Assembly: GCA_029953615.1 (NCBI GenBank) | Contig: CP124529.1 | Location: forward strand, 2,756,998-2,820,997 | Origin: Pseudomonas putida | GTDB lineage: Bacteria; Pseudomonadota; Gammaproteobacteria; Pseudomonadales; Pseudomonadaceae | Reading direction: 5' to 3' | Length of the DNA: 64,000 nt | Part shown: positions 1 to 64,000 of the stretch, piece after piece | How the letters are laid out: each line of letters begins with the position of its first letter | How positions within the stretch are numbered: position 1 is the stretch's first letter | Program-made: the position numbers and the translations under genes | Notes under the pieces: model-generated | Told to the model about the DNA's origin: nothing | What the model saw: the letters and a program-made list of their open reading frames with translations, nothing else | The model's database searches: none

Positions 1-1564
1 CGGGTAGCGTATACGTTTCACCTTTATCTATGGGCTGGCCGTCAGTCCTGATAATTTTGAACTTGTTTCGGTCTGCTGCCAATTGACCGGGGGCGAAAAA
101 GTCATTGGGCTGGTGCAAACTTTCAAGGGTGATGTGTGAATTGCGGAACAACAGCGAAGACATGATGAAGGTATCTATTTCCATATTCATCGAATTCATG
201 AATTCGGCCATTGTCGTGATCATGATTCCAATGGGGCGGTGGAAATCCGCTAGAAAGGCGTCTTCACTGAAATTATAGACAAATATTAAACCCTTGAGCT
301 CCTCGCTAAGCGTTGGGGTGTATGACCATTCATATTTGCCATCCTTGACAAGGACAATTTTGCTTGCGCCGTTACTATTGTCAAACTCAAATTTGTATTT
401 CTGACGGAGGCTCCAGGAGTAGTCAGCTGTAGCATGTCGTGTTACGCCATTGCTATTCATCTCGAAGTCAATCGTGGTTTTTCCAGTAAAGTTCAGGGTG
501 ACGCTGGTCCCCTTGATCTCCAGGAATAGGCTATTTTTTTCATCGAATGAAGCGGGTGAAGTCCACCGAGGGTCGATACCTATGATTGTGCCCGCGGCGC
601 TAGAATGAAAAATTGCGTCAAATAGGACTTGGCCCTCTCCGTGATACCTGAACGTGTAGCCTGGCGTCACCTTGAACGCTAACCTCAGTCGTTCGGTATC
701 ATATTTGTTTAGGTGCGATGCGATAATGGCTTGCCCTAAAAAGTCGGTATTGACAAGCATGCTTGCGCTGTAACCGTCCGGCAAAAGATAGGGGAGTTTG
801 CTGTTCTCATCTGGCGGCACGGCTTTGCTACTGTCGAACTCTTCTAGCTCTATAAATAGAACGACGGCCCCGTCGCCAGATGTTTCATCCGTTTTGTGGG
901 TGCGGATTTTAAACCTGTGTGGGTTCAGGGATGGGTCAGGTAGCTGGGTCATCTGGCCTAGCGTATATTCGATGCGTCGATTTCTATCAGGCGGTGCTGT
1001 GTAAGCCTCGAAATGCTTTTTGAAATGCAGCCCTAGCTTGTCCCTCTCAAACTCGGTTACCCCGCCGTAGAAGTTATAGTTGCCCTCTTTGGCAAAAAAG
1101 CTGAAATAGATTCTGCCGTCATCGCTGATGCCCGTTTCCAGGGCGTTCAACTTAATGTCAAATACGAGGGCTGGACCATTGATGGGGGTCGCCTCTGCCA
1201 TCCGCGTCATACGCATGCGCTGAGCACCCAACGGCCGGCCTAACTGAAGTTGTTTGCCGCGCACGGTTCGCATCAGCAACATGGCTTTGGAATCGCTGAG
1301 GTCTGCATTTTCGAATGAGAGCCTGGGTTCATCCAGGCAAAAGTCGACGAGTTCGTGCTGGGACACACCTGGTTCCACGTCAATTTTACTGTTCATCGGG
1401 TCAAGGAACAGTCCACCCGAATAGCGCTCGATAAACTCTTGTTTCAAGACATGGTTGGTGGTGTCTTGATCGAATCCCACGATCAACGGATAGCCGAAAT
1501 TGTATTGATCTTTGCCAAGTGCTTCCAAAGTTTTTTCGAGAGACTGTTTTATTGAGTTGCTCAT
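1..1564 (-). CDS. P47/OrfX-like TULIP-family protein (putative), 3' end beyond window
   Basis: An open reading frame of more than 520 codons starts at an ATG (1564) and runs off the left edge; AAGG lies about 10 bases upstream. The protein begins MSNSIKQSLEKTLEALGKDQ. I see no signal peptide or membrane segment. The order of blocks recalls the clostridial P47 and OrfX proteins: an early 'FGYPLIVGFDQDTTNHVLK' block, an 'NPHRFKIRTHKTDETSGDGAVVLFIEL' type stretch at about 225-250, and 'LLPDGYSASMLVNTDFLGQAII' after it. Those proteins have TULIP folds that are thought to bind lipids, and some travel with botulinum toxin genes. This match is from memory and unaligned. Codon use is AT-richer than in the neighbours, which suggests acquisition. 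If the match fails it is a hypothetical protein. Confidence 0.5.
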   Translation of the reverse strand, partial: MSNSIKQSLEKTLEALGKDQYNFGYPLIVGFDQDTTNHVLKQEFIERYSGGLFLDPMNSKIDVEPGVSQHELVDFCLDEPRLSFENADLSDSKAMLLMRTVRGKQLQLGRPLGAQRMRMTRMAEATPINGPALVFDIKLNALETGISDDGRIYFSFFAKEGNYNFYGGVTEFERDKLGLHFKKHFEAYTAPPDRNRRIEYTLGQMTQLPDPSLNPHRFKIRTHKTDETSGDGAVVLFIELEEFDSSKAVPPDENSKLPYLLPDGYSASMLVNTDFLGQAIIASHLNKYDTERLRLAFKVTPGYTFRYHGEGQVLFDAIFHSSAAGTIIGIDPRWTSPASFDEKNSLFLEIKGTSVTLNFTGKTTIDFEMNSNGVTRHATADYSWSLRQKYKFEFDNSNGASKIVLVKDGKYEWSYTPTLSEELKGLIFVYNFSEDAFLADFHRPIGIMITTMAEFMNSMNMEIDTFIMSSLLFRNSHITLESLHQPNDFFAPGQLAADRNKFKIIRTDGQPIDKGETYTLP

Positions 1565-1941
1565 GGGTAGATTGCCTTAAGCCGATTTAGTGATGGCGAC
1601 GACGCATTCGCCCTAAGTGCCGTACTGGTTTGTGCTGTGTTATCTGTCGCGCTCGCGCAGTCGCCATTTGCATGTTGATGTTGATACGCGAAGTCAGCCT
1701 GTCGGTTACGAAAAGGGTTGCTGACAAGTCAGAGTCAGTTCTGCGCTGTCGCAGTTTGTTTGATGCATGACTGATACTTCCTAGCTGACTTGAGAGTTTT
1801 TTACACCCAGCCTTCGGCCTTGCCTACTGGCAAAAATACTAGGTGGAGGCTGTAAGGAAGTTGCAGGGCAGGGGGCCGGCATGTCGCCTGCCGGCTGGCG
1901 CGTTGCGCTGTATGTCAGGTCAGTCTTTTCTGCTGCAAGGT
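1565..1941. other. Intergenic region, no gene seen
   Basis: 377 bases separate the two minus-strand genes. I find no convincing coding frame or RNA gene. A 7-bp inverted repeat (GCCGGCA at 1875-1881 and TGCCGGC at 1889-1895) lies just after the srkA stop and could end its transcript, but no T-run follows. The promoter of the left gene should lie in the AT-richer part, roughly 1580-1800. Confidence 0.4.
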
Positions 1942-2916
1942 CTAGAACAACTTCAGTGGTGGTTCGTCCAGCGCGGCCATCTGCTCGCGCAGGGCGAGAA
2001 TCTGATCGCCCCAGTAGCGTGGTTGGCCAAACCAGGGGAAGCTGGGCGGGAATGCCGGGTCATCCCAGCGCCGTGCCAGCCAGGCGCTGTAGTGCAACTG
2101 ACGCAGGGCGCGCAGCGGCTCGATCAGAGCCAGTTCGCGCGGGTCGAAGTCGTGGAACTCGTTGTAGCCGTCGATCAACTCGGCAAGCTGGCCCAGGCGC
2201 TCTTCGCGGTTACCGGCCAGCATCATCCACAGGTCCTGCACTGCCGGGCCCATGCGGCAGTCGTCGAGGTCGACCATGTGGTACACCTCGTCGCGGTGCA
2301 TCAGGTTGCCGGGGTGCAGGTCGCCGTGCAGGCGGATGAGTTGGTGCGGTGTGCGGGCGTAAATGTCCTCCACCCGCTTGAGCAGGTCACGGGCTACGGA
2401 CTCGAAGGCCGGTAGTAGCTCGCCAGGAACAAAACCGCCTTCCAGCAAGGTGTCCAGCGAGGCATGGCCGAAGTTGTCCACAGCCAATGCTTCGCGGTGT
2501 TCGAACGGTTTGCTGGCGCCCACGGCATGCAGGCGGCCGAGCAGCTGGCCCAGGCGGTAGAGCTGGTCGAGGTTGCCCGGCTCCGGGGCGTGGCCGCCAC
2601 GGCGGGGGAACAGGGTGAAGCGGAAGCCCTGATGTTCGAACAAGGTTCGGCCGTCGTGTTGCATGGGCGCAACCACCGGTACTTCGCAGTCGGCCAGTTC
2701 GGCAGTGAAGCTGTGTTCTTCGAGGATGGCCGCGTCGCTCCAGCGGCCTGGGCGGTAGAACTTTGCGATCAGCGGTTGCGAATCTTCGATGCCCACCTGG
2801 TAGACGCGGTTCTCGTAACTGTTCAGCGCCAGCACCCGGGCATCGCTGAGGAAGCCGATGCTTTCCACGGCGTCCAGGACCAGATCGGGGGTGAGGGTGT
2901 CGAAGGGGTGGGACAT
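1942..2916 (-). CDS. srkA: Stress response serine/threonine protein kinase (SrkA/YihE/RdoA)
   Basis: The 324-residue protein is a cytoplasmic aminoglycoside-phosphotransferase-fold kinase. In E. coli SrkA phosphorylates Ser/Thr and counters stress-induced death linked to MazF. The catalytic loop 'RLHGDLHPGNLMH' and the metal-binding 'MVDLDDCRMGPAVQDLWMML' segment are both present, and the N-terminal lobe carries 'ENRVYQVG...LIAKFYRPGRW'. I chose the ATG at 2916 (MSHPFDTLTPD) because GGAG lies 5-6 bases upstream; an in-frame start at 2949 has no such site. Length is normal for the family. It is a lone gene, followed by an intergenic stretch and preceded by a REP pair. Confidence 0.9.
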   Translation of the reverse strand: MSHPFDTLTPDLVLDAVESIGFLSDARVLALNSYENRVYQVGIEDSQPLIAKFYRPGRWSDAAILEEHSFTAELADCEVPVVAPMQHDGRTLFEHQGFRFTLFPRRGGHAPEPGNLDQLYRLGQLLGRLHAVGASKPFEHREALAVDNFGHASLDTLLEGGFVPGELLPAFESVARDLLKRVEDIYARTPHQLIRLHGDLHPGNLMHRDEVYHMVDLDDCRMGPAVQDLWMMLAGNREERLGQLAELIDGYNEFHDFDPRELALIEPLRALRQLHYSAWLARRWDDPAFPPSFPWFGQPRYWGDQILALREQMAALDEPPLKLF

Positions 2917-2969
2917 GGAGGCTCCGAGGGTAAGCTGCATGGGGCCCATGGTAGCGCGTTATGCCTGTA

Positions 2970-3059
2970 CCGGCCTCTTCGCGGGTGAACCCGCTCCCAC
3001 TGGTACAGTGCAGGCTTCAAGTCGTGCGTTATCCCTGTGGGAGCGGGTTTACCCGCGAA
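2970..3059. repeat. REP element pair (inverted)
   Basis: Two facing copies of the P. putida-type REP palindrome: 'CCGGCCTCTTCGCGGGTGAA' plus CCCGCTCCCAC at 2970-3000, and its inverted counterpart CCCTGTGGGAGCGGG with TTTACCCGCGAA at 3033-3059. The pair sits between srkA and modE, which are both on the minus strand. Confidence 0.85.
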
Positions 3060-3079
3060 CCGCGTGCAGCGCGGCCAGG

Positions 3080-3844
3080 CTACGCGGGGACCCCGATCAA
3101 CACATAAGATGGATGAAACTGCACCCGCACCGCATTGCCAGTTTCCACCCGCTGCCCAGCCAACCAATCCGCCTCGGCAAACGCACACAACGTCTGCCCA
3201 TTGCCCAATGCCAGCCTGACCTCATTAGGCCCATCAGCTTCCGCCAGCACCTCTTCCACCGTCGCCCGCAGGCAATTGCTACCCGCTTCCGCCTCTTCCT
3301 CATCGGCCAACAGCGTCACCCACCCCGCCTTGAGCAACGCCACCACCATTGTCCCCAGCGTCAGCTCCAACCGCGCAGTGCTGTCGGCGGTGATCAACGC
3401 CTCGATCTCCAGCCCACCGCCCAGCGCCAGGCTGACGCGATCATACCGGCCCTCTCGGCGCAGGCCGCTGACCTGGCCCTGCAACTGGTTGCGTGCGCTG
3501 GTACGCAGCATCAGCCGGCCAAGCAGGTCTAAGTCGCTGGACTCCTCGGCTGCTTCGAGGATTTGCGCCTGCAGGGCCTGCAGCCTCTGATACAGGCGCA
3601 GTACACGCTCGCCTTCCGGCGAAAGCCGCGCACCACCGCCGCCACGCCCACCAGTGCTGCGCTCGACCAGGGGCTGGCTGGCCAGATTGTTCAGTTCGTC
3701 GATGGCATCCCAGGCGGCCTTGTAGCTGATGCCCGCAGCCCTGGCGGCGCGGGTGATCGAGCCTTGCTCGGCAATGTGCTGCAGCAGCGCGATGCGCTGC
3801 GGGCGGCGGGTGATGTGCTGGGTGAGGAGGGTGGGTAGGGGCAT
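3080..3844 (-). CDS. modE: Molybdate-dependent transcriptional regulator ModE
   Basis: This 254-residue protein matches ModE in length and layout. An N-terminal winged helix-turn-helix (about 15-80) contains 'GSITRAARAAGISYKAAWDAIDELNN', followed by the glycine-rich wing 'ERSTGGRGGGGARLSPEGERVL'. The C-terminal half holds two TOBE-type modules, one with 'TSARNQLQGQVSGLRREG' and one with 'CLRATVEEVL...GPNEVRLALGNGQTLCAF'. ModE senses molybdate through these modules and represses mod transport genes. No mod genes are visible beside it. The start at 3844 has no strong ribosome-binding site but fits the family N-terminus. Confidence 0.9.
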   Translation of the reverse strand: MPLPTLLTQHITRRPQRIALLQHIAEQGSITRAARAAGISYKAAWDAIDELNNLASQPLVERSTGGRGGGGARLSPEGERVLRLYQRLQALQAQILEAAEESSDLDLLGRLMLRTSARNQLQGQVSGLRREGRYDRVSLALGGGLEIEALITADSTARLELTLGTMVVALLKAGWVTLLADEEEAEAGSNCLRATVEEVLAEADGPNEVRLALGNGQTLCAFAEADWLAGQRVETGNAVRVQFHPSYVLIGVPA

Positions 3845-3929
3845 GGGCAGTCAGTCGATGTAAGTGGTAGCCAAGTGTGGATTGTGGAGGAACACCTGTC
3901 TTGCGCAAAATCCAGAAGCTTGACCAGGT

Positions 3930-4032
3930 CCCTGTGGGAGCGGGCGCGTCGAGGCGTCGAACCGCCGCGAACACCGGCAAAGCCGGTGCCATACACTGCG
4001 TCGCCTGTTTCGCGGGCGCGCCCGCTCCCACA
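3930..4032. repeat. REP element pair (inverted)
   Basis: A facing pair of REP-type sequences: CCCTGTGGGAGCGGGCGCG at 3930 and TTTCGCGGGCGCGCCCGCTCCCACA ending at 4032. Between them is the linker 'CACCGGCAAAGCCGGTG', itself a small hairpin. It lies between the modE and comF-like genes. Confidence 0.8.
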
Positions 4033-4052
4033 TGGATCGCACCCACTTCGAG

Positions 4053-4784
4053 TCATACATACCCCGGCTTTGGCGTACGCGCCAGGCAATACACATCCAC
4101 CCGCCGTGCCCCGGCCTTGCGAAGCACCTCGGCGATAGCCTGCGCGGTAGCGCCGGTGGTCAGCACATCATCCACTATGGCGACATGCTTACCCTTCAGC
4201 TCGCCCATGACCGCAAAAGCCTGGCGCAAATTTCGCCGCCTGGCCTTGGCATCCAGGCGTTGCTGCGCAGGTGTCTCCCGAGTGCGCAGCAGCAACCGCT
4301 CGTCGCAACCTACCCCCAGCCGGGACGACAGCCAGCGCCCGAGCAGCTCCGCCTGGTTGAACCCTCGCTCGCGCAGTCGACGTTTGGCCAAGGGTACAGG
4401 CAACAACAGGTCGGGGCGGGGCAGCCCCTCGGCAAAGCGATGCAACAGCCCATGCCCCAGCAGTTCAGCCATCAACCGCCCCAAGGGCCATTGGCGGTTG
4501 TGCTTGAAGCGGCTGATCAGCGTGTCCACCGGAAAGCCGAAATGCCACAGCGCAACCACCTGCTCGAAGGCCGGTGGGCGCCGGCAGCACGGGGCGCAGG
4601 TCAGGCCGGCCATAGGCAACGGCAGGGCGCAGTGCAGGCACTGGTCGCCGAGCCATGGCAGTTCCTGCTCGCAGGCTACGCACAGCGGGTAGGCCTGCTC
4701 GGCAGGTTCATCGCACAGCAAGCACGATTGATTAATAATTGAGCACTTGTAAACCAGTCTTTTCCAGTGTGGTTGACAGTTCAT
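4053..4784 (-). CDS. ComF family phosphoribosyltransferase-like protein
   Basis: The 243-residue protein has an N-terminal zinc-ribbon region with paired cysteines (CLLC at 21-24, CVAC, CLHC, CAPCC). A type I phosphoribosyltransferase fold follows, with the PRPP loop 'VAIVDDVLTTGAT' near 201-213. ComF/GntX proteins are linked to DNA uptake or gluconate use depending on species; the exact reaction is not known. It is divergent from bioB. Its first ten codons overlap the BirA-type operator at 4747-4779, so either the start is correct and biotin control touches this gene too, or a rarer downstream start is used. No good alternative ATG or GTG precedes the first CxxC. Confidence 0.8.
   Translation of the reverse strand: MNCQPHWKRLVYKCSIINQSCLLCDEPAEQAYPLCVACEQELPWLGDQCLHCALPLPMAGLTCAPCCRRPPAFEQVVALWHFGFPVDTLISRFKHNRQWPLGRLMAELLGHGLLHRFAEGLPRPDLLLPVPLAKRRLRERGFNQAELLGRWLSSRLGVGCDERLLLRTRETPAQQRLDAKARRRNLRQAFAVMGELKGKHVAIVDDVLTTGATAQAIAEVLRKAGARRVDVYCLARTPKPGYV
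4747..4779 (+). promoter_or_regulatory. BirA-type biotin operator upstream of bioB
   Basis: TTGTAAACC (4747-4755), 15 bases, then GGTTGACAG (4771-4779). The known BirA box is TTGTAAACC-N14/15-GGTTTACAA: the left half matches fully and the right half 7 of 9. The position upstream of the bio operon supports biotin repression. The right half-site contains a consensus -35 TTGACA, so bound repressor would cover the promoter. Confidence 0.85.
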
Positions 4785-4801
4785 AGGCCTTCCATGACTA
4801 T
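4773..4801 (+). promoter_or_regulatory. Probable sigma70 promoter of the bio operon
   Basis: TTGACA (4773-4778) is a perfect -35 box. At 17 bases' spacing lies GACTAT (4796-4801), a weak -10. The overlap with the BirA operator is what supports the call. Confidence 0.5.
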
Positions 4802-4873
4802 GCGAGCTATCCGTGATGCGCTGGCGGGCTTTCCTGTCCCGGCGCCTGCTTCAGCCTAAACAAGGAAACGCCA

Positions 4874-5932
4874 ATGAGCGCCAGCACAACTGCAACAACT
4901 CGTCACGACTGGTCCCTGGCCGAGGTCAAGGCGCTGTTTCAGCAACCGTTCAATGACCTGCTGTTCCAGGCGCAAACCGTGCACCGCGCGCATTTCGACC
5001 CGAACCGCGTTCAGGTTTCGACGCTGCTGTCGATCAAGACCGGCGCCTGCCCGGAAGATTGCAAATATTGTCCACAGTCGGGCCACTACAACACCGGGCT
5101 GGAAAAACAGAAGCTGATGGAAGTGCAGAAGGTGCTGGAAGAAGCCGCCCGCGCCAAGGCCATCGGTTCCACCCGCTTCTGCATGGGCGCGGCGTGGAAG
5201 CACCCATCGGCCAAAGACATGCCCTACGTGCTGGAGATGGTCAAAGGCGTGAAGGCCATGGGCCTTGAAACCTGCATGACCCTCGGCAAGCTCGACCAGG
5301 AGCAGACCAAGGCTCTGGCCCAGGCCGGCCTGGACTACTACAACCACAACCTCGACACCTCGCCGGAGTTCTACGGCAGCATCATCACCACCCGCACCTA
5401 CAGTGAGCGCCTGCAGACCTTGGCCTATGTGCGCGATGCCGGGATGAAGATCTGCTCCGGCGGCATCCTCGGCATGGGCGAGTCGCTGGACGACCGCGCC
5501 GGCCTGCTGATCCAGTTGGCCAACCTGCCCGAGCACCCGGAATCGGTGCCGATCAACATGCTGGTCAAGGTGGCCGGCACGCCGTTGGCCGAGGAAGAAG
5601 ACGTCGACCCGTTCGACTTCATCCGCATGTTGGCCGTTGCCCGTATCCTCATGCCCAAGTCGCACGTGCGCCTGTCCGCCGGCCGTGAGCAGATGAACGA
5701 GCAGATGCAGGCGCTGGCCTTCATGGCGGGCGCCAACTCGATCTTCTACGGCGAAAAACTGCTGACCACCGCCAACCCGCAGGCCGACAAGGACATGCAG
5801 CTGTTCGCCCGCCTGGGCATCAAGCCCGAAGCGAGTGAAGAGCACGCCGACGAAGTGCACCAGGCGGCCATCGAGCAGGCGCTGGTCGAACAGCGCAGCA
5901 GCGAGATGTTCTACAACGCCGCGTCGGCCTGA
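4874..5932 (+). CDS. bioB: Biotin synthase BioB
   Basis: BioB (352 residues) inserts sulfur into dethiobiotin in the last step of biotin synthesis. The radical-SAM cluster motif is visible as '[12 protein letters not shown]' near residues 60-70. The downstream '[24 protein letters not shown]' and '[11 protein letters not shown]' blocks, and '[15 protein letters not shown]', are typical of the family. AAGGA lies 8 bases before the ATG. It is the first gene of bioBFHCD; only one base separates its stop from the bioF start, so the genes are probably translated in a coupled way. Confidence 0.97.
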
Positions 5933-5933
5933 G

Positions 5934-7106
5934 ATGGCCTTCGACCTGGCGGCGCGCCTGGCCGAACGGCGCGCCGCAGACCTGTATCGGCAGCGGCCAT
6001 TGCTGGAGAGCCCGCAGGGGCCGGAAGTGGTGGTCGATGGCCAGCGCTTGCTGGCCTTCTGCAGCAATGACTACCTGGGCCTGGCCAACCACCCCGATGT
6101 GATTTCCGCCTGGCAGACCGGCGCCGAACGCTGGGGTGTCGGTGGCGGTGCCTCGCACCTGGTGATCGGCCACAGTACGCCGCACCACCAGGTGGAAGAG
6201 GCACTGGCAGAGCTTACCGGGCGCCCGCGCGCGCTGCTGTTCTCCACCGGCTACATGGCCAACCTGGGCGCCATCACCGCGCTGGTAGGGCAGGGTGACA
6301 CGGTGCTGCAGGACCGCCTGAACCACGCTTCGTTGCTGGATGGCGGGTTGCTCAGTGGCGCCCGTTTCAACCGCTACCTGCACAACGACCCGGCCAGCCT
6401 GGCCAGCCGCCTGGACAAAGCCGCCGGCAATACGTTGGTGGTGACCGACGGTGTGTTCAGCATGGACGGCGACCTGGCCGACTTGCCGGCGCTGGCCGAT
6501 GTGGCCCGCGCTCACGGTGCCTGGCTGATGGTTGACGATGCCCATGGTTTGGGCACCCTCGGCACTCGGGGCGGCGGTATCGTCGAGCACTTCGGCCTGG
6601 GCGTCGAAGATGTGCCGGTGTTGATCGGTACGCTGGGCAAGGCCTGTGGTACCGCTGGCGCGTTTGTAGCCGGCAGCGATGAGCTGATCGAGGCATTGGT
6701 GCAGTTCGCCCGCCCGTACATCTACACCACCAGCCAGCCACCGGCGCTGGCCTGCGCCACCCTCAAGAGCCTGGAACTGCTGCGCCGCGAGACCTGGCGC
6801 CGCGAGCATCTGGCCGCGCTGATCTGCCAGTTCCGTGAAGGCGCACAGCAGATCGGCCTGGCATTGATGGACAGCCCGACCCCGATCCAGCCCATCGTCA
6901 TCGGCGACAGCGCGCAGGCCCTGCACCTGTCACGCATGCTGCGCGAGCGCGGCTTGCTGGTGACGGCCATCCGCCCACCCACTGTGCCGGCGGGCAGTGC
7001 ACGCTTGCGGGTGACATTGAGCGCCGCGCACAGCGAGGCGCAGGTGCAGCTATTGTTGAATGCATTGGCCGAGTGTTATCCACAGTTGGAGAGCGCCGAT
7101 GCGTAA
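5934..7106 (+). CDS. bioF: 8-amino-7-oxononanoate synthase BioF
   Basis: BioF (390 residues) is a PLP enzyme that condenses pimeloyl-ACP or -CoA with alanine. The motifs '[15 protein letters not shown]', '[20 protein letters not shown]', '[13 protein letters not shown]' and the PLP-lysine region '[14 protein letters not shown]' are all present. I start it at the ATG just after the bioB stop ([13 protein letters not shown]); the frame stays open further upstream but that part overlaps bioB. The stop overlaps the bioH start. Confidence 0.96.
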
Positions 7107-7830
7107 TCGACTTGTTCTGTTGCCTGGCTGGGGCCTGGGCACTGCTTCCCTGGAGCCGCTGGCCGCCAGCCTGCGTGCCCAGGATGCGCGCTTGCAGGTA
7201 GAGCTGATGCCCCTTCCAGAACTGGCCCACAGCGACGTGGACGCCTGGCTTGATCACCTGGACCGCAAGTTGCCCAGCGATGTCTGGCTGGGCGGCTGGT
7301 CGCTCGGCGGCATGCTGGCCAGCGCGCTGGCGCACAAGCGTGGCGACCACTGCTGCGGCCTGCTGACATTGGCCAGCAACCCCAGTTTCGTGGCCCGCAC
7401 GGACTGGCCGCATGGCATGGCCGAAGACACCTTCGGTACCTTCCTCGACGGCTGCCGCAGCCATACCCAGGTCACCCTCAAGCGCTTCCGTACCCTGTGC
7501 AGCGATGGTGCCCAGCAACCGCGCACCCTGCTGCGCCAGCTGGGTGTTGGCGTGCCGGATACCGACCCCCTGTACCTGGCCACCGGCCTCGAAGTACTGG
7601 CCAGGCTGGATACCCGCGAAGCCCTGCAGGCCTATGCCGGCCCGCAACTGCACCTGTTCGCCGGCAGCGATGCACTGGTACCGGCAGAGGCGGCAAAGGC
7701 GCTGAGTGAGCTGTTGCCCGATGTGGAAGTGGGCCTGGTCGAAGACAGTTCCCACGCCTTCCTGCTGGAGTATCCGCAGGAACTGGCGGCGGGCATCAAG
7801 AGTTTCCTGCATGAGAGTGGCGATGACTGA
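7099..7830 (+). CDS. bioH: Pimeloyl-ACP methyl ester carboxylesterase BioH
   Basis: A 243-residue alpha/beta hydrolase. The nucleophile elbow is 'GGWSLGG' (Ser about 68), the acid region 'FAGSDALVP', and the histidine 'DSSHAFLLE' near the C-terminus. BioH removes the methyl ester that BioC adds, releasing pimeloyl-ACP for BioF. The ATG at 7099 overlaps the end of bioF by eight bases, and its own stop overlaps bioC by eight bases, so bioF, bioH and bioC form a tight translational chain. Confidence 0.95.
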
Positions 7831-8641
7831 CCTTTCCCGTCCGACCCTGCCCGGCGCATTGCCCGACAAGCGCCAGGTAGCGGCCTCGTTCTCCCGCGCC
7901 GCAGCCAGCTACGACAGTGTGGCAGGCTTGCAGCGTGCAGTGGGTTCGAGCTTGCTGGAGCAGTTGCCGGCAGGCCTGCAGCCGTCACGCTGGCTGGACC
8001 TGGGCAGTGGTACCGGCCATTTCAGCCGGGCGCTGGCCGAGCGTTTCCCCCAGGCCAGCGGCGTGGCGGTGGATATCGCCGAGGGCATGTTGTGCCATGC
8101 CCGCAACGAACAGGGCGGGGCGCTCTATCATGTGGCTGGTGACGCCGAGCGTTTGCCGCTGCGTGATGCCAGCGTCGACCTGGTATTCACCAGCCTGGCC
8201 GTGCAATGGTGCGGCCAGTTCGCCAGCGTGCTGGCAGAAGCGCTGCGAGTGCTGCGCCCGGGCGGCGTACTGGCCTTCAGCAGCCTGTGTGTGGGTACCC
8301 TCGATGAACTGCGTGCCAGTTGGCAGGCGGTGGATGGCCTGGTGCATGTGAACCGCTTCCGCCGTTTCGAGGACTATCAGCGCCTGTGTGCAGCCAGCGG
8401 TTTCGAGCAGCTTGGGCTGCAGCGCTGCCCGCACGTGCTGCACTACCCGGATGTGCGCAGCCTGACGCACGAACTGAAGGCGCTGGGGGCACACAATCTG
8501 AACCCTGGCCGGCCTTCCGGCCTTACCGGTCGGGCGCGCATGCAGGGCCTGTTGCAGGCTTATGAGGCATTTCGCCAGCCTGAAGGGCTGCCAGCCACCT
8601 ACCAGGTGGTCTATGGTGTGTTGCGCAAGCCACAGGCTTAA
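7823..8641 (+). CDS. bioC: Malonyl-ACP O-methyltransferase BioC
   Basis: The 272-residue SAM-dependent methyltransferase starts [20 protein letters not shown] and has the SAM-binding motif '[15 protein letters not shown]'. The later '[20 protein letters not shown]' block is typical of BioC. It methylates malonyl-ACP so that the fatty-acid machinery can build the pimeloyl chain. Start chosen at the ATG overlapping the end of bioH. bioD follows after 10 bases. Confidence 0.95.
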
Positions 8642-8651
8642 GGGGAGCGAG

Positions 8652-9332
8652 ATGAGCCAGGCCTATTTCATTGCCGGTACCGACACCGATGTTGGCAAAA
8701 CCACCATCGCTGCGGGGCTGTTGCATGCGGCACGGTCGCAGGGCATGAGCACGCTGGGAGCAAAGCCGGTGGCCTCCGGTTGCACGATGACATCGAAAGG
8801 TTTGCGCAACAGCGACGCCCAGGCGTTGATCGATGAAAGCTCCATCAAACTGCCCTACGAGCAGGTCAACCCGTTTGCCTTCGAACCGGCTATCGCACCC
8901 CATGTGGCCGCGCGCGAGGCAGGGGTAACGCTTGCCGTGTCGGACCTGCTGGCGGCGATGCGCAATGTGCTGCGGCAAAATGCCGACTTCACCCTGATCG
9001 AGGGGGCCGGAGGCTGGCGCGTGCCGTTGTCGGGACAAGCCAACTTGTCCGACTTGGCCATTGCCCTCAAGCTGCCGGTGATCCTGGTGGTGGGGGTACG
9101 GTTGGGGTGCATCAGCCACGCCTTGCTCAGCGCCGAGGCGATTGCTCGTGACGGCCTGCAATTGGCGGGTTGGGTGGCGAACATCATCGAGCCGCGTACT
9201 TCGCGCCTGGAAGAGAACCTGGCCAGCCTGGCCGAGCGTTTGCCGGCGCCATGCCTGGGGCGGGTGCCCAAATTGAAGCAGGCCAGTGCCGACATGGTGG
9301 CTGAACACCTTCAGCTGGATCTGCTGGATTAG
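8652..9332 (+). CDS. bioD: Dethiobiotin synthetase BioD
   Basis: The 226-residue enzyme closes the ureido ring of dethiobiotin using ATP and CO2. It has the P-loop 'GTDTDVGKTTIAAGLL' at about 8-23, then 'GAKPVASGC' and 'EGAGGWRVPLS'. A GGGAG ribosome-binding site precedes the ATG at 8652. It is the last gene of the operon. bioA is not in the cluster, as is usual in Pseudomonas. Confidence 0.96.
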   Translation: MSQAYFIAGTDTDVGKTTIAAGLLHAARSQGMSTLGAKPVASGCTMTSKGLRNSDAQALIDESSIKLPYEQVNPFAFEPAIAPHVAAREAGVTLAVSDLLAAMRNVLRQNADFTLIEGAGGWRVPLSGQANLSDLAIALKLPVILVVGVRLGCISHALLSAEAIARDGLQLAGWVANIIEPRTSRLEENLASLAERLPAPCLGRVPKLKQASADMVAEHLQLDLLD

Positions 9333-9346
9333 CCGTTTCCAGGCTT

Positions 9347-9439
9347 GGCCTCTTCGCGGGTGAACCCGCTCCCACAGGTATTGCACAAGTCTCAGAGCTG
9401 TGCAGTCCTGTGGGAGCGGGTTTACCCGCGAAGAGGCCA
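9347..9439. repeat. REP element pair (inverted)
   Basis: GGCCTCTTCGCGGGTGAA with CCCGCTCCCACAGG from 9347 faces TCCTGTGGGAGCGGG with TTTACCCGCGAAGAGGCC ending at 9439. The outer arms pair over roughly 33 bases with one mismatch. It lies after bioD and may help end that transcript. Confidence 0.85.
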
Positions 9440-9560
9440 GTGCAGGAATACCCAGGGCCTATCAACTGGCATCAGGCCATTAGGGATTTAAACGGGCCTT
9501 TTCGCCCCTGGCCTGTTTTAATTGGGCCTGTTCGTCATCCAGCGTCAATGGAGTCCTGAC

Positions 9561-9857
9561 ATGGAAATCACCGGTAGCTCCGCCTATTACGCGGGCCTGA
9601 GCGCAATCCAGACCGGCCAGAACCGCGTCGATCAGGCCGCCAGCCAGATCGCCAATACCACCGCCGAACGAACCGCCACCAGCCAGTCCAGCGATTTTCA
9701 GGCCGAACGCCTGCGCGCGGTCGACCGCAGCCAGCAGATGGACCTGGCCACCAGCACCGTGCAGCTGGCCGTGGGCAAACTTGAAGTCGAACTTGGCGCC
9801 AAGGTCGCCAAAGCATCCGACGAAATGCTCGGCCGGTTCATCGACACCTACGCCTGA
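9561..9857 (+). CDS. Small protein resembling the N-terminus of flagellar rod/hook proteins
   Basis: The 98-residue protein starts MEITGSSAYYAGLSAIQTGQ. The first half, 'AYYAGLSAIQTGQNRVDQAASQIANTTAE', has the periodic pattern of the conserved N-terminal helix of flagellar rod and hook proteins ('ALYAGLSGLQ...LDVAANNIANANT'), and the second half is a helical segment rich in Leu, Val and Lys. GGAG lies 9 bases before the ATG. No flagellar genes are near, so a role in the flagellum is only a guess. The family is conserved in Pseudomonas as far as I recall, as a hypothetical protein. Confidence 0.75.
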   Translation: MEITGSSAYYAGLSAIQTGQNRVDQAASQIANTTAERTATSQSSDFQAERLRAVDRSQQMDLATSTVQLAVGKLEVELGAKVAKASDEMLGRFIDTYA

Positions 9858-9883
9858 CAGGCGCCCCCTCGAATCACACACAG

Positions 9884-9985
9884 CCCTCTGTGGGAGCGGG
9901 CGTGCCCGCGAATGCGCCAGCTCAGGCACCTCCCACCTCCATTGTCTGCTCAGGCCCTTTCGCGGGCACGCCCGCTCCTACAAGG
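9884..9985. repeat. REP element pair (inverted)
   Basis: CCTCTGTGGGAGCGGGCGTGCCCGCGAA (from 9884) faces TTTCGCGGGCACGCCCGCTCCTACA (ending near 9983). They lie between the small rod-like gene and the first acyl-CoA dehydrogenase. Confidence 0.8.
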
Positions 9986-10082
9986 GCAGCGCTTTTTCTG
10001 AGCTTGGCGTAAACGTCATTTTTCGTGGCGTAAATGGCACCATAGTCCATCCTTGACATCAGGCAGAGCTAAACGTAAGTTT

Positions 10083-10096
10083 CAAACAACTGTTTG
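10083..10096 (+). promoter_or_regulatory. PsrA-type operator (CAAAC-N4-GTTTG)
   Basis: CAAACAACTGTTTG is a 14-base palindrome that fits the known PsrA box (G/CAAAC-N2-4-GTTTG/C). PsrA is a TetR-type repressor released by long-chain fatty acids. It sits 57 bases before the start of the acyl-CoA dehydrogenase gene, where a repressor would act. The match of site type to gene function is the main support. Confidence 0.6.
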
Positions 10097-10152
10097 ATCG
10101 ACGGCCGCCAAGTGCGGGTCACCCCACAGAACTCACCTAGAGGTTCATCGCA

Positions 10153-11960
10153 ATGCCTGATTACAAAGCCCCCTTGCGTGATATCCGCTTCGTTCGCGAC
10201 GAACTGCTCGGTTATGAGGCGCACTATCAGAGCCTGCCGGGTTGCCAGGACGCCACGCCCGACATGGTCGACGCGATCCTTGAAGAAGGCGCGAAGTTCT
10301 GTGAGCAGGTGCTGTCGCCGCTGAACCGTGTGGGTGACCAGGAAGGCTGCACCTGGAGCGAATCGGGCGTGAAAACCCCGACCGGCTTCAAGGAGGCCTA
10401 CCAGCAGTTCGTCGAAGGCGGCTGGCCGAGCCTGGCGCATGACGTCGAGCACGGCGGCCAGGGCCTGCCAGAGTCGCTGGGCCTGGCCCTGAGCGAAATG
10501 GTCGGCGGTTCGAACTGGTCGTGGGGCATGTACCCCGGCCTGTCCCACGGCGCGATGAACACCATTTCCGCGCATGGCACCCCCGAGCAGCAGCACACCT
10601 ACCTGACCAAGCTGGTGTCCGGCGAGTGGACCGGCACCATGTGCCTGACCGAGCCACACTGCGGCACTGACCTGGGCATGCTGCGCACCAAGGCCGAGCC
10701 ACAGGCCGACGGCAGCTACAAGGTGTCGGGTACCAAGATCTTCATTTCGGCCGGTGAGCACGACATGGCCGACAACATCGTCCATATCGTCCTGGCCCGT
10801 CTGCCGGACGCACCGGCCGGCACCAAGGGTATCTCGCTGTTCATCGTGCCGAAGTTCCTGCCCAACGCCGAAGGCGGTGTGGGCGAGCGCAACGGCGTGA
10901 GCTGTGGCTCGATCGAGCACAAGATGGGTATCCACGGCAACGCCACCTGCGTGATATGAACTTCGACGGCGCTACCGGCTACCTGATCGGCCCGGCCAAC
11001 AAAGGCCTGAACTGCATGTTCACCTTCATGAACACCGCTCGCCTGGGTACTGCGCTGCAAGGCCTGGCTCACGCCGAGGTGGCTTTCCAGGGGGGCTTGA
11101 AGTACGCCCGTGAGCGCCTGCAGATGCGTTCTCTGACTGGCCCGAAAGCACCGGACAAGGCTGCTGACCCGATCATCGTCCACCCGGACGTGCGTCGCAT
11201 GCTGCTGACCATGAAGGCCTTCGCCGAAGGCAACCGTGCGATGGTGTACTTCACTGCCAAGCAGGTGGACATCGTCAAGTACAGCCAGGATGAGGAAGAG
11301 CGCAAGAAGGCTGATGCCCTGCTGGCGTTCTTGACCCCGATCGCCAAGGCATTCATGACCGAAGTCGGTTTCGAAGCCGCCAACCACGGCGTGCAGATCT
11401 ACGGCGGCCATGGCTTCATCGCCGAGTGGGGCATGGAGCAGAACGTGCGCGACAGCCGCATTTCCATGCTGTACGAAGGTACCACCGGCATCCAGGCCCT
11501 GGACCTGCTCGGCCGCAAGGTACTGATGACCCAGGGCGAAGCGCTGAAGGGCTTCACCAAGATCGTGCACAAGTTCTGCCAGGCGCAGGAAGGCAACGAC
11601 GCAGTCAAGGAATTCGTCGAACCGCTGGCGGCGCTGAACAAGGAGTGGGGCGAGCTGACCATGAAAGTGGGCATGGCCGCCATGAAGGACCGCGAAGAAG
11701 TGGGTGCGGCCTCGGTCGATTACCTGATGTATTCCGGCTACGCCTGCCTGGCCTACTTCTGGGCCGACATCGCCCGCCTGGCGGCCGAGAAACTGGCTGC
11801 CGGCACCAGCGAAGAAGCGTTCTACACCGCCAAGCTGCAGACCGCGCGCTTCTACTTCCAGCGCATCCTGCCGCGTACCCGTACCCATGTTGCGAGCATG
11901 CTGTCGGGTGCCGACAACCTGATGGCGATGGACGAAGAGCACTTCGGCCTGTCGTACTGA
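10153..11960 (+). pseudogene. Acyl-CoA dehydrogenase (~600 aa, phenylacyl-CoA/fatty acyl-CoA type), interrupted by a 2-base insertion
   Basis: The first frame (10153-10959, 268 codons) begins [20 protein letters not shown] and stops at TGA just after '[16 protein letters not shown]'. The second frame (10956-11960, 334 codons) resumes with '[18 protein letters not shown]' and runs to the normal end 'MAMDEEHFGLSY'. The downstream paralogue reads 'ATCVMNFDEAVGYIVG' through the same place, which shows that one extra AT at about 10954-10957 splits the gene. Repaired, it gives about 601 residues, the usual length of this large dehydrogenase class. The catalytic-base region 'QIYEGT'-like block ('MLYEGTTGIQALDLLGRK') is intact. 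A P. putida orthologue has been described as a phenylacyl-CoA dehydrogenase. Either real inactivation or sequence error; the ATGA overlap at the break could also allow restart, but no ribosome-binding site is visible. Confidence 0.85.
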
Positions 11961-11977
11961 GCCTGCCGCTGTACGCG

Positions 11978-12016
11978 AAACCCGCCTGCCTTCACCGGCA
12001 GGCGGGTTTTTTTTTT
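11978..12016 (+). terminator. Rho-independent terminator
   Basis: A perfect 13-bp stem (AAACCCGCCTGCC at 11978-11990 with GGCAGGCGGGTTT at 11997-12009), a six-base loop and a run of T to 12016. It ends the acyl-CoA dehydrogenase transcript. Confidence 0.92.
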
Positions 12017-12038
12017 CTTCAGGTTCAGCGCGGTCCCT

Positions 12039-12154
12039 TTGTAGGAGCGGCCTTGTGTCGCGATGGGCTGCAAAGCAGCCCCGGCGATCTTTGCTGTGGC
12101 AGAAATCCTGGGGCCGCTTCGCGCCCCGATCGCGACACAAGGCCGCTCCTACAA
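12039..12154. repeat. Long inverted repeat, second REP-like class
   Basis: A 26-bp perfect inverted repeat (TTGTAGGAGCGGCCTTGTGT... at 12039-12064, complement at 12129-12154) around a centre containing 'GGGCTGCAAAGCAGCCCC'. The core 'GTAGGAGCGGCCTTGTGTCG' differs from the GGGAGCGGG class found elsewhere in this window. Confidence 0.8.
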
Positions 12155-12250
12155 GAAGTCGCGTCTGATTCGATATTCAACTGTTCATGTGCACTGCCGA
12201 TGAAGTGAGGGCACAATGCCATTATTGATCTGCCGGGTCGGAGATTACCC

Positions 12251-13534
12251 TTGTTTCGTCTTAACGCTGTTCGCGCAAGCCACTTCCTGCCGTCGCTGTT
12301 CTTGTTGCTGGCAGGGCTCGCCGCAGCCTATGTGAGAGACCTGAGTGTCTTTTTCACATCGCTGTTCAACGTCCTGCCAACCTTGGTCCTGCTGCTGGGC
12401 GGCGCTTATTGCGCGGTGTACCGCCGTCAGCGTGAGTTGTTTCTCATGCTCACCGTGTATATCGCCTACTACCTGCTCGACACCCAGACCGACTTTTACC
12501 GTGACCATGGCCGCGTGCGCGAGGACGCGGCGGTGACCTTCCACCTGGTATGCCTGCTGCTGCCCGCCCTGTTCGGGCTGTATGGCGCCTGGCAGGAACG
12601 TACCCACCTGCTGCAGGACCTGGTTGCCCGTGGGGCCGTGCTATTTGCCATCGGCAGCGTGGCGGTGGCCCTGGAGCAAAGCTTCCCCGAGGCGTTGCTG
12701 ACCTGGTTGGCGGAAATCCGCTGGCCAACCCTGCATGGGCAGTGGATGAGCCTGATCCAGATGGTCTACCCACTGTTCCTCGGCGTGTTCATTCTGCTGG
12801 TGGTGCAATACCTGCGCGCACCAAGGCCGCTGCACGCGGCACTGGTGACGGGCCTGCTGGGCATCTTCTGGATGCTGCCGCAAACCTTCATCCTGCCGTT
12901 CACCCTGAACATCATGTGCAGCCAGGTAATGCTGATGATCGCCGCGGCGGTGGCGCACGAGGCCTACCAGATGGCATTCCGCGACGAGCTGACCGGACTG
13001 CCGGGGCGCCGTGCGCTGAACGAGCGCATGCAGCGCCTGGGGCGCAACTATGTGATCGCCATGACCGATGTCGACCACTTCAAGAAATTCAACGACACCC
13101 ACGGCCACGACGTTGGCGACCAGGTGCTGCGCCTGGTCGCCAGCCGCTTGTCCAAGGTCACCGGCGGTGGCCGGGCCTATCGCTATGGCGGCGAGGAGTT
13201 CGCCCTGGTGTTTGCCGGCAAGACCGCCGAAGAATGCTTGCCGCATGTGGAAGCCGTGCGCGAAGTGATCGCCAACTACGTGATGCACCTGCGCGACCAG
13301 TACAACCGCCCGCAGGACGATACCGCCGGGCGCCAGCGGCGCGCGGGCAGCAGTGGCGGCACGGTGTCGGTCACCATCAGCATCGGTGTGGCCGAGCGCC
13401 AGGCCGATCATCGCAACCCCGAGGCGGTGTTGAAGTCTGCCGACCTGGCGCTATACAACGCCAAAGGCGCAGGGCGCAATTGTGTCATGGTGCATGGGCA
13501 GCAATCGCAGCGAGGGGCAGTGCGCACGGCGTGA
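12251..13534 (+). CDS. Membrane-bound diguanylate cyclase (GGDEF domain)
   Basis: The 427-residue protein has about seven hydrophobic segments in the first 230 residues (for example 'FLPSLFLLLAGLAAAYV', 'VLPTLVLLLGGAYCAVY', 'LFLGVFILLVVQYL', 'SQVMLMIAAAVAHEAY'). A cytoplasmic GGDEF domain follows from about 245. The active-site motif is GGEEF at 313-317 and the substrate loop 'MTDVDHFKKFNDTHGHDVGD' is complete, so it should make c-di-GMP. I see no RxxD inhibition site before the motif ('SKVTGGGRAYRYGGEEF'). The start is a TTG at 12251 with GGAG seven bases upstream; no in-frame ATG fits better. It lies between two acyl-CoA dehydrogenase paralogues. Confidence 0.85.
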   Translation: MFRLNAVRASHFLPSLFLLLAGLAAAYVRDLSVFFTSLFNVLPTLVLLLGGAYCAVYRRQRELFLMLTVYIAYYLLDTQTDFYRDHGRVREDAAVTFHLVCLLLPALFGLYGAWQERTHLLQDLVARGAVLFAIGSVAVALEQSFPEALLTWLAEIRWPTLHGQWMSLIQMVYPLFLGVFILLVVQYLRAPRPLHAALVTGLLGIFWMLPQTFILPFTLNIMCSQVMLMIAAAVAHEAYQMAFRDELTGLPGRRALNERMQRLGRNYVIAMTDVDHFKKFNDTHGHDVGDQVLRLVASRLSKVTGGGRAYRYGGEEFALVFAGKTAEECLPHVEAVREVIANYVMHLRDQYNRPQDDTAGRQRRAGSSGGTVSVTISIGVAERQADHRNPEAVLKSADLALYNAKGAGRNCVMVHGQQSQRGAVRTA

Positions 13535-13657
13535 CTTAACTAGACTATTCAGTCTGTTGATGACCCTATGTCTCGTAAAAGTTGTTCGGTTACACTGCCT
13601 GCAACCCAGTGTCGCGGTTCCCCGAGACCGCCCCGACCCGACTAGCGAGAGGTTGTC

Positions 13658-15437
13658 ATGGCTGAATATAAAGCGCCCCTGCGCGACATGCGCTTCGTAC
13701 TGAATGAAGTCTTCAACGTGGCCGAGCAGTGGGCGCAGTTGCCCGGGCTGGCCGAGGTTGTCGATGCCGACACGGCCATGGCGGTGCTGGAAGAAGCCGG
13801 CAAGGTCACTGCCAAGTCCATTGCGCCGCTCAGCCGCGCCGCGGATGAAGAGGGCTGCCACTGGGACAACGGCGCAGTACGCACACCGGCCGGTTTCATC
13901 GAGGCATACAACACCTACGCCGAAGGCGGTTGGGTGGGCGTGGGCGGCGACCCTGCTGTTCGGCGGCATGGGCATGCCCAAGGTCATCTCGGCCCAGGTC
14001 GAGGAGATGGTCAACGCTTCCAGCCTGTCCTTTGGCCTGTACCCGATGCTGACCGCCGGCGCCTGCCTGTCGATCAATGCCCACGCCAGTGAGGCGCTGA
14101 AGGAAAAGTACCTGCCTAACATGTACGCTGGTGTGTGGGCCGGTTCCATGTGCCTGACCGAGCCGCACGCCGGTACCGACCTGGGCATCATTCGCACCAA
14201 GGCCGAACCCCAGGCCGACGGCAGCTACAAGGTCAGCGGCACCAAGATCTTCATCACTGGCGGTGAACACGACCTGACCGAGAACATCATCCACCTGGTG
14301 CTGGCCAAGCTGCCGGATGCCCCTGCGGGGCCGAAAGGCATTTCGCTGTTCCTGGTGCCTAAGTTCCTGGTCAACGAAGACGGCAGCCTGGGCGCACGCA
14401 ACCCGGCAACCTGTGGCTCGATCGAGCACAAGATGGGTATCCAGGCCTCGGCCACCTGTGTGATGAACTTCGACGAAGCGGTCGGTTACATCGTCGGTGA
14501 GCCGAACAAGGGCCTGGCGGCCATGTTCACCATGATGAACTACGAGCGCCTGGGCGTTGGTATCCAGGGCCTGGCCTCGGCCGAGCGCTCCTACCAGAAC
14601 GCCGTGGAATACGCCCGCGACCGCCTGCAGAGCCGCGCCCCGACCGGGCCGCAAGCCAAGGACAAGGCGGCCGACCCGATCATCGTCCACCCCGACGTGC
14701 GCCGCATGCTGCTGACCATGAAGGCGCTGATCGAGGGTGGCCGTGCCTTCTCCAGTTACGTGGCCCTGCAACTGGACAGCGCCAAGTACAGCGAAGACGC
14801 CGCCGTGCGCAAGCGCAGCGAAGAGCTGGTGGCACTGCTGACACCGGTGGCCAAGGCCTTCCTCACCGATCTGGGCCTGGAGTGCGCGGTGCACGGCCAG
14901 CAGGTGTTCGGCGGGCATGGCTATATTCGTGAATGGGGGCAGGAGCAACTGGTGCGTGATGTGCGTATTACGCAGATCTACGAAGGCACCAACGGCATCC
15001 AGGCCCTCGACCTGATGGGGCGCAAGGTGGTGGCCAGTGGTGGGGCGTACTACCGGCTGTTCTCCGACGAGATTCGCCAGTTCATTGCCAGCGCGGGCAG
15101 CGAACTGGATGAATTTGCCAAGCCGTTGGGTACTTGCCTCGATCAACTTGACGGGCTTACCGAATGGGTGCTGGAGCAGGCCAAAGGCAACCCGAACGAG
15201 ATTGGCGCGGCTTCGGTCGAGTACCTGCATGCCTTTGGTTATGTCGCCTATGCCTACATGTGGGCCTTGATGGCGCGTGCGGCCCAGGCGGGTAAGGGGG
15301 ACGAAGCGTTCTATGCGGGCAAGCTGGGTACGGCGCGGTTCTACTTTGCGCGGTTGCTGCCGCGGGTGGATTCGCTGGTGGCTTCGGTGAAGGCGGGGAG
15401 TGAGTCGTTGTACCTGCTGGATGCTGAGCAGTTCTAA
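13658..15437 (+). pseudogene. Second acyl-CoA dehydrogenase paralogue, interrupted by a 1-base insertion
   Basis: The gene starts MAEYKAPLRDMRFVLNEVFN at 13658 (GAGAGG upstream). The frame is lost after 'EGGWVGVGGD': as read, GACCCTGCTGTTCGG gives 'DPAVR', while removing the T near 13954 gives 'DPLFGGMGMPKVISAQVEEM', which then continues without break to 'LYLLDAEQF' at 15437. Repaired length is about 592 residues. The blocks 'MCLTEPHAGTDLG', '[24 protein letters not shown]', 'FGGHGYIREWGQEQLVRD' and 'QIYEGTNGIQALDLMGRK' are intact. It is closely related to the gene at 10153 and shares its C-terminal architecture. Both paralogues carry a short indel, so see the finding on sequence quality. Confidence 0.85.
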
Positions 15438-15454
15438 GGGGGGTGGGGCTGCTT

Positions 15455-15472
15455 TGTAAGCCTTTTCCTACA
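15455..15472 (+). promoter_or_regulatory. GacA upstream activating sequence of rsmY
   Basis: TGTAAG-N6-CCTACA matches the known GacA box TGTAAG-N6-CTTACA with one mismatch. It lies about 60 bases before the predicted rsmY promoter -10 (TATTCT at 15518-15523), the usual arrangement for Gac-controlled small RNA genes. Confidence 0.8.
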
Positions 15473-15529
15473 CGACGTGGTGACTTTTCACCACTGTTCT
15501 CAGATTGGATCCACGGTTATTCTTTACCA

Positions 15530-15660
15530 CATGGACGTTGCGCAGGAAGCGCAAAGGACAGATCAAGGATGACGACGAAGGACGCCTGCCAGGATGGTGG
15601 GGCGATACGGATGTCACAGGGAAACAGTCTGGGAAAACCCCGCTTCGGCGGGGTTTTCTT
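15530..15660 (+). ncRNA. rsmY: Small regulatory RNA RsmY
   Basis: The roughly 130-base transcript lies between an acyl-CoA dehydrogenase gene and a LysR gene, the rsmY locus in fluorescent pseudomonads as I recall it. It has seven GGA motifs, one displayed in the hairpin GCGCAGGAAGCGC, and ends with a strong terminator (AAAACCCCGC-TTCG-GCGGGGTTTT at 15634-15657). RsmY titrates the translational repressors RsmA and RsmE, which bind GGA, and is switched on by GacS/GacA. The 5' end is inferred from the -10 box and may be off by a few bases. Confidence 0.88.
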
Positions 15661-15674
15661 TGTGCGCGTGTTTT

Positions 15675-16598
15675 TCAGCCCAGCACATCCAGCGATGATG
15701 CGCCCAACAGGCGGGCGTCCGTCTCTTCCTCCAGCAGCGTGCGCAGGAGCTCCACAGAGGCCTGCTGGCGCTGGGCATCGCGGAACACCAGGCCAACCTT
15801 CAACGGTACCCGCGGCTCACTCAATGGCTTCCACAGCAACCCCTGATCATCCTCGGCTGCCTCCTTGGCCCGCCCCGGCAGGATGGTGGCCAGCGCGGTA
15901 TGGGCCAGGCTGTCGAGAATCCCCGCCATGTTGTTCATCTCGGCCTGCACCTGCGGCCGACGCCCTTGGCTGGCCAGCTGCGCCTGCCAGATCTGGCGAA
16001 TCTGGAATTCCTCACCCAGCATCAGCATGGGCAGCTCGGCGGCCTGGCGGATGGACACCTTCTTGAAGTCTTTCAGCGGGTGGGTAGCGGGGATCACCAG
16101 TTGCAGCTCATCTTCGTACAGCAGCAGGCCATGCAGCCCCGGCTGGCGTGGCGGCAGGTAGCTGATGCCGATATCCAGGCTGCCGTTGAGCAAGCGCCGT
16201 TCGATCTCCAGCCCCGACAATTCGTAGATCTGCACCACCAGGTGCGGCTGTGCCCTGCGCAGGCGTTCGAGCAGTTGCGGCACCAGGCTTGGCCGCACGG
16301 TCTGCAGCACGCCGATGGCCAGCGTACGTAGGGACTGGCCCTTGAAGTTGCGCATGGCCTCGTGGGCGCGCTGCAGGCCGTCGAGCAGCGGCAGGGCGTG
16401 GTTGTACAGGGTATGGGCGGCCAGCGTCGGCAGCAGGCGTTTGTTGCTGCGCTCGAACAGGCTCAGGTCAAGGCTGTGCTCCAGTTGGCGGATCTGCTGG
16501 GAAAGAGCCGGTTGGGACAGCGACAGGCGCTCGGCGGCGCGGCCCACGTGGCCTTCTTCATACACCGCGACGAAATAACGCAGTTGGCGAAAATCCAT
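15675..16598 (-). CDS. LysR family transcriptional regulator
   Basis: The 307-residue protein has a classic LysR winged-helix domain in the first 65 residues ('MDFRQLRYFVAVYEEGHVGR', 'AAERLSLSQPALSQQIRQLE'). A substrate-binding domain of the periplasmic-binding fold follows (about 90-295). The effector is unknown. It is divergent from the class III aminotransferase gene at 16809 across a 210-base AT-rich interval, so that gene is the most likely target. It may also sense a product of the nearby acyl-CoA or amino-acid metabolism. Confidence 0.9.
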   Translation of the reverse strand: MDFRQLRYFVAVYEEGHVGRAAERLSLSQPALSQQIRQLEHSLDLSLFERSNKRLLPTLAAHTLYNHALPLLDGLQRAHEAMRNFKGQSLRTLAIGVLQTVRPSLVPQLLERLRRAQPHLVVQIYELSGLEIERRLLNGSLDIGISYLPPRQPGLHGLLLYEDELQLVIPATHPLKDFKKVSIRQAAELPMLMLGEEFQIRQIWQAQLASQGRRPQVQAEMNNMAGILDSLAHTALATILPGRAKEAAEDDQGLLWKPLSEPRVPLKVGLVFRDAQRQQASVELLRTLLEEETDARLLGASSLDVLG

Positions 16599-16808
16599 AA
16601 GTAATGCTTATCGAAAATGCTGAAAAAACGAAATGGTCGTACACCCTCGCGAAGCCTAGTCTATCGCCGTATTCCAGCGGGTTACAGCGATGAATCGGTC
16701 GATTGTTACCCCGAATGAAAAACACTTTTGATAGGCAAGGCAAAATATCGAGTGCCGGCACCCAGACCGCACCGTGGCCGCCCTCTGCCGTGACTGGTTG
16801 GAGCCCTG

Positions 16809-18089
16809 ATGAACCTGTTCAACCTGCGCCGCCCGGCCCCTGCCGCCGTCGCCGAGCCCAAGCGTGCGCCGGTGATCGTGCCGGAAGCGCCGCAGCTGTC
16901 GCGTGAGCGCCTGATGCCCGGCACCGAACGCGCAGCGCAAGTGTTCGTGCGTGGCCAAGGCTCCTGGTTGTGGGACAACGAAGGGCACGCCTACCTGGAC
17001 TTCACCCAGGGTGGTGCGGTCAACAGCCTGGGCCACAGCCCCAGTGTGCTGGTGAAGGCGCTGAGCACCCAGGCCCAGGCGTTGATCAACCCGGGCTCGG
17101 GCTTTCACAGCCATGGGCTGCTGGGGCTGGTCAACCGCCTGTGCCAGAGCACCGGCAGCGACCAGGCTTACCTGCTCAACAGCGGTGCCGAAGCCTGCGA
17201 GGGCGCGATCAAGCTGGCGCGCAAGTGGGGCCAGCTGCACCGCAACGGCGCCTATCACATCATCACCGCCAGCCAGGCCTGCCATGGCCGAAGCCTGGGC
17301 GCGTTGTCGGCGTCCGACCCGCTGCCGTGCAACCGCTGCGAGCCGGGCCTGCCGGGCTTCAGCAAGGTGCCGTTCAACGACCTGGCGGCGCTGCATGCCG
17401 AGGTGGACTCACGCACCGTGGCGATCATGCTCGAGCCTATCCAGGGCGAGGCGGGTGTCATTCCGGCCACGCAGGAGTACCTCAAGGGTGTGGAAACGCT
17501 GTGCCGCGAACTGGGCATCCTGCTGATCCTCGACGAGGTGCAGACCGGCATCGGCCGCTGTGGCGCGCTACTGGCCGAAGCAACCTACGGCGTGCGTGCC
17601 GACATCATCACCTTGGGCAAGGGTCTGGGTGGTGGCGTGCCGCTGGCGGCCTTGCTGGCCCGGGGCACGGCGTGCTGCGCCGAGCCTGGCGAACTGGAAG
17701 GCAGCCACCATGGCAATGCGCTGATGTGCGCCGCCGGCCTGGCCGTGCTGGATACCGTGCTGGAGCCTGGCTTCTTCGCCCAAGTGCAGGACAACGGCCG
17801 CCACCTGCGTGAGGGCCTTGGCCGGCTAGCCGGGCGTTATGGCCAGGGCGAAGTGCGCGGGCAAGGCCTGCTGTGGGCCCTGCAGCTGAAGGAGAACCTG
17901 GCCCGCGAGCTGGTGGCGGCGGCCCTGCACGAAGGCCTGCTGCTCAACGCACCGCAGGCGGATGTGGTGCGCTTTTCGCCGGCGCTGACCGTGAGCAAGG
18001 GCAACATCGACGAAATGCTGCTGCGCCTGGCCCGTGCCTTCGCCCGCCTGCACACCTGGCAGCAGGCCCGCCGGGAAGTACCGGCCTGA
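16809..18089 (+). CDS. Class III (acetylornithine/GABA-type) aminotransferase
   Basis: The 426-residue PLP enzyme has 'YLLNSGAEACEGAIKLARKWG', 'IMLEPIQGEAGVIPA', 'LILDEVQTGIGRCG' and the PLP-lysine motif 'IITLGKGLGGGVPLAA'. These place it with acetylornithine, ornithine and 4-aminobutyrate aminotransferases; the true substrate cannot be read from the sequence. An N-terminal extension of about 35 residues rich in Ala and Pro is unusual for argD products. GGAG lies five bases before the ATG. The neighbouring LysR gene probably controls it. Confidence 0.88.
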   Translation: MNLFNLRRPAPAAVAEPKRAPVIVPEAPQLSRERLMPGTERAAQVFVRGQGSWLWDNEGHAYLDFTQGGAVNSLGHSPSVLVKALSTQAQALINPGSGFHSHGLLGLVNRLCQSTGSDQAYLLNSGAEACEGAIKLARKWGQLHRNGAYHIITASQACHGRSLGALSASDPLPCNRCEPGLPGFSKVPFNDLAALHAEVDSRTVAIMLEPIQGEAGVIPATQEYLKGVETLCRELGILLILDEVQTGIGRCGALLAEATYGVRADIITLGKGLGGGVPLAALLARGTACCAEPGELEGSHHGNALMCAAGLAVLDTVLEPGFFAQVQDNGRHLREGLGRLAGRYGQGEVRGQGLLWALQLKENLARELVAAALHEGLLLNAPQADVVRFSPALTVSKGNIDEMLLRLARAFARLHTWQQARREVPA

Positions 18090-18125
18090 TCCGAATTTTA
18101 CGAACCGTCTGGCGTTCCTGCGCAT

Positions 18126-18166
18126 CGCCCCTGGCCTGTTTCATTCGGCCCGGGGCGTTTTTTTTT
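18126..18166 (+). terminator. Rho-independent terminator
   Basis: CGCCCCTGGCC (18126-18136) pairs with GGCCCGGGGCG (18147-18157) with one mismatch and is followed by nine T. It ends the aminotransferase transcript and shields the small gene that follows. Confidence 0.85.
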
Positions 18167-18228
18167 GCCTGTTGAACCTCTACGGTGGGCAGCTAGTCTC
18201 TGATGTAACCCCTTCAGGAGAGACTCGC

Positions 18229-18387
18229 ATGGACTTCATACGCATCATCATCGCCATCATCCTGCCGCCGCTCGGCGTATTCCTGCAGGTTGGGTTTGGC
18301 GGGGCGTTCTGGCTGAATATCCTGCTGACCTTGCTGGGGTACATTCCGGGGATCGTGCATGCGGTGTATATCATCGCCAAGCGCTAG
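18229..18387 (+). CDS. PMP3/YqaE family small membrane protein
   Basis: A 52-residue protein made almost wholly of two hydrophobic helices: 'IIIAIILPPLGVFLQVGFGG' and 'FWLNILLTLLGYIPGIVHAVY'. The pattern 'ILPPLGVFLQ...NILLTLLGYIPGIVHA' is the signature of the PMP3/YqaE family, which is widespread and linked to membrane potential and stress. AGGAG lies eight bases before the ATG at 18229. A longer upstream frame exists but would run through the terminator of the preceding gene. Confidence 0.9.
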   Translation: MDFIRIIIAIILPPLGVFLQVGFGGAFWLNILLTLLGYIPGIVHAVYIIAKR

Positions 18388-18400
18388 CCTATCAGGGTCT

Positions 18401-18485
18401 CATCGCCGGCAAGCCGGGCTCCCACAGGACTGCACAGCGCTCAAGGCCTGTGTAAATACCTGTGGGAGCTGGCTTGCCGGCGATT
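18401..18485. repeat. REP-like inverted repeat (GCCGGCAAGCC class)
   Basis: ATCGCCGGCAAGCC with GGGCTCCCACAGG faces CCTGTGGGAGC with TGGCTTGCCGGCGAT. The arms are about 26 bp with a one-base difference. It lies between convergent genes. Confidence 0.75.
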
Positions 18486-18509
18486 CGGCTGCAAAGCAGA
18501 CTCAGATGC

Positions 18510-20334
18510 TCAGCCCCCTAACACCCTGCAATAGAATTTCCACTCTTCTTCCAGCGCATGCGCCAGGTTCTCCGCCTTGCGGAACCCATGTCGCTCCCCC
18601 GCATAGAAGTGCCCTTCAGCCTCGATCCCGTTAGCCTGCAGCGCTTCCAGCATCGACCGCGTCTGCTCTGGCACCACCACTGCATCCAGTTCGCCCTGGA
18701 AGAAAATCACCGGCACCTTGATCTGCCCCGCATGCAGCAGCGGTGTACGCTGGCGATAGCGCTCGGCGTCCTGCAGCGGGTCGCCGATCAACCAGTCCAG
18801 GTAGTCCCCTTCGAACTTGTGGGTGGCCCTGCCCAGGGCAACCGGGTCGCTGACCCCGTACAGGCTGGCGCCGGCGCGGAACACATCATGGAACGCCAAG
18901 GCACAGAGGGTAGTGTAGCCGCCCGCGCTACCGCCACGGATGAACGCCTTGCGGCCGTCGATCAGCCCACGACCTGCCAGGTGTTCCACCGCCGCGCAAG
19001 CATCGGCCACATCGCTTTCGCCCCAGCGCAGGTGCAAGGCCTGGCGGTATTCACGGCCATAGCCGGTGCTGCCCCGGTAGTTGAGGTCGGCGACGGCGAA
19101 GCCGCGCTGGGTCCAGTACTGGATGCGTGGGTCGAGCACGGGATAACAGGCCGAGGTCGGCCCGCCATGGATGAACACCACCAGCGGCGAGGCCCCTTGC
19201 GACCGGGCTGCCGGGTAAAAGAAGCCATGGGCGCAATGGCCGCCACTGCCGTAGTGGAACGACTGCGGCAGGCTGATATGTCTTGCCGGCAGCACTTCGG
19301 CGCCACCAGCCAATACGCTGACCTCGTGGTTGCTGCGGGCAATGGCGATGACCGCCGGCGGGCTGATCGGCGAGGCGGCTATCGCGTACAGGTGTCCGGT
19401 ATCCATGGCCAGGCTGCGAAAGCGCGTGTAGGCGCTGGCGAAACGCTCCAGGCGGCCATCGGCAGTGCGCAGCCCCAGCTGCCCGAAGCCGTTTTCGAAC
19501 CAGCTGGCCAGATAGCTTTGCGGCCCCAACGCCAACCAGGTACTGGCGCCCAGTTGCCAGGGGGCTGCAGCGTGGTCCGCGGGTTCGGCAGGCAAGGCCT
19601 GCCAACAGCCATCGACCTCGCCCCAGGGCTGCCAGAAGCCATTGCGGTCGGACAGGCAGTAAAGTCGGCCTTCACTATCGAAGCGCGGCTGCTGTAGCGA
19701 CTCGTCAGCGCTGGCAATACATTGCGCCGGCCCCCAGTGACCACTGGCATCACGTGTGCGGCACATCAGCCTGGTGAAGGTCCAGGGTTGAGCCGGGCGG
19801 TCCCATTCGACCCACGCCAGGCGCTGGCCGTCGCCACTCACCGTAGGCGAAGCATAGAAGTCGGCGCCCTCGGCGAGCACTTCGCGGGCCTGCTCACTCA
19901 GGGCGACCAGGCGATGCTCGACCCCTTCGCCATGCTGCTCCTCGACTGCCAGCCAGCAGGCCGTCGTGCCACTGCACATCGCCGTAGCGGCAGCTGGCAT
20001 CCTCGGTCAGGGCACGCGGTACCGCGCCGTCCAGGGCCTGGGTATAGACCTGTTGGTCCTTTTCGTTGACGAACAGCAGCCCGTCGCCACCCAGGCAAAA
20101 ACTGCCACCGCCGTATTCGTAGACCCGGCTACGCACACTGAAGCCATCGGGTGTCAGGCAGCGGGCCTGCTGGTGCTGCCAGTGCCAGATGCGACAGGCA
20201 CCATCGGCCGGGCGGAACTCGTTCCAGAACAGCCCCGCGGCGCTGACCTTGAGTTCGGCGAAGTCGGTGCCTGCGGCAACAGCCTGGGCCGCGCTGAACT
20301 CAGCCGCGGGCGATGACACGGGAGTTTCGTTCAT
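18510..20334 (-). pseudogene. S9 (prolyl oligopeptidase) family peptidase of the pqq cluster, interrupted by a 4-base duplication
   Basis: The gene starts [20 protein letters not shown] at 20334, inside the last codons of pqqE. The frame holds to 'CRYGDVQWHDGLLA' and then breaks. A tandem CCAGCCAG (19949-19956, + strand) inserts four extra bases; with one unit removed the reading goes on 'GLLAVEEQHGEGVEHRLVAL' to the end at 18510. Repaired length is about 606 residues. The N-terminal part is a propeller-like region and the C-terminal part an alpha/beta hydrolase with 'RGGSAGGYTTL' (Ser), 'FQGELDAVVVPEQT' (Asp) and 'GERHGFR' (His). Orthologues sit downstream of pqqE in Pseudomonas and may help process PqqA. 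Real mutation or sequence error cannot be told apart here. Confidence 0.85.
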
Positions 20335-21460
20335 TGCGGAAGGTCATCTGTTCAATGGTGAGCTGGGCGCTTTCCGACTCTTCGCGGGCCTTGAGGATGA
20401 TGCCGTGGTCTGCCGACTTGGCGCACACCGGGTCGGCATTGCTGGCATCGCCGGTGAGCATGAAGGCCTGGCAGCGGCAGCCGCCGAAGTCCTTTTCTTT
20501 CTCGTCGCAGGAGCGGCAGGGTTCGGGCATCCACTCATAGCCACGGAAGCGGTTGAAGCCGAACGAGTCGTACCAGATGTGGTGCAGGTCGTGGTCGCGC
20601 ACGTTGGGAAACTGCACCGGCAACTGGCGTGCGCCGTGGCAGGGCAGGGCAGTGCCGTCCGGGGTGATGGTGAGGAACAGGCTGCCCCAGCCATTCATGC
20701 ACGCCTTGGGGCGCTCCTCGTAGTAGTCCGGGGTGACGAAGATCAGCTTGCACGGGTTGCCCTCGGCCTTGAGCCTTTCCCGGTATTCGTTGGTAATGCG
20801 TTCAGCTCGCTCGAGCTGCGCGCGGGTCGGCAACAGGCCCAGCCGGTTGAGGTGGGCCCAGCCGTAGAACTGGCAGGTGGCGAGTTCGACGAAGTCGGCC
20901 TCCAGGGCGATGCACAGCTCGATGATGCGGTCGATCTTGTCAATGTTGTGCCGGTGGGTGACGAAGTTGAGCACCATCGGGTAACCATGGGCTTTCACTG
21001 CACGGGCCATTTCCAGCTTTTGCGCAAAGGCCTTCTTCGAGCCGGCCAGCAGGTTGTTCACCTGCTCGTCACTGGCCTGGAAGCTGATCTGGATATGGTC
21101 CAGGCCGGCTTTCTTGAAGTCGGCGATGCGCGCCTCGGTCAGGCCGATGCCCGAGGTGATCAGGTTGGTGTAGTAGCCCAGCCGGCGGGCCTCGCCGATC
21201 AGTTCGGCGAGGTCCTGGCGGACCAGCGGTTCGCCGCCGGAAAAGCCGATTTGCGCGGCACCCATTTCCCGGGCTTCGGCCATCACCTTGAACCACTGCG
21301 CGGTGCTCAGCTCCTGGCCCTGGGCGGCGAAGTCCAACGGGTTGGAGCAGTACGGGCACTGCAGCGGGCAACGGTAGGTCAGCTCGGCCAGCAGCCACAG
21401 CGGCAAGCCTACTGCCGGCGTAGGCGGTAACTCAGGCGAGGACGATCCAGTGTTCGGCAC
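20300..21460 (-). CDS. pqqE: PqqA peptide cyclase PqqE (radical SAM)
   Basis: The 386-residue radical-SAM/SPASM protein links Glu and Tyr of PqqA in the first committed step of PQQ synthesis. The cluster motif is '[15 protein letters not shown]', followed by '[13 protein letters not shown]', and the C-terminal SPASM cysteines include 'CHGARQ', '[20 protein letters not shown]'. I start it at the GTG (21460, '[18 protein letters not shown]') with GGAGG about seven bases upstream; it overlaps the end of pqqD by about 29 bases. A longer frame upstream has no support. The S9 peptidase start overlaps its 3' end. Confidence 0.93.
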
Positions 21461-21707
21461 GGGCCACCTCCATGAACTGCTCGATGTCATCGGCCACTTC
21501 CGGGACACCGGGGAACTGTTGTTCGAGTTCGCTGATGATCGCGGCAACGTCGCGCTGGCCGTCGATCAGGCCGCCGATCAGGGCCGCGCTGTCGTTGAGC
21601 TTGATCATGCCCTCTGGGTACAGCAGCACATGGCCCTTTTGCGCCGGCTCGTACTGAAAGCGATAGCCGGGGCGCCAGTTCGGCACTTGATTACGGTTGA
21701 AACTCAT
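21432..21707 (-). CDS. pqqD: PqqA-binding chaperone PqqD
   Basis: The 91-residue protein starts [20 protein letters not shown] and contains '[21 protein letters not shown]', the standard PqqD pattern. PqqD binds the peptide PqqA and presents it to PqqE. The ATG at 21707 overlaps the pqqC stop in ATGA, and its own 3' end overlaps the pqqE start, so the three are tightly coupled. The frame is open upstream, but those residues belong to the pqqC region. Confidence 0.94.
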
Positions 21708-22459
21708 AGGGTGATCCCTTTGTGCCACACCCGTTCCTGGGTGACGGAATGATAGGGCGGGCGGTTCAGCTCGTAGGCCATGCTCATGGCGTCGAGCATG
21801 CTCCACAGGATATCCAGCTTGAACTGCAGTATCTCCAGCATACGCTCCTGGCCCGCGCGGGTGGTGTAGTGCTGCAGGGTAATCGCCAGGCCGTGCTCCA
21901 CGTCACGCCGGGCCTGGCCCAGGCGGGTGCGGAAGTACTCGTAGCCGGCCGGGTCGATCCAGGGGTAGTGCTGCGGCCAGCTGTCCAGGCGCGACTGGTG
22001 GATCTGCGGGGCAAACAGCTCGGTCAGCGAGCTGCTGGCCGCTTCCTGCCAGCTGGCGCGGCGGGCGAAGTTGACGTAGGCGTCCACGGCAAAACGCACG
22101 CCGGGCAATACCAGTTCCTGGGAGCGCAGCTGGTCCGGGTCCAGGCCCACGGCCTGGCCCAGGCGCAGCCAGGCTTCGATACCACCGTCCTCGCCGGGCG
22201 CGCCATCGTGGTCGAGCAGGCGCTGGATCCACTCGCGGCGCACTTCGCGGTCCGGGCAGTTGGCCAGGATCGCGGCATCCTTCATCGGGATGTTGACCTG
22301 GTAGTAAAAGCGGTTCGCCACCCAGCCCTGGATCTGTTCGCGGCTGGCGCGGCCTTGGTACATCGCCACGTGGTATGGGTGATGGATGTGGTAGTAGGCG
22401 CCCTTGGCGCGCAGGGCCTGCTCGAATTCGGCAGGGGACATTGGCAGTGCGTCGCTCAT
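21704..22459 (-). CDS. pqqC: Pyrroloquinoline-quinone synthase PqqC
   Basis: The 251-residue cofactorless oxidase carries out the last ring closure and eight-electron oxidation to PQQ. Visible blocks are '[20 protein letters not shown]', '[20 protein letters not shown]', '[19 protein letters not shown]' and '[15 protein letters not shown]', all typical of PqqC. I chose the ATG at 22459 ([14 protein letters not shown]); the frame upstream runs into a REP pair. A REP pair separates it from pqqB. Confidence 0.95.
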
Positions 22460-22500
22460 TCGGCTGGCTCCTGTATAGCTGAGTCTCGGCTCACCTCGCC

Positions 22501-22591
22501 CCCTGTGGGAGCGGGCATGCCCGCGAACACCGGCGAAGCCGGTGCCATACACCGTGTTGGATTTTTCGCGGGCATGCCCGCTCCCACAGGG
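22501..22591. repeat. REP element pair inside the pqq operon
   Basis: A perfect 27-bp inverted repeat (CCCTGTGGGAGCGGGCATGC... at 22501-22527 and its complement at 22565-22591) with the inner hairpin 'CACCGGCGAAGCCGGTG'. It sits between pqqB and pqqC, which are transcribed in the same direction. Confidence 0.88.
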
Positions 22592-22615
22592 TTTGTGTCA
22601 CCTCAAGGGCTGTAC

Positions 22616-23528
22616 TTACAACTCGATACTCATGCCATCGAAGGCCACTTCCACACCCCGGCGCAGCACTTCGGCACGCTCGGGCGAGTCTTCATCGAGA
22701 ATCGGGTTGGTATTGTTGATGTGGATAAGTACCTTGCGCTGCCGTGGGAAGCCATCCAGCACTTCCAGCATGCCGCCGCGGCCGTTCTGCGCCAGGTGGC
22801 CCATCTCGCGACCGGTACGGGTGCCCACGCCACGGCGCTGCATTTCATCATCTTCCCACAGGGTGCCATCGACCAGCAGGCAGTCGGCGCCGTGCATCAT
22901 CGTCAGCAGCTTGTCGTCCACCTGGCCCAGGCCCGGGGCGTAGAACAGCTTGCCGCCGGTGCGGGTGTCCTCGACCAGCAGCCCAAGGTTGTCGCCCGGG
23001 TGCGGGTCGAAGCGGTGCGGCGAATAAGGCGGCGCGGCGCTGCGCAGGGGGAACGGGGTGAAGCGCAGGTTGGGGCAGGCGTCGATGACGAAGCTGCCTT
23101 CCAGTTCGATGCGGTTCCATTGCAGGCCGCCGTTCCAGTGGCTGAGCATGTTGAACAGCGGGAAACCGGTGGTCAGGTCCTGGTGGACCATTTCGGTGCA
23201 CCACACCTGGTGCGGGCAACCTTCGCGCAGGCTGAGCAGGCCGGTGGTATGGTCGATCTGGCTGTCCAGCAGGATGATGGCGTTGATGCCGGTGTCGCGC
23301 AGGGCGCGGGCCGGCTGCATCGGCGCAAAAGCCTGAAGCTGGGCGCGAATGTCGGGCGAGGCATTGCACAGCACCCAATGCACGCCGTCGTCGGACAGGG
23401 CGATGGACGACTGGGTGCGCGGCGTGGCCCGCAAGGTACCGTCGCGCAAGCCCTTTGCAGTTGACGCAGTTGCAGTTCCACTGCGGGAACCCGCCGCCGG
23501 CGGCGGAACCGAGAACCTGGATGTACAT
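22616..23528 (-). pseudogene. pqqB: PqqB, interrupted by a 1-base insertion
   Basis: The gene starts [20 protein letters not shown] at 23528 and keeps frame to 'CNCVNCKGL'. As read it then gives 'ARRYLAG...', while dropping one G of GGGCTTGCGCGAC (about 23447 on the + strand) gives '[20 protein letters not shown]' and continues to '[12 protein letters not shown]' at 22616. The repaired protein is 303 residues, exactly the usual PqqB length. PqqB is a metallo-beta-lactamase-fold enzyme with an N-terminal cysteine cluster ('CNCVNC') and is proposed to hydroxylate the cross-linked tyrosine. All downstream pqq genes are intact, which hints that the break may be a sequence error. Confidence 0.9.
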
Positions 23529-23554
23529 GGCCACTCTCTCTGCAGAAAACCGTA

Positions 23555-23591
23555 GCGAAAAAACGAAAACGCCCCGGCAGGCCGAGGCGTT
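23555..23591 (-). terminator. Terminator/attenuator between pqqA and pqqB
   Basis: On the minus strand AACGCCTCGGC pairs with GCCGGGGCGTT (one U-G pair) and is followed by TTTTCGTTTTTT. It lies directly after pqqA, so most transcripts would stop here and PqqA peptide would be made in excess over PqqB-E, as is known for pqq operons. Confidence 0.8.
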
Positions 23592-23607
23592 GAACCGTAA
23601 GCCGGGC

Positions 23608-23679
23608 TTAGCGGTTGGCGAAGTACATGGTGACTTCGAAGCCGATGCGCAGATCAGTGTATGCAGGTTTGGTCCACAT
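23608..23679 (-). CDS. pqqA: PQQ precursor peptide PqqA
   Basis: A 23-residue peptide, [20 protein letters not shown] followed by ANR. It has the conserved E-V-T-M-Y core in which Glu and Tyr are joined to form PQQ. A strong ribosome-binding site (GGAAGGAG) lies eight bases before the ATG. The gene is short but unmistakable; it is followed by the attenuator and pqqB and preceded by a 166-base AT-rich promoter interval. Confidence 0.98.
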
Positions 23680-23845
23680 GGAATTACTCCTTCCGGATGA
23701 GGGGTGGGTTTGTCAGCTACTACTTGGGTACCGCCATTGGCTGGAGGTTCCCCTGGCTGGGATTGCGCTATCTTACAAGAAAAATTTGTACCGAAAGGTT
23801 AATTATTCGAAAACTCCGTTGCGGTTTTCGTAACAATCATGTGTT

Positions 23846-26137
23846 TCAACCCATCCAGGAAGCATCTGGTGCGGCAGCGTTGGCCAGGCATAGCCAGGTA
23901 GAACCTGTACCGAGCAGGTGGCTCAGCAGGTGGTCCAGATCCGTCTGCCGCGCATTCAGGATAGACCTGCGCAGCGCATCCAGCCTGCCGGGTTGTGTGG
24001 CCAGGTATGTCTGCCACGCCCATTCGGCGACTTCGGCGTTGCCCATTGCCGGTTCATCGAATTGCCCGGCCAGGGCCTGGCGAGCGGCCGGATCGAAGGT
24101 GACGCCCTGGCGTAGCAAGGTGAGCAAGTGGTCGAGTATCTGTACCTGGCTGGCGTGAGGCGACTGGACCCCGAACAGCAGGCCACCGACCCCCTCGACC
24201 TGACGAAAGGTACTGAATACCGCATAGCCGAGTTGCAGTTCTACCCGCAGCCGTTGGTAGACCGGCCCTTGCAGCAACTGGGCGAGCAGACGGCCTGCGG
24301 CTTCCATGGCCGCCGGTAGTGGGCAGAACAGTAGCAGGGCATGTTCGCTACCGGGTACTTCGGCATGTTGCCAACGGTGGTTGGCCCAGGTGGGCAGAGG
24401 GCCAGGCGCCGAGCCTTGGCCAGGGCAGCGCTGCAGCACAGTGCCCAATGCATTCAGGGCAGCATCGTCGAAGCCTGCCGCCAGGCCGTGCCAGCGTGCC
24501 TGCTGCCACAGTCTGTCGAGTTCGGTCTGTGCCAAGGTGCAATCCGGCACAGCTGCCGGCGTGGCGCCCAGCACGGCGTCGGGCAGCTGCTTGAGCAGGG
24601 CGCGGATCGGGATCAGTGCCGGAGGCTGCGCCGAACAGGGCTGCCAACTGGCTGCCGGGGGCTTGAGCATGAGCGCCAAGGCCTGTTCCACAGTGCGCAA
24701 TACCGCAGCCGGTAGCCCGGCGCAGCGCAGCTGCCAGTATTCGCCAGCGGCACTGAACTGCAACTGCACCGATACGCGCTCGCAGCGCTCCTGCATGGGG
24801 TGCAGGGCGCGTTCGAGCAGCGCATGCAGGCGTTGGCGCAAGGGTGAAGGGACATGCCAGCGCAGGTACAGCACCGCGTATTGACGGGCGCCAGGCAGCT
24901 GGTCGCTGACCTTCAGTGCCGCTGGCAGCGGCTTCTGCCTGGCATCAGGCACCTCCGCCAGTAGCAAGGGGTCGACAGCGGGCAGTTGCCAATGCCCGTA
25001 CTCGCGGACCGACAGGCCTTCCAGCAGGGCATCGAGCGTTTGCAGGCTTTGAGGATCCAGACCTGCAAACGGCTGGCCGGCGCTGTCCCGGCGGGCAAGC
25101 TCAAGCGCGCTGGCGCTGCGTTCGCGGCGTTGCTGCAGCAGTGCGAACTCGGTATTCAAGTGCTCAGGCGCGGCCTGGCGGATGAAGCCGAACCAACCCT
25201 GCAACAGCGCATCCGCTTCGTCCGCGCTGGCGTCCTCGCTGAGCTTCAGGTCAATGTGCCACAGCAACTGCCCGGCAAAGGCATACAGCGCCTCGGCCTT
25301 GAAACCTTGCAGCCAGCCACGTTGGCGAAGCGCATCCAGCCAAGTGCCTGGGCGGCTATCGTTGAGGCAGGCGATCAGCAACTCCAGGGCCTGCTCGGCG
25401 CCTGCCGGCAGGTTTTCGTGACTGAAGAGCCGTTGCGTATCGGTCGCCGATAAAGGCAGTGGCAGCGCTTGTGGCACCCGCGCTCCCGTTGCGAACAGCC
25501 CGGCATGCTGCCGGCCCAGCCTTTCCAGTTCGTCCAGCGATTGCGGGCCGCACAGGCTCAGGGTGACCTGGCCGCCCTGGTAGAAACGCTGGTGGAAGCC
25601 ACGCAGCGCTTGCTGGAAGGCTGGGTCCTGCAAGGCCAGGGTATATCGGTTCCCGGCATGAAAAGCGCCCAGTGGATGGCCGGGCGCCGCGGCTTGCAGC
25701 AAGGCGAACTGTTGCTGGGCCTGCGGGCTGCGCGACCAGGCAATGAACTCTGCATGGATGACTTCACGTTCGCGGCGTTGGCGTTCGATGCCCAGGTCTG
25801 GCTCGGCCAACATCTGGCACAGGCGCTCCAGGCCCCCGGCCAGAGCGCTGGGTGGAACCTCGAAGAAAAAGTCGGTGGTGCGTTCGCGGGTGCTGGCATT
25901 GACCTGGCCGCCGAGGGCCTGCACGTAGCGCATCAGGCCGTCGTCCAGGGGAAAGCGCGGGGTGCCGAGAAAGAACAGGTGCTCCAGGAAGTGTGCCAGA
26001 CCGGGCCACTTGCCAGGCGCGTCGTGGCTGCCCGCATGCACCCGCAGTGCGGCGGCCGAGCGCTTAAGGCGCGGGGCGTGGCGCAGGGTCAGCTGCAGGC
26101 CGTTGGCGAGGGTGAGGTGGCGGGTGGCGTCAGGCAT
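23846..26137 (-). CDS. pqqF: PQQ biosynthesis protease PqqF (M16 family)
   Basis: The 763-residue protein is an inverzincin-type metalloprotease. The zinc motif HxxEH is present as 'GLAHFLEHLFFLGT' near residues 56-70, with the third ligand region 'ERTTDFFFEVPPSAL' and 'REREVIHAEFIAW' downstream. The C-terminal half is the usual inactive repeat. PqqF cleaves the modified PqqA. The ATG at 26137 (MPDATRHLTLANG) is preceded by GGAG; the longer upstream frame reads through a REP pair. It is upstream of pqqA on the same strand. Confidence 0.93.
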   Translation of the reverse strand: MPDATRHLTLANGLQLTLRHAPRLKRSAAALRVHAGSHDAPGKWPGLAHFLEHLFFLGTPRFPLDDGLMRYVQALGGQVNASTRERTTDFFFEVPPSALAGGLERLCQMLAEPDLGIERQRREREVIHAEFIAWSRSPQAQQQFALLQAAAPGHPLGAFHAGNRYTLALQDPAFQQALRGFHQRFYQGGQVTLSLCGPQSLDELERLGRQHAGLFATGARVPQALPLPLSATDTQRLFSHENLPAGAEQALELLIACLNDSRPGTWLDALRQRGWLQGFKAEALYAFAGQLLWHIDLKLSEDASADEADALLQGWFGFIRQAAPEHLNTEFALLQQRRERSASALELARRDSAGQPFAGLDPQSLQTLDALLEGLSVREYGHWQLPAVDPLLLAEVPDARQKPLPAALKVSDQLPGARQYAVLYLRWHVPSPLRQRLHALLERALHPMQERCERVSVQLQFSAAGEYWQLRCAGLPAAVLRTVEQALALMLKPPAASWQPCSAQPPALIPIRALLKQLPDAVLGATPAAVPDCTLAQTELDRLWQQARWHGLAAGFDDAALNALGTVLQRCPGQGSAPGPLPTWANHRWQHAEVPGSEHALLLFCPLPAAMEAAGRLLAQLLQGPVYQRLRVELQLGYAVFSTFRQVEGVGGLLFGVQSPHASQVQILDHLLTLLRQGVTFDPAARQALAGQFDEPAMGNAEVAEWAWQTYLATQPGRLDALRRSILNARQTDLDHLLSHLLGTGSTWLCLANAAAPDASWMG

Positions 26138-26183
26138 GGGAGCTCCGGTAACTGCTGTCCATGCTAACTCATTTGTTTGCAGG

Positions 26184-26280
26184 TCCGGCCTCTTCGCGGG
26201 CACGCCCGCTCCCACAGGGTCTGCGCTGCATTTCATACCTGCGCGATACTTGTGGGAGCGGGCGTGCCCGCGAAAGGGCC
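26184..26280. repeat. REP element pair (inverted)
   Basis: CCGGCCTCTTCGCGGGCACG with CCCGCTCCCACAGGG from 26184 faces CTTGTGGGAGCGGGCGTG with CCCGCGAAAGGGCC ending at 26280. It separates davA from pqqF. Confidence 0.85.
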
Positions 26281-26281
26281 A

Positions 26282-27076
26282 TCAGTCTTTGCGCAGATGC
26301 AACTCCTGGCGCAAATCGGTGAGGTAAGGAAACACCTCCCGCCCCTGCACCACCCGCTCATGCTCCAGCTCCGCCAGCAACTGGCACTCATCCCGCCCGG
26401 CCATGGCCAGCAGGCTGCCATCCGGGCCGATGATGCTGCTCTGCCCACAATACTGGATCTCGCCTTCCGAGCCACAGTAGTTGGCATACACCAGGTAGCA
26501 CTGGTTCTCCTGCGCCCGCGCTCTCACGGTCACCTGGCAGATGAAGTCGTAGGGCGTCATGTTCGCGGTCGGTACCAGGATCAGCTCGGCACCGTCCAGC
26601 GCCAGGCGCCGGGCGTTTTCCGGGAACTCGATGTCGTAGCAGATCAGCAGGCCGACCTTCCAGCCATCGAGCTCCACCACCGGAAAGTGATCGGAGCCTG
26701 GGCTGAACATCGAGCGGTCCAGCTCGCCGAACAGGTGGGTCTTGCGATAGTTGCCCAGGCAGCGGCCGTGCGCATCGATCAGCTGCACACTGTTGTAGAT
26801 TGCGCCATCGTCGCCACGCTCCGGGTAGCCGTAGACGATGGCGATGCGGTGCGCCTGGGCGATTTCCACCACTTCCATGGCCGCGGGGCCATCGACGGCC
26901 TCGGCCAGGCGCTCGACCTGGGCCAGGCCGATGTTGTAGCCGGTCAGGAACATTTCCGGGCACACCAGCAATCGGGCGCCGCGTTCGGCCGCCAGTTGTG
27001 CCTGGTGGCGTAACCGTTGCAGGTTACCGGGCACGTCCAGTGGCTTGGGTGCGCCCTGGAACAGAGCGATGCGCAT
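26282..27076 (-). CDS. davA: 5-aminovaleramide amidase DavA (nitrilase superfamily)
   Basis: The 264-residue amidohydrolase shows the Glu-Lys-Cys triad in context: 'VCPEMFLTGYNIG' (Glu), 'GNYRKTHLFGELD' (Lys) and 'LLICYDIEFPENAR' (Cys). In P. putida the gene next to the lysine monooxygenase hydrolyses 5-aminovaleramide to 5-aminovalerate. AAGGAGG lies six bases before the ATG at 27076. It is 14 bases downstream of davB on the same strand and clearly cotranscribed with it. Confidence 0.9.
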   Translation of the reverse strand: MRIALFQGAPKPLDVPGNLQRLRHQAQLAAERGARLLVCPEMFLTGYNIGLAQVERLAEAVDGPAAMEVVEIAQAHRIAIVYGYPERGDDGAIYNSVQLIDAHGRCLGNYRKTHLFGELDRSMFSPGSDHFPVVELDGWKVGLLICYDIEFPENARRLALDGAELILVPTANMTPYDFICQVTVRARAQENQCYLVYANYCGSEGEIQYCGQSSIIGPDGSLLAMAGRDECQLLAELEHERVVQGREVFPYLTDLRQELHLRKD

Positions 27077-27090
27077 GGTGCCTCCTTGTC

Positions 27091-28773
27091 TCAGTCCGGC
27101 AGGGCGATCGGGCCGATCTCGTCGAACACGTCGCCTGGGCCGGGGTTGTCCGGGTGAGTGCGGCCACCGAAGTGGTTCATGATACCCCACACCGCATTCA
27201 ACGATGTCTGTACTGCGCCTTCCACCCAGGCCGGGGTCCACGACACGTCGTCACCGGCGATGAACATGCCGCGCTGCTCGGCAGGCATGTCCTGCTGCAT
27301 GAAGTGCGCATACATGCGCTGGTTGTAGCGGTAGTGACCCGGCAGCGCGCCCTTGAAGGCGCCGAGGAAGTGCGGGTCGGCTTCCCAGGAAACGGTGATC
27401 GGGTCGCCGATGATGTGCCCGGCGATATCGGTCTTCGGGTAGATCTTCTTCAGTGCATCCAGCGCCAGCTGCACGCGTTTTTCCACCGGGTGCGGCAGCA
27501 TTTTCAGCGCGTCGCTCATCCACGAGTACGACAGGCAGATCACCCCGGGCTTGTCGTTGCCGTTGTCGAACAGGTAGGTGCCGCGGGTGAGGCGATCGGT
27601 GAGGGTCATGCTCATCAGATCGCGGCCGGTTTCCGGGTCCTTGTCCTTCCAGAACGGTCGGTCGACCATGACGAAGGTTTTCGACGACTGCATGTAGCGG
27701 GTGCGGTCCAGGGCCATCCACATCTTTTGCGAGAACAGCGATTCTTCGCAGTCGATCTGGGTGGTCAGCAGCCAGGTCTGGCAGGTGGCGAGCACGGCGC
27801 TGTAGTGGCGGGTGTCGCCCCAGTTGTCGGTGACCGCCAGGCGGCCATCGGCGGCGCGGGCGATGCGCTTGACCCCGGTACGCGGCGCGCCGCCATGCAG
27901 AGCGCTCAGGCTGGTACCTTCCGGCCAGTGCACGCAGCGCTCCGGCACATGGCGCCAGATGCCTTGCGGTACCTGCTCCACACCGCCGACCACCAGGTGC
28001 TGGTGGTCGTCGCAGTTGGTCATCACCACGCGGAAGATTTCCAGCATCGAGTTGGGGAAGTCCGAGTCCCAGCCGCCGGTGCCGAAACCGACCTGGCCGA
28101 ACACTTCGCGGTGCTGGAAGCTCAGCTGGGCGAACGAGCGCGAGGTGGCGACAAAGTCGTAGAAGGTGCGGTCGTCCCACAGCGGTACCAGCTTGTTCCA
28201 CAGCGCTTTCAGGCGTGGTACGTCGCGGTCGCGGATGGCCTGCTGGATGTCGGCGAACTGGGCACCGCTTTCCAGCGCGTCGGCCCAGGCGTCGGCCACT
28301 TCGTGGAACAGCTTGGGCAGGTCGGTGGGTTTTTCGGCGTAGTAGGTCTGGCCTTCCAGGTCGATTACCGTGCTGCCCGAAGCGGGGGTGAGCGGGTTAG
28401 GGAACGGTTTGGTCTCCAGGCCCAGCTTGTCCACGTAGTGGTAGAAGGCGGTGGATGAAACCGGGAAGCGCATGCCACCCAGTTCGGCGATGATCCCGTC
28501 GGTGCCGTTGAAGGCTTGCGAGCGCAACCGGCCACCCAGCTTGGAGGCTTCGTACACCACCGGCTTGAGGCCCAGCTTCATCAGCTCGTAGGCCGCCACC
28601 AGGCCGGCGATACCGGCGCCCACGATGGCCACTTCCTCACCATGGCGCTCGGCCGGGATGCTGCCCAGGCCTGCGGGGTGTTCCAGCCAGTCGTCGAAGG
28701 CGAAGGGGAAATCCGGGCCGAAGATGGTGATTGGCTTTTTACCGTCGGCGGGGTGGCGGTTTTTCTTGTTCAT
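27091..28773 (-). CDS. davB: L-lysine 2-monooxygenase DavB (flavin amine oxidase family)
   Basis: The 560-residue flavoprotein has the dinucleotide-binding motif 'VAIVGAGIAGLVAAYELMKLG' near residues 48-68, 'GGMRFPVSSTAFYHYVDKLG' and the C-terminal FAD block 'GMFIAGDDVSWTPAWVEGA'. Family relatives include tryptophan 2-monooxygenase (IaaM). The pairing with davA and the Lrp regulator points to lysine 2-monooxygenase, which turns L-lysine into 5-aminovaleramide with loss of CO2. Annotation as tryptophan monooxygenase is a common alternative. Confidence 0.88.
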   Translation of the reverse strand: MNKKNRHPADGKKPITIFGPDFPFAFDDWLEHPAGLGSIPAERHGEEVAIVGAGIAGLVAAYELMKLGLKPVVYEASKLGGRLRSQAFNGTDGIIAELGGMRFPVSSTAFYHYVDKLGLETKPFPNPLTPASGSTVIDLEGQTYYAEKPTDLPKLFHEVADAWADALESGAQFADIQQAIRDRDVPRLKALWNKLVPLWDDRTFYDFVATSRSFAQLSFQHREVFGQVGFGTGGWDSDFPNSMLEIFRVVMTNCDDHQHLVVGGVEQVPQGIWRHVPERCVHWPEGTSLSALHGGAPRTGVKRIARAADGRLAVTDNWGDTRHYSAVLATCQTWLLTTQIDCEESLFSQKMWMALDRTRYMQSSKTFVMVDRPFWKDKDPETGRDLMSMTLTDRLTRGTYLFDNGNDKPGVICLSYSWMSDALKMLPHPVEKRVQLALDALKKIYPKTDIAGHIIGDPITVSWEADPHFLGAFKGALPGHYRYNQRMYAHFMQQDMPAEQRGMFIAGDDVSWTPAWVEGAVQTSLNAVWGIMNHFGGRTHPDNPGPGDVFDEIGPIALPD

Positions 28774-29073
28774 GGAGTGACCTTGCCAGAGAGGCTGCGC
28801 AGCGGGCGGAGCCTGAGTATAGGAGATGCCTGGTGGCCATTTTAGGGAGTGGGGTGTTCGTTATTAAGGTGCAGAGTGTTGTCTGAATGTAGTTGGTTTC
28901 GTCGAAATAGATAAACCAGTTAGCTTTATGACGAGCAGGGGGCTGCTAATCAAGCCCAGCATCGGACCCTGTGGGAGCGGGCGAGCCCGCGAAGCGCCGC
29001 GCGGGCGGCGCTCGATCTCACTGGCAACAAAGATGTCATGACAAGGGTCGGGAAGCCTGCCCGCCAGCCAGGT
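28774..29073. other. davB-lrp intergenic region with a single REP
   Basis: 300 bases between the Lrp gene and davB, both on the minus strand. The part near davB (28800-28950) is AT-rich and should hold the davBA promoter and Lrp sites. A single REP-like copy (CCCTGTGGGAGCGGGCGAG with CCCGCGAA, 28967-28992) lies near the Lrp end. No coding frame is convincing. Confidence 0.5.
28967..28992. repeat. Single REP element
   Basis: CCCTGTGGGAGCGGGCGAGC with CCGCGAA at 28967-28992, with no clear facing partner. It lies downstream of the Lrp gene. Confidence 0.7.
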
Positions 29074-29535
29074 TCAGAGCGGCTGCCCGCGGTCCACCTT
29101 GCTGCTGAGAATGATCGACGTGGTGGTCTTTTCCACCCCGTCGACACTGCCGATCTGATCGAGCAACTGGTCCAGTTGCTCGGGCGAATCCGTACGCAGC
29201 CAGGCCACATAGTCGAACTCGCCGCTCACCGCGCACAGCTGCTGCACCTGGCCCATGGCACTCAGGCGCCGCACCACTTCCTTGCCCGAGCGCGGCTGCA
29301 CCTTGATCCCCACATACGCCTGCAGCCCACCCCCCATCACCCGCTGGCCCAGGCGCACGCCATAGCCGGAGATGACCTTGTTCTTCTCCAGCCGCTCCAG
29401 GCGCGAGTTGACGGTGGTGCGGGCGATACCCAACTGGCGGGCGAGGGTGGCGACGCTTTCGCGGGCGTTGATCTGCAGCAGGGCGATCAGCTGGCGATCG
29501 ATTTCATCCAGCGTGATGGAGCGGGAGTCCGACAT
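29074..29535 (-). CDS. Lrp/AsnC family transcriptional regulator of the dav genes
   Basis: The 153-residue protein starts MSDSRSITLDEIDRQLIALL and has the AsnC-type helix-turn-helix 'SVATLARQLGIARTTVNSRLERLEKNKVI'. A RAM ligand domain follows ('YVGIKVQPRSGKEVVRRL', 'SGEFDYVAWLRTDSPEQLDQLL'). It lies directly upstream of davBA on the same strand, so lysine or a related amino acid is the likely ligand and davBA the likely target; this is inferred from position. Confidence 0.9.
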   Translation of the reverse strand: MSDSRSITLDEIDRQLIALLQINARESVATLARQLGIARTTVNSRLERLEKNKVISGYGVRLGQRVMGGGLQAYVGIKVQPRSGKEVVRRLSAMGQVQQLCAVSGEFDYVAWLRTDSPEQLDQLLDQIGSVDGVEKTTTSIILSSKVDRGQPL

Positions 29536-29711
29536 GGCGAGTCTCTACGGTTGGCCCGCTAGCCTAGCCAGCCTGCGGTAAGCAGGGCAAGGGTAGACAG
29601 TTGGCCATGCTGAGATATTGAATTCCGTTAGTGGCATTCCCCAGCGCGCCAACTCCTCTGGCGATAAGACCGCCGGTGGGAACTCCGGCAAACAGGGCAG
29701 CTCCCTCTGCT

Positions 29712-30482
29712 TCAAATATTTTGCATCATTCTGCACTTAGGAAATGCTGAACATCCCCAAAACTGCTGGCCCGCTTTCGTCCCTGATTTCACGGTACGAA
29801 TCAGCAGCGCACTACCGCATTTCGGGCATTGCCGCTCGGCTGTCGGATCACTACGGCGCTTAAGGTTTTGCACATGCTCGCGGTGGGTGGCGAGGGTCGG
29901 TGCGCGGCGGCCGGTTTGCAGGGCGTGCAGCATGGCGTCGACTTCAGCCTCGCTGAATACTGGTTGCTGGAATGACTGGATATAGCGGATAAAGCCGATG
30001 CCCTGGGTCACATTGGCCGGTGCTTCGGTTTTGAAGGTGCTGCCGCCGACGAAGGTGATGACCGAGTGCAGGTGCTCGGGATTGACGCCAAGAGTGGCTT
30101 CCAGCGCTTTGAGGTGTTTGTAGTTCTGCCGCAGCGGGTTCTGGAATTTGAAGGTGCGCTTGTAGAGCTTCTGCGTCCACTGCGCCTGCTTTTCACTGCC
30201 GAAGATCCAGCCGCTCATGTTCTTCGTTTCCAGTACGAAGATGCCGTAGGTCGAGAGGAATACGTGGTCGATCTGCGTGGTGCCGTCCGGCGTGTTCAGA
30301 GTGACGTTGTGCAGACGGCGATAGATCTGTTTGTCCAGTTGCCAATGGGCGAACAGGCGTACCAGCAGTTCACCGATCTGCCCCTTGGCCCAGGGCGATT
30401 TGAGTAGGCCGATCAGCAGAGCTGCTGGGATGAACCAGGTCAGCATGCCCCAGACCTGAGAGACTATTGGGGTGTAATCCAT
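29712..30482 (-). CDS. NERD-domain protein with topoisomerase-type zinc finger
   Basis: The 256-residue protein starts MDYTPIVSQVWGMLTWFIPA, with one N-terminal membrane segment (about 8-27). A NERD domain, a nuclease-related fold, covers about 35-150 ('KGQIGELLVRLFAHWQLDKQ', 'TQIDHVFLSTYGIFVLETKN' with the nuclease-like D...E-x-K triad). The C-terminus has a four-cysteine finger ('CPKCGSALLIRTVKSGTKAGQQFWGCSAFPKC') like that of topoisomerase I. I start at the ATG at 30482 because GGAAG precedes it; a start 13 codons upstream is possible. Membrane anchoring with a DNA-binding finger suggests action on incoming or membrane-near DNA, but the function is unknown. It looks accessory. Confidence 0.85.
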   Translation of the reverse strand: MDYTPIVSQVWGMLTWFIPAALLIGLLKSPWAKGQIGELLVRLFAHWQLDKQIYRRLHNVTLNTPDGTTQIDHVFLSTYGIFVLETKNMSGWIFGSEKQAQWTQKLYKRTFKFQNPLRQNYKHLKALEATLGVNPEHLHSVITFVGGSTFKTEAPANVTQGIGFIRYIQSFQQPVFSEAEVDAMLHALQTGRRAPTLATHREHVQNLKRRSDPTAERQCPKCGSALLIRTVKSGTKAGQQFWGCSAFPKCRMMQNI

Positions 30483-30654
30483 TTTCTTCCTTGAGTAGAG
30501 CTGCTTGATGGCTGGGTGCACAGGTGTGCCGAAATCCAGTTGCCTGGCACTGCTTCGGATAATGGCTAATTGATTTCAATGGCTCAAGGGGGGCGTGACC
30601 ATAGTCCTAGGGCGCGATGAGGCACTAGGGGCCTGACTTGGTCGACTTAGGTGC

Positions 30655-31776
30655 TCAGCGTGCTATCTGGTAACGGGTGCTGCGCCCACCACCGGGCAGC
30701 CGCTCGATGCAGCCCTTCTCCATCAGGTCGCTCAGGTGACGGGTCGCGGTGGCCTTGGAGACCTTGGCCACGGCTTGGTATTGCGCCGCGCTGATTCCGT
30801 CCTCGAAACCCTTTTCGCCGCCATCGAGCAGGCGGTTCAGCACTTTGATCTGTTCCGCCGATAGGGTTTGGCTGCGGTGTGCCTGCCAGAAGCGCGCCTT
30901 GACCAGTACGCGGTCGATACGAGCGAGGGCCTGCTCCAGGCTGTTGAGCAATGTCTTGAGAAACCACTGCAGCCAGGCGGTGATGTCCAAGTTGCCTTTC
31001 TGACTGGCTTCGAGGATGCGGTAGTAACCAGCGCGGTCGTCGAGGATGCTCGCTGACATCGCGTAAAAGCGAATGGCATGCTTTTCGCCCTGAGCCAATG
31101 CCTGGTCGGTGATAGCGCGCGTGAGGCGACCGTTGCCGTCATCGAAGGGGTGCAGTGTTACGAACCAGAAATGTGCAATACCGGCGCGCAGAAAGGGGTC
31201 AAGGCTGGCATCGTTGCGGCTGCTCTCGAACCAGGCGAGAAAGTCCGTCAGTTGCGCTTCCAATCCTGCGCGAGGAGGGGCTTCGAAATGTACGGTGGGG
31301 CGGTCGACCCGACCTGAAACGACCTGCATGGGCTCTTCGCCACGCAGTGCACCGATGTGTAGCGGTCGAGTCAGCAATTGCTCATCAGTGGGGAATAGCC
31401 AACGGTGCCAGGTGAACAGTCGCTGTTTGTCTAGTGGTTGTTGATGCAGGCGGGTGGCATCGAGCAGCAGTTCCGCCAGGCCTTCGGAGCGCGAGGTGGT
31501 GCGACCTTCTTCGCTCAGCCCCAAGCGCCGCGCCAGTGATGAGCGCACCGAACCGACATTCAGTTGCTCGCCCTCGATGGCTGAAGAGGTGACGATGTTC
31601 TGTAGCATGGCATCCAGGCTGCTCTGCACTTCGGTGTCACTGCCCACCGCACTGAGCATTCCCAACAAACGACCCTGAGCCTCGCTGCAGGCTCGCAACA
31701 GCGGGGCGAGCGCTTCGGCTTGCCAACTGAAGTGCGGCCAGTCGGGCTGCAGCCAGATCCAGAGCGGGTCATTCAT
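30655..31776 (-). CDS. Fic family protein with winged-helix C-terminus
   Basis: The 373-residue protein has an N-terminal Fic-associated domain ('PDWPHFSWQAEALAPLLRA'), the inhibitory motif SSAIEG at 64-69 and the complete active motif HPFDDGNGRLTR at 209-220. The C-terminal 60 residues form a winged helix ('GISAAQYQAVAKVSKATATRHLSDLMEKG'). Intact motifs predict AMP transfer (or a related NMP transfer) that is self-inhibited by the N-terminal helix. The DNA-binding end plus two palindromes just upstream (31793-31855) suggest autoregulation. No separate antitoxin gene is visible. Confidence 0.92.
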   Translation of the reverse strand: MNDPLWIWLQPDWPHFSWQAEALAPLLRACSEAQGRLLGMLSAVGSDTEVQSSLDAMLQNIVTSSAIEGEQLNVGSVRSSLARRLGLSEEGRTTSRSEGLAELLLDATRLHQQPLDKQRLFTWHRWLFPTDEQLLTRPLHIGALRGEEPMQVVSGRVDRPTVHFEAPPRAGLEAQLTDFLAWFESSRNDASLDPFLRAGIAHFWFVTLHPFDDGNGRLTRAITDQALAQGEKHAIRFYAMSASILDDRAGYYRILEASQKGNLDITAWLQWFLKTLLNSLEQALARIDRVLVKARFWQAHRSQTLSAEQIKVLNRLLDGGEKGFEDGISAAQYQAVAKVSKATATRHLSDLMEKGCIERLPGGGRSTRYQIAR

Positions 31777-31792
31777 AAGGGTTGTTCATCTG

Positions 31793-31821
31793 TGAGCCGA
31801 TTAACGAGCCTATTCGGCTCA
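31793..31821 (-). promoter_or_regulatory. Palindromic operator 1 upstream of fic
   Basis: TGAGCCGA-N13-TCGGCTCA, 16 bases before the fic start. A second copy with the same arms and spacing follows 34 bases away. Twin operators right before a gene whose product ends in a winged helix fit autorepression; the binding protein is inferred. Confidence 0.7.
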
Positions 31822-31826
31822 TGCAG

Positions 31827-31855
31827 TGAGCCGATAATGCCGCCTATTCGGCTCA
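31827..31855 (-). promoter_or_regulatory. Palindromic operator 2 upstream of fic
   Basis: The second TGAGCCGA-N13-TCGGCTCA, in which the last three bases of the spacer (TAT) are shared with copy 1. The 34-base centre spacing is close to three helical turns, so two dimers could bind the same face of the helix. Confidence 0.7.
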
Positions 31856-32061
31856 CTGTCTAATTCTCAAGCCTGGCTTGCTAGGTTGATGAGCACGTAA
31901 CTCAAGGGCTACAAGCTTCCAGGCATGGCTGCGTCTGCATCGGTTTCCGGTTGTAGGTTCGGTTACCGATGCCTGTGCCAAGCTGATCGCAATGTAGAGT
32001 AAACCTGAATGATAGCGAGCCAAGGCCGCGGCTGACCCAGATGCACAACCCTGAAAAGCTT
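31856..32061. other. Intergenic DNA between the fic operators and the left island boundary
   Basis: About 200 bases of mixed composition with no reliable frame or RNA gene. Short frames on the minus strand have no ribosome-binding site or family features. It may be debris from earlier insertions at the tRNA. Confidence 0.4.
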
Positions 32062-32134
32062 AAAGCCGCGCAGTGCGCGGCTTGTAAGTTGGTGGGCCCA
32101 CACGGACTCGAACCGTGGACCAAAGGATTATGAG
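32062..32134. repeat. attL: 73-bp direct repeat holding the 3' part of tRNA-Ile2
   Basis: These 73 bases are identical to 35950-36022. They contain the last 45 bases of the tRNA (32090-32134) and the tRNA terminator hairpin AAGCCGCGCA-G-TGCGCGGCTT. After position 32134 the two copies diverge. This is the left boundary of an element that entered at the 3' end of the tRNA gene. Confidence 0.92.
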
Positions 32135-32539
32135 CCCGAAAAAATCACCCATAGCCATTGGGAAAACCCTTGATCTACCTGATTTTATTGAATATCCGAT
32201 TTTATTGGGGAAGGGTTTTAGATTTCGGTGTGGACACATTGTGGACACATCCGACTGTACCGGGCTGCATAGGGCTTCAGTTCTTTGCACAGTGTGCAAT
32301 GCCCTGGTGCTCTACGCGGCCCGCGCTGGGCCTGCCCCGGGGCTAGCTTGCACCTGGGCTGGCCTTTGCACTATTTCGCGACGCAGACCGCGTCGGCGGG
32401 AGGGGGATAAGTGATTTTCAAGGCGAATTTTTTCGACGATAGGATTTTTCTCTATAGCAGATAGGAGCGCCGCCCGTACTATCATAGGGCCAGCCTGTAA
32501 GTATCAGGCATCTAGGAATTCACGCCAGGAGCTTGATCT
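32135..32539. other. Left end of the element, non-coding
   Basis: 405 bases without a convincing gene. Notable are a direct repeat GATTTTATTG (32180s and 32198 region), the tandem GTGGACACATT repeat at 32230-32252, several short palindromes, and an AT-rich stretch at 32410-32480 suited to a promoter for the gene at 32540. Confidence 0.5.
32230..32252. repeat. Tandem GTGGACACATT repeat, left copy
   Basis: GTGGACACATT followed at once by GTGGACACATCC; the same 23 bases occur at 35874-35896 near the other end of the element. Tandem 11-base units near both ends are what arm-type integrase binding sites look like. In the right copy they overlap the end of the integrase frame. Confidence 0.6.
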
Positions 32540-33604
32540 GTGCTTAACGTCTTCGCCATCGTCGGCCTTGTGCTTTTGCCCATTTCTTTGGCAGTTCTGA
32601 TAATTAGCATTGCCTTGCATAAAAGTGTTTCGTTTTTGGCAATTAGTCGAACGGTCTCATTGCATTCAAGTGAAGGGCTTGCGAAGCAGGGGTTGTTTTG
32701 GCTATCTATTTTGGTCCCAATAATTCTTTTTTTTGAATTTGGATATTTTGTTTGGTCTGGATCTTCGTTAGAGCTTAGTCAGGAAGGATTTAAGAATTTT
32801 ATAACCTTGAGTGCACTTCCAATTGGATTGCTGTCATTGTCGATACCAGCAGCCGCACTTGTTACAAAGCTTCACTCTACAGCACAGACCGCCAAGCAAA
32901 TAATAATTGCAGAGAAGAAAAATAATTATGACTTGTTTTATATGCATAGAAGGGAGTTCTCTGCATACTACGCGCAAATTGGGCCATTAGAATTCTTGGG
33001 AGAATTCACTGCTTCCTATAAAGTCAATCCGCGCTTGCATGCTGTTCTGTTCAGTGGAGAGGCTGCTGATGGTATCCCAATGTTAAGAGCTAAGTTCATC
33101 AGTCAACGTATAGCAGATTTAAAGCGGGCCCGGGAATTGTTGATAGGGGTCTTGACAAGCACTGATCTTATTGAGGCGCTTCCGAAGTATCTTCAGTTCT
33201 CAAAGATAGTAGATGATATTTTTACGCATTTTGGTGTCTTTGATGTACAAAAGCAGTTAGCAAAAAAAAGCATTAAGGTTACATATATGTTGAATGGCGA
33301 GAAATTGGCCCAGCGTACGGCAGGGTCAACTACTCGCCAGGCAATCTCTGCATTTCGTTGTGCAAAGAGCTATATGCTCTTAGCAATGGAGTTTGCTGGT
33401 TATGAGGAGGGTGTTCGGCTTGTACGCGACGAGGAGGTAGATTTTATCGATGCGACGACAGGCTATCAAACTATTCATTACCAACAGGTTAGGGTTATTG
33501 AAGCGATTATTAACACCTGTAATATGCAGCGCATGAAAGACGAAGTGCCAGAGCTGGCGGCTTCTTTGTCGAAGGGGTGCGAGAATAAGGATGGCCAGTC
33601 TTAG
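32540..33604 (+). CDS. Unknown membrane protein of the tRNA-Ile2 element (gene A)
   Basis: The 354-residue protein starts at a GTG with AGGAG about ten bases upstream. It has three hydrophobic segments: about 4-26 ('FAIVGLVLLPISLAVLIISI'), 52-72 ('LFWLSILVPIILFFEFGYFV') and 86-108. A soluble, helical, charged domain of about 240 residues follows ('QTAKQIIIAEKKNNYDLFYM' onward). I do not recognise a family. The shape (membrane hairpin plus cytosolic domain with 'NYDLFYMHRREF') recalls putative phage abortive-infection membrane proteins. GC is far below the genome level. The next gene starts nine bases after its stop, so the two form one operon. Confidence 0.8.
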   Translation: MLNVFAIVGLVLLPISLAVLIISIALHKSVSFLAISRTVSLHSSEGLAKQGLFWLSILVPIILFFEFGYFVWSGSSLELSQEGFKNFITLSALPIGLLSLSIPAAALVTKLHSTAQTAKQIIIAEKKNNYDLFYMHRREFSAYYAQIGPLEFLGEFTASYKVNPRLHAVLFSGEAADGIPMLRAKFISQRIADLKRARELLIGVLTSTDLIEALPKYLQFSKIVDDIFTHFGVFDVQKQLAKKSIKVTYMLNGEKLAQRTAGSTTRQAISAFRCAKSYMLLAMEFAGYEEGVRLVRDEEVDFIDATTGYQTIHYQQVRVIEAIINTCNMQRMKDEVPELAASLSKGCENKDGQS

Positions 33605-33613
33605 GGTTCTCAA

Positions 33614-34297
33614 ATGCATGATTTTCAGTATTTCTTGATCTGTGTCTTAGATTGGCTCGCCTCGTTTTTCCCAAGAGTGCTCTCAAAGGAAGCGATATCG
33701 GCTTTGGTAGGGGGAGGTATAGCCGGATGGTTCGGTTTTAAAGCTACCAAGAAAGCCCATGAATATGCGTTGCAAAAAGCTGAATCGGAGGAGGTTAAGG
33801 TTACAACGCAGACTTTACGTCTTATGCTTGTGGAAATTCAGACGGCGTGGAAAATTTATAAAGAAGAGTACGCCCCCGATCTTGAGGCTCTACCCGACGA
33901 CGCCCCGCACCTTTTGGTTTTTCCGTTAGGCGAAAATATTTTTGTTGTTTATGATTCTGCGCCAAGTTGCATGGCTAACTTGCCGTCTGAAGTTTCAGAG
34001 ACTCTAGTGCGTATATATATGCGCATGAAGGGTATGGTGGCTATGATTAAACTAAATAACGAAGAGACCTTAGAGGCCATTAGGTTAGGCCAGGAGCAGG
34101 TTTTAAAGCTAACGGTCTCTGGGAAGGACCCAAAGGATCTTGAGGATACTTTTATTATGCACCAGGCACGAAAGATGAAAATGGAAACGAACGCAAGAAG
34201 TATGCGTGGTTTGGCTGCGGAGATTGATTCGCTGTATAAGCGGCTTCTCGCACTGTCGCGCGCAATGGGCGTAGACGTTGAAAAAAGCGCATTTTGA
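33614..34297 (+). CDS. Unknown membrane-anchored helical protein of the tRNA-Ile2 element (gene B)
   Basis: The 227-residue protein starts MHDFQYFLICVLDWLASFFP and has one or two hydrophobic segments in the first 45 residues ('YFLICVLDWLASFFP', 'ISALVGGGIAGWFGF'). A long helix 'KKAHEYALQKAESEEVKVTT' and a mostly alpha-helical remainder follow. The C-terminal 100 residues are highly charged and likely coiled ('KMKMETNARSMRGLAAEIDSLYKRLL'). No enzyme motif is visible. It shares low GC and operon position with gene A, and a bidirectional terminator follows. The pair probably works together; its function is unknown. Confidence 0.8.
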   Translation: MHDFQYFLICVLDWLASFFPRVLSKEAISALVGGGIAGWFGFKATKKAHEYALQKAESEEVKVTTQTLRLMLVEIQTAWKIYKEEYAPDLEALPDDAPHLLVFPLGENIFVVYDSAPSCMANLPSEVSETLVRIYMRMKGMVAMIKLNNEETLEAIRLGQEQVLKLTVSGKDPKDLEDTFIMHQARKMKMETNARSMRGLAAEIDSLYKRLLALSRAMGVDVEKSAF

Positions 34298-34361
34298 CAT
34301 AGGCCTAATGGCAGAAGATGACGACCTTGTCAGGTTGCTGCGGCGAAGATGAACTATAAAT

Positions 34362-34383
34362 AAGCCCGCATGAAGCGGGCTTT
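34362..34383. terminator. Bidirectional terminator
   Basis: AAGCCCGC (34362-34369) pairs with GCGGGCTT (34375-34382), with TTT on the right and AAATA on the left. It separates gene B (+) from the SGNH hydrolase remnant (-). Confidence 0.7.
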
Positions 34384-34386
34384 GAG

Positions 34387-35594
34387 TTACGCAGACTCCA
34401 GCGCGTTGACGATGTTCCTAGCCATCAGGGAGTACCCGAGGCTGTTAGGATGCAGACCATCGTTCGCCAGGACGTTGATATCTACAGCTGACAGAGCCGT
34501 GTAGTTGTCGACCATGTCCAGCTTGCGGGACTGAGCAGCCCGGTAAATAGTCCCCCGGACATCCTGCATCGTGAAGGAAAACGTCTCGGGGTTCTCATCG
34601 GCAGCTGGGTTGGCACACATCAGGATCACATCAGCCATCGGCTGCAGTACATCCAGGAGCAGTCCGAGGTTGTAGGCGTACTCGTTCACGCCGCTTGCAA
34701 ACTGCACAGATCGGATCCGGTCGTTGGTACCGATCTGGCAAAACACGTAGTTGTCCTGGGTGCCTACCGCGACGCCGTCCCCAAAGCCTGCGCCAGTGGG
34801 TGGCAGGTTGTTGACGCGGTAGGTCCTGGAGCTGGCGCCGTTGATGCCCTGGTTGGTAATCCGGATCTTCTTGTTGATGATGATGGCTTCCGGCCGGAAC
34901 ACCTTGCTGCCAGTGGTTTGCGAGGCCCTGCGCTTGGTGCGCAGCTCCACCACTTTGTCCCGAACGTAGCCAAAGGTATGCGCCCGTCGACGGTCGTTAC
35001 CGTAGGTCAATCCATCTTCGCCCTCGGTGGTGGTGAACACGCCTTGGCTGGCCCCGTCCACAATCAGCTCATAGTCCAGCGCATCCCCCACCACCCCGAA
35101 CGACAGAGTGAAGCCGGTACCCGTGAAGCGGAAGCTGATCGTGTGGGAGCTGGTCCCGGCGCTGTTGCCATCTGCCAACTGGTACTGGGCTCCTGTGAGT
35201 GCGCCTCCGGCGGTCAGGGCCACCGTGTTGGACATCGATGGCCCAACGGTGGTGAGGGTGAAGGCGCCACCGCGTGGGAACAGCGTGACCGGCACGGTGT
35301 ATTCAACCGTGGATTCGCCGCTTGGGCTGGCGGGCCAGTTCGACAGGACCGGTTCTGCCCCGAAGGCGTACCGCTCGCCGATATAGCGCTTGAACACGTT
35401 GACGTACGATCCGGTGCCAAACCAGTCCCGGGGATCGGACAGTGTTCTGTCGCGGGGTTCGGTGACACCTTGCTCGGTGCCGTTACCGCTGCCCAGGTGA
35501 TCGAATCCCCGATGAAGACGATGCTGGTGATCTGCTCAAGCGGGTTGCCCAGGGATGCCTTGAGCTTGGACAGCTGGCGACCGAAGCGATGTTC
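34387..35594 (-). pseudogene. SGNH/GDSL hydrolase, phage type, frameshifted and 5'-truncated
   Basis: The main frame (34387-35397, 336 codons) includes the SGNH block III 'FCQIGTNDR' and block V 'DGLHPNSLGYSLMA'. The missing block I is found in another frame just upstream: 'QITSIVFIGDSITW'. One G lost in the run at about 35492 would join the two ('GDSITWGSGNGTEQGVTE'). Further upstream an in-frame TAG (35595-35597) and a junction to the integrase remnant cut off the rest. Such hydrolases with a beta-rich middle ('TISFRFTGTGFTLSFGVVGD') are found in prophage tail regions and may trim surface polysaccharide. It is on the strand opposite to genes A and B. Confidence 0.75.
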
Positions 35595-35917
35595 CTATCA
35601 CCGCTGACTTCGAGAAACGCCTGCACGCTGCGCTGCCGTTCCGACCTGGTTACAACATCTTTCGGAAAGTGGTCGAACAGCTCCAGCTCGATCTACCCGA
35701 TGGCCAGCTGACGCATGTACTCCGGCACACCTTCGCCAGCCACTACATGCGAAATGGCGGGAACATCCTGACTCTGCAGCGGGTGATTTGCCATGCCACG
35801 TTAGCCATGACTCAGAAGTTCAGCCCTGGGCATCTGGCCGATGTGGTCAATCTCAACCCTCTGGCAGGCATGCGTGGACACATTGTGGACACATCCAGGG
35901 ATTGTGAAAGTAAGTAA
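35588..35917 (+). pseudogene. Tyrosine-type integrase, C-terminal remnant
   Basis: The frame reads 'VPITADFEKRLHAALPFRPG' then 'LTHVLRHTFASHYMRNGGNI' and 'LQRVICHATLAMTQKFSPGH', ending CESK. The HxxR box (H-V-L-R-H-T-F-A-S-H) and the catalytic tyrosine region of phage-type integrases are expected here; the usual 'LGHATLAMT-Y' position reads 'ATLAMTQKF', so the nucleophile tyrosine seems absent or shifted. The upstream two thirds are missing: the frame joins the SGNH remnant near 35590. Frames from the ATG at 35669 code only for the last 82 residues. It lies next to the tRNA, the normal place for an island integrase. Confidence 0.8.
35874..35896. repeat. Tandem GTGGACACATT repeat, right copy
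   Basis: The same 23 bases as 32230-32252. Here they are also codons near the integrase C-terminus. Confidence 0.6.
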
Positions 35918-35949
35918 GGTGGGAAATGGCAGGGGCGGCCAGAAACGAC

Positions 35950-36022
35950 AAAGCCGCGCAGTGCGCGGCTTGTAAGTTGGTGGGCCCACACGGACTCGAA
36001 CCGTGGACCAAAGGATTATGAG
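35950..36022. repeat. attR: 73-bp direct repeat in the intact tRNA-Ile2
   Basis: Identical to 32062-32134. It spans the tRNA terminator hairpin (35951-35971) and the tRNA 3' half up to the anticodon loop, ending at 36022. Confidence 0.92.
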
Positions 36023-36054
36023 TCCTCTGCTCTAACCGACTGAGCTATAGGCCC
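35978..36054 (-). tRNA. tRNA-Ile2 (anticodon CAT, lysidine-modified)
   Basis: The 77-base cloverleaf reads GGGCCTATAGCTCAGTCGGT... and ends in an encoded CCA. The acceptor stem GGGCCTA/TGGGCCC pairs fully with one wobble, and the anticodon loop is CTCATAA (CAT). The 'CTTTGGTC' arm resembles Ile2 rather than elongator Met tRNA, and its position near rpoD matches ileX of E. coli. A Met identity cannot be excluded by sequence alone. Its 3' part is the attachment site of the adjoining element, which restores the full tRNA. Confidence 0.85.
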
Positions 36055-36070
36055 TCAGTAAGTGGCCGGA

Positions 36071-39000
36071 TTATAACGAGGGTTTCGCACCGGTGCCATC
36101 CGAAAGATCGGATAGTGCTATACGAAGAAACGTCGCCGCGAACTCCTCCGGGGGCAGGGGCAGGCTGACGATGTAACCCTGGATCTGCTCGCAGCCTTCA
36201 GCCGCGAGGAAGCGTTGCTGGGCCTGGTTTTCCACACCCTCGGCAATGATGGTCAGCTGCATGCTGCGGCCCAGGGCGATGATCGCCCTGGCGATGGCGG
36301 CGTCGTGGGGATCGTCGGGCAGGCCGCGGATGAATGACTTGTCGATCTTGAGGATGTCCAGCGGCAGGCGCTTGAGGTAACTCAGCGAGGAGTAACCAGT
36401 GCCAAAGTCATCGATGGCCAGCTGCACGCCGAGTTTCTTCAGCTGGTAGAGCACGGCCAGGGCTTCCTCTGCCTGGCTCATGATGAAGTTTTCGGTGATT
36501 TCCAACTGCAGGTCGCCAGCCTTTAGCTGGTAGTGCTTCAGCAACTGTTCGATGCGCCGGGCAAGGTGGGGGTGGCGCAGCTGGGCGCCGGCGAGGTTGA
36601 TCGACAGCGGGCCGAAGGGGTCGTAGTGCATCTTCCAGGCCTGCATCTGTCGGCAGGCCTGTTCCAGCACCCAGTCGCCGATCTGGAGGATGGTGCCGTT
36701 CTCTTCCGCCAGGTGGATGAAGTGCTCTGGCGGCACTTCACCAAAGGTCGGGTGGCTCCAGCGGATCAGCGCTTCGGCGCCGACCAGGCTCTGGGTCTTG
36801 AGGCTGAGTTTGGGCTGGAAGCACAGGCTCAGTTCATTGCGTTCGATGGCGCGACGCAGCTCATGCTCCAGGGCGATGCGTTCGCTGGCCTGGGCGGTGA
36901 GGTCGAGGGTGTAGGCTTCGACGCGGTTACGACCCTTGGCCTTGGAGCGGTACATGGCGGCGTCGGCGTTGCGAATCAGTGTGGCAACGTCAGTGCCGTC
37001 CTGTGGATAAAGGCTGATGCCGATGCTGGCGCTGGTGAAGAACTCGTGCTCGCCAGCCTGGAACGGCGCGTTGAAGCAGGTCAGCAGCTTGTTGGCGATG
37101 GCGCTGGCGTCACTGGGTTTGTGCAGGCCGGGCAGCAGGATGATGAATTCGTCGCCGCCCAGGCGGGCCACGGTGTCGACATCACGCACCTGCTCCTTCA
37201 GGCGTTGGGCAATGCCCTTGAGCAGCAGGTCGCCGACCGGGTGGCCGAGGCTGTCATTGATGTGCTTGAAACGGTCAAGGTCAAGGAACAGCACCGCGCC
37301 CTTGCGGTTGGACACCTGCGAGCAGGTCAGGGCAGCCTGCAGACGGTTCTCGAACAGGGCGCGGTTGGGCAGGCCGGTCAGCGGGTCGTGGTGGGCCTGG
37401 TAGTCAAGCTTGGCCTGGGCATGCTTGAGGCTGGAGATGTCGGCGAACACGGCGACGAAGTGGGTGATCTCGCGTTCGTTGTTACGCACGGCGCTGATGG
37501 TCAGCCAGCCGGGGTACAGTTCGCCGTTCTTGCGCTTGTTGTAGATCTCGCCTTGCCAGTGGCCTTCAGCCGTCAGTTGGTGCCACATGGCGGCATAGAA
37601 CGCGCTGTCGTGCTGGCCGGAGGCGAGCAGGCGCGGGGTCTGGCCGAGGGCTTCGATCTCGCTGTAGCCGGTGATTTCGCTGAAGGCGCGGTTGACGGCA
37701 CTGATGCGCTGGTCGATGTCGGTAATCAGCACGCCTTCGGCGGTGTTCTCGAACACGGTGGCGGCCAGTTGCAGCTTTTCCTGCATCAGGTGGCGCTCGG
37801 TGATGTCACGCGCGATGGTCAGCATGCAGTCGTCGCCAGCAATCGGCAGCGGCCGTGCCGAGAGCTCGCACAGGCGAATCTGACCGTCGCTGCGGCGCAG
37901 GTGGCAGGTGAAGTCGCGTACGAAGCCGTCGCGCTTGAGTTGTTCGACCAGCCGTTTGCGTTCATTGAGATCGACCCAGATGCCCAGGTCCAGCGAGGTC
38001 TGGTCAAGCGTCGGGCTGAGGTCATAGCCGGTGAGGCGGCAGAAGCCCTCGTTCACTTCGAGCAGCAAGCCGTCGCTCTGGCGCGACAGTAGCAGGCCGT
38101 CGGGCGAGGCGTGGAAGGCCTTGGCGAATTTCTCTTCCGAGGTTTGCAGCTGCTCCTGTGTTTCCTTGAGCTGGCTGATGTCTCGTACCGCCACCACCAG
38201 CGCGAGCTTGCCGTCGAGCTCGAAGGTCTCGGCCGAGGTCAGGCCGGTGAACAATTGGCCGTTGCTGCGACGGAAGCTCATTTCCATGTTGCGGATGCCA
38301 CCCTGATGCAGGCGTTCGAGCAGCCGCGGGCCAGTGTCTTCGACGCCCCATAGGTTGAGATCGGTGGCAGTACGGCCGATGACCTGCCCCGGAGAGAGGC
38401 CTATCTGCTCTTCGAAGGCTTCGTTCACTTCCAGCAGGCAGCCGTCGCTATGGCGGGCGATCAGCAGGATGTCCGGGCACTGCTGGAACACCGAGGCGAA
38501 CTTCTGCTCGGACAGGCGCAGGGCGTCTTCGGTGCGCTTGGTCTCGCTGATATCGATCATCAGCCCACGCATCACCGGCTGGTGGCCATGCTCGATCATG
38601 CTGACGATGTTACGTACCCACAATGGCTGGCCATCGGCGCGGATCACGCGGTAGTCGAGGCTGTGGTCGCGCCCGGCGGCGGTTTCGCTGTCGCAGTAGG
38701 CCTGGGCCCAGAGGGCATCCTCCGGGTGCAGGATACTGCGCCAGAAGCCGGGTTTGAGCCAGTCGCCCAGTGGATAGCCAAGCAAGCCTTCGGCGTGGGG
38801 CGAGACGTAGCTGTAGGTGAAATCGTTCGCGTCGGCCTCCCAGGCAATGGCAGACAGGCTCTCGATCAGGCTGCGGTAGTGGTATTCGCTGCTGCGCAGT
38901 TCCTGTTCGAGAGCGATGCGCCGGGAAATTTCCGAACTGAGCCGGCGATTGATGCGGATGACCACCGCCAGCACGGCTATCAAAGCCAGTACCGCGGGCA

Positions 39001-39814
39001 GGCCATAAACCAGCAGGTCGGACCAGAACAGCCGTTGGTCGACCACATTGCCCACCCAGCGTTGCTGGATCTGGCTGACTTCGGCGCTGCTCATGTCCGC
39101 CATCACTTTGTCGAGAATGCCGACCAGCACCTTCTTGTCGCGTGGGGCGGCCATGGCCAGCTGGTAGCGATAGGGCGTTTCGCCGCTGACGTAAAGGCCA
39201 TCGAGCTTGAGCTGACGCAGGCTCCAGATGCTTGAAGCAAGATCACCGACCACCGCGTCCACTTCGTCGGTGGCCAAGGCTTGCAGGGTGGAGCTTACGT
39301 TGGGCAGGGCAACCAGGTTGAGGTCCGGGTGGTGGGTGCGAAGCAGTTCGTGCGGAGCGTAGTTTTCGACTACAGCGATCTTCAGGCCGTACAGGTCCTT
39401 CAGGTTGCGCGGTTGTGCGCCGCCTTTGTGGGCGAGGATGACGATGGGGAAGTCGAGGTACGGCCGGGTGAAGGCCAGATAGCCTTGGCGTTCGGGGGTG
39501 GACATGATGCCGGGCAGTAGGTCGATACGGCTTTCGCGAGCCTGCGCCAGTACCTCGGTCCAACTGCTGGGTTCGACCGGTTTGAGCGTCACACCCAGGC
39601 GTTGCTGGATCGTGGCGATGTAATCGGCGGCCAATCCCTGGTACCGGCCCTCCTGGTCGCGAAACTCGAACGGTGGCCAAGAGGCGTCTACACCCAGGCT
39701 CAGCTGCGGATGGGCAGCCAGCCAGGCTTTCTCCTCGTCTGTCAGGGTCAGGGCGCCGGCCGTTGTGTTCCACAAAAACAGGAGCAGCAACAGGATGGCC
39801 GGCATCGGATGCAT
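36071..39814 (-). CDS. Transmembrane sensor with SBP, PAS, GGDEF and EAL domains
   Basis: The 1247-residue protein starts MHPMPAILLLLLFLWNTTAG (signal peptide) at 39814 with GAGG nearby. A periplasmic amino-acid-binding-type domain follows (about 25-245), then one membrane segment ('VYGLPAVLALIAVLAVVIRI'). Next are about four PAS domains ('SSEYHYRSLIESLSAIAWEA' onward), a GGDEF domain with the intact motif 'RLGGDEFIILLPG', and an EAL domain with 'GAEALIRWSHP', 'ITENFIMSQAEE', 'DDFGTGYSSLSYLKRLPLDI'. Both catalytic domains look active, so it could make or break c-di-GMP depending on the ligand. It is downstream of rpoD on the same strand, behind a terminator. Confidence 0.9.
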   Translation of the reverse strand: MHPMPAILLLLLFLWNTTAGALTLTDEEKAWLAAHPQLSLGVDASWPPFEFRDQEGRYQGLAADYIATIQQRLGVTLKPVEPSSWTEVLAQARESRIDLLPGIMSTPERQGYLAFTRPYLDFPIVILAHKGGAQPRNLKDLYGLKIAVVENYAPHELLRTHHPDLNLVALPNVSSTLQALATDEVDAVVGDLASSIWSLRQLKLDGLYVSGETPYRYQLAMAAPRDKKVLVGILDKVMADMSSAEVSQIQQRWVGNVVDQRLFWSDLLVYGLPAVLALIAVLAVVIRINRRLSSEISRRIALEQELRSSEYHYRSLIESLSAIAWEADANDFTYSYVSPHAEGLLGYPLGDWLKPGFWRSILHPEDALWAQAYCDSETAAGRDHSLDYRVIRADGQPLWVRNIVSMIEHGHQPVMRGLMIDISETKRTEDALRLSEQKFASVFQQCPDILLIARHSDGCLLEVNEAFEEQIGLSPGQVIGRTATDLNLWGVEDTGPRLLERLHQGGIRNMEMSFRRSNGQLFTGLTSAETFELDGKLALVVAVRDISQLKETQEQLQTSEEKFAKAFHASPDGLLLSRQSDGLLLEVNEGFCRLTGYDLSPTLDQTSLDLGIWVDLNERKRLVEQLKRDGFVRDFTCHLRRSDGQIRLCELSARPLPIAGDDCMLTIARDITERHLMQEKLQLAATVFENTAEGVLITDIDQRISAVNRAFSEITGYSEIEALGQTPRLLASGQHDSAFYAAMWHQLTAEGHWQGEIYNKRKNGELYPGWLTISAVRNNEREITHFVAVFADISSLKHAQAKLDYQAHHDPLTGLPNRALFENRLQAALTCSQVSNRKGAVLFLDLDRFKHINDSLGHPVGDLLLKGIAQRLKEQVRDVDTVARLGGDEFIILLPGLHKPSDASAIANKLLTCFNAPFQAGEHEFFTSASIGISLYPQDGTDVATLIRNADAAMYRSKAKGRNRVEAYTLDLTAQASERIALEHELRRAIERNELSLCFQPKLSLKTQSLVGAEALIRWSHPTFGEVPPEHFIHLAEENGTILQIGDWVLEQACRQMQAWKMHYDPFGPLSINLAGAQLRHPHLARRIEQLLKHYQLKAGDLQLEITENFIMSQAEEALAVLYQLKKLGVQLAIDDFGTGYSSLSYLKRLPLDILKIDKSFIRGLPDDPHDAAIARAIIALGRSMQLTIIAEGVENQAQQRFLAAEGCEQIQGYIVSLPLPPEEFAATFLRIALSDLSDGTGAKPSL

Positions 39815-39946
39815 AGCGGCCTCGCATTCAGGGGGTCTGAATCGAGTGTAGACGGGCATTGCTGCAGCTGTGCAGTGGAAGGGCGGCTTTGTGTTCTGGC
39901 TGTCGGAAGGGGTAGGTCGCGAGGAAATGGGGCTGCTGCACAGCCC

Positions 39947-40033
39947 ATCGCCGGCCAAGCCAGCTCCCACCTCGACCGCATTGACCTCTAGCCATGTGCA
40001 GTACCTGTGGGAGCTGGCTTGCCGGCGATGAGG
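39947..40033. repeat. REP-like inverted repeat (GCCGGC class)
   Basis: ATCGCCGGCCAAGCCAGCTCCCAC faces ACCTGTGGGAGCTGGCTTGCCGGCGAT. This is the same class as the repeat at 18401. Confidence 0.75.
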
Positions 40034-40060
40034 CCAGAACAGGCAGTGCAAGCGGAAAAG

Positions 40061-40087
40061 AAAAACCCCGGCCTGGGCCGGGGTTTT
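40061..40087 (-). terminator. rpoD terminator
   Basis: AAAACCCCGGCC (40062-40073) pairs with GGCCGGGGTTTT (40076-40087). On the minus strand it ends in GGTTTTTCTTTT. It lies five bases after the rpoD stop. Confidence 0.9.
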
Positions 40088-40091
40088 GTCA

Positions 40092-41943
<1,852 letters not shown>

Positions 41944-42010
41944 AACACCCTATCCACTGAAGGTCTTGGCGGGCAAAAAACAAGCCGAGGATTATACCCG
42001 AGCATGGGCC

Positions 42011-43993
42011 TCACGCGCCAGATGAGGTCGGCGTTTGTGCGGGAACATTCCGGCTCAGCAGGGCGAGGAGCTGGGTTTTTTCCTCGCTGGTCAATTCGCT
42101 TTGACGTGATTTCCTGAGCAGTTGTTCCAGGCTGCGCTCGCGTTGGCGGGCGGACAAGCTAGTTATAGTGTCGAAAAACTGTTGTTCAAGGTTGTCGGCG
42201 ACGATCAGCCATTCCTTTTCCGCCAGGGCCCGCAGCAGGCGCCCCTGTTCGGTGCCGTGCCAACGTGCGATCAACTGCATTGAGCTTAGCCCAGGATTTT
42301 TCTGAGCGGCTTCGATCAGTGCCACCAGCAGCTGGCTGTACAGATGCTCTTCGTCGGCGAAGTGGCTGGCATCCTCCACCTTGCTGGCCAGCAGCGGGTG
42401 GTGCAGCAGGGTGCGCAGAGCGGCCAGGGTAGGCGGCTCGACCGGGGCCGGTACGCGCGGCGGCGCTTCGTCACGTTGCTGCCATGGCTTGCCGCCCTTG
42501 CGGTTCTTGTCCCAGGGTTTGTCGCTCCACTGCTTCTTGCCAGCGCCCTTGTTCGGCTTCCACTCCTGCTCCTGATGAACGGGGGCGAAGTCGTGCTGCG
42601 GCATGTCGCCGTAATCGGGGGTGAAACTGGCCATGGCGTCGTAGTCGTAGCCAGGGTCGTAGTCCGGCACGCTGCTGGTGGCCGGGGCGTGTTGCGCCAG
42701 CTGCTCGACCTGCTGCGGGTCGAGGCCGGTAATTTCCTTCAGGCGGTTGCGCATCAGCTGGCGCAGGTTGGCACCGGGTATCTTTTCGATCAACGGTGCG
42801 GCCAGGGTCGCCATGTGCGCCTTGCCTTCCAGCGAACGCGGGTCGGCTTCGACGCTCAGTTGCTCGAAGAAGTAGTCGGCCAGCGGCTGGGCGTGCTGGT
42901 TGATGCGGGCCATGAAGGCGTCGGTGCCTTCGGCGCGCACCAGGCTGTCCGGGTCTTCGCCTTCGGGCAGGAACAGGAAGCGTGCGCGGCGCCCGTCCTG
43001 CAGGTTCGACAGGGTCGATTCCAGGGCGCGCCAGGCGGCCTTGCGCCCGGCCTGGTCGCCGTCGAAGCAGAACAGCACGCTGGGTACCACGCGGAACAGG
43101 CGCTTGAGGTGCTCTTCGCTGGTGGCGGTGCCGAGCGTGGCCACGGCGTTGCGCAGGCCCTGCTGGGCCAGGGCAATGACGTCCATGTAGCCTTCGACGA
43201 CGATGATTTCGTCGAGGTTGCGGTTGTGCTTGCGGGCCTCGTACAGGCCGTACAGTTCCTGGCCCTTGTGGAACACCGGGGTTTCCGGGGAGTTCAGGTA
43301 CTTGGGCTTGTCGTCGCCGAGCACCCGGCCACCGAAGGCGATGATGCGCCCGCGGCTGTCGCGGATCGGGAACATCACCCGGTCGCGGAAGCGGTCGTAG
43401 CGCTTGCCGCTTTCGGCGTTCTCGATCAGCAGGCCGGCATCGATCATCACCTTCTGCTGCAGGGTGTCGGCGCCCAGGTGCTTGAGCAGGTTGTCCCAGC
43501 CTGGCGGGGCGAAGCCCAGGCCAAAGTCACGGGCGATTTCCCCGGACAGGCCGCGGCCCTTGAGGTAGTCCACTGCCGCCTTGCGGGTCGGGTGGCTGCG
43601 CAAGGCCTGGCGGTAGAACTCCGAGGCGGCGTCCAGTAGCGGGTACAGCGGCGAATCGGTTGGCTGGCGCGGCTTGTGGTCGCGGCGGCCTTGCTCGCGG
43701 GGCACTTCCATGCCGGCGGCGCGGGCCAGTTCCTCGACGGCCTGGGGGAAGTCCAGGTTGTCGTGGTCCATGACGAAGCCCAGGGCGTTACCGCCGGCGC
43801 CGCAGCCGAAGCAGTAGTAGAACTGCTTGTCGGGGCTGACCGTGAAGGAAGGGGTCTTTTCCTTGTGGAACGGGCAGCAGGCGGAGTAGTTCTTGCCGGT
43901 TTTTTTCAGCTGGACGCGCGAACTCACCACATCGACGATGTCGAGGCGGTTGATAAGGTCGTCAATGAAACTCTGGGGAATCAGCCCGGCCAT
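42011..43993 (-). CDS. dnaG: DNA primase DnaG
   Basis: The 660-residue primase has the CHC2-type zinc finger 'CCPFHKEKTPSF...YYCFGCGAGG' near residues 40-65. The TOPRIM core holds 'IIVVEGYMDVIALAQQGL' and 'VLFCFDGDQAGRKAAW', and a C-terminal DnaB-binding domain follows after a linker rich in Gly, Lys and Trp. I start at ATG 43993 (MAGLIPQSFIDDLINR). It is in the conserved rpsU-dnaG-rpoD macromolecular synthesis operon, all on the minus strand. Confidence 0.96.
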   Translation of the reverse strand: MAGLIPQSFIDDLINRLDIVDVVSSRVQLKKTGKNYSACCPFHKEKTPSFTVSPDKQFYYCFGCGAGGNALGFVMDHDNLDFPQAVEELARAAGMEVPREQGRRDHKPRQPTDSPLYPLLDAASEFYRQALRSHPTRKAAVDYLKGRGLSGEIARDFGLGFAPPGWDNLLKHLGADTLQQKVMIDAGLLIENAESGKRYDRFRDRVMFPIRDSRGRIIAFGGRVLGDDKPKYLNSPETPVFHKGQELYGLYEARKHNRNLDEIIVVEGYMDVIALAQQGLRNAVATLGTATSEEHLKRLFRVVPSVLFCFDGDQAGRKAAWRALESTLSNLQDGRRARFLFLPEGEDPDSLVRAEGTDAFMARINQHAQPLADYFFEQLSVEADPRSLEGKAHMATLAAPLIEKIPGANLRQLMRNRLKEITGLDPQQVEQLAQHAPATSSVPDYDPGYDYDAMASFTPDYGDMPQHDFAPVHQEQEWKPNKGAGKKQWSDKPWDKNRKGGKPWQQRDEAPPRVPAPVEPPTLAALRTLLHHPLLASKVEDASHFADEEHLYSQLLVALIEAAQKNPGLSSMQLIARWHGTEQGRLLRALAEKEWLIVADNLEQQFFDTITSLSARQRERSLEQLLRKSRQSELTSEEKTQLLALLSRNVPAQTPTSSGA

Positions 43994-44296
43994 GGCAGTC
44001 TCGTCATCTGGCAACTGGCAAGTCTAATCGCTCACGCGCCGAATGGGGCGAGTGCCGCTTGGGGAAGTGCGAGGGAATGTGTGCTCGTCGCCAGCCCCTG
44101 AGGGCTCGTCAGTCGGACGTGCACGTCTGGTCATACAGCAAGAAGGACCAGCTCTGACGTTTCAGGCAGGTTGCCCATGTGCAGTTCGCGCGAGGCTTGT
44201 GCAGGGCCTTGAGCTAGCTGCTCAAGTTTGAATCGACCACTGCCATCGCCCGGCGGTTAACCGGGCAGGGCAGAAGCTTTGCGAAGAACGCCTGTA
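43994..44296. other. rpsU-dnaG intergenic region
   Basis: 303 bases with no convincing gene. GCCCGG (44248-44253) and CCGGGC (44261-44266) form a small hairpin just after rpsU that could act as an attenuator or processing site, as known for the E. coli rpsU-dnaG interval, but no T-run follows. Confidence 0.5.
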
Positions 44297-44512
44297 TTAG
44301 TACAGACGAACGGCGCGGCGCTGTTCGCGCTGAACTTTCTTGGCGTGACGCTTAACAGCAGCAGCTGCTTTGCGCTTACGCTCGGCGGTCGGCTTCTCGT
44401 AAAACTCGCGGCTACGAACTTCAGCCAGTACACCGGCTTTTTCGCAGGAGCGCTTGAAACGACGCAGAGCTACGTCGAAGGGTTCGTTCTCTTTAACTTT
44501 GACGGCTGGCAT
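44297..44512 (-). CDS. rpsU: 30S ribosomal protein S21
   Basis: The 71-residue protein starts [20 protein letters not shown] and is very rich in Arg and Lys, ending '[12 protein letters not shown]'. Length and sequence match bacterial S21, which helps the 30S subunit find mRNA starts. AAGG precedes the ATG. It heads the operon with dnaG and rpoD and is divergent from tsaD. Confidence 0.98.
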
Positions 44513-44716
44513 CCAGGGCTACCTTAATTCATTACCGGGGTAGACGTGCTCCTGGCAAAACAAAGGTGTGCTGGAGAACGTCGGTTTTCAAGGGTTGCGG
44601 ATGTTAACCCTTAGCAAGCCGGAATGCAAAGCCTCTGATCGAAAACCGCTGGTCGGCATCCGACACGGGGACTATCATGCGCGGCTTCGAATTCAGCCCC
44701 CACAAGGGACGAACCC

Positions 44717-45742
44717 ATGCTAGTACTGGGATTGGAAACATCCTGCGACGAAACTGGCGTCGCATTATACGACAGCGAGCGCGGTTTGTTGGCCGACGCG
44801 CTGTTCAGCCAGATCGACCTGCACCGCGTGTTCGGCGGTGTGGTGCCAGAGCTTGCCTCGCGTGACCATGTCAAGCGCATGCTGCCGCTCATCCGTCAGG
44901 TGCTGGACGAGGCTGGCTGCGTCGCCACCGAGATCGACGCCATTGCCTACACCGCGGGCCCGGGCCTGGTCGGTGCATTGCTGGTGGGGGCTTCCTGCGC
45001 CCAGGCGCTGGCCTTTGCCTGGGACATCCCGGCGATTGGCGTGCATCACATGGAAGGCCACCTGCTGGCGCCCATGCTGGAAGAAAACCCGCCGCAGTTC
45101 CCGTTCGTCGCTTTGTTGGTTTCCGGCGGCCATACCCAGCTGGTGCGGGTCGATGGCATCGGCCAGTACGAGCTGCTGGGCGAGAGCCTGGATGACGCCG
45201 CCGGCGAAGCGTTCGACAAGACCGCCAAGCTGATCGGCCTGAACTACCCCGGTGGCCCGGAAATCGCCCGCCTGGCCGAGCGCGGCGTTCCTGGCCGCTT
45301 CGTGTTCCCGCGGCCGATGACCGACCGCCCGGGCCTGGAGTTCAGCTTCAGCGGCCTGAAAACCTTTGCCCTGAACACTTGGCAACAGTGCCGCGATGCC
45401 GGCGACGACAGTGAACAAACCCGTTGCGACCTGTCGCTGGCATTCCAGCAGGCGGTGGTGGAGACTTTGACCATCAAGTGCAAGCGGGCGCTCAAGCAGA
45501 CCGGCCTCAAGCGCCTGGTGATTGCCGGTGGCGTCAGTGCCAACAAGGCCCTGCGCGCGTCGCTCGAGGACATGCTCGGCAGCATCAAGGGCAACGTGTA
45601 CTACGCGCGTCCGCAGTTTTGCACCGACAACGGCGCGATGATCGCCTACGCGGGCTGCCAGCGGTTGTTGGCCGGGCAGCAGCAGGACCTGGCTATCAGC
45701 GTGCAGGCGCGCTGGCCGATGGAGCAGTTGCCGCCGGTTTGA
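44717..45742 (+). CDS. tsaD: tRNA N6-adenosine threonylcarbamoyltransferase TsaD
   Basis: The 341-residue protein starts [20 protein letters not shown] and has the metal motif '[15 protein letters not shown]', 'VSGGHTQLV' and '[17 protein letters not shown]'. It transfers the threonylcarbamoyl group to A37 of ANN-reading tRNAs, acting with TsaB, TsaC and TsaE. Its position next to rpsU is conserved in gammaproteobacteria. The stop is three bases from that of the convergent plsY. Confidence 0.97.
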
Positions 45743-45745
45743 GCG

Positions 45746-46315
45746 TCAGAAGTGTCGTTCGCGTCCGGCGAACAGGTCGCGCAGGTTGCTGCGGTGGCGC
45801 CACACGATCATCACCGTCAACACGGTGATCGGGAGCAGGGCCTCGGGCTCGCGCCAGGCCAGCAATGGCAAGGTCAGTGGTGTGGCGATCAGCGCCGCCA
45901 GCGAGCTGGTGCGGGTAAGGTAGAAGGTCAGCAGCCAGGCGCCGATGGCCAGCAGTGCGGCCGGTAAGTACAGGCCCATGAGCATGCCGGCGGCCGTCGC
46001 CACGCCCTTGCCGCCCCGGAAGCAGAAGTACAGCGGGAACAGGTGGCCCAGCACCGCGCACACGCCGACCCAGGCCTGCGCGTGCAGGTCCAGCCCGGCA
46101 AGGCGGGCGAGCAACACCGGCAACAGGCCCTTGCACAGGTCGCCAAGCAGGGTCAGGATCGCCAGTTTGCGGCCTGCCAGGCGTAGCATGTTGGTGGCGC
46201 CAGCATTGCCTGAGCCGCTGGAACGCGGGTCCGGGCTGCCCGTAAGGCGGCTGAGGACGATGGCGAAGGACAGCGAGCCGAGCAGGTAGGCGAGCAACGC
46301 CAGTAACCAAAACAT
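45746..46315 (-). CDS. plsY: Glycerol-3-phosphate acyltransferase PlsY
   Basis: The 189-residue inner-membrane protein has about five hydrophobic segments and the three PlsY signatures: '[20 protein letters not shown]', '[20 protein letters not shown]' and the C-terminal '[25 protein letters not shown]'. It moves an acyl group from acyl-phosphate to glycerol-3-phosphate, the first step of phospholipid synthesis. It is convergent with tsaD and divergent from folB. Confidence 0.96.
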
Positions 46316-46389
46316 GCTAACTATTCCGGGCGAGGACGCCCTGATTCTAACGGCGCCAGTCGCCCTTGTCGTGCTGTGGAGAGAAGTGC

Positions 46390-46746
46390 TTGGACAGAGT
46401 GTTCATCGAAGGCCTGGAAGTCGATACCGTCATCGGTGCCTATGACTGGGAGCGGGATATTCGCCAGTGCTTGCGCCTGGACCTGAGCTTTGCCTGGGAC
46501 AACCGCCCGGCAGCGGCCGGCGACGACCTGAACCTGGCGCTGGACTATGCCAGCGTGTCGGCGCGTATCCAGGCGTTTGCCGAGCAGGCCCGTTTCGAGT
46601 TGGTGGAAACCTTTGCCGAGCGCCTGGTGGCGACGTTGATGGAGGAGTTCCACATCCCGTGGGTGCGCTTGAAACTGACCAAGCCGGGAGCGGTGCCTGC
46701 GGCCCGTGGTGGTGTTGGCGTGGAGATCGAGCGCGGATGTCTCTGA
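46390..46746 (+). CDS. folB: Dihydroneopterin aldolase FolB
   Basis: The 118-residue protein reads '[20 protein letters not shown]' at the start, the family N-terminus, and '[20 protein letters not shown]' near the end. It converts dihydroneopterin to 6-hydroxymethyl-dihydropterin in folate synthesis. I begin at the TTG (46390), with GGAG eight bases upstream; no in-frame ATG is close. The stop overlaps the folK start by ten bases. Confidence 0.93.
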
Positions 46747-47246
46747 GCACGGTTTACCTGGGCCTGGGCAGCAACATCGACCGCGAGGCGCACTTGTGCG
46801 CCGGGCTCGATGCGTTGGCGGGCATCCTGACCGACATGCGCTGTTCGCCGGCGTTCGAAAGCCAGGCGGTGGGTATCAAGAGCGGGCCGTTCATCAACTT
46901 TGTGGTGACCGGGCAGACTGCCTTGCCGTTGATCGAGCTGGACCGCCGGCTGAAGTTCATCGAGGCCGACAATGGCCGCTACGCGCCGGACCGCAAGGGG
47001 CTGCCGCTGGATATCGACGTGCTGATGTATGACGGTTTGCACGGCACCTTCGACGGGCTGGTGTTGCCTCGGGCCGAGATCCTGAAGAACGCCTTTGTGC
47101 TTTGGCCGCTGTCGCTGCTGGCGCCGCAACTGGTGCATCCGGGGGTAGGCAAGACAATGGCGCAGCTGTGGCAGGAGGCGCGGATCGATCAGGTGCTGGC
47201 GCCGGTTGCCTTTGAATGGCGTGGGTTGCAGCTGACTCCGGCATAA
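46737..47246 (+). CDS. folK: 6-hydroxymethyl-7,8-dihydropterin pyrophosphokinase FolK
   Basis: The 169-residue protein starts [20 protein letters not shown] and has the diagnostic 'YAPDRKGLPLDIDVLMYDGL' and 'LPRAEILKNAFVLWPLSLLAP' blocks. It transfers pyrophosphate to hydroxymethyl-dihydropterin, the step after FolB. The ATG lies inside the end of folB, which supports translational coupling. Confidence 0.95.
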   Translation: MSLSTVYLGLGSNIDREAHLCAGLDALAGILTDMRCSPAFESQAVGIKSGPFINFVVTGQTALPLIELDRRLKFIEADNGRYAPDRKGLPLDIDVLMYDGLHGTFDGLVLPRAEILKNAFVLWPLSLLAPQLVHPGVGKTMAQLWQEARIDQVLAPVAFEWRGLQLTPA

Positions 47247-47251
47247 GCCTG

Positions 47252-47352
47252 TACCGGCCCTTTCGCGGCTAAAGCCGCTCCCACAGGGACCGCATGATGC
47301 CAAGCGTTGTGCAATCCCTGTGGGAGCGGCTTTAGCCGCGAAAGGGCCGGTA
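47252..47352. repeat. REP pair with 38-bp perfect arms
   Basis: TACCGGCCCTTTCGCGGCTA... at 47252-47289 and its exact complement at 47315-47352, 25 bases apart. These are the longest perfect REP arms in the window. They lie between convergent folK and cca and could form a strong shared terminator. Confidence 0.9.
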
Positions 47353-47355
47353 TGT

Positions 47356-48462
47356 TCAACCCACCTTGTAAGCCTCGAGCGCTTTCAACCGCTCACTTTT
47401 GAGCGCCTCACCCAAGGCCTGGCCAGTCAGGCCTGCCTGCACCAACGGCTTCACATCCACCGCCCGCGCCGCCGCCGCTGCCCCGCGCAAGTAATCGGCT
47501 TGTGGATAACCCGACTTGCCCTCGCCCAGCGCTGTCATCTCGCAAGCGATCAGGAAGTCCTCGAACCGCTGTGGTCGCCGGTACACATCGAACTTCTGCA
47601 ACAGCTCCAGCAGTGTAGTGGCAGGCAGTTCCAGCGCCTGGTTGCCCTGCGCCAGGCACTCGCCCGTCAGCAACGCCAGCTCCTGGCACTCTCGAGGTGC
47701 CTTGAAGCGCTGGTTGACGGCTTTTATCGCGGCTGCTGGTAGCGCCCGCAACAAGCAGGCCCAGCGTACATGCAGGGGCTGTTCGTGCAGTGCCGCCTGT
47801 TCCAGTGCCGCCAGGGCCTGGGGGGCATTACCAAGCTCAGGCAACAGCTCTTGCAGGGCGCCACAAGCATGCAGCACCTGGAAGAACACCTGTGGCTGCG
47901 CCTCCATCAACGCCCGCTCGAATTCCTTCCAGCTGCGTTCGGCGGTCAGCGCCTGCAGTTCACCAGAGGCGCTGATCTGACGCATCAGCTCAAGTGTCTC
48001 ATCGGCAACCCGGAAACCCAGTGCTGCATAACGGGCAGCAAAGCGCGCAACACGCAGTACGCGAAGGGGATCTTCGGCGAACGCCGGGGAAACATGGCGC
48101 AACAGGCGGTTATCGAGATCGTCTTGGCCATGATAAGGGTCGTACACCTTACCCGCCTCGTCCTCGGCAATCGCATTGATGGTCAGGTCACGGCGGATCA
48201 GGTCTTCTTCCAGGGTCACATCGGGGCTGGCGTGGAAGGTGAAGCCGCCATAGCCACGCCCGCTCTTGCGCTCGGTGCGCGCCAGGGCGTATTCCTCGCC
48301 GGTCTTCGGGTGCAGGAACACCGGGAAATCAGTACCAACCGGTCGAAAGCCCTTGGCGTGCATTTCCTCGACCGTGGCGCCGACCACCAGCCAGTCGATA
48401 TCGCTGACAGGGCGGCCGAGCAGGCGATCGCGCACGGCGCCGCCAACTTTGTAGATGTGCAT
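47356..48462 (-). CDS. cca: CCA-adding tRNA nucleotidyltransferase
   Basis: The 368-residue protein starts [20 protein letters not shown], with the class II nucleotidyltransferase core '[22 protein letters not shown]' (DxD-type metal site) and '[20 protein letters not shown]'. It adds or repairs the tRNA 3' CCA. The protein lacks the C-terminal HD phosphohydrolase of the longer E. coli enzyme. The ATG at 48462 has GGAG eight bases upstream; a TTG two codons earlier is less likely. Confidence 0.94.
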
Positions 48463-48472
48463 GGGCAACTCT

Positions 48473-48510
48473 CCATAACTGCCGACAGGATACCCTGTCG
48501 GCAGTTATGG
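48473..48510 (-). terminator. 17-bp perfect hairpin between spoVR and cca
   Basis: CCATAACTGCCGACAGG (48473-48489) and its complement (48494-48510) with loop ATAC. It lies eight bases after the spoVR stop and ends within about ten bases of the cca start, so it overlaps the cca ribosome-binding site region (GGAG). No T-run follows. It could end spoVR transcripts or control cca translation. Confidence 0.55.
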
Positions 48511-48517
48511 CGTGGCA

Positions 48518-50086
48518 CTAGAGGTGGTGGATGACAGCCAGGTCCATGCGGCCATAGTCGGCGCTTTCGCCGTGCTCGCCGCGCGGTGGCATGTGGTGGG
48601 TCTTCATTACCTGCTCGCCCTGCACGGTCTCCAGATGGATGTCGAAGCCCCACAGGCGGTGCAGGTGCTTGAGCACTTCATCGGTCGAGTCGCCCAGCGG
48701 TTTGCGGTTGTGTTGCTGGTGACGCAAGGTCAGCGAGCGGTCGCCGCGGCGGTCGACGCTCCAGATCTGCACATTCGGTTCGCGGTTGCCCAGGTTGTAC
48801 TGCGCCGCCAGCAGTTCACGAATGGTCCGGTAGCCGGCCTCATCGTGGATGGCAGGTACATACAGGTCGTCGCGCTGGTCGTCATCGAGGATGCTGAACA
48901 GCTTGAGATCGCGCATGACCTTGGGCGACAGGTACTGCAGGATGAAGCTCTCGTCCTTGAAGCTGCTCATGGCGAACTTGATGGTAGATAACCAGTCACT
49001 GCCGGCAATGTCGGGGAACCAGCGGCGATCTTCCTCGGTCGGGTTTTCGCACATGCGGCGGATGTCGGTGTACATCGCAAAGCCCAGTGCGTAGGGGTTG
49101 ATGCCGTTGTAGTAGGGGCTGTCGAAGCCGGGTTGGAACACCACGCTGGTATGCGACTGCAGGAACTCCATCATGAAGCCTTCGGTGATCAGCCCCTCGT
49201 CGTACAGGTCGTTCATCAGTGTGTAGTGCCAGAACGTCGCCCAGCCTTCGTTCATCACCTGGGTTTGGCGCTGTGGATAGAAATACTGGGCGATCTTGCG
49301 CACGATGCGCACCACTTCACGTTGCCAGGGTTCCAGCAGCGGGGCGTTCTTCTCGATGAAATACAGGATGTTTTCCTGCGGTTCGGCGGGGAAGCGCGCA
49401 TCATCGCGCTCGCTGCCCTTGTCGGCACTCTTCGGAATGGTCCGCCACAGGTCATTGATCTGCCGCTGCAGGTGCTCCTCGCGCTCTTTTTGCCGCCGCC
49501 GCTCCTCTTCGGCGGAAATCGGATAAGGCCGTTTGTAACGGTCGACGCCGTAATTCATCAGGGCATGGCAGGAGTCGATCAGGTCTTCCACGGCATCGAT
49601 GCCATGGCGCTCTTCGCACTGGGCGATGTACTGCTTGGCGAACACCAGGTAGTCGATGATCGAGCTGGCGTCGGTCCAGGTGCGGAACAGGTAGTTGCCC
49701 TTGAAGAAGCTGTTATGGCCGTAGCAGGCATGGGCGATCACCAGTGCCTGCATGCACATGGTGTTTTCTTCCATCAGGTAGGCGATGCATGGGTCGGAGT
49801 TGATCACGATCTCGTAGGCCAGGCCCATCTGGCCACGGCTGTAAGATTTTTCCGTGCTGAGGAACTGTTTGCCGTAGGACCAATGGTGATAACCCAGCGG
49901 CATGCCGACCGAGGCGTAGGCGTCCATCATCTGCTCGGCGGTAATCACCTCGATCTGGTTGGGGTAGGTGTCCAGGGCGTATCGCTCGGCCAGGCGGCTG
50001 ATTTCCCGGTCGTAGGTCTGGATCAGTTCGAACGTCCACTCGGACCCGGTGGAAATAGGTTGGCGTCTCTGTGCTCTGGCGGTCAT
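48518..50086 (-). CDS. SpoVR family protein (YcgB)
   Basis: The 522-residue protein starts [20 protein letters not shown] and has '[21 protein letters not shown]', '[20 protein letters not shown]', '[20 protein letters not shown]', '[19 protein letters not shown]' and '[20 protein letters not shown]', all typical of SpoVR. The family always travels with YeaH and the PrkA-like kinase. The role is unclear outside Bacillus spore cortex formation. The start ATG overlaps the yeaH stop by four bases. Confidence 0.93.
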
Positions 50087-51354
50087 GTGGCTAACCTGCG
50101 CTGGAAGAGTTCACGGAAGACCGGGTAGATGTCACCGGCCGATACCAACTGCTGCTGGGCGAACGTGTCGGGGAAGGCTTCGCCGATGCGCTCGTATTCG
50201 TACCACAGCGCCTGGTGTTCACGCGGGGTGATTTCAACGTAAGTGTAGTACTGCACATGCGGCATGATCTGCTTGGCCAGGATGTCGCGGCAGATCGGCG
50301 AATCGTCGTTCCAGTTGTCGCCGTCGGAGGCCTGGGCGGCGTAGATGTTCCAGTCGCTGGCCGGGTAGCGTTCGGCCATGACCTCCTGCATCAGCTTGAG
50401 CGCGCTGGAAACGATGGTGCCGCCGGTTTCCCGCGAATAGAAGAATTCTTCCTCGTCGACTTCACGGGCGCTGGTGTGGTGGCGGATGAATACCACTTCG
50501 ATGCGATCGTAGTTACGCTTGAGGAACAGGTACAGCAGAATGAAAAAGCGTTTGGCGATGTCTTTGGTGGCCTGGGTCATCGAGCCGGACACATCCATCA
50601 GGCAGAACATCACCGCCTTGGAGCTGGGGTTGGGCTGCTTGACCAGCAGGTTGTACTTGAGATCGAAGGTGTCGAGGAAGGGCAGGCGGTTTATACGTGC
50701 CTTCAGGCGTTCGATCTCGTGTTCGACCTCCTGGATATCGGTGAAATTATCCGGTTCCTCGACCTTCAGGCGGGCGAGTTCCTTCTGCGCTTCGCGCAGC
50801 AGTGCGCGGCTGCTGCCGGTCAGGGCGATGCGCCGGGCATGGGCCGAACGCAGGGTGCGCACGATGTTGATGCGTGACGGGTTGCCTTCGTTGGCGATAC
50901 CGGCGCGCACGGTCTTGAAGGTGTCGGCCCCGGTCAGGTGACGTTTGACCAGGTTGGGCAGCTCGAGGTCCTCGAACATGAACTCGAGGAATTCTTCCTG
51001 AGTGATCTGGAAGACGAAGTCGTCCATGCCCTCGCCGGAGTTGCCGGCCTTGCCACGGCCGCTGCCACCTCCGCCGCCCTGTGGCCTGGGGATGTGTTCA
51101 CCGGCGGTGAACTCCTTGTTGCCTGGGTGCACGATGGTCTGCTTGCCCCCGCGACCATGGTGCAGCACCGGTTCGTCGATGTCGCGCCCCGGAATGCTGA
51201 TCTGCTCGCCATGTTCCATGTCCATGATGGAACGGCGGCTCACCGCCTCTTCGACGGCTTTCTTGATATGTTCGCGGTACCGCCGCAGGAAGCGCTGGCG
51301 GTTCACCGTGCTCTTGTTCTTGCCGTTCAGGCGTCGATCTATAACGTAGCTCAT
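50083..51354 (-). CDS. yeaH: YeaH-like protein (DUF444, VWA-type)
   Basis: The 423-residue protein starts [20 protein letters not shown] and has a von Willebrand A-like segment with the metal site '[20 protein letters not shown]' (DxSxS). The middle contains a Gly-rich linker ('[20 protein letters not shown]'). GGAGGG lies four bases before the ATG. In E. coli YeaH works with kinase YeaG in nutrient-limitation responses. It is the middle gene of the prkA-yeaH-spoVR cluster. Confidence 0.93.
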
Positions 51355-51485
51355 GGTCCCTCCGGTAGCTGGGAACAGCTGCACGCTTCAAGCTACGAAC
51401 TGCTGCACGTAAAGGCAGCAAAGCAGCTGCCGGCGCCCAGGGCTGGCGTAGCAGCCGCTGGGCGCGCGGTGGGTAGCTTGTCGCT

Positions 51486-53408
51486 TTATTGCGATTTCCT
51501 GACCCGCAGGTACCATTCCGACAGCAGACGAACCTGTTTGTCGGTGTAGCCACGTTCCACCATGCGCGTGACGAAGTCGTTGTGTTTCTGTTGGTCCTCC
51601 TTGCTTGCCTTGGCGTTGAAGCTGATGACTGGCAGCAGGTCCTCGGTGTTGGAGAACATTTTCTTCTCGATCACCACCCGCAATTTTTCGTAGCTCAGCC
51701 AGCTCGGATTCTTGCCATTGTTGTTGGCACGGGCGCGCAGCACGAAGTTGACGATTTCGTTGCGGAAATCTTTCGGGTTGCTGATGCCGGCCGGTTTCTC
51801 GATCTTCTCCAGTTCTTCGTTGAGGGCGATACGGTTGAGGATTTCGCCGGTTTCCGGATCGCGGTATTCCTGGTCCTGGATCCAGAAGTCGGCGTACAGC
51901 ACGTAGCGGTCGAAGATGTTCTGGCCGTATTCGCTGTAGGACTCCAGGTAGGCGGTCTGGATTTCCTTGCCGATGAACTCGATGTAGCGTGGCGCCAGGT
52001 ACTCCTTCAGGTAGCGCAGGTAGCGTTCGCGCACTTCGGCCGGGAACTGTTCCTGCTCGATCTGCTGCTCCAGCACATACAGCAGGTGCACCGGGTTGGC
52101 GGCCACTTCATGCGGGTCGAAGTTGAACACCTTGGACAGGATCTTGAAGGCGAAGCGGGTCGACAGGCCGTTCATGCCTTCGTCGACGCCGGCGGCATCG
52201 CGGTATTCCTGAATCGACTTGGCCTTTGGATCGGTGTCCTTGAGATTCTCCCCGTCGTACACCCGCATCTTCGAGTAGATGTTGGAGTTTTCCGGCTCTT
52301 TCAGCCGCGACAGCACAGTGAACTGGGCGAGCATCTTCAGCGTGTCTGGCGCGCAGTGGGCCTTGGCCAGCGAGCTGTTGATCAGCAGCTTGTCGTAGAT
52401 CTTGATTTCGTCGCTGACGCGCAGGCAATACGGCACCTTGACGATGTAGATCCGGTCGATGAACGCCTCGTTGTTCTTGTTGTTACGGAAGGTGTGCCAC
52501 TCCGATTCGTTGGAGTGGGCCAGCAGAATCCCGGAGTAGGGGATGGCGCCGAGGCCTTCGGTACTGTTGTAGTTGCCTTCCTGGGTGGCGGTGAGCAACG
52601 GGTGCAGGACCTTGATCGGGGCCTTGAACATCTCGACGAATTCCATCAGGCCCTGGTTGGCCCGGCACAGCGCACCCGAATAGGCATAGGCGTCGGCGTC
52701 GTTCTGCGGGAATTCCTCGAGCTTGCGGATATCGACCTTGCCGACCAGGGCCGAAATATCCTGGTTGTTCTCGTCGCCGGGTTCAGTCTTGGCGATAGCG
52801 ATCTGGTTGAGGATCGACGGGTACAGCTTCACCACCTTGAACTTGCTGATGTCGCCGCCGAACTCCTGCAGGCGCTTGGTGGCCCAGGGCGACATGATGG
52901 TGTTCAGGTAGCGCCGCGGGATGCCGAACTCTTCCTCGAGGATGGCCCCGTCTTCGGTGGCGTTGAACAGCCCCAAGGGCGACTCGAACACCGGCGAGCC
53001 CTTGATGGCGTAGAACGGTACCTTTTCCATCAGCTGCTTGAGTTTTTCGGCCAGCGACGACTTACCGCCGCCCACCGGGCCCAGCAGGTAGAGGATCTGT
53101 TTCTTTTCCTCCAGGCCTTGGGCGGCGTGGCGGAAGTAGGACACGATCTGGTCGATGCACTCTTCCATGCCATGGAAGTCGGCAAAGGCCGGATAGCGGC
53201 GAATAACCTTGTTGGAGAAGATACGCGACAGTCTGGAGTTGGTTGAGGTGTCGATCAGCTCCGGCTCACCGATGGCCAGCAACAGCCGTTCGGCCGCCGA
53301 TGCGTAGGCACTGCGATCCTCTTTGCACAGCTCGAGGTACTCCTGCAGCGAGAGTTCTTCCTGGCGCGTAGACTCGAAACGTTGTTGGAAGTGGCTAAAA
53401 ATACTCAT
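51486..53408 (-). CDS. prkA: PrkA/YeaG family serine protein kinase
   Basis: The 640-residue protein starts MSIFSHFQQRFESTRQEELS and has an N-terminal AAA-type domain with Walker A 'LLGPVGGGKSSLAEKL' (about 108-123) and 'LLAHSNESEWHTF'. The C-terminal kinase-like domain contains 'EYLAPRYIEFIGKEIQTAYL'. It is a Ser/Thr kinase of the YeaG/PrkA class, which acts in stress and stationary-phase adaptation. GAGGTGA lies just before the ATG at 53408; the longer upstream frame passes through non-coding DNA. Confidence 0.93.
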   Translation of the reverse strand: MSIFSHFQQRFESTRQEELSLQEYLELCKEDRSAYASAAERLLLAIGEPELIDTSTNSRLSRIFSNKVIRRYPAFADFHGMEECIDQIVSYFRHAAQGLEEKKQILYLLGPVGGGKSSLAEKLKQLMEKVPFYAIKGSPVFESPLGLFNATEDGAILEEEFGIPRRYLNTIMSPWATKRLQEFGGDISKFKVVKLYPSILNQIAIAKTEPGDENNQDISALVGKVDIRKLEEFPQNDADAYAYSGALCRANQGLMEFVEMFKAPIKVLHPLLTATQEGNYNSTEGLGAIPYSGILLAHSNESEWHTFRNNKNNEAFIDRIYIVKVPYCLRVSDEIKIYDKLLINSSLAKAHCAPDTLKMLAQFTVLSRLKEPENSNIYSKMRVYDGENLKDTDPKAKSIQEYRDAAGVDEGMNGLSTRFAFKILSKVFNFDPHEVAANPVHLLYVLEQQIEQEQFPAEVRERYLRYLKEYLAPRYIEFIGKEIQTAYLESYSEYGQNIFDRYVLYADFWIQDQEYRDPETGEILNRIALNEELEKIEKPAGISNPKDFRNEIVNFVLRARANNNGKNPSWLSYEKLRVVIEKKMFSNTEDLLPVISFNAKASKEDQQKHNDFVTRMVERGYTDKQVRLLSEWYLRVRKSQ

Positions 53409-53690
53409 GACGTCACCTCGCTCGATACGTGGAGACGACGCCGGATCAGTCAGCTGATGCTGGCATGCAACCGGGTTGGCCGGCTGCTGTATACCCCCCA
53501 GAACACCCTGTAACGCTACCGATGACCCGCACGCCGGTGTACCGGCTCTCCCCTTTTTTGGATGGCCTGCGCTTAAGAATAGTTGGTTATCCGCAAGGTC
53601 AAGGGCGAGGGGCGGAGAAGTTGCGAACGACCGTTCGTCAGATAAGCCGCAAGCCCGCACGTGGCGCGGGCTGCAGTGGAAATGAAAAAT

Positions 53691-54023
53691 TTATTCGGCA
53701 GTGCCCTGGGCGGTCTCGGCCGGGTAAGTGGTGCGCCACAGCTCAAAGCCGCCGTCCACGCTGTACACGTCGGAGAAGCCCTGGTTCACCAGGTAGGCGG
53801 CAGCGCTCTGGCTGGAATTGCCGTGGTAGCACACCACCAGGGTTGGGGCGTCGAGGTCGGCATTGCGGATGAACTCGGCAACGGAATGGTTATCCAGATG
53901 CTTGGCACCGCTGATATGGCCGGCGGCGAAAGCCTGGGGGTCGCGAATGTCGACGACGACCGCACCTTCTTTCTTGCGAAGCTCCAAGGCCTGCTCGGGA
54001 GGGATGCGCTTGAATTCGCTCAT
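53691..54023 (-). CDS. glpE: Thiosulfate sulfurtransferase GlpE
   Basis: The 110-residue single-domain rhodanese starts [20 protein letters not shown]. The active-site loop is '[15 protein letters not shown]' with the catalytic Cys, and the CDC25-type '[20 protein letters not shown]' precedes it. It moves sulfane sulfur from thiosulfate to cyanide or thiols. It follows apaH on the same strand after 14 bases, as in other Pseudomonas genomes. Confidence 0.95.
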
Positions 54024-54037
54024 GGGTACTACTTCCT

Positions 54038-54904
54038 TCAGGTGTGGTCGTTAAGTGTAGTGGGTTGTGCCGGTTGGCGCAGGGGGCCGTCGTCGGCGCA
54101 ATCACAGTGGTGGTATTCGCCGCTGTCGACGTTGTACAGGGTCATGGCGCCGCCCCACACGCAGCCGGTGTCCAGGGCAATGACGTCGGGCTCGTCGACC
54201 TGGCCTTGCAGGGCGGCCCAGTGGCCAAAGATGATCTTCACGTGGCGTGAGCGGCGGCCTTTGTGTGCGTACCAGGGCTTGTAACCTTTGGGCGCGGTCT
54301 CCAGGCCTTCCTTGCTTTTGAGGTCGAGCTTGCCCTCGGCGGTGCAGAAGCGCATGCGTGTGAAGTAGTTGGTGATGACCCGCAGGCGTTCTATGCCACT
54401 GAGGTTCTTGCTCCACTTGTTCGGCTCGTTGCCGTACATGCCGTCCAGGTACAGTTTCAGGCGTTCGTCGTCGCGCAGCACTTCCTCGACCTCGGCGGCC
54501 AGCTCCAGGGCTTTGCCCAAGGTCCATTGTGGTGGAATGCCTGCGTGAACCAGGGCAATGCCGCGAGGTTCGTCGTAATGCAGCAGCTTTTGCTGGCGCA
54601 GCCAGTCAAGCAGCTGGTCGGCATCCGGTGCTTCGATGATCTCGCGCAGGGTGTCGCTTTTCTTCAGGCGTTCGACGTCGTGCCAGGCAGCCAGCAGGTG
54701 CAGGTCATGGTTGCCCAGCACGCACACCAGCGACTGGCGGATCGAATAAAGGAAGCGCAGGGTTTCCAGTGACTCGGGGCCGCGGTTGACCAGGTCGCCG
54801 ACCAGCCACAGGCGGTCGACGGCGGGGTTGAAGCTGACCCGGTCGAGCAGGCACTTGAGTGGCTGCAGGCAGCCCTGCAGGTCACCGACAGCGTAGGTAG
54901 CCAT
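54038..54904 (-). CDS. apaH: Diadenosine tetraphosphatase ApaH
   Basis: The 288-residue phosphoesterase starts [20 protein letters not shown] and has the metallophosphoesterase motifs 'GDLQGC', '[20 protein letters not shown]', '[12 protein letters not shown]' and 'FGHWAAL'. It splits Ap4A to two ADP. It shares one base with the apaG stop (TGATGG), and the apaG-apaH pair is conserved. Confidence 0.97.
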
Positions 54905-55284
54905 CAGTGCAGCGCCCCGGGCACCGCCAGGCGGAAGGGGGCGATCTCGGCATCGAAGCGTTTGCCGTCTTCGGCGAACATCTGGTAGCTGCCCTGCATG
55001 GTGCCCACGCGGGTGCTGATAACCGCGCCACTGCTGTAGGTGTGGCTCTGGCCCGGATCGATGTTGGGCTGTTGGCCGACTACACCGGCGCCGCGCACTT
55101 CCTCGACCTCGCCGTCACCGTTGGTGATCAGCCAGTGGCGCGACAGCAGCTTGGCCTTGAGCGAGCCATTGTTCTGCACAGTAATGGTGTAGGCGAAAGC
55201 GAAACGACTGTTTTCGGGGTCGGATTGTTCTTTGAGGTAACGGGTCACGACGCTGACGTCGATCTGATAGCGGGGGTCGGACAT
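54904..55284 (-). CDS. apaG: ApaG protein (Co2+/Mg2+ efflux-linked)
   Basis: The 126-residue fibronectin-III-like protein starts [20 protein letters not shown] and has '[20 protein letters not shown]', '[20 protein letters not shown]', '[20 protein letters not shown]' and '[20 protein letters not shown]'. Its role is poorly known, though E. coli CorD/ApaG is linked to magnesium and cobalt. I chose ATG 55284. It lies between rsmA and apaH. Confidence 0.95.
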
Positions 55285-55383
55285 GCAAGGGCCTTGGGCG
55301 AACTGACGCAATAATGCAGTCTAGGCCATTGAGAGGGGGGAGGGCCAGCGGTGCAGGGGCTTGGGGATTAGTGTTGTCTGTGC

Positions 55384-55479
55384 TGGCCTCTTCGCGGGCC
55401 CGCCCGCTCCCACAGGATCCCACCACATTTGAAGGGGGGCTTTACCTGTGGGAGCGGTGCGTGCCCGCGAAGGGGGCGG
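55384..55479. repeat. REP element pair (inverted)
   Basis: TGGCCTCTTCGCGGGCCCGC with CCGCTCCCACAGG from 55384 faces ACCTGTGGGAGCGGTGCGTG with CCCGCGAAGGGGGCGG ending near 55479. It lies between rsmA and apaG. Confidence 0.8.
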
Positions 55480-55490
55480 ATCAGCTTGAA

Positions 55491-56294
55491 TCAGGCTTTG
55501 GGCTGATCGGCCAACTGGTCAGCCAGGCGCACGAAGGCCGCCAGGTCCAGCTGTTCAGGGCGCAGGCTGCCGTCCACACCTGCAGCCTCGATGGCGGCAC
55601 TGTCGAGCAGGCCTTTCATGGTGTTGCGCAGGGTCTTGCGGCGCTGGTTGAAGGCTTCGCGTACCACCTGCTCCAGCAGCTTTGCGTCTTTGGCCGGGTG
55701 TGGCAGCACTTCGTGCGGTACCAGGCGGACGATGGCCGAGTCCACTTTCGGCGGCGGGTTGAAGGCACCTGGGCCTACATTGAACAGGTGCTCCACGCGG
55801 CAGTGGTATTGCACCATGATCGACAAGCGCCCCCAGTCACCACCGCCAGGGCCGGCGGCCATGCGCTCGACCACTTCCTTCTGCAGCATGAAGTGCATGT
55901 CGCGAATCAGCCCGGCATGGCTGAGCAGGTGGAAGATCAGTGGGGTGGAGATGTTGTAGGGCAGGTTGCCCACCACCTTGAGGCTGCGCGGTGGCACGCC
56001 CAGCTGGTTGAAGTCGAACTTCAGGGCGTCGCCCTGGTGCAGGCGGAAATTGCTACGGCCAGCGAACTTGTGCTGCAGGATCGGCACCAGGTCCTTGTCC
56101 AGCTCCACCACGTCCAGCTGTGCGCCGCTACCCAGCAGGCCTTCGGTCAGGGCGCCCTGGCCCGGGCCGATTTCCAGCAGGTGTTCGCCAGCCTTGGCGT
56201 TGATGGCACGCAGGATGCGGTCGATGATGCCGGCGTCATGCAGGAAGTTCTGGCCGAAGCGCTTGCGCGCCCGGTGTTGGTATTGCTCGTTCAT
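55491..56294 (-). CDS. rsmA: 16S rRNA dimethyladenosine transferase RsmA (KsgA)
   Basis: The 267-residue methyltransferase starts [20 protein letters not shown] and has '[20 protein letters not shown]' (SAM site) and the catalytic '[19 protein letters not shown]'. It makes m6(2)A in the 3' end of 16S rRNA. It starts four bases inside the end of pdxA (ATGA overlap). The older name is ksgA; the name rsmA here is not the RNA-binding RsmA that the rsmY RNA targets. Confidence 0.97.
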
Positions 56295-57280
56295 GGTCGG
56301 TTCTCGGCCATCTGGTAGGCGGTTTCCAGCGCGACGCGCAGGCTGCCGGTGTCGACCTTGCCGGTGCCGGCCAGGTCCAGGGCGGTGCCGTGGTCAACCG
56401 AGGTGCGGATGATCGGCAGGCCCAGGGTCACGTTGACCGCAGCACCGAAGCCTTTGTACTTGAGTACGGGCAGGCCCTGGTCGTGGTACATCGCCAGCAC
56501 CGCGTCGCAGTGCTCCAGATATTTGGGGGTAAACAGGGTATCGGCCGGCAGTGGTCCGCGCAGGTCCATGCCTTCGGTACGCAGGCGGGCCAGGGTCGGC
56601 TCGATGATGTCGATTTCCTCGCGGCCCAGGTGGCCGCCCTCGCCCGCGTGCGGGTTGAGGCCACATACCAGGATGCGCGGGTTGGCAATGCCGAACTTGT
56701 CGCGCATGTCGGCATGCAGGATACGGGTTACACGCTCGACGCGCTCGGCAGTGATGGCGTCGGCAATGTCGCGCAGCGGCAGGTGCGTGGTTACCAGGGC
56801 CACGCGCAGGCCACGGGTAGCCAGCATCATCACCACTTGCGCGGTGTGGGTGAGTTCGGCGAGGAATTCGGTATGCCCGGAGAAGGCGATACCGCTTTCG
56901 TTGATCACGCCCTTGTGTACCGGGGCGGTGATCATCCCGGCGAAATGTCCGTCCAGGCAGCCTTGCCCGGCACGGGTCAGGGTTTCCAGCACGAACGCCG
57001 CATTGGCTTTGTCGAGCTGGCCTGGTACTACCGGGGCCGCCAGGGTGGTATCCCAGACGTACAGGCTACCCGCTGGCGCCGGCTGCTCGGGCCATTGGCC
57101 CGGCGCTACCGGCAGCAGGTTGACGGCCAGCCCCAGCTGTGTGGCCCGCTCGGCGAGCAGGTCACGGCTGGTGATGGCGATCAGGGGGTGGGGCTGGGCG
57201 TCTGCGGCGAGCAGCAGGCACAGGTCGGGGCCTATGCCGGCCGGCTCGCCGGGGGTGACGGCGAAGCGCAGCGGCTTCAC
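56291..57280 (-). CDS. pdxA: 4-hydroxythreonine-4-phosphate dehydrogenase PdxA
   Basis: The 329-residue protein starts [20 protein letters not shown], the PdxA signature. It also has '[15 protein letters not shown]'-like '[20 protein letters not shown]', '[20 protein letters not shown]', '[10 protein letters not shown]' and '[20 protein letters not shown]'. It belongs to the DXP-dependent pathway to pyridoxal phosphate. Start and stop overlap surA and rsmA by four bases each. Confidence 0.96.
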
Positions 57281-58602
57281 TGGGCGGCCTGGTCAGCGCC
57301 AGGCAGCTTGATTTCAACGTAGGCCTCGTCGCGGATCTGGCGCAGCCAGGTCTGCAGCTCTTCATCGTACTTGCGGTTGCGCAGTACGTTCATGGCCTGC
57401 TGCTCACGCGCCTGCTCGGTGCTGTCGGTGGCACGACGGCCCAGCACTTCCAGGACATGCCAGCCGTACTGGGTCTTGAACGGGCGAGTGACTTCGCCTT
57501 GGGCGGCGTTGGCCATCTGCTCGCGGAACTCCGGTACCAGGCTGTTCGGGTCAACCCAGTTGAGGTCGCCGCCGTTGAGCGCCGAACCCGGGTCTTCCGA
57601 GAAGCTCTTGGCCAGCTCGCCGAAGTCTTCGCCGTTCTTGATGCGATCGTAAAGGCGCTCGGCCAGTTGCTCGGTGGCCGCATCGCTGCGGATTTCGCTT
57701 GGCTTGATCAGAATGTGGCGCACATGCACTTCGTCACGCAGCACGTTCTCGCTGCCACCACGCTTCTCCTCGAGCTTGAGGATGATGAAGCCGTTGGGGA
57801 TGCGAATTGGCTGGGTGATGTCGCCTACCGCCATGCTGCTAAGCATCTTGGCGAAGTCTGGCGGCAGCTGGCCGGCCTTACGCCAGCCCATCTCGCCGCC
57901 TTCCAGGGCGTTTTCGCTGGCGGAGCGGGCAATGGCCAGCTGGCCGAAGTCCGCGCCCTGCTTGAGCTGCTGGTACACATCGCCAACCTGGCGTGCGGCG
58001 GCCTGGATGGCTTCCGAGTTGGCCGCTTCCGGGGTCGGGATCAGGATGTTGGCCAGGCGGTATTCTTCCGACATCTGCATCTTGCCGAGGTCGGAGTTGA
58101 GGAAGTTCTTCACTTCCTGCTCGGACACCTGGATGCGCTCGGCCACGCGGCGCTGACGCACGCGGCTGATGATCATCTCGCGCTTGACCTGCTCACGGGC
58201 GTCGTCGAACGACAGGCCGTCACGGGCCAGGGCGGCGTGGAACTGCTCCAGCGACATGCCGTTGCGCTGGGCAATGGTGCCCATGGCCTGGTTCAGTTCT
58301 TCGTCGGTGATGCGGATGCCGGAGCGCTCGCCGATCTGCAACTGCAGGTTCTCGACGATCAGGCGCTCCAGCACCTGCTGGTCCAGCGCGCCGGCGGGCG
58401 GCATGCCGCCGCCGCGCTTGGCGATGGTTTGCTGAACCTCGCGGACGCGCTGGTCCAGCTGGCTTTGCATGACCACGTCGTTGTCGACGATGGCCACCAC
58501 GCGATCAAGAGGTTGTACCGCGGCATGCACCGCGCCACTCAGCAATGCAACGCCCAGCAACGCCGGGCGCAGTCGATCAATAAGCTTGGTCTTCACGTTC
58601 AC
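57277..58602 (-). CDS. surA: Periplasmic chaperone and peptidyl-prolyl isomerase SurA
   Basis: The 441-residue protein begins with a signal peptide ('[20 protein letters not shown]'). An N-terminal chaperone region ('[20 protein letters not shown]') and two parvulin domains follow ('[20 protein letters not shown]', '[13 protein letters not shown]'). SurA helps fold outer-membrane proteins, including LptD next to it. The start is a GTG at 58602 or 58596 after AAGG; the first overlaps lptD by 26 bases. Confidence 0.95.
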
Positions 58603-61408
58603 GGTAACCTTGAATGCCTTGGTCGAGGAAAGACTCGACCTTGTTGCCGACTACACCACCGAGGCCTTTCAGGACGATCTGAAGGAAGATGCCGTGGTCG
58701 CCCTTTTCGTTAGCCGGGAGGGCCTGGCTGAAGTCGTCGTAGTCGATCCAGTAGCGGTTGATCAGGCGCAGCTTCCAGCAGCAGTTGTCGTACTCGAAAC
58801 CGCCCATGGCTTCCAGGGTTCGGTTGCGGTTGTAGTCATGCTGCCAGCGAGCGATGACGCTCCACTGCGGAACGATCGGCCAGATGACCGAGAAGTCATG
58901 CTGCTGGATCTTGTAGTAGTCCTTGATGTAGTTCTCGCTGCCTGGGACGCCATAGTCGCCACCGCCCACTTTCCAGGTACCGGTCGTGGAGTCGTAGGAG
59001 ATGGTGTCGTTACGGTAGCGATAACCGAGGTTGACCACCTTGTTCGGGTTGTCTTCAGGCTGGTAGTGGAACATCGCGCTGCCCGAGCGGGTGCTGCGGC
59101 TGTCCGGGTCCCAGTTGAAGTCCGAATTGAAGCGCCAGTCGCGGTTGAAGAAGTAGTTGTACACCAGCGCGTACGGCGATACATCGGACTTTGCATCGTC
59201 ACGGGTACGGTAGTTGATGCCTGGCAACTGGACCTTGCGGTCCTTGAAGTAGTACGCCTGACCGATGCTGAAGTTCTGGCGTTCGAAGCCGTTTTCTTCG
59301 ATCCAGCGGGTGGTCACACCCAGCGACAGCTTGTTCTCGTCACCGATACGGTCGGTACCGCTGAAGCGGTTGTCACGGAATAGCGAGTCGTAGCTGAACA
59401 GGGTTTCACCCGAGTCGAACAGCGGAATGTCCTTCTGGTCCTCGTACGGGACGTACAGGTAGTACATGCGCGGTTCGAGGGTCTGCTTGTAATTGTTGCC
59501 GAACAACGAGGTATTGCGGTCGAAGTAGAGCCCGCTGTCCACGCTGAAGATCGGGATGTCGCGGTTCAGCGAACTGTTGTAGCTGCCGTACGCCGGGTTG
59601 GCCGACTGTGCGATTGCCTGGGCTTTGCCCTGGCTGTCCAGGTCCAGATCGTAGTGGGTGTACGCGTACTTCAGCTTGGGGGTCAGGAAACCGTAGCTGG
59701 CTTCCATCGGCAGGCTGATCGACGGCGCGATGTTGAAACGGTTGCCGTTGGCGCGAGCGATGCCGGAAACGTTCTGATCCAGTCGACGGCCGCCTAGCAC
59801 TGCTCCAGTGACCGGATCCCTGACGACGCCTGCAGTCGTATCCGGCAGGCCGTCTTCGTTGAAGACCAGATCGTCTTTCAGGTCACGATCAAAGCGAACG
59901 GCTTCAGTTTCATAGCTGAGGTTCAGCCCACCCGGCTCAAACGGCAGCTTGCCATTGAAGGTAATCTGCGGCAGGCGATCATACGGCGTGATCTTCGAGA
60001 TGGTCGCCATCTCGTAGGCATGCACGTTCAACCGTGCGGTATAGCTGTCACCACGATAGGTCAGAGCACCCTGCTGGTTCAGCAGGTCCTGGGTTTCAAT
60101 ACCGATCTGATCGGATTCCAGGTCCTGGAAGTAGAACGGGTCGCTGATGTCGGTGTAGTCCACCTCTGCCATCAGGCGCTCGTCCAGCCCGCCCTTGTGC
60201 TGCCAGTTGACCATCCAGCGCTGTTCTTTGTAGTCAGTCTGGTCTTTGCGGTCGTCGTTCTTGTCGTTGAGGTACGCGCCACCGAACTGGCCTTCGCTGG
60301 AAGGTGTCAGGTAACGGAACTCGCCTTCCATCAGCAGGCCGCGCTTGGTCATGTAGCGCGGGTACAACGTGGCATCGTAGTTCGGCGCCAGGTTGAAGTA
60401 GTACGGCGTGACCAGCATGAAGCCGGTGTCGCTGGTGCTGCTGAACGATGGCGGCAGGAAGCCGGACTGGCGACGGTCGTCGATCGGGAAGTAGATGTAC
60501 GGTGTGTAGAACACCGGGAAATCCTTGACCCGCAGCGTAACGTTGGTCGCGGTACCGAAACCGGTGGCCGGGTTCAGGGTGATGTTGTTGCCCTTCAGCT
60601 GCCAGGCGTTGCTGCCCGGTTCGCAGGTGGTGTACGTACCGTCCTTGAGGCGGATGATGGCGTTTTCGCCACGCTTGGCGTACAGGGCACTGCCGCGGAT
60701 GTGCGACTTGTGCATCACGTATTCGGCGTTGTCGACCTGGGCTTCGCCCGTGTCGAGCTGGATCTGTGCCTCGTCACCGACCACCAGCGAACCGTTGTCA
60801 CGGATCTTGACGTTGCCCTTGAGCTCGCCACGGTTTTCGGTCTGGTAGAGGTTGGCCTCGTCGGCTTCGGCCTGCATGCTGCCCTGGCGCATCACCACGT
60901 CACCGGCGAGGGTAGCGATCTGCTGCTCCTGCTGGTACTTGGACACCTTGGCGTTGATGTAGGTCGGCGACTCGTCCTTCGGCGTGGTGTCGGCCATACC
61001 CGGGCGGGTTGGCTCGATGTACGCGCCACCGCAGTACGGGCCGGTTTCGGCCAGCTGCGCGGCAGTGAGCTTTTCACGCGGAACCCAGTCCAGGTGGCTG
61101 TAGTCTTCGCTGCGCGACTTCAGGGCACGGCCTTTGGCCTCGGTGACCAGCATCGGCCGGTCGGCAGTTTCGCCTTCGCTCGCGGCTTCGGTGCCGGTGC
61201 TGACGGCAGCACCCTCGTGCACCGGGCGCGGCGGCAGGTTGTTGACTGGGGTCTTGGGCTTGCAGTCCCAACCACCGGAGGCGGACACTTGGCAGTCGAA
61301 CTGTTCGGCTGCCACCACGTAAGACGTGGCCAGAGGTTGCAGGGCCAGCAGACCGCCGGTTACCAGCAACGGAAACTTTCTACGAAACGCGGGGGATTTC
61401 AATGCCAT
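58577..61408 (-). CDS. lptD: LPS-assembly protein LptD
   Basis: The 943-residue outer-membrane protein starts [20 protein letters not shown] with a signal peptide. Two cysteines lie near the mature N-terminus ('[16 protein letters not shown]') and a pair near the C-terminus ('YDNCCWKLR'), as needed for the disulfides of LptD. The N-terminal jellyroll ('[20 protein letters not shown]') and a long beta-barrel follow ('[17 protein letters not shown]'). It places LPS in the outer leaflet. ATG 61408 chosen; the upstream frame lies in the divergent promoter region with amgK. Confidence 0.96.
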
Positions 61409-61538
61409 CTTATTAGTCCGGGCTTCCTGCGTGCCATCTGCCCGCGTGTGGGGCCGCACGCCTCTCGATGGTCTGAAAAAGATGCTGGATAATAAAGCAT
61501 GACCCGCTTGACGGCTAGGGCCGTCGGAGACCCTTGTA

Positions 61539-63226
<1,688 letters not shown>

Positions 63227-63227
63227 C

Positions 63228-63992
63228 ATGTGGTGGCCAAGCACGGTGATTGGTGCCGGTGCCGGCTTTGCCGTTGCCAGCATCCCCGGGGCTTTGCTCG
63301 GCGCGTTGCTGGGGCAGGCCATTGATCGCCGCCTGCGTTTGCAAGGCTGGGAGGACATGCGCGAACGCCTCAGCGGGCGCCCGGCCTTGCGGGACGACGA
63401 GTTGCTGTTCGTGATGCTCGGGCGCCTGGCCAAGTGCGATGGCCGGGTGGGTGAGCAGCATATCCAGCAGGCGCGCCAGGAGATGGTGCGCCTGGACCTG
63501 ACCGAAGCGGCCCGGCTACGCGCGATAGCCGCGTTCAACCGTGGCAAGGCGGGCAAGGACCGGCTGGGTGGGCACTTGCGGCGCATTCGCCAGCAGCCGC
63601 ATGCCGCCGAAGGCACCCTGCGTGCCTGTTGGCGCATGGTCTGGGCTGACGGCAAGATGGGCAACAAAGAGCGTGAACTGTTGCTGGACTGGGGGCAGAA
63701 ACTGGGCCTGAGCCGGCGACAGGTGCAGGCCATGTCGCTGGAGTATGAGCCGCGCAAGGCGGGGCCGGAAGGGGTGGCCATGACCTATGCGGCGGCGTTG
63801 CGCTTGCTGGCGGTCGAGGCAGACACCGATGGCGACAAGGTCAAGCAGGCGTATCGTCGGCTGGTCAGCCGGCACCACCCGGACAAGCTGGCTGGCACCG
63901 GTGCCAGCGAGGCGCAGGTGCGTGAAGCGACCGAGCGGACCCGGGAGTTGCATCAGGCTTATGCCATGATCCGCAAGCGGCGGGGGCTTTGA
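63228..63992 (+). CDS. djlA: DjlA-like membrane-anchored J-domain protein
   Basis: The 254-residue protein starts MWWPSTVIGAGAGFAVASIP with an N-terminal membrane segment (about 5-30). A TerB/DjlA-type helical domain follows ('DDELLFVMLGRLAKCDGRVG', 'CWRMVWADGKMGNKERELLL'). A C-terminal J domain holds the essential HPD in 'LVSRHHPDKLAGTG'. It should stimulate DnaK at the inner membrane. The order amgK-murU-djlA is typical of Pseudomonas. Confidence 0.9.
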   Translation: MWWPSTVIGAGAGFAVASIPGALLGALLGQAIDRRLRLQGWEDMRERLSGRPALRDDELLFVMLGRLAKCDGRVGEQHIQQARQEMVRLDLTEAARLRAIAAFNRGKAGKDRLGGHLRRIRQQPHAAEGTLRACWRMVWADGKMGNKERELLLDWGQKLGLSRRQVQAMSLEYEPRKAGPEGVAMTYAAALRLLAVEADTDGDKVKQAYRRLVSRHHPDKLAGTGASEAQVREATERTRELHQAYAMIRKRRGL

Positions 63993-64000
63993 TGCCCTGC

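Follow-up and report, generated by a model that had tools for sequence, protein, structure and literature searches.

Two adjacent genes, here called A and B, lie on the plus strand within a 3.9-kb remnant of a P2-like prophage that is bounded by 76-bp repeats and sits at a tRNA-Met gene (Table 1); all positions are those of the window, meaning the whole 64,000-nucleotide stretch of Pseudomonas putida DNA that was analysed. ORFs were called by the longest-ORF rule, and reading of the gene A frame gave a GTG start with CAGGAG close 5' of it. The genes are 9 bases apart and have a low GC content (42.7% for A and 45.6% for B, against 51.8% over the element and 62.0% over the window). Since protein searches retrieved close relatives of both from elsewhere, with 69–73% identity for A and 74–77% for B, we consider them real genes; their open frames of 354 and 227 codons confirmed the description, in an earlier note made from the sequence alone, of two intact low-GC genes nine bases apart. 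Terminator-like patterns, such as the one that separates B from the convergent tail-spike ORF, occurred at 4 sites in positions 32000–34700, against a mean of 2.6 in shuffled sequence.

Table 1 Features of the prophage remnant, in window positions
Feature	Position	Strand	Evidence or comment
Left attachment-site copy, 76-nt direct repeat	32062–32137	+	tRNA-Met 3' part and following hairpin; repeat search
TGTGGACACAT repeated twice in tandem; possible arm-type sites for the integrase	32229–32252	+	Word count, repeat search
Gene A	32540–33604	+	354-aa membrane protein; phrog_17460 match
Gene B	33614–34297	+	227 aa; predicted helical bundle whose N-terminal membrane anchor is weak; no family name
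Terminator-like hairpin separating the convergent B and tail-spike ORFs	34362–34382	-	Pattern scan
SGNH/GDSL hydrolase ORF, 336 aa, probable tail-spike remnant	34387–35397	-	Pfam PF13472, 7.7e-10
P2-type tyrosine integrase C-terminal fragment (remnant)	35669–35917	+	PF00589, 1.1e-6; ~100 residues
23-nt repeat of 32230–32252; possible arm site for the integrase at the opposite end	35874–35896	+	Repeat search, word count
Right attachment-site copy	35950–36025	+	99% identical to left copy; overlaps tRNA-Met
tRNA-Met (CAT), integration target	35978–36054	-	ARAGORN; Rfam tRNA 6.3e-15 at 35981–36054

The element has attachment repeats at a tRNA gene together with part of a P2-type integrase, the combination by which a P2-like prophage is recognised here. 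For the 33-nt core of the attachment repeat, 0.00 chance matches were expected, and the stretch 35603–35914 had its best relatives in Pseudomonas phages phi3 and BIBS67, whose integrases are 65% identical to it, and was 49% identical to phage 186 Int. The sequence TGTGGACACAT occurred three times in the window, always inside the element and close to its two ends; arm-type sites of this sort are used by P2-type integrases. The shorter word TGTGGACA, which may be an arm-site word of these integrases, had two additional occurrences outside the element, on the minus strand, when counted over the window, and was not found in the literature searched for it. Capsid and tail genes of the P2-like set were absent from the ORF list and the Pfam matches, apart from the tail-spike-like ORF (35–38% identity to one stretch of Pseudomonas tail spikes, from P. 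putida phages), and we classed the element as a remnant for this reason. Besides A and B, the element looks like prophage debris: the probable tail-spike remnant and the C-terminal piece of an integrase are consistent with the earlier view that the surroundings of the two genes have decayed. A query with the tRNA region against 298 genomes gave matches swamped by the tRNA itself.

Gene A, its family and its two halves

Gene A matched phrog_17460, a phage family of unknown function, at 3.5e-25 over residues 29–147, a match that leaves out the C-terminal part of the protein. The structural model of A (mean pLDDT 94.3) has helices at residues 4–27 and 51–72, a long 47-residue helix at 101–147 and, beyond this third helix, a mainly helical soluble domain with short strands, in keeping with the three membrane segments plus soluble domain first proposed for it. 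The family is large and mostly prophage-borne. A protein search with A retrieved 30 proteins, A itself among them, while a scan with the A alignment located loci (given L numbers below) of which 72 are on viral contigs and 13 in species genomes; relatives were present in 14 Pseudomonas genomes out of 398, a count that includes the genome of the window, and 104 A genes formed 67 clusters at 75% identity. Two A relatives used as DNA queries had no match in E. coli genomes.

Conservation in the alignment was best at about residues 41–147, where H112, Q116, N128 and H136 are among the conserved positions, with F171, G178 and P180 also conserved. We compared the membrane modules and the C-terminal domains of 124 sequences, having left out those outside 280–400 aa. 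At BLAST E<1e-3 the membrane modules fell into one group and the C-terminal domains into nine, of 77, 39 and 2 sequences and six single ones. Among pairs with membrane modules 40–50% identical, the median identity of the C-terminal domains was 14%; in five examined pairs with membrane modules 66–72% identical, the C-terminal domains shared 20–26% identity or had no significant match. C-terminal homology was still visible in L062/L078 (2.5e-6) and L081/L056 (4.9e-16) and borderline in L070/L064 (0.001), so that divergence accounts for at least part of the difference, replacement being proven in no pair. Such uneven conservation is what would be expected of a constant effector joined to a changing sensor, and weak constraint on the C-terminal half would look alike. 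We also compared A with AbiV, the HEPN RNase of an antiphage system: the R-x4-6-H motif of such RNases had no occurrence in the soluble domain of A, and its one string, at residue 37, falls in the membrane part.

Some viral contigs held two to three A-family or intermediate genes each (L060, at 2278–4418 and 9875–10930; L059; L158), some of them overlapping end to start, which may represent tandem cargo or paralogues of different specificity.

Membrane module of gene A and the retron Ec48 effector

When 40 diverse members of the A family were scanned with PADLOC, five of them, namely the distant members L121–L124 and L002, matched 2TM_IV (best 7e-15), a model of the type IV retron effector. 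In the NCBIfam scan of the same 40 members, four matched NF038235 (best 9.2e-13), the model named 'retron Ec48 family effector', as did three of seven further intermediates (best 1e-8), the other four having no match at 0.01; where displayed, the A-family scores against NF038235 were under its curated cut-off of 65 bits. Searched against PADLOC and NCBIfam, A itself had no match at E≤1 and so passed neither effector model. Alignment by hhalign of the A profile (57 rows) with six intermediates gave a probability of 99.5% (E 7e-23, 137 columns). Moreover, a profile of intermediates built without A recovered A at 1.5e-25 from about 1970 proteins, the best decoy reaching 0.23, and this profile, the larger one, matched the Ec48-type effector L164 only weakly, at 4.3e-4; of other profiles, A7 matched L164 at 0.007 and A8 at 6, and A4 had no match at E≤10. 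L164 is a genuine Ec48-type effector, which matched the curated model at 6.8e-58 and overlaps a retron-type reverse transcriptase gene. On these comparisons, homology between the membrane module of A and that of the Ec48 effector appears well supported, through intermediates only, direct similarity between A and the effector not being detected.

According to reviews, Ec48 kills the cell upon inhibition of RecBCD by phage proteins, and its effector is a transmembrane protein (PMC9952470, PMC12409349, PMC12904381). Through the intermediates, A shares with this effector (Eco6, type IV; PADLOC 2TM_IV PDLC02912, NCBIfam NF038235) the membrane module and a juxtamembrane stretch, and in both the membrane part is N-terminal. 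With 354 aa, A has a longer C-terminal domain than the effector models, which span 219 and 235 positions. The role of the Ec48 effector is known solely inside the retron, whereas the window has no reverse transcriptase similar to that of L164 (tblastn, E≤0.01), and the four main ORFs of the element had no reverse transcriptase Pfam match. A phmmer search with the L164 reverse transcriptase matched one gene among the 1965 that surround the A and B loci and none of the 340 that surround the intermediates, and among the genes around the loci no A relative was found adjoining a reverse transcriptase; with reverse transcriptases nearly absent from their surroundings, A relatives thus appear to occur outside retrons. 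As to an msr-msd non-coding RNA, an Rfam scan of 31500–36300 returned the tRNA and two matches below gathering score.

Effector models were rare in the sampled genomes, with matches in 2 of 149 from Pseudomonas (the A relative L122 and one broken copy), 1 of 369 from the class and 2 of 299 from the phylum. An intermediate used as tblastn query matched three Vibrio phages and nothing in plasmids. One viral contig, L088, has a retron-type reverse-transcriptase-like gene at 757–2517 on the minus strand (phmmer 5.1e-13), with its A relative more than 7 kb off. Other PADLOC matches among the 40 members were to the CBASS 2TM effector in two (best 2.1e-4) and to KwaA in one (0.0037). A CBASS with a 2TM effector was rejected for the locus: a nucleotide cyclase partner was not found, and PADLOC gave no match at E≤1 for B or for the tail-spike and integrase remnants.

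Gene B and its pairing with gene A

B is modelled as an all-helical bundle whose N-terminal helix is long (mean pLDDT 86.7). As no 19-residue window exceeded 1.6 on the Kyte-Doolittle scale, its membrane anchor is called weak; of the earlier picture of a membrane anchor plus charged helices, the helical part agrees with the model, and the anchor is the point that hydropathy weakens. Sequence search with B found 9 proteins and profile search at least 19, B itself included. The family was present in 4 of 398 Pseudomonas genomes, on plasmid pPSR1 and on one viral contig, and absent from the phage records. PADLOC matched one of 26 B-family members to WH_III-A (1.2e-4) and one to Csm6 (0.037), and the B of the window to nothing. 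B is a separate, rare and unnamed family unrelated to A. The first reading of the locus had been unable to name either family, which still holds for B; A can now be placed, by phrog_17460 and by its kinship with the Ec48 effector. A is not wholly new: it is a stand-alone variant in the superfamily of a known defence effector, next to an unrelated unnamed companion.

The 9-nt spacing and common low GC would suit a true two-component system, either a toxin-like effector A restrained by B or a sensor B with effector A, and for two entries, P0002 (an A relative, 73%) and P0033 (a B relative, 74%), the longest contig has the same listed length of 5668 bases, the one hint of a second pair. Against such a system, the only one of the 398 Pseudomonas genomes with both A and B was that of the window, A being present in 14 and B in 4. 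Moreover, B was not seen in any of 85 A-loci (13 genome and 72 viral; at least 900 bases were present after A in 61 and less in 24), and B relatives have other neighbours, e.g. an AriAB-like ATPase in L110. The single viral-contig B-locus likewise had no A. We consider a two-component system decidedly unlikely; the co-occurrence data do not support a fixed two-gene module, the form in which the pair had first been put forward, and B seems only loosely tied to A. Since the pairing is not conserved in the data searched, B is treated below as optional.

Genomic settings of A relatives and a candidate role in defence

A gene of one integrase cluster stood immediately before A, on the same strand, in 34 of 101 A-loci, and 34 members of a repressor-like cluster lay two genes upstream; A was directly 3' of a tail-morphogenesis-like cluster in 11 loci and near a D-like gene in 11. 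These counts exclude the short duplicates L091–L108 and still include duplicates, L005 and L112, each on a contig of 31401 bases, being apparently one genome. The names tail-morphogenesis, D-like and repressor-like were given from recall of similar sequences and are presumptive, the last one also standing in the annotation of L003. A gene cluster matching Phage_base_V adjoined A in 8 loci (about three groups at 75% identity), adjoined a B relative in L090 and lay one gene from a B relative in L111, so that A and B relatives share a prophage slot.

Some A relatives have a setting that resembles an integron. In 6 of the 13 genome loci (L007, L008, L011, L012, L016, L017), one of two similar attC-like sequences, judged by eye, follows A, and L017 has an integron integrase (9.7e-121). 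The canonical attC core was absent from all 13 genome loci; a looser two-sided test, devised afterwards from the observed sequences, was positive for 3 of 98 plus-strand A genes and 10 of 1681 other genes.

The proximity of A relatives to known defence genes, suggested as a check on the earlier defence proposal, was found in some loci. PADLOC, run on ten neighbours chosen by eye and with no control, gave 7 matches at E≤0.01, all within three ORFs of A or B: a SIR2 protein of PDC-S65 in L113 (7.6e-215), an AAA ATPase of PDC-M38A in L009 (4e-72), an AriAB-like ATPase two ORFs upstream of the B relative of L110 (1.1e-53), a QatA/PifA-like ATPase in L118 (1.3e-23), an AbiE pair in L007 and a weak PDC-S02 in L005 (4.2e-5). 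The neighbours picked in L090, L021 and L119 had no match at this threshold.

Small variable cargo is a trait that A has in common with the defence genes that P2-like prophages carry (old, tin, fun, published hotspots), whose presence there is reported in the sections consulted of Rousset 2022 and Vassallo 2022 (PMC9122126, PMC9519451). The sites of the A family, mainly after int, after a tail gene and near the D-like gene, partly differ from the hotspots described in those sections, and A has no model in PADLOC-DB v2.0.0.

We infer that A is prophage cargo with a probable anti-phage role, similar to a retron effector. The best reading is that of a stand-alone retron-effector-like protein that would act in abortive infection or superinfection immunity. 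As a whole, the explanation that A protects the lysogen by a membrane effector, with B as an accessory, is the one we favour, with restrained confidence. The proposal of a defence or competition candidate in the earlier note has therefore held for mobile prophage cargo with a defence-like profile, but not for a two-gene system.

Superinfection exclusion without killing offers another account, by which A in the inner membrane, with or without B, blocks the entry of DNA from related phages and its variable C-terminal domain sets the specificity. Single small membrane proteins do adjoin int and repressor in temperate phages, and in the Vibrio phage L002 the A relative is directly 3' of a gene annotated LexA/Signal_peptidase. 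However, the remote homology favours an infection-aborting effector, and the integron-like and chromosomal copies of A are not bound to a prophage; we regard exclusion as unlikely. A function outside defence, with A as a membrane protein for lysis timing, regulation of lysogeny or maintenance of the element, seems very improbable to us. Sites beside int and repressor or in the tail region also hold non-defence cargo, and searches of open-licence papers by exact phrases found no experiment on the A family and no paper under the family's exact names, which leaves room for such a function; against it are the homology to a defence effector and the relatives that lie, outside prophages, in integron-like cassettes or close to defence-model genes.

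In the mechanism that we favour, protection by a membrane effector, A would be a stand-alone member of the membrane-protein superfamily that includes the Ec48 (type IV) retron effector, and would reside in the inner membrane of the lysogen, silent until infection. Its N-terminal three-helix module and conserved juxtamembrane stretch would form a membrane-damaging device, while the fast-diverging cytosolic domain would sense a sign of infection and release A from silence. The infected cell would be halted ahead of phage release, and the lysogen population protected against other phages. B may be an accessory: a helical, membrane-associated protein out of the same prophage cargo pool, a chance neighbour that possibly tunes A. 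The starting points of this scheme, namely the prophage location, the family membership, the remote homology via intermediates and the uneven conservation of the two halves of A, are computed; the defence function, the membrane attack, the sensing by the C-terminal domain and any role of B are proposals.

More tentatively, and with more doubt than confidence, A could stand for a large class, so far without a name, of membrane proteins that are sensor and effector in one, in prophages and integrons, mostly of Proteobacteria, with a constant killing module and ever-changing sensors, in which the Ec48 effector would be the branch that ceded sensing to a reverse-transcriptase complex. If true, a widespread prophage family of unknown function would become a testable single-gene defence family, the origin of the retron effector would be linked to stand-alone prophage proteins, and a membrane effector of this kind would be seen to function, or to be kept in check, in the absence of the reverse transcriptase by which its retron cousin is silenced.

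Further genes were observed next to A relatives and near the element. In L005, a gene with an Mrr-type restriction endonuclease domain (909–1940) has a 4-nt overlap with the start of the A relative, and in L021 a DUF5677-like gene precedes it, so that A may have varying partners. A recurrent 270-aa gene on the opposite strand, which by its look may encode an FRG-type protein, stands beside intermediate A-like genes in L146, L148, L149 and L150. In the window, just beyond the left repeat, a Fic/DUF4172 protein with a winged-helix-like C-terminus is encoded at 30655–31776 on the minus strand (PADLOC SoFic, 2.7e-38), perhaps another defence-related gene of this tRNA site, and is adjoined by a gene for a protein with a NERD nuclease-related domain and a zinc ribbon (29712–30521, minus strand). 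Upstream of the Fic gene, at 31792–31855, two 30-nt copies, 83% identical and 34 nt apart, carry GAGCCGAT / ATTCGGCTC motifs and are perhaps an operator.
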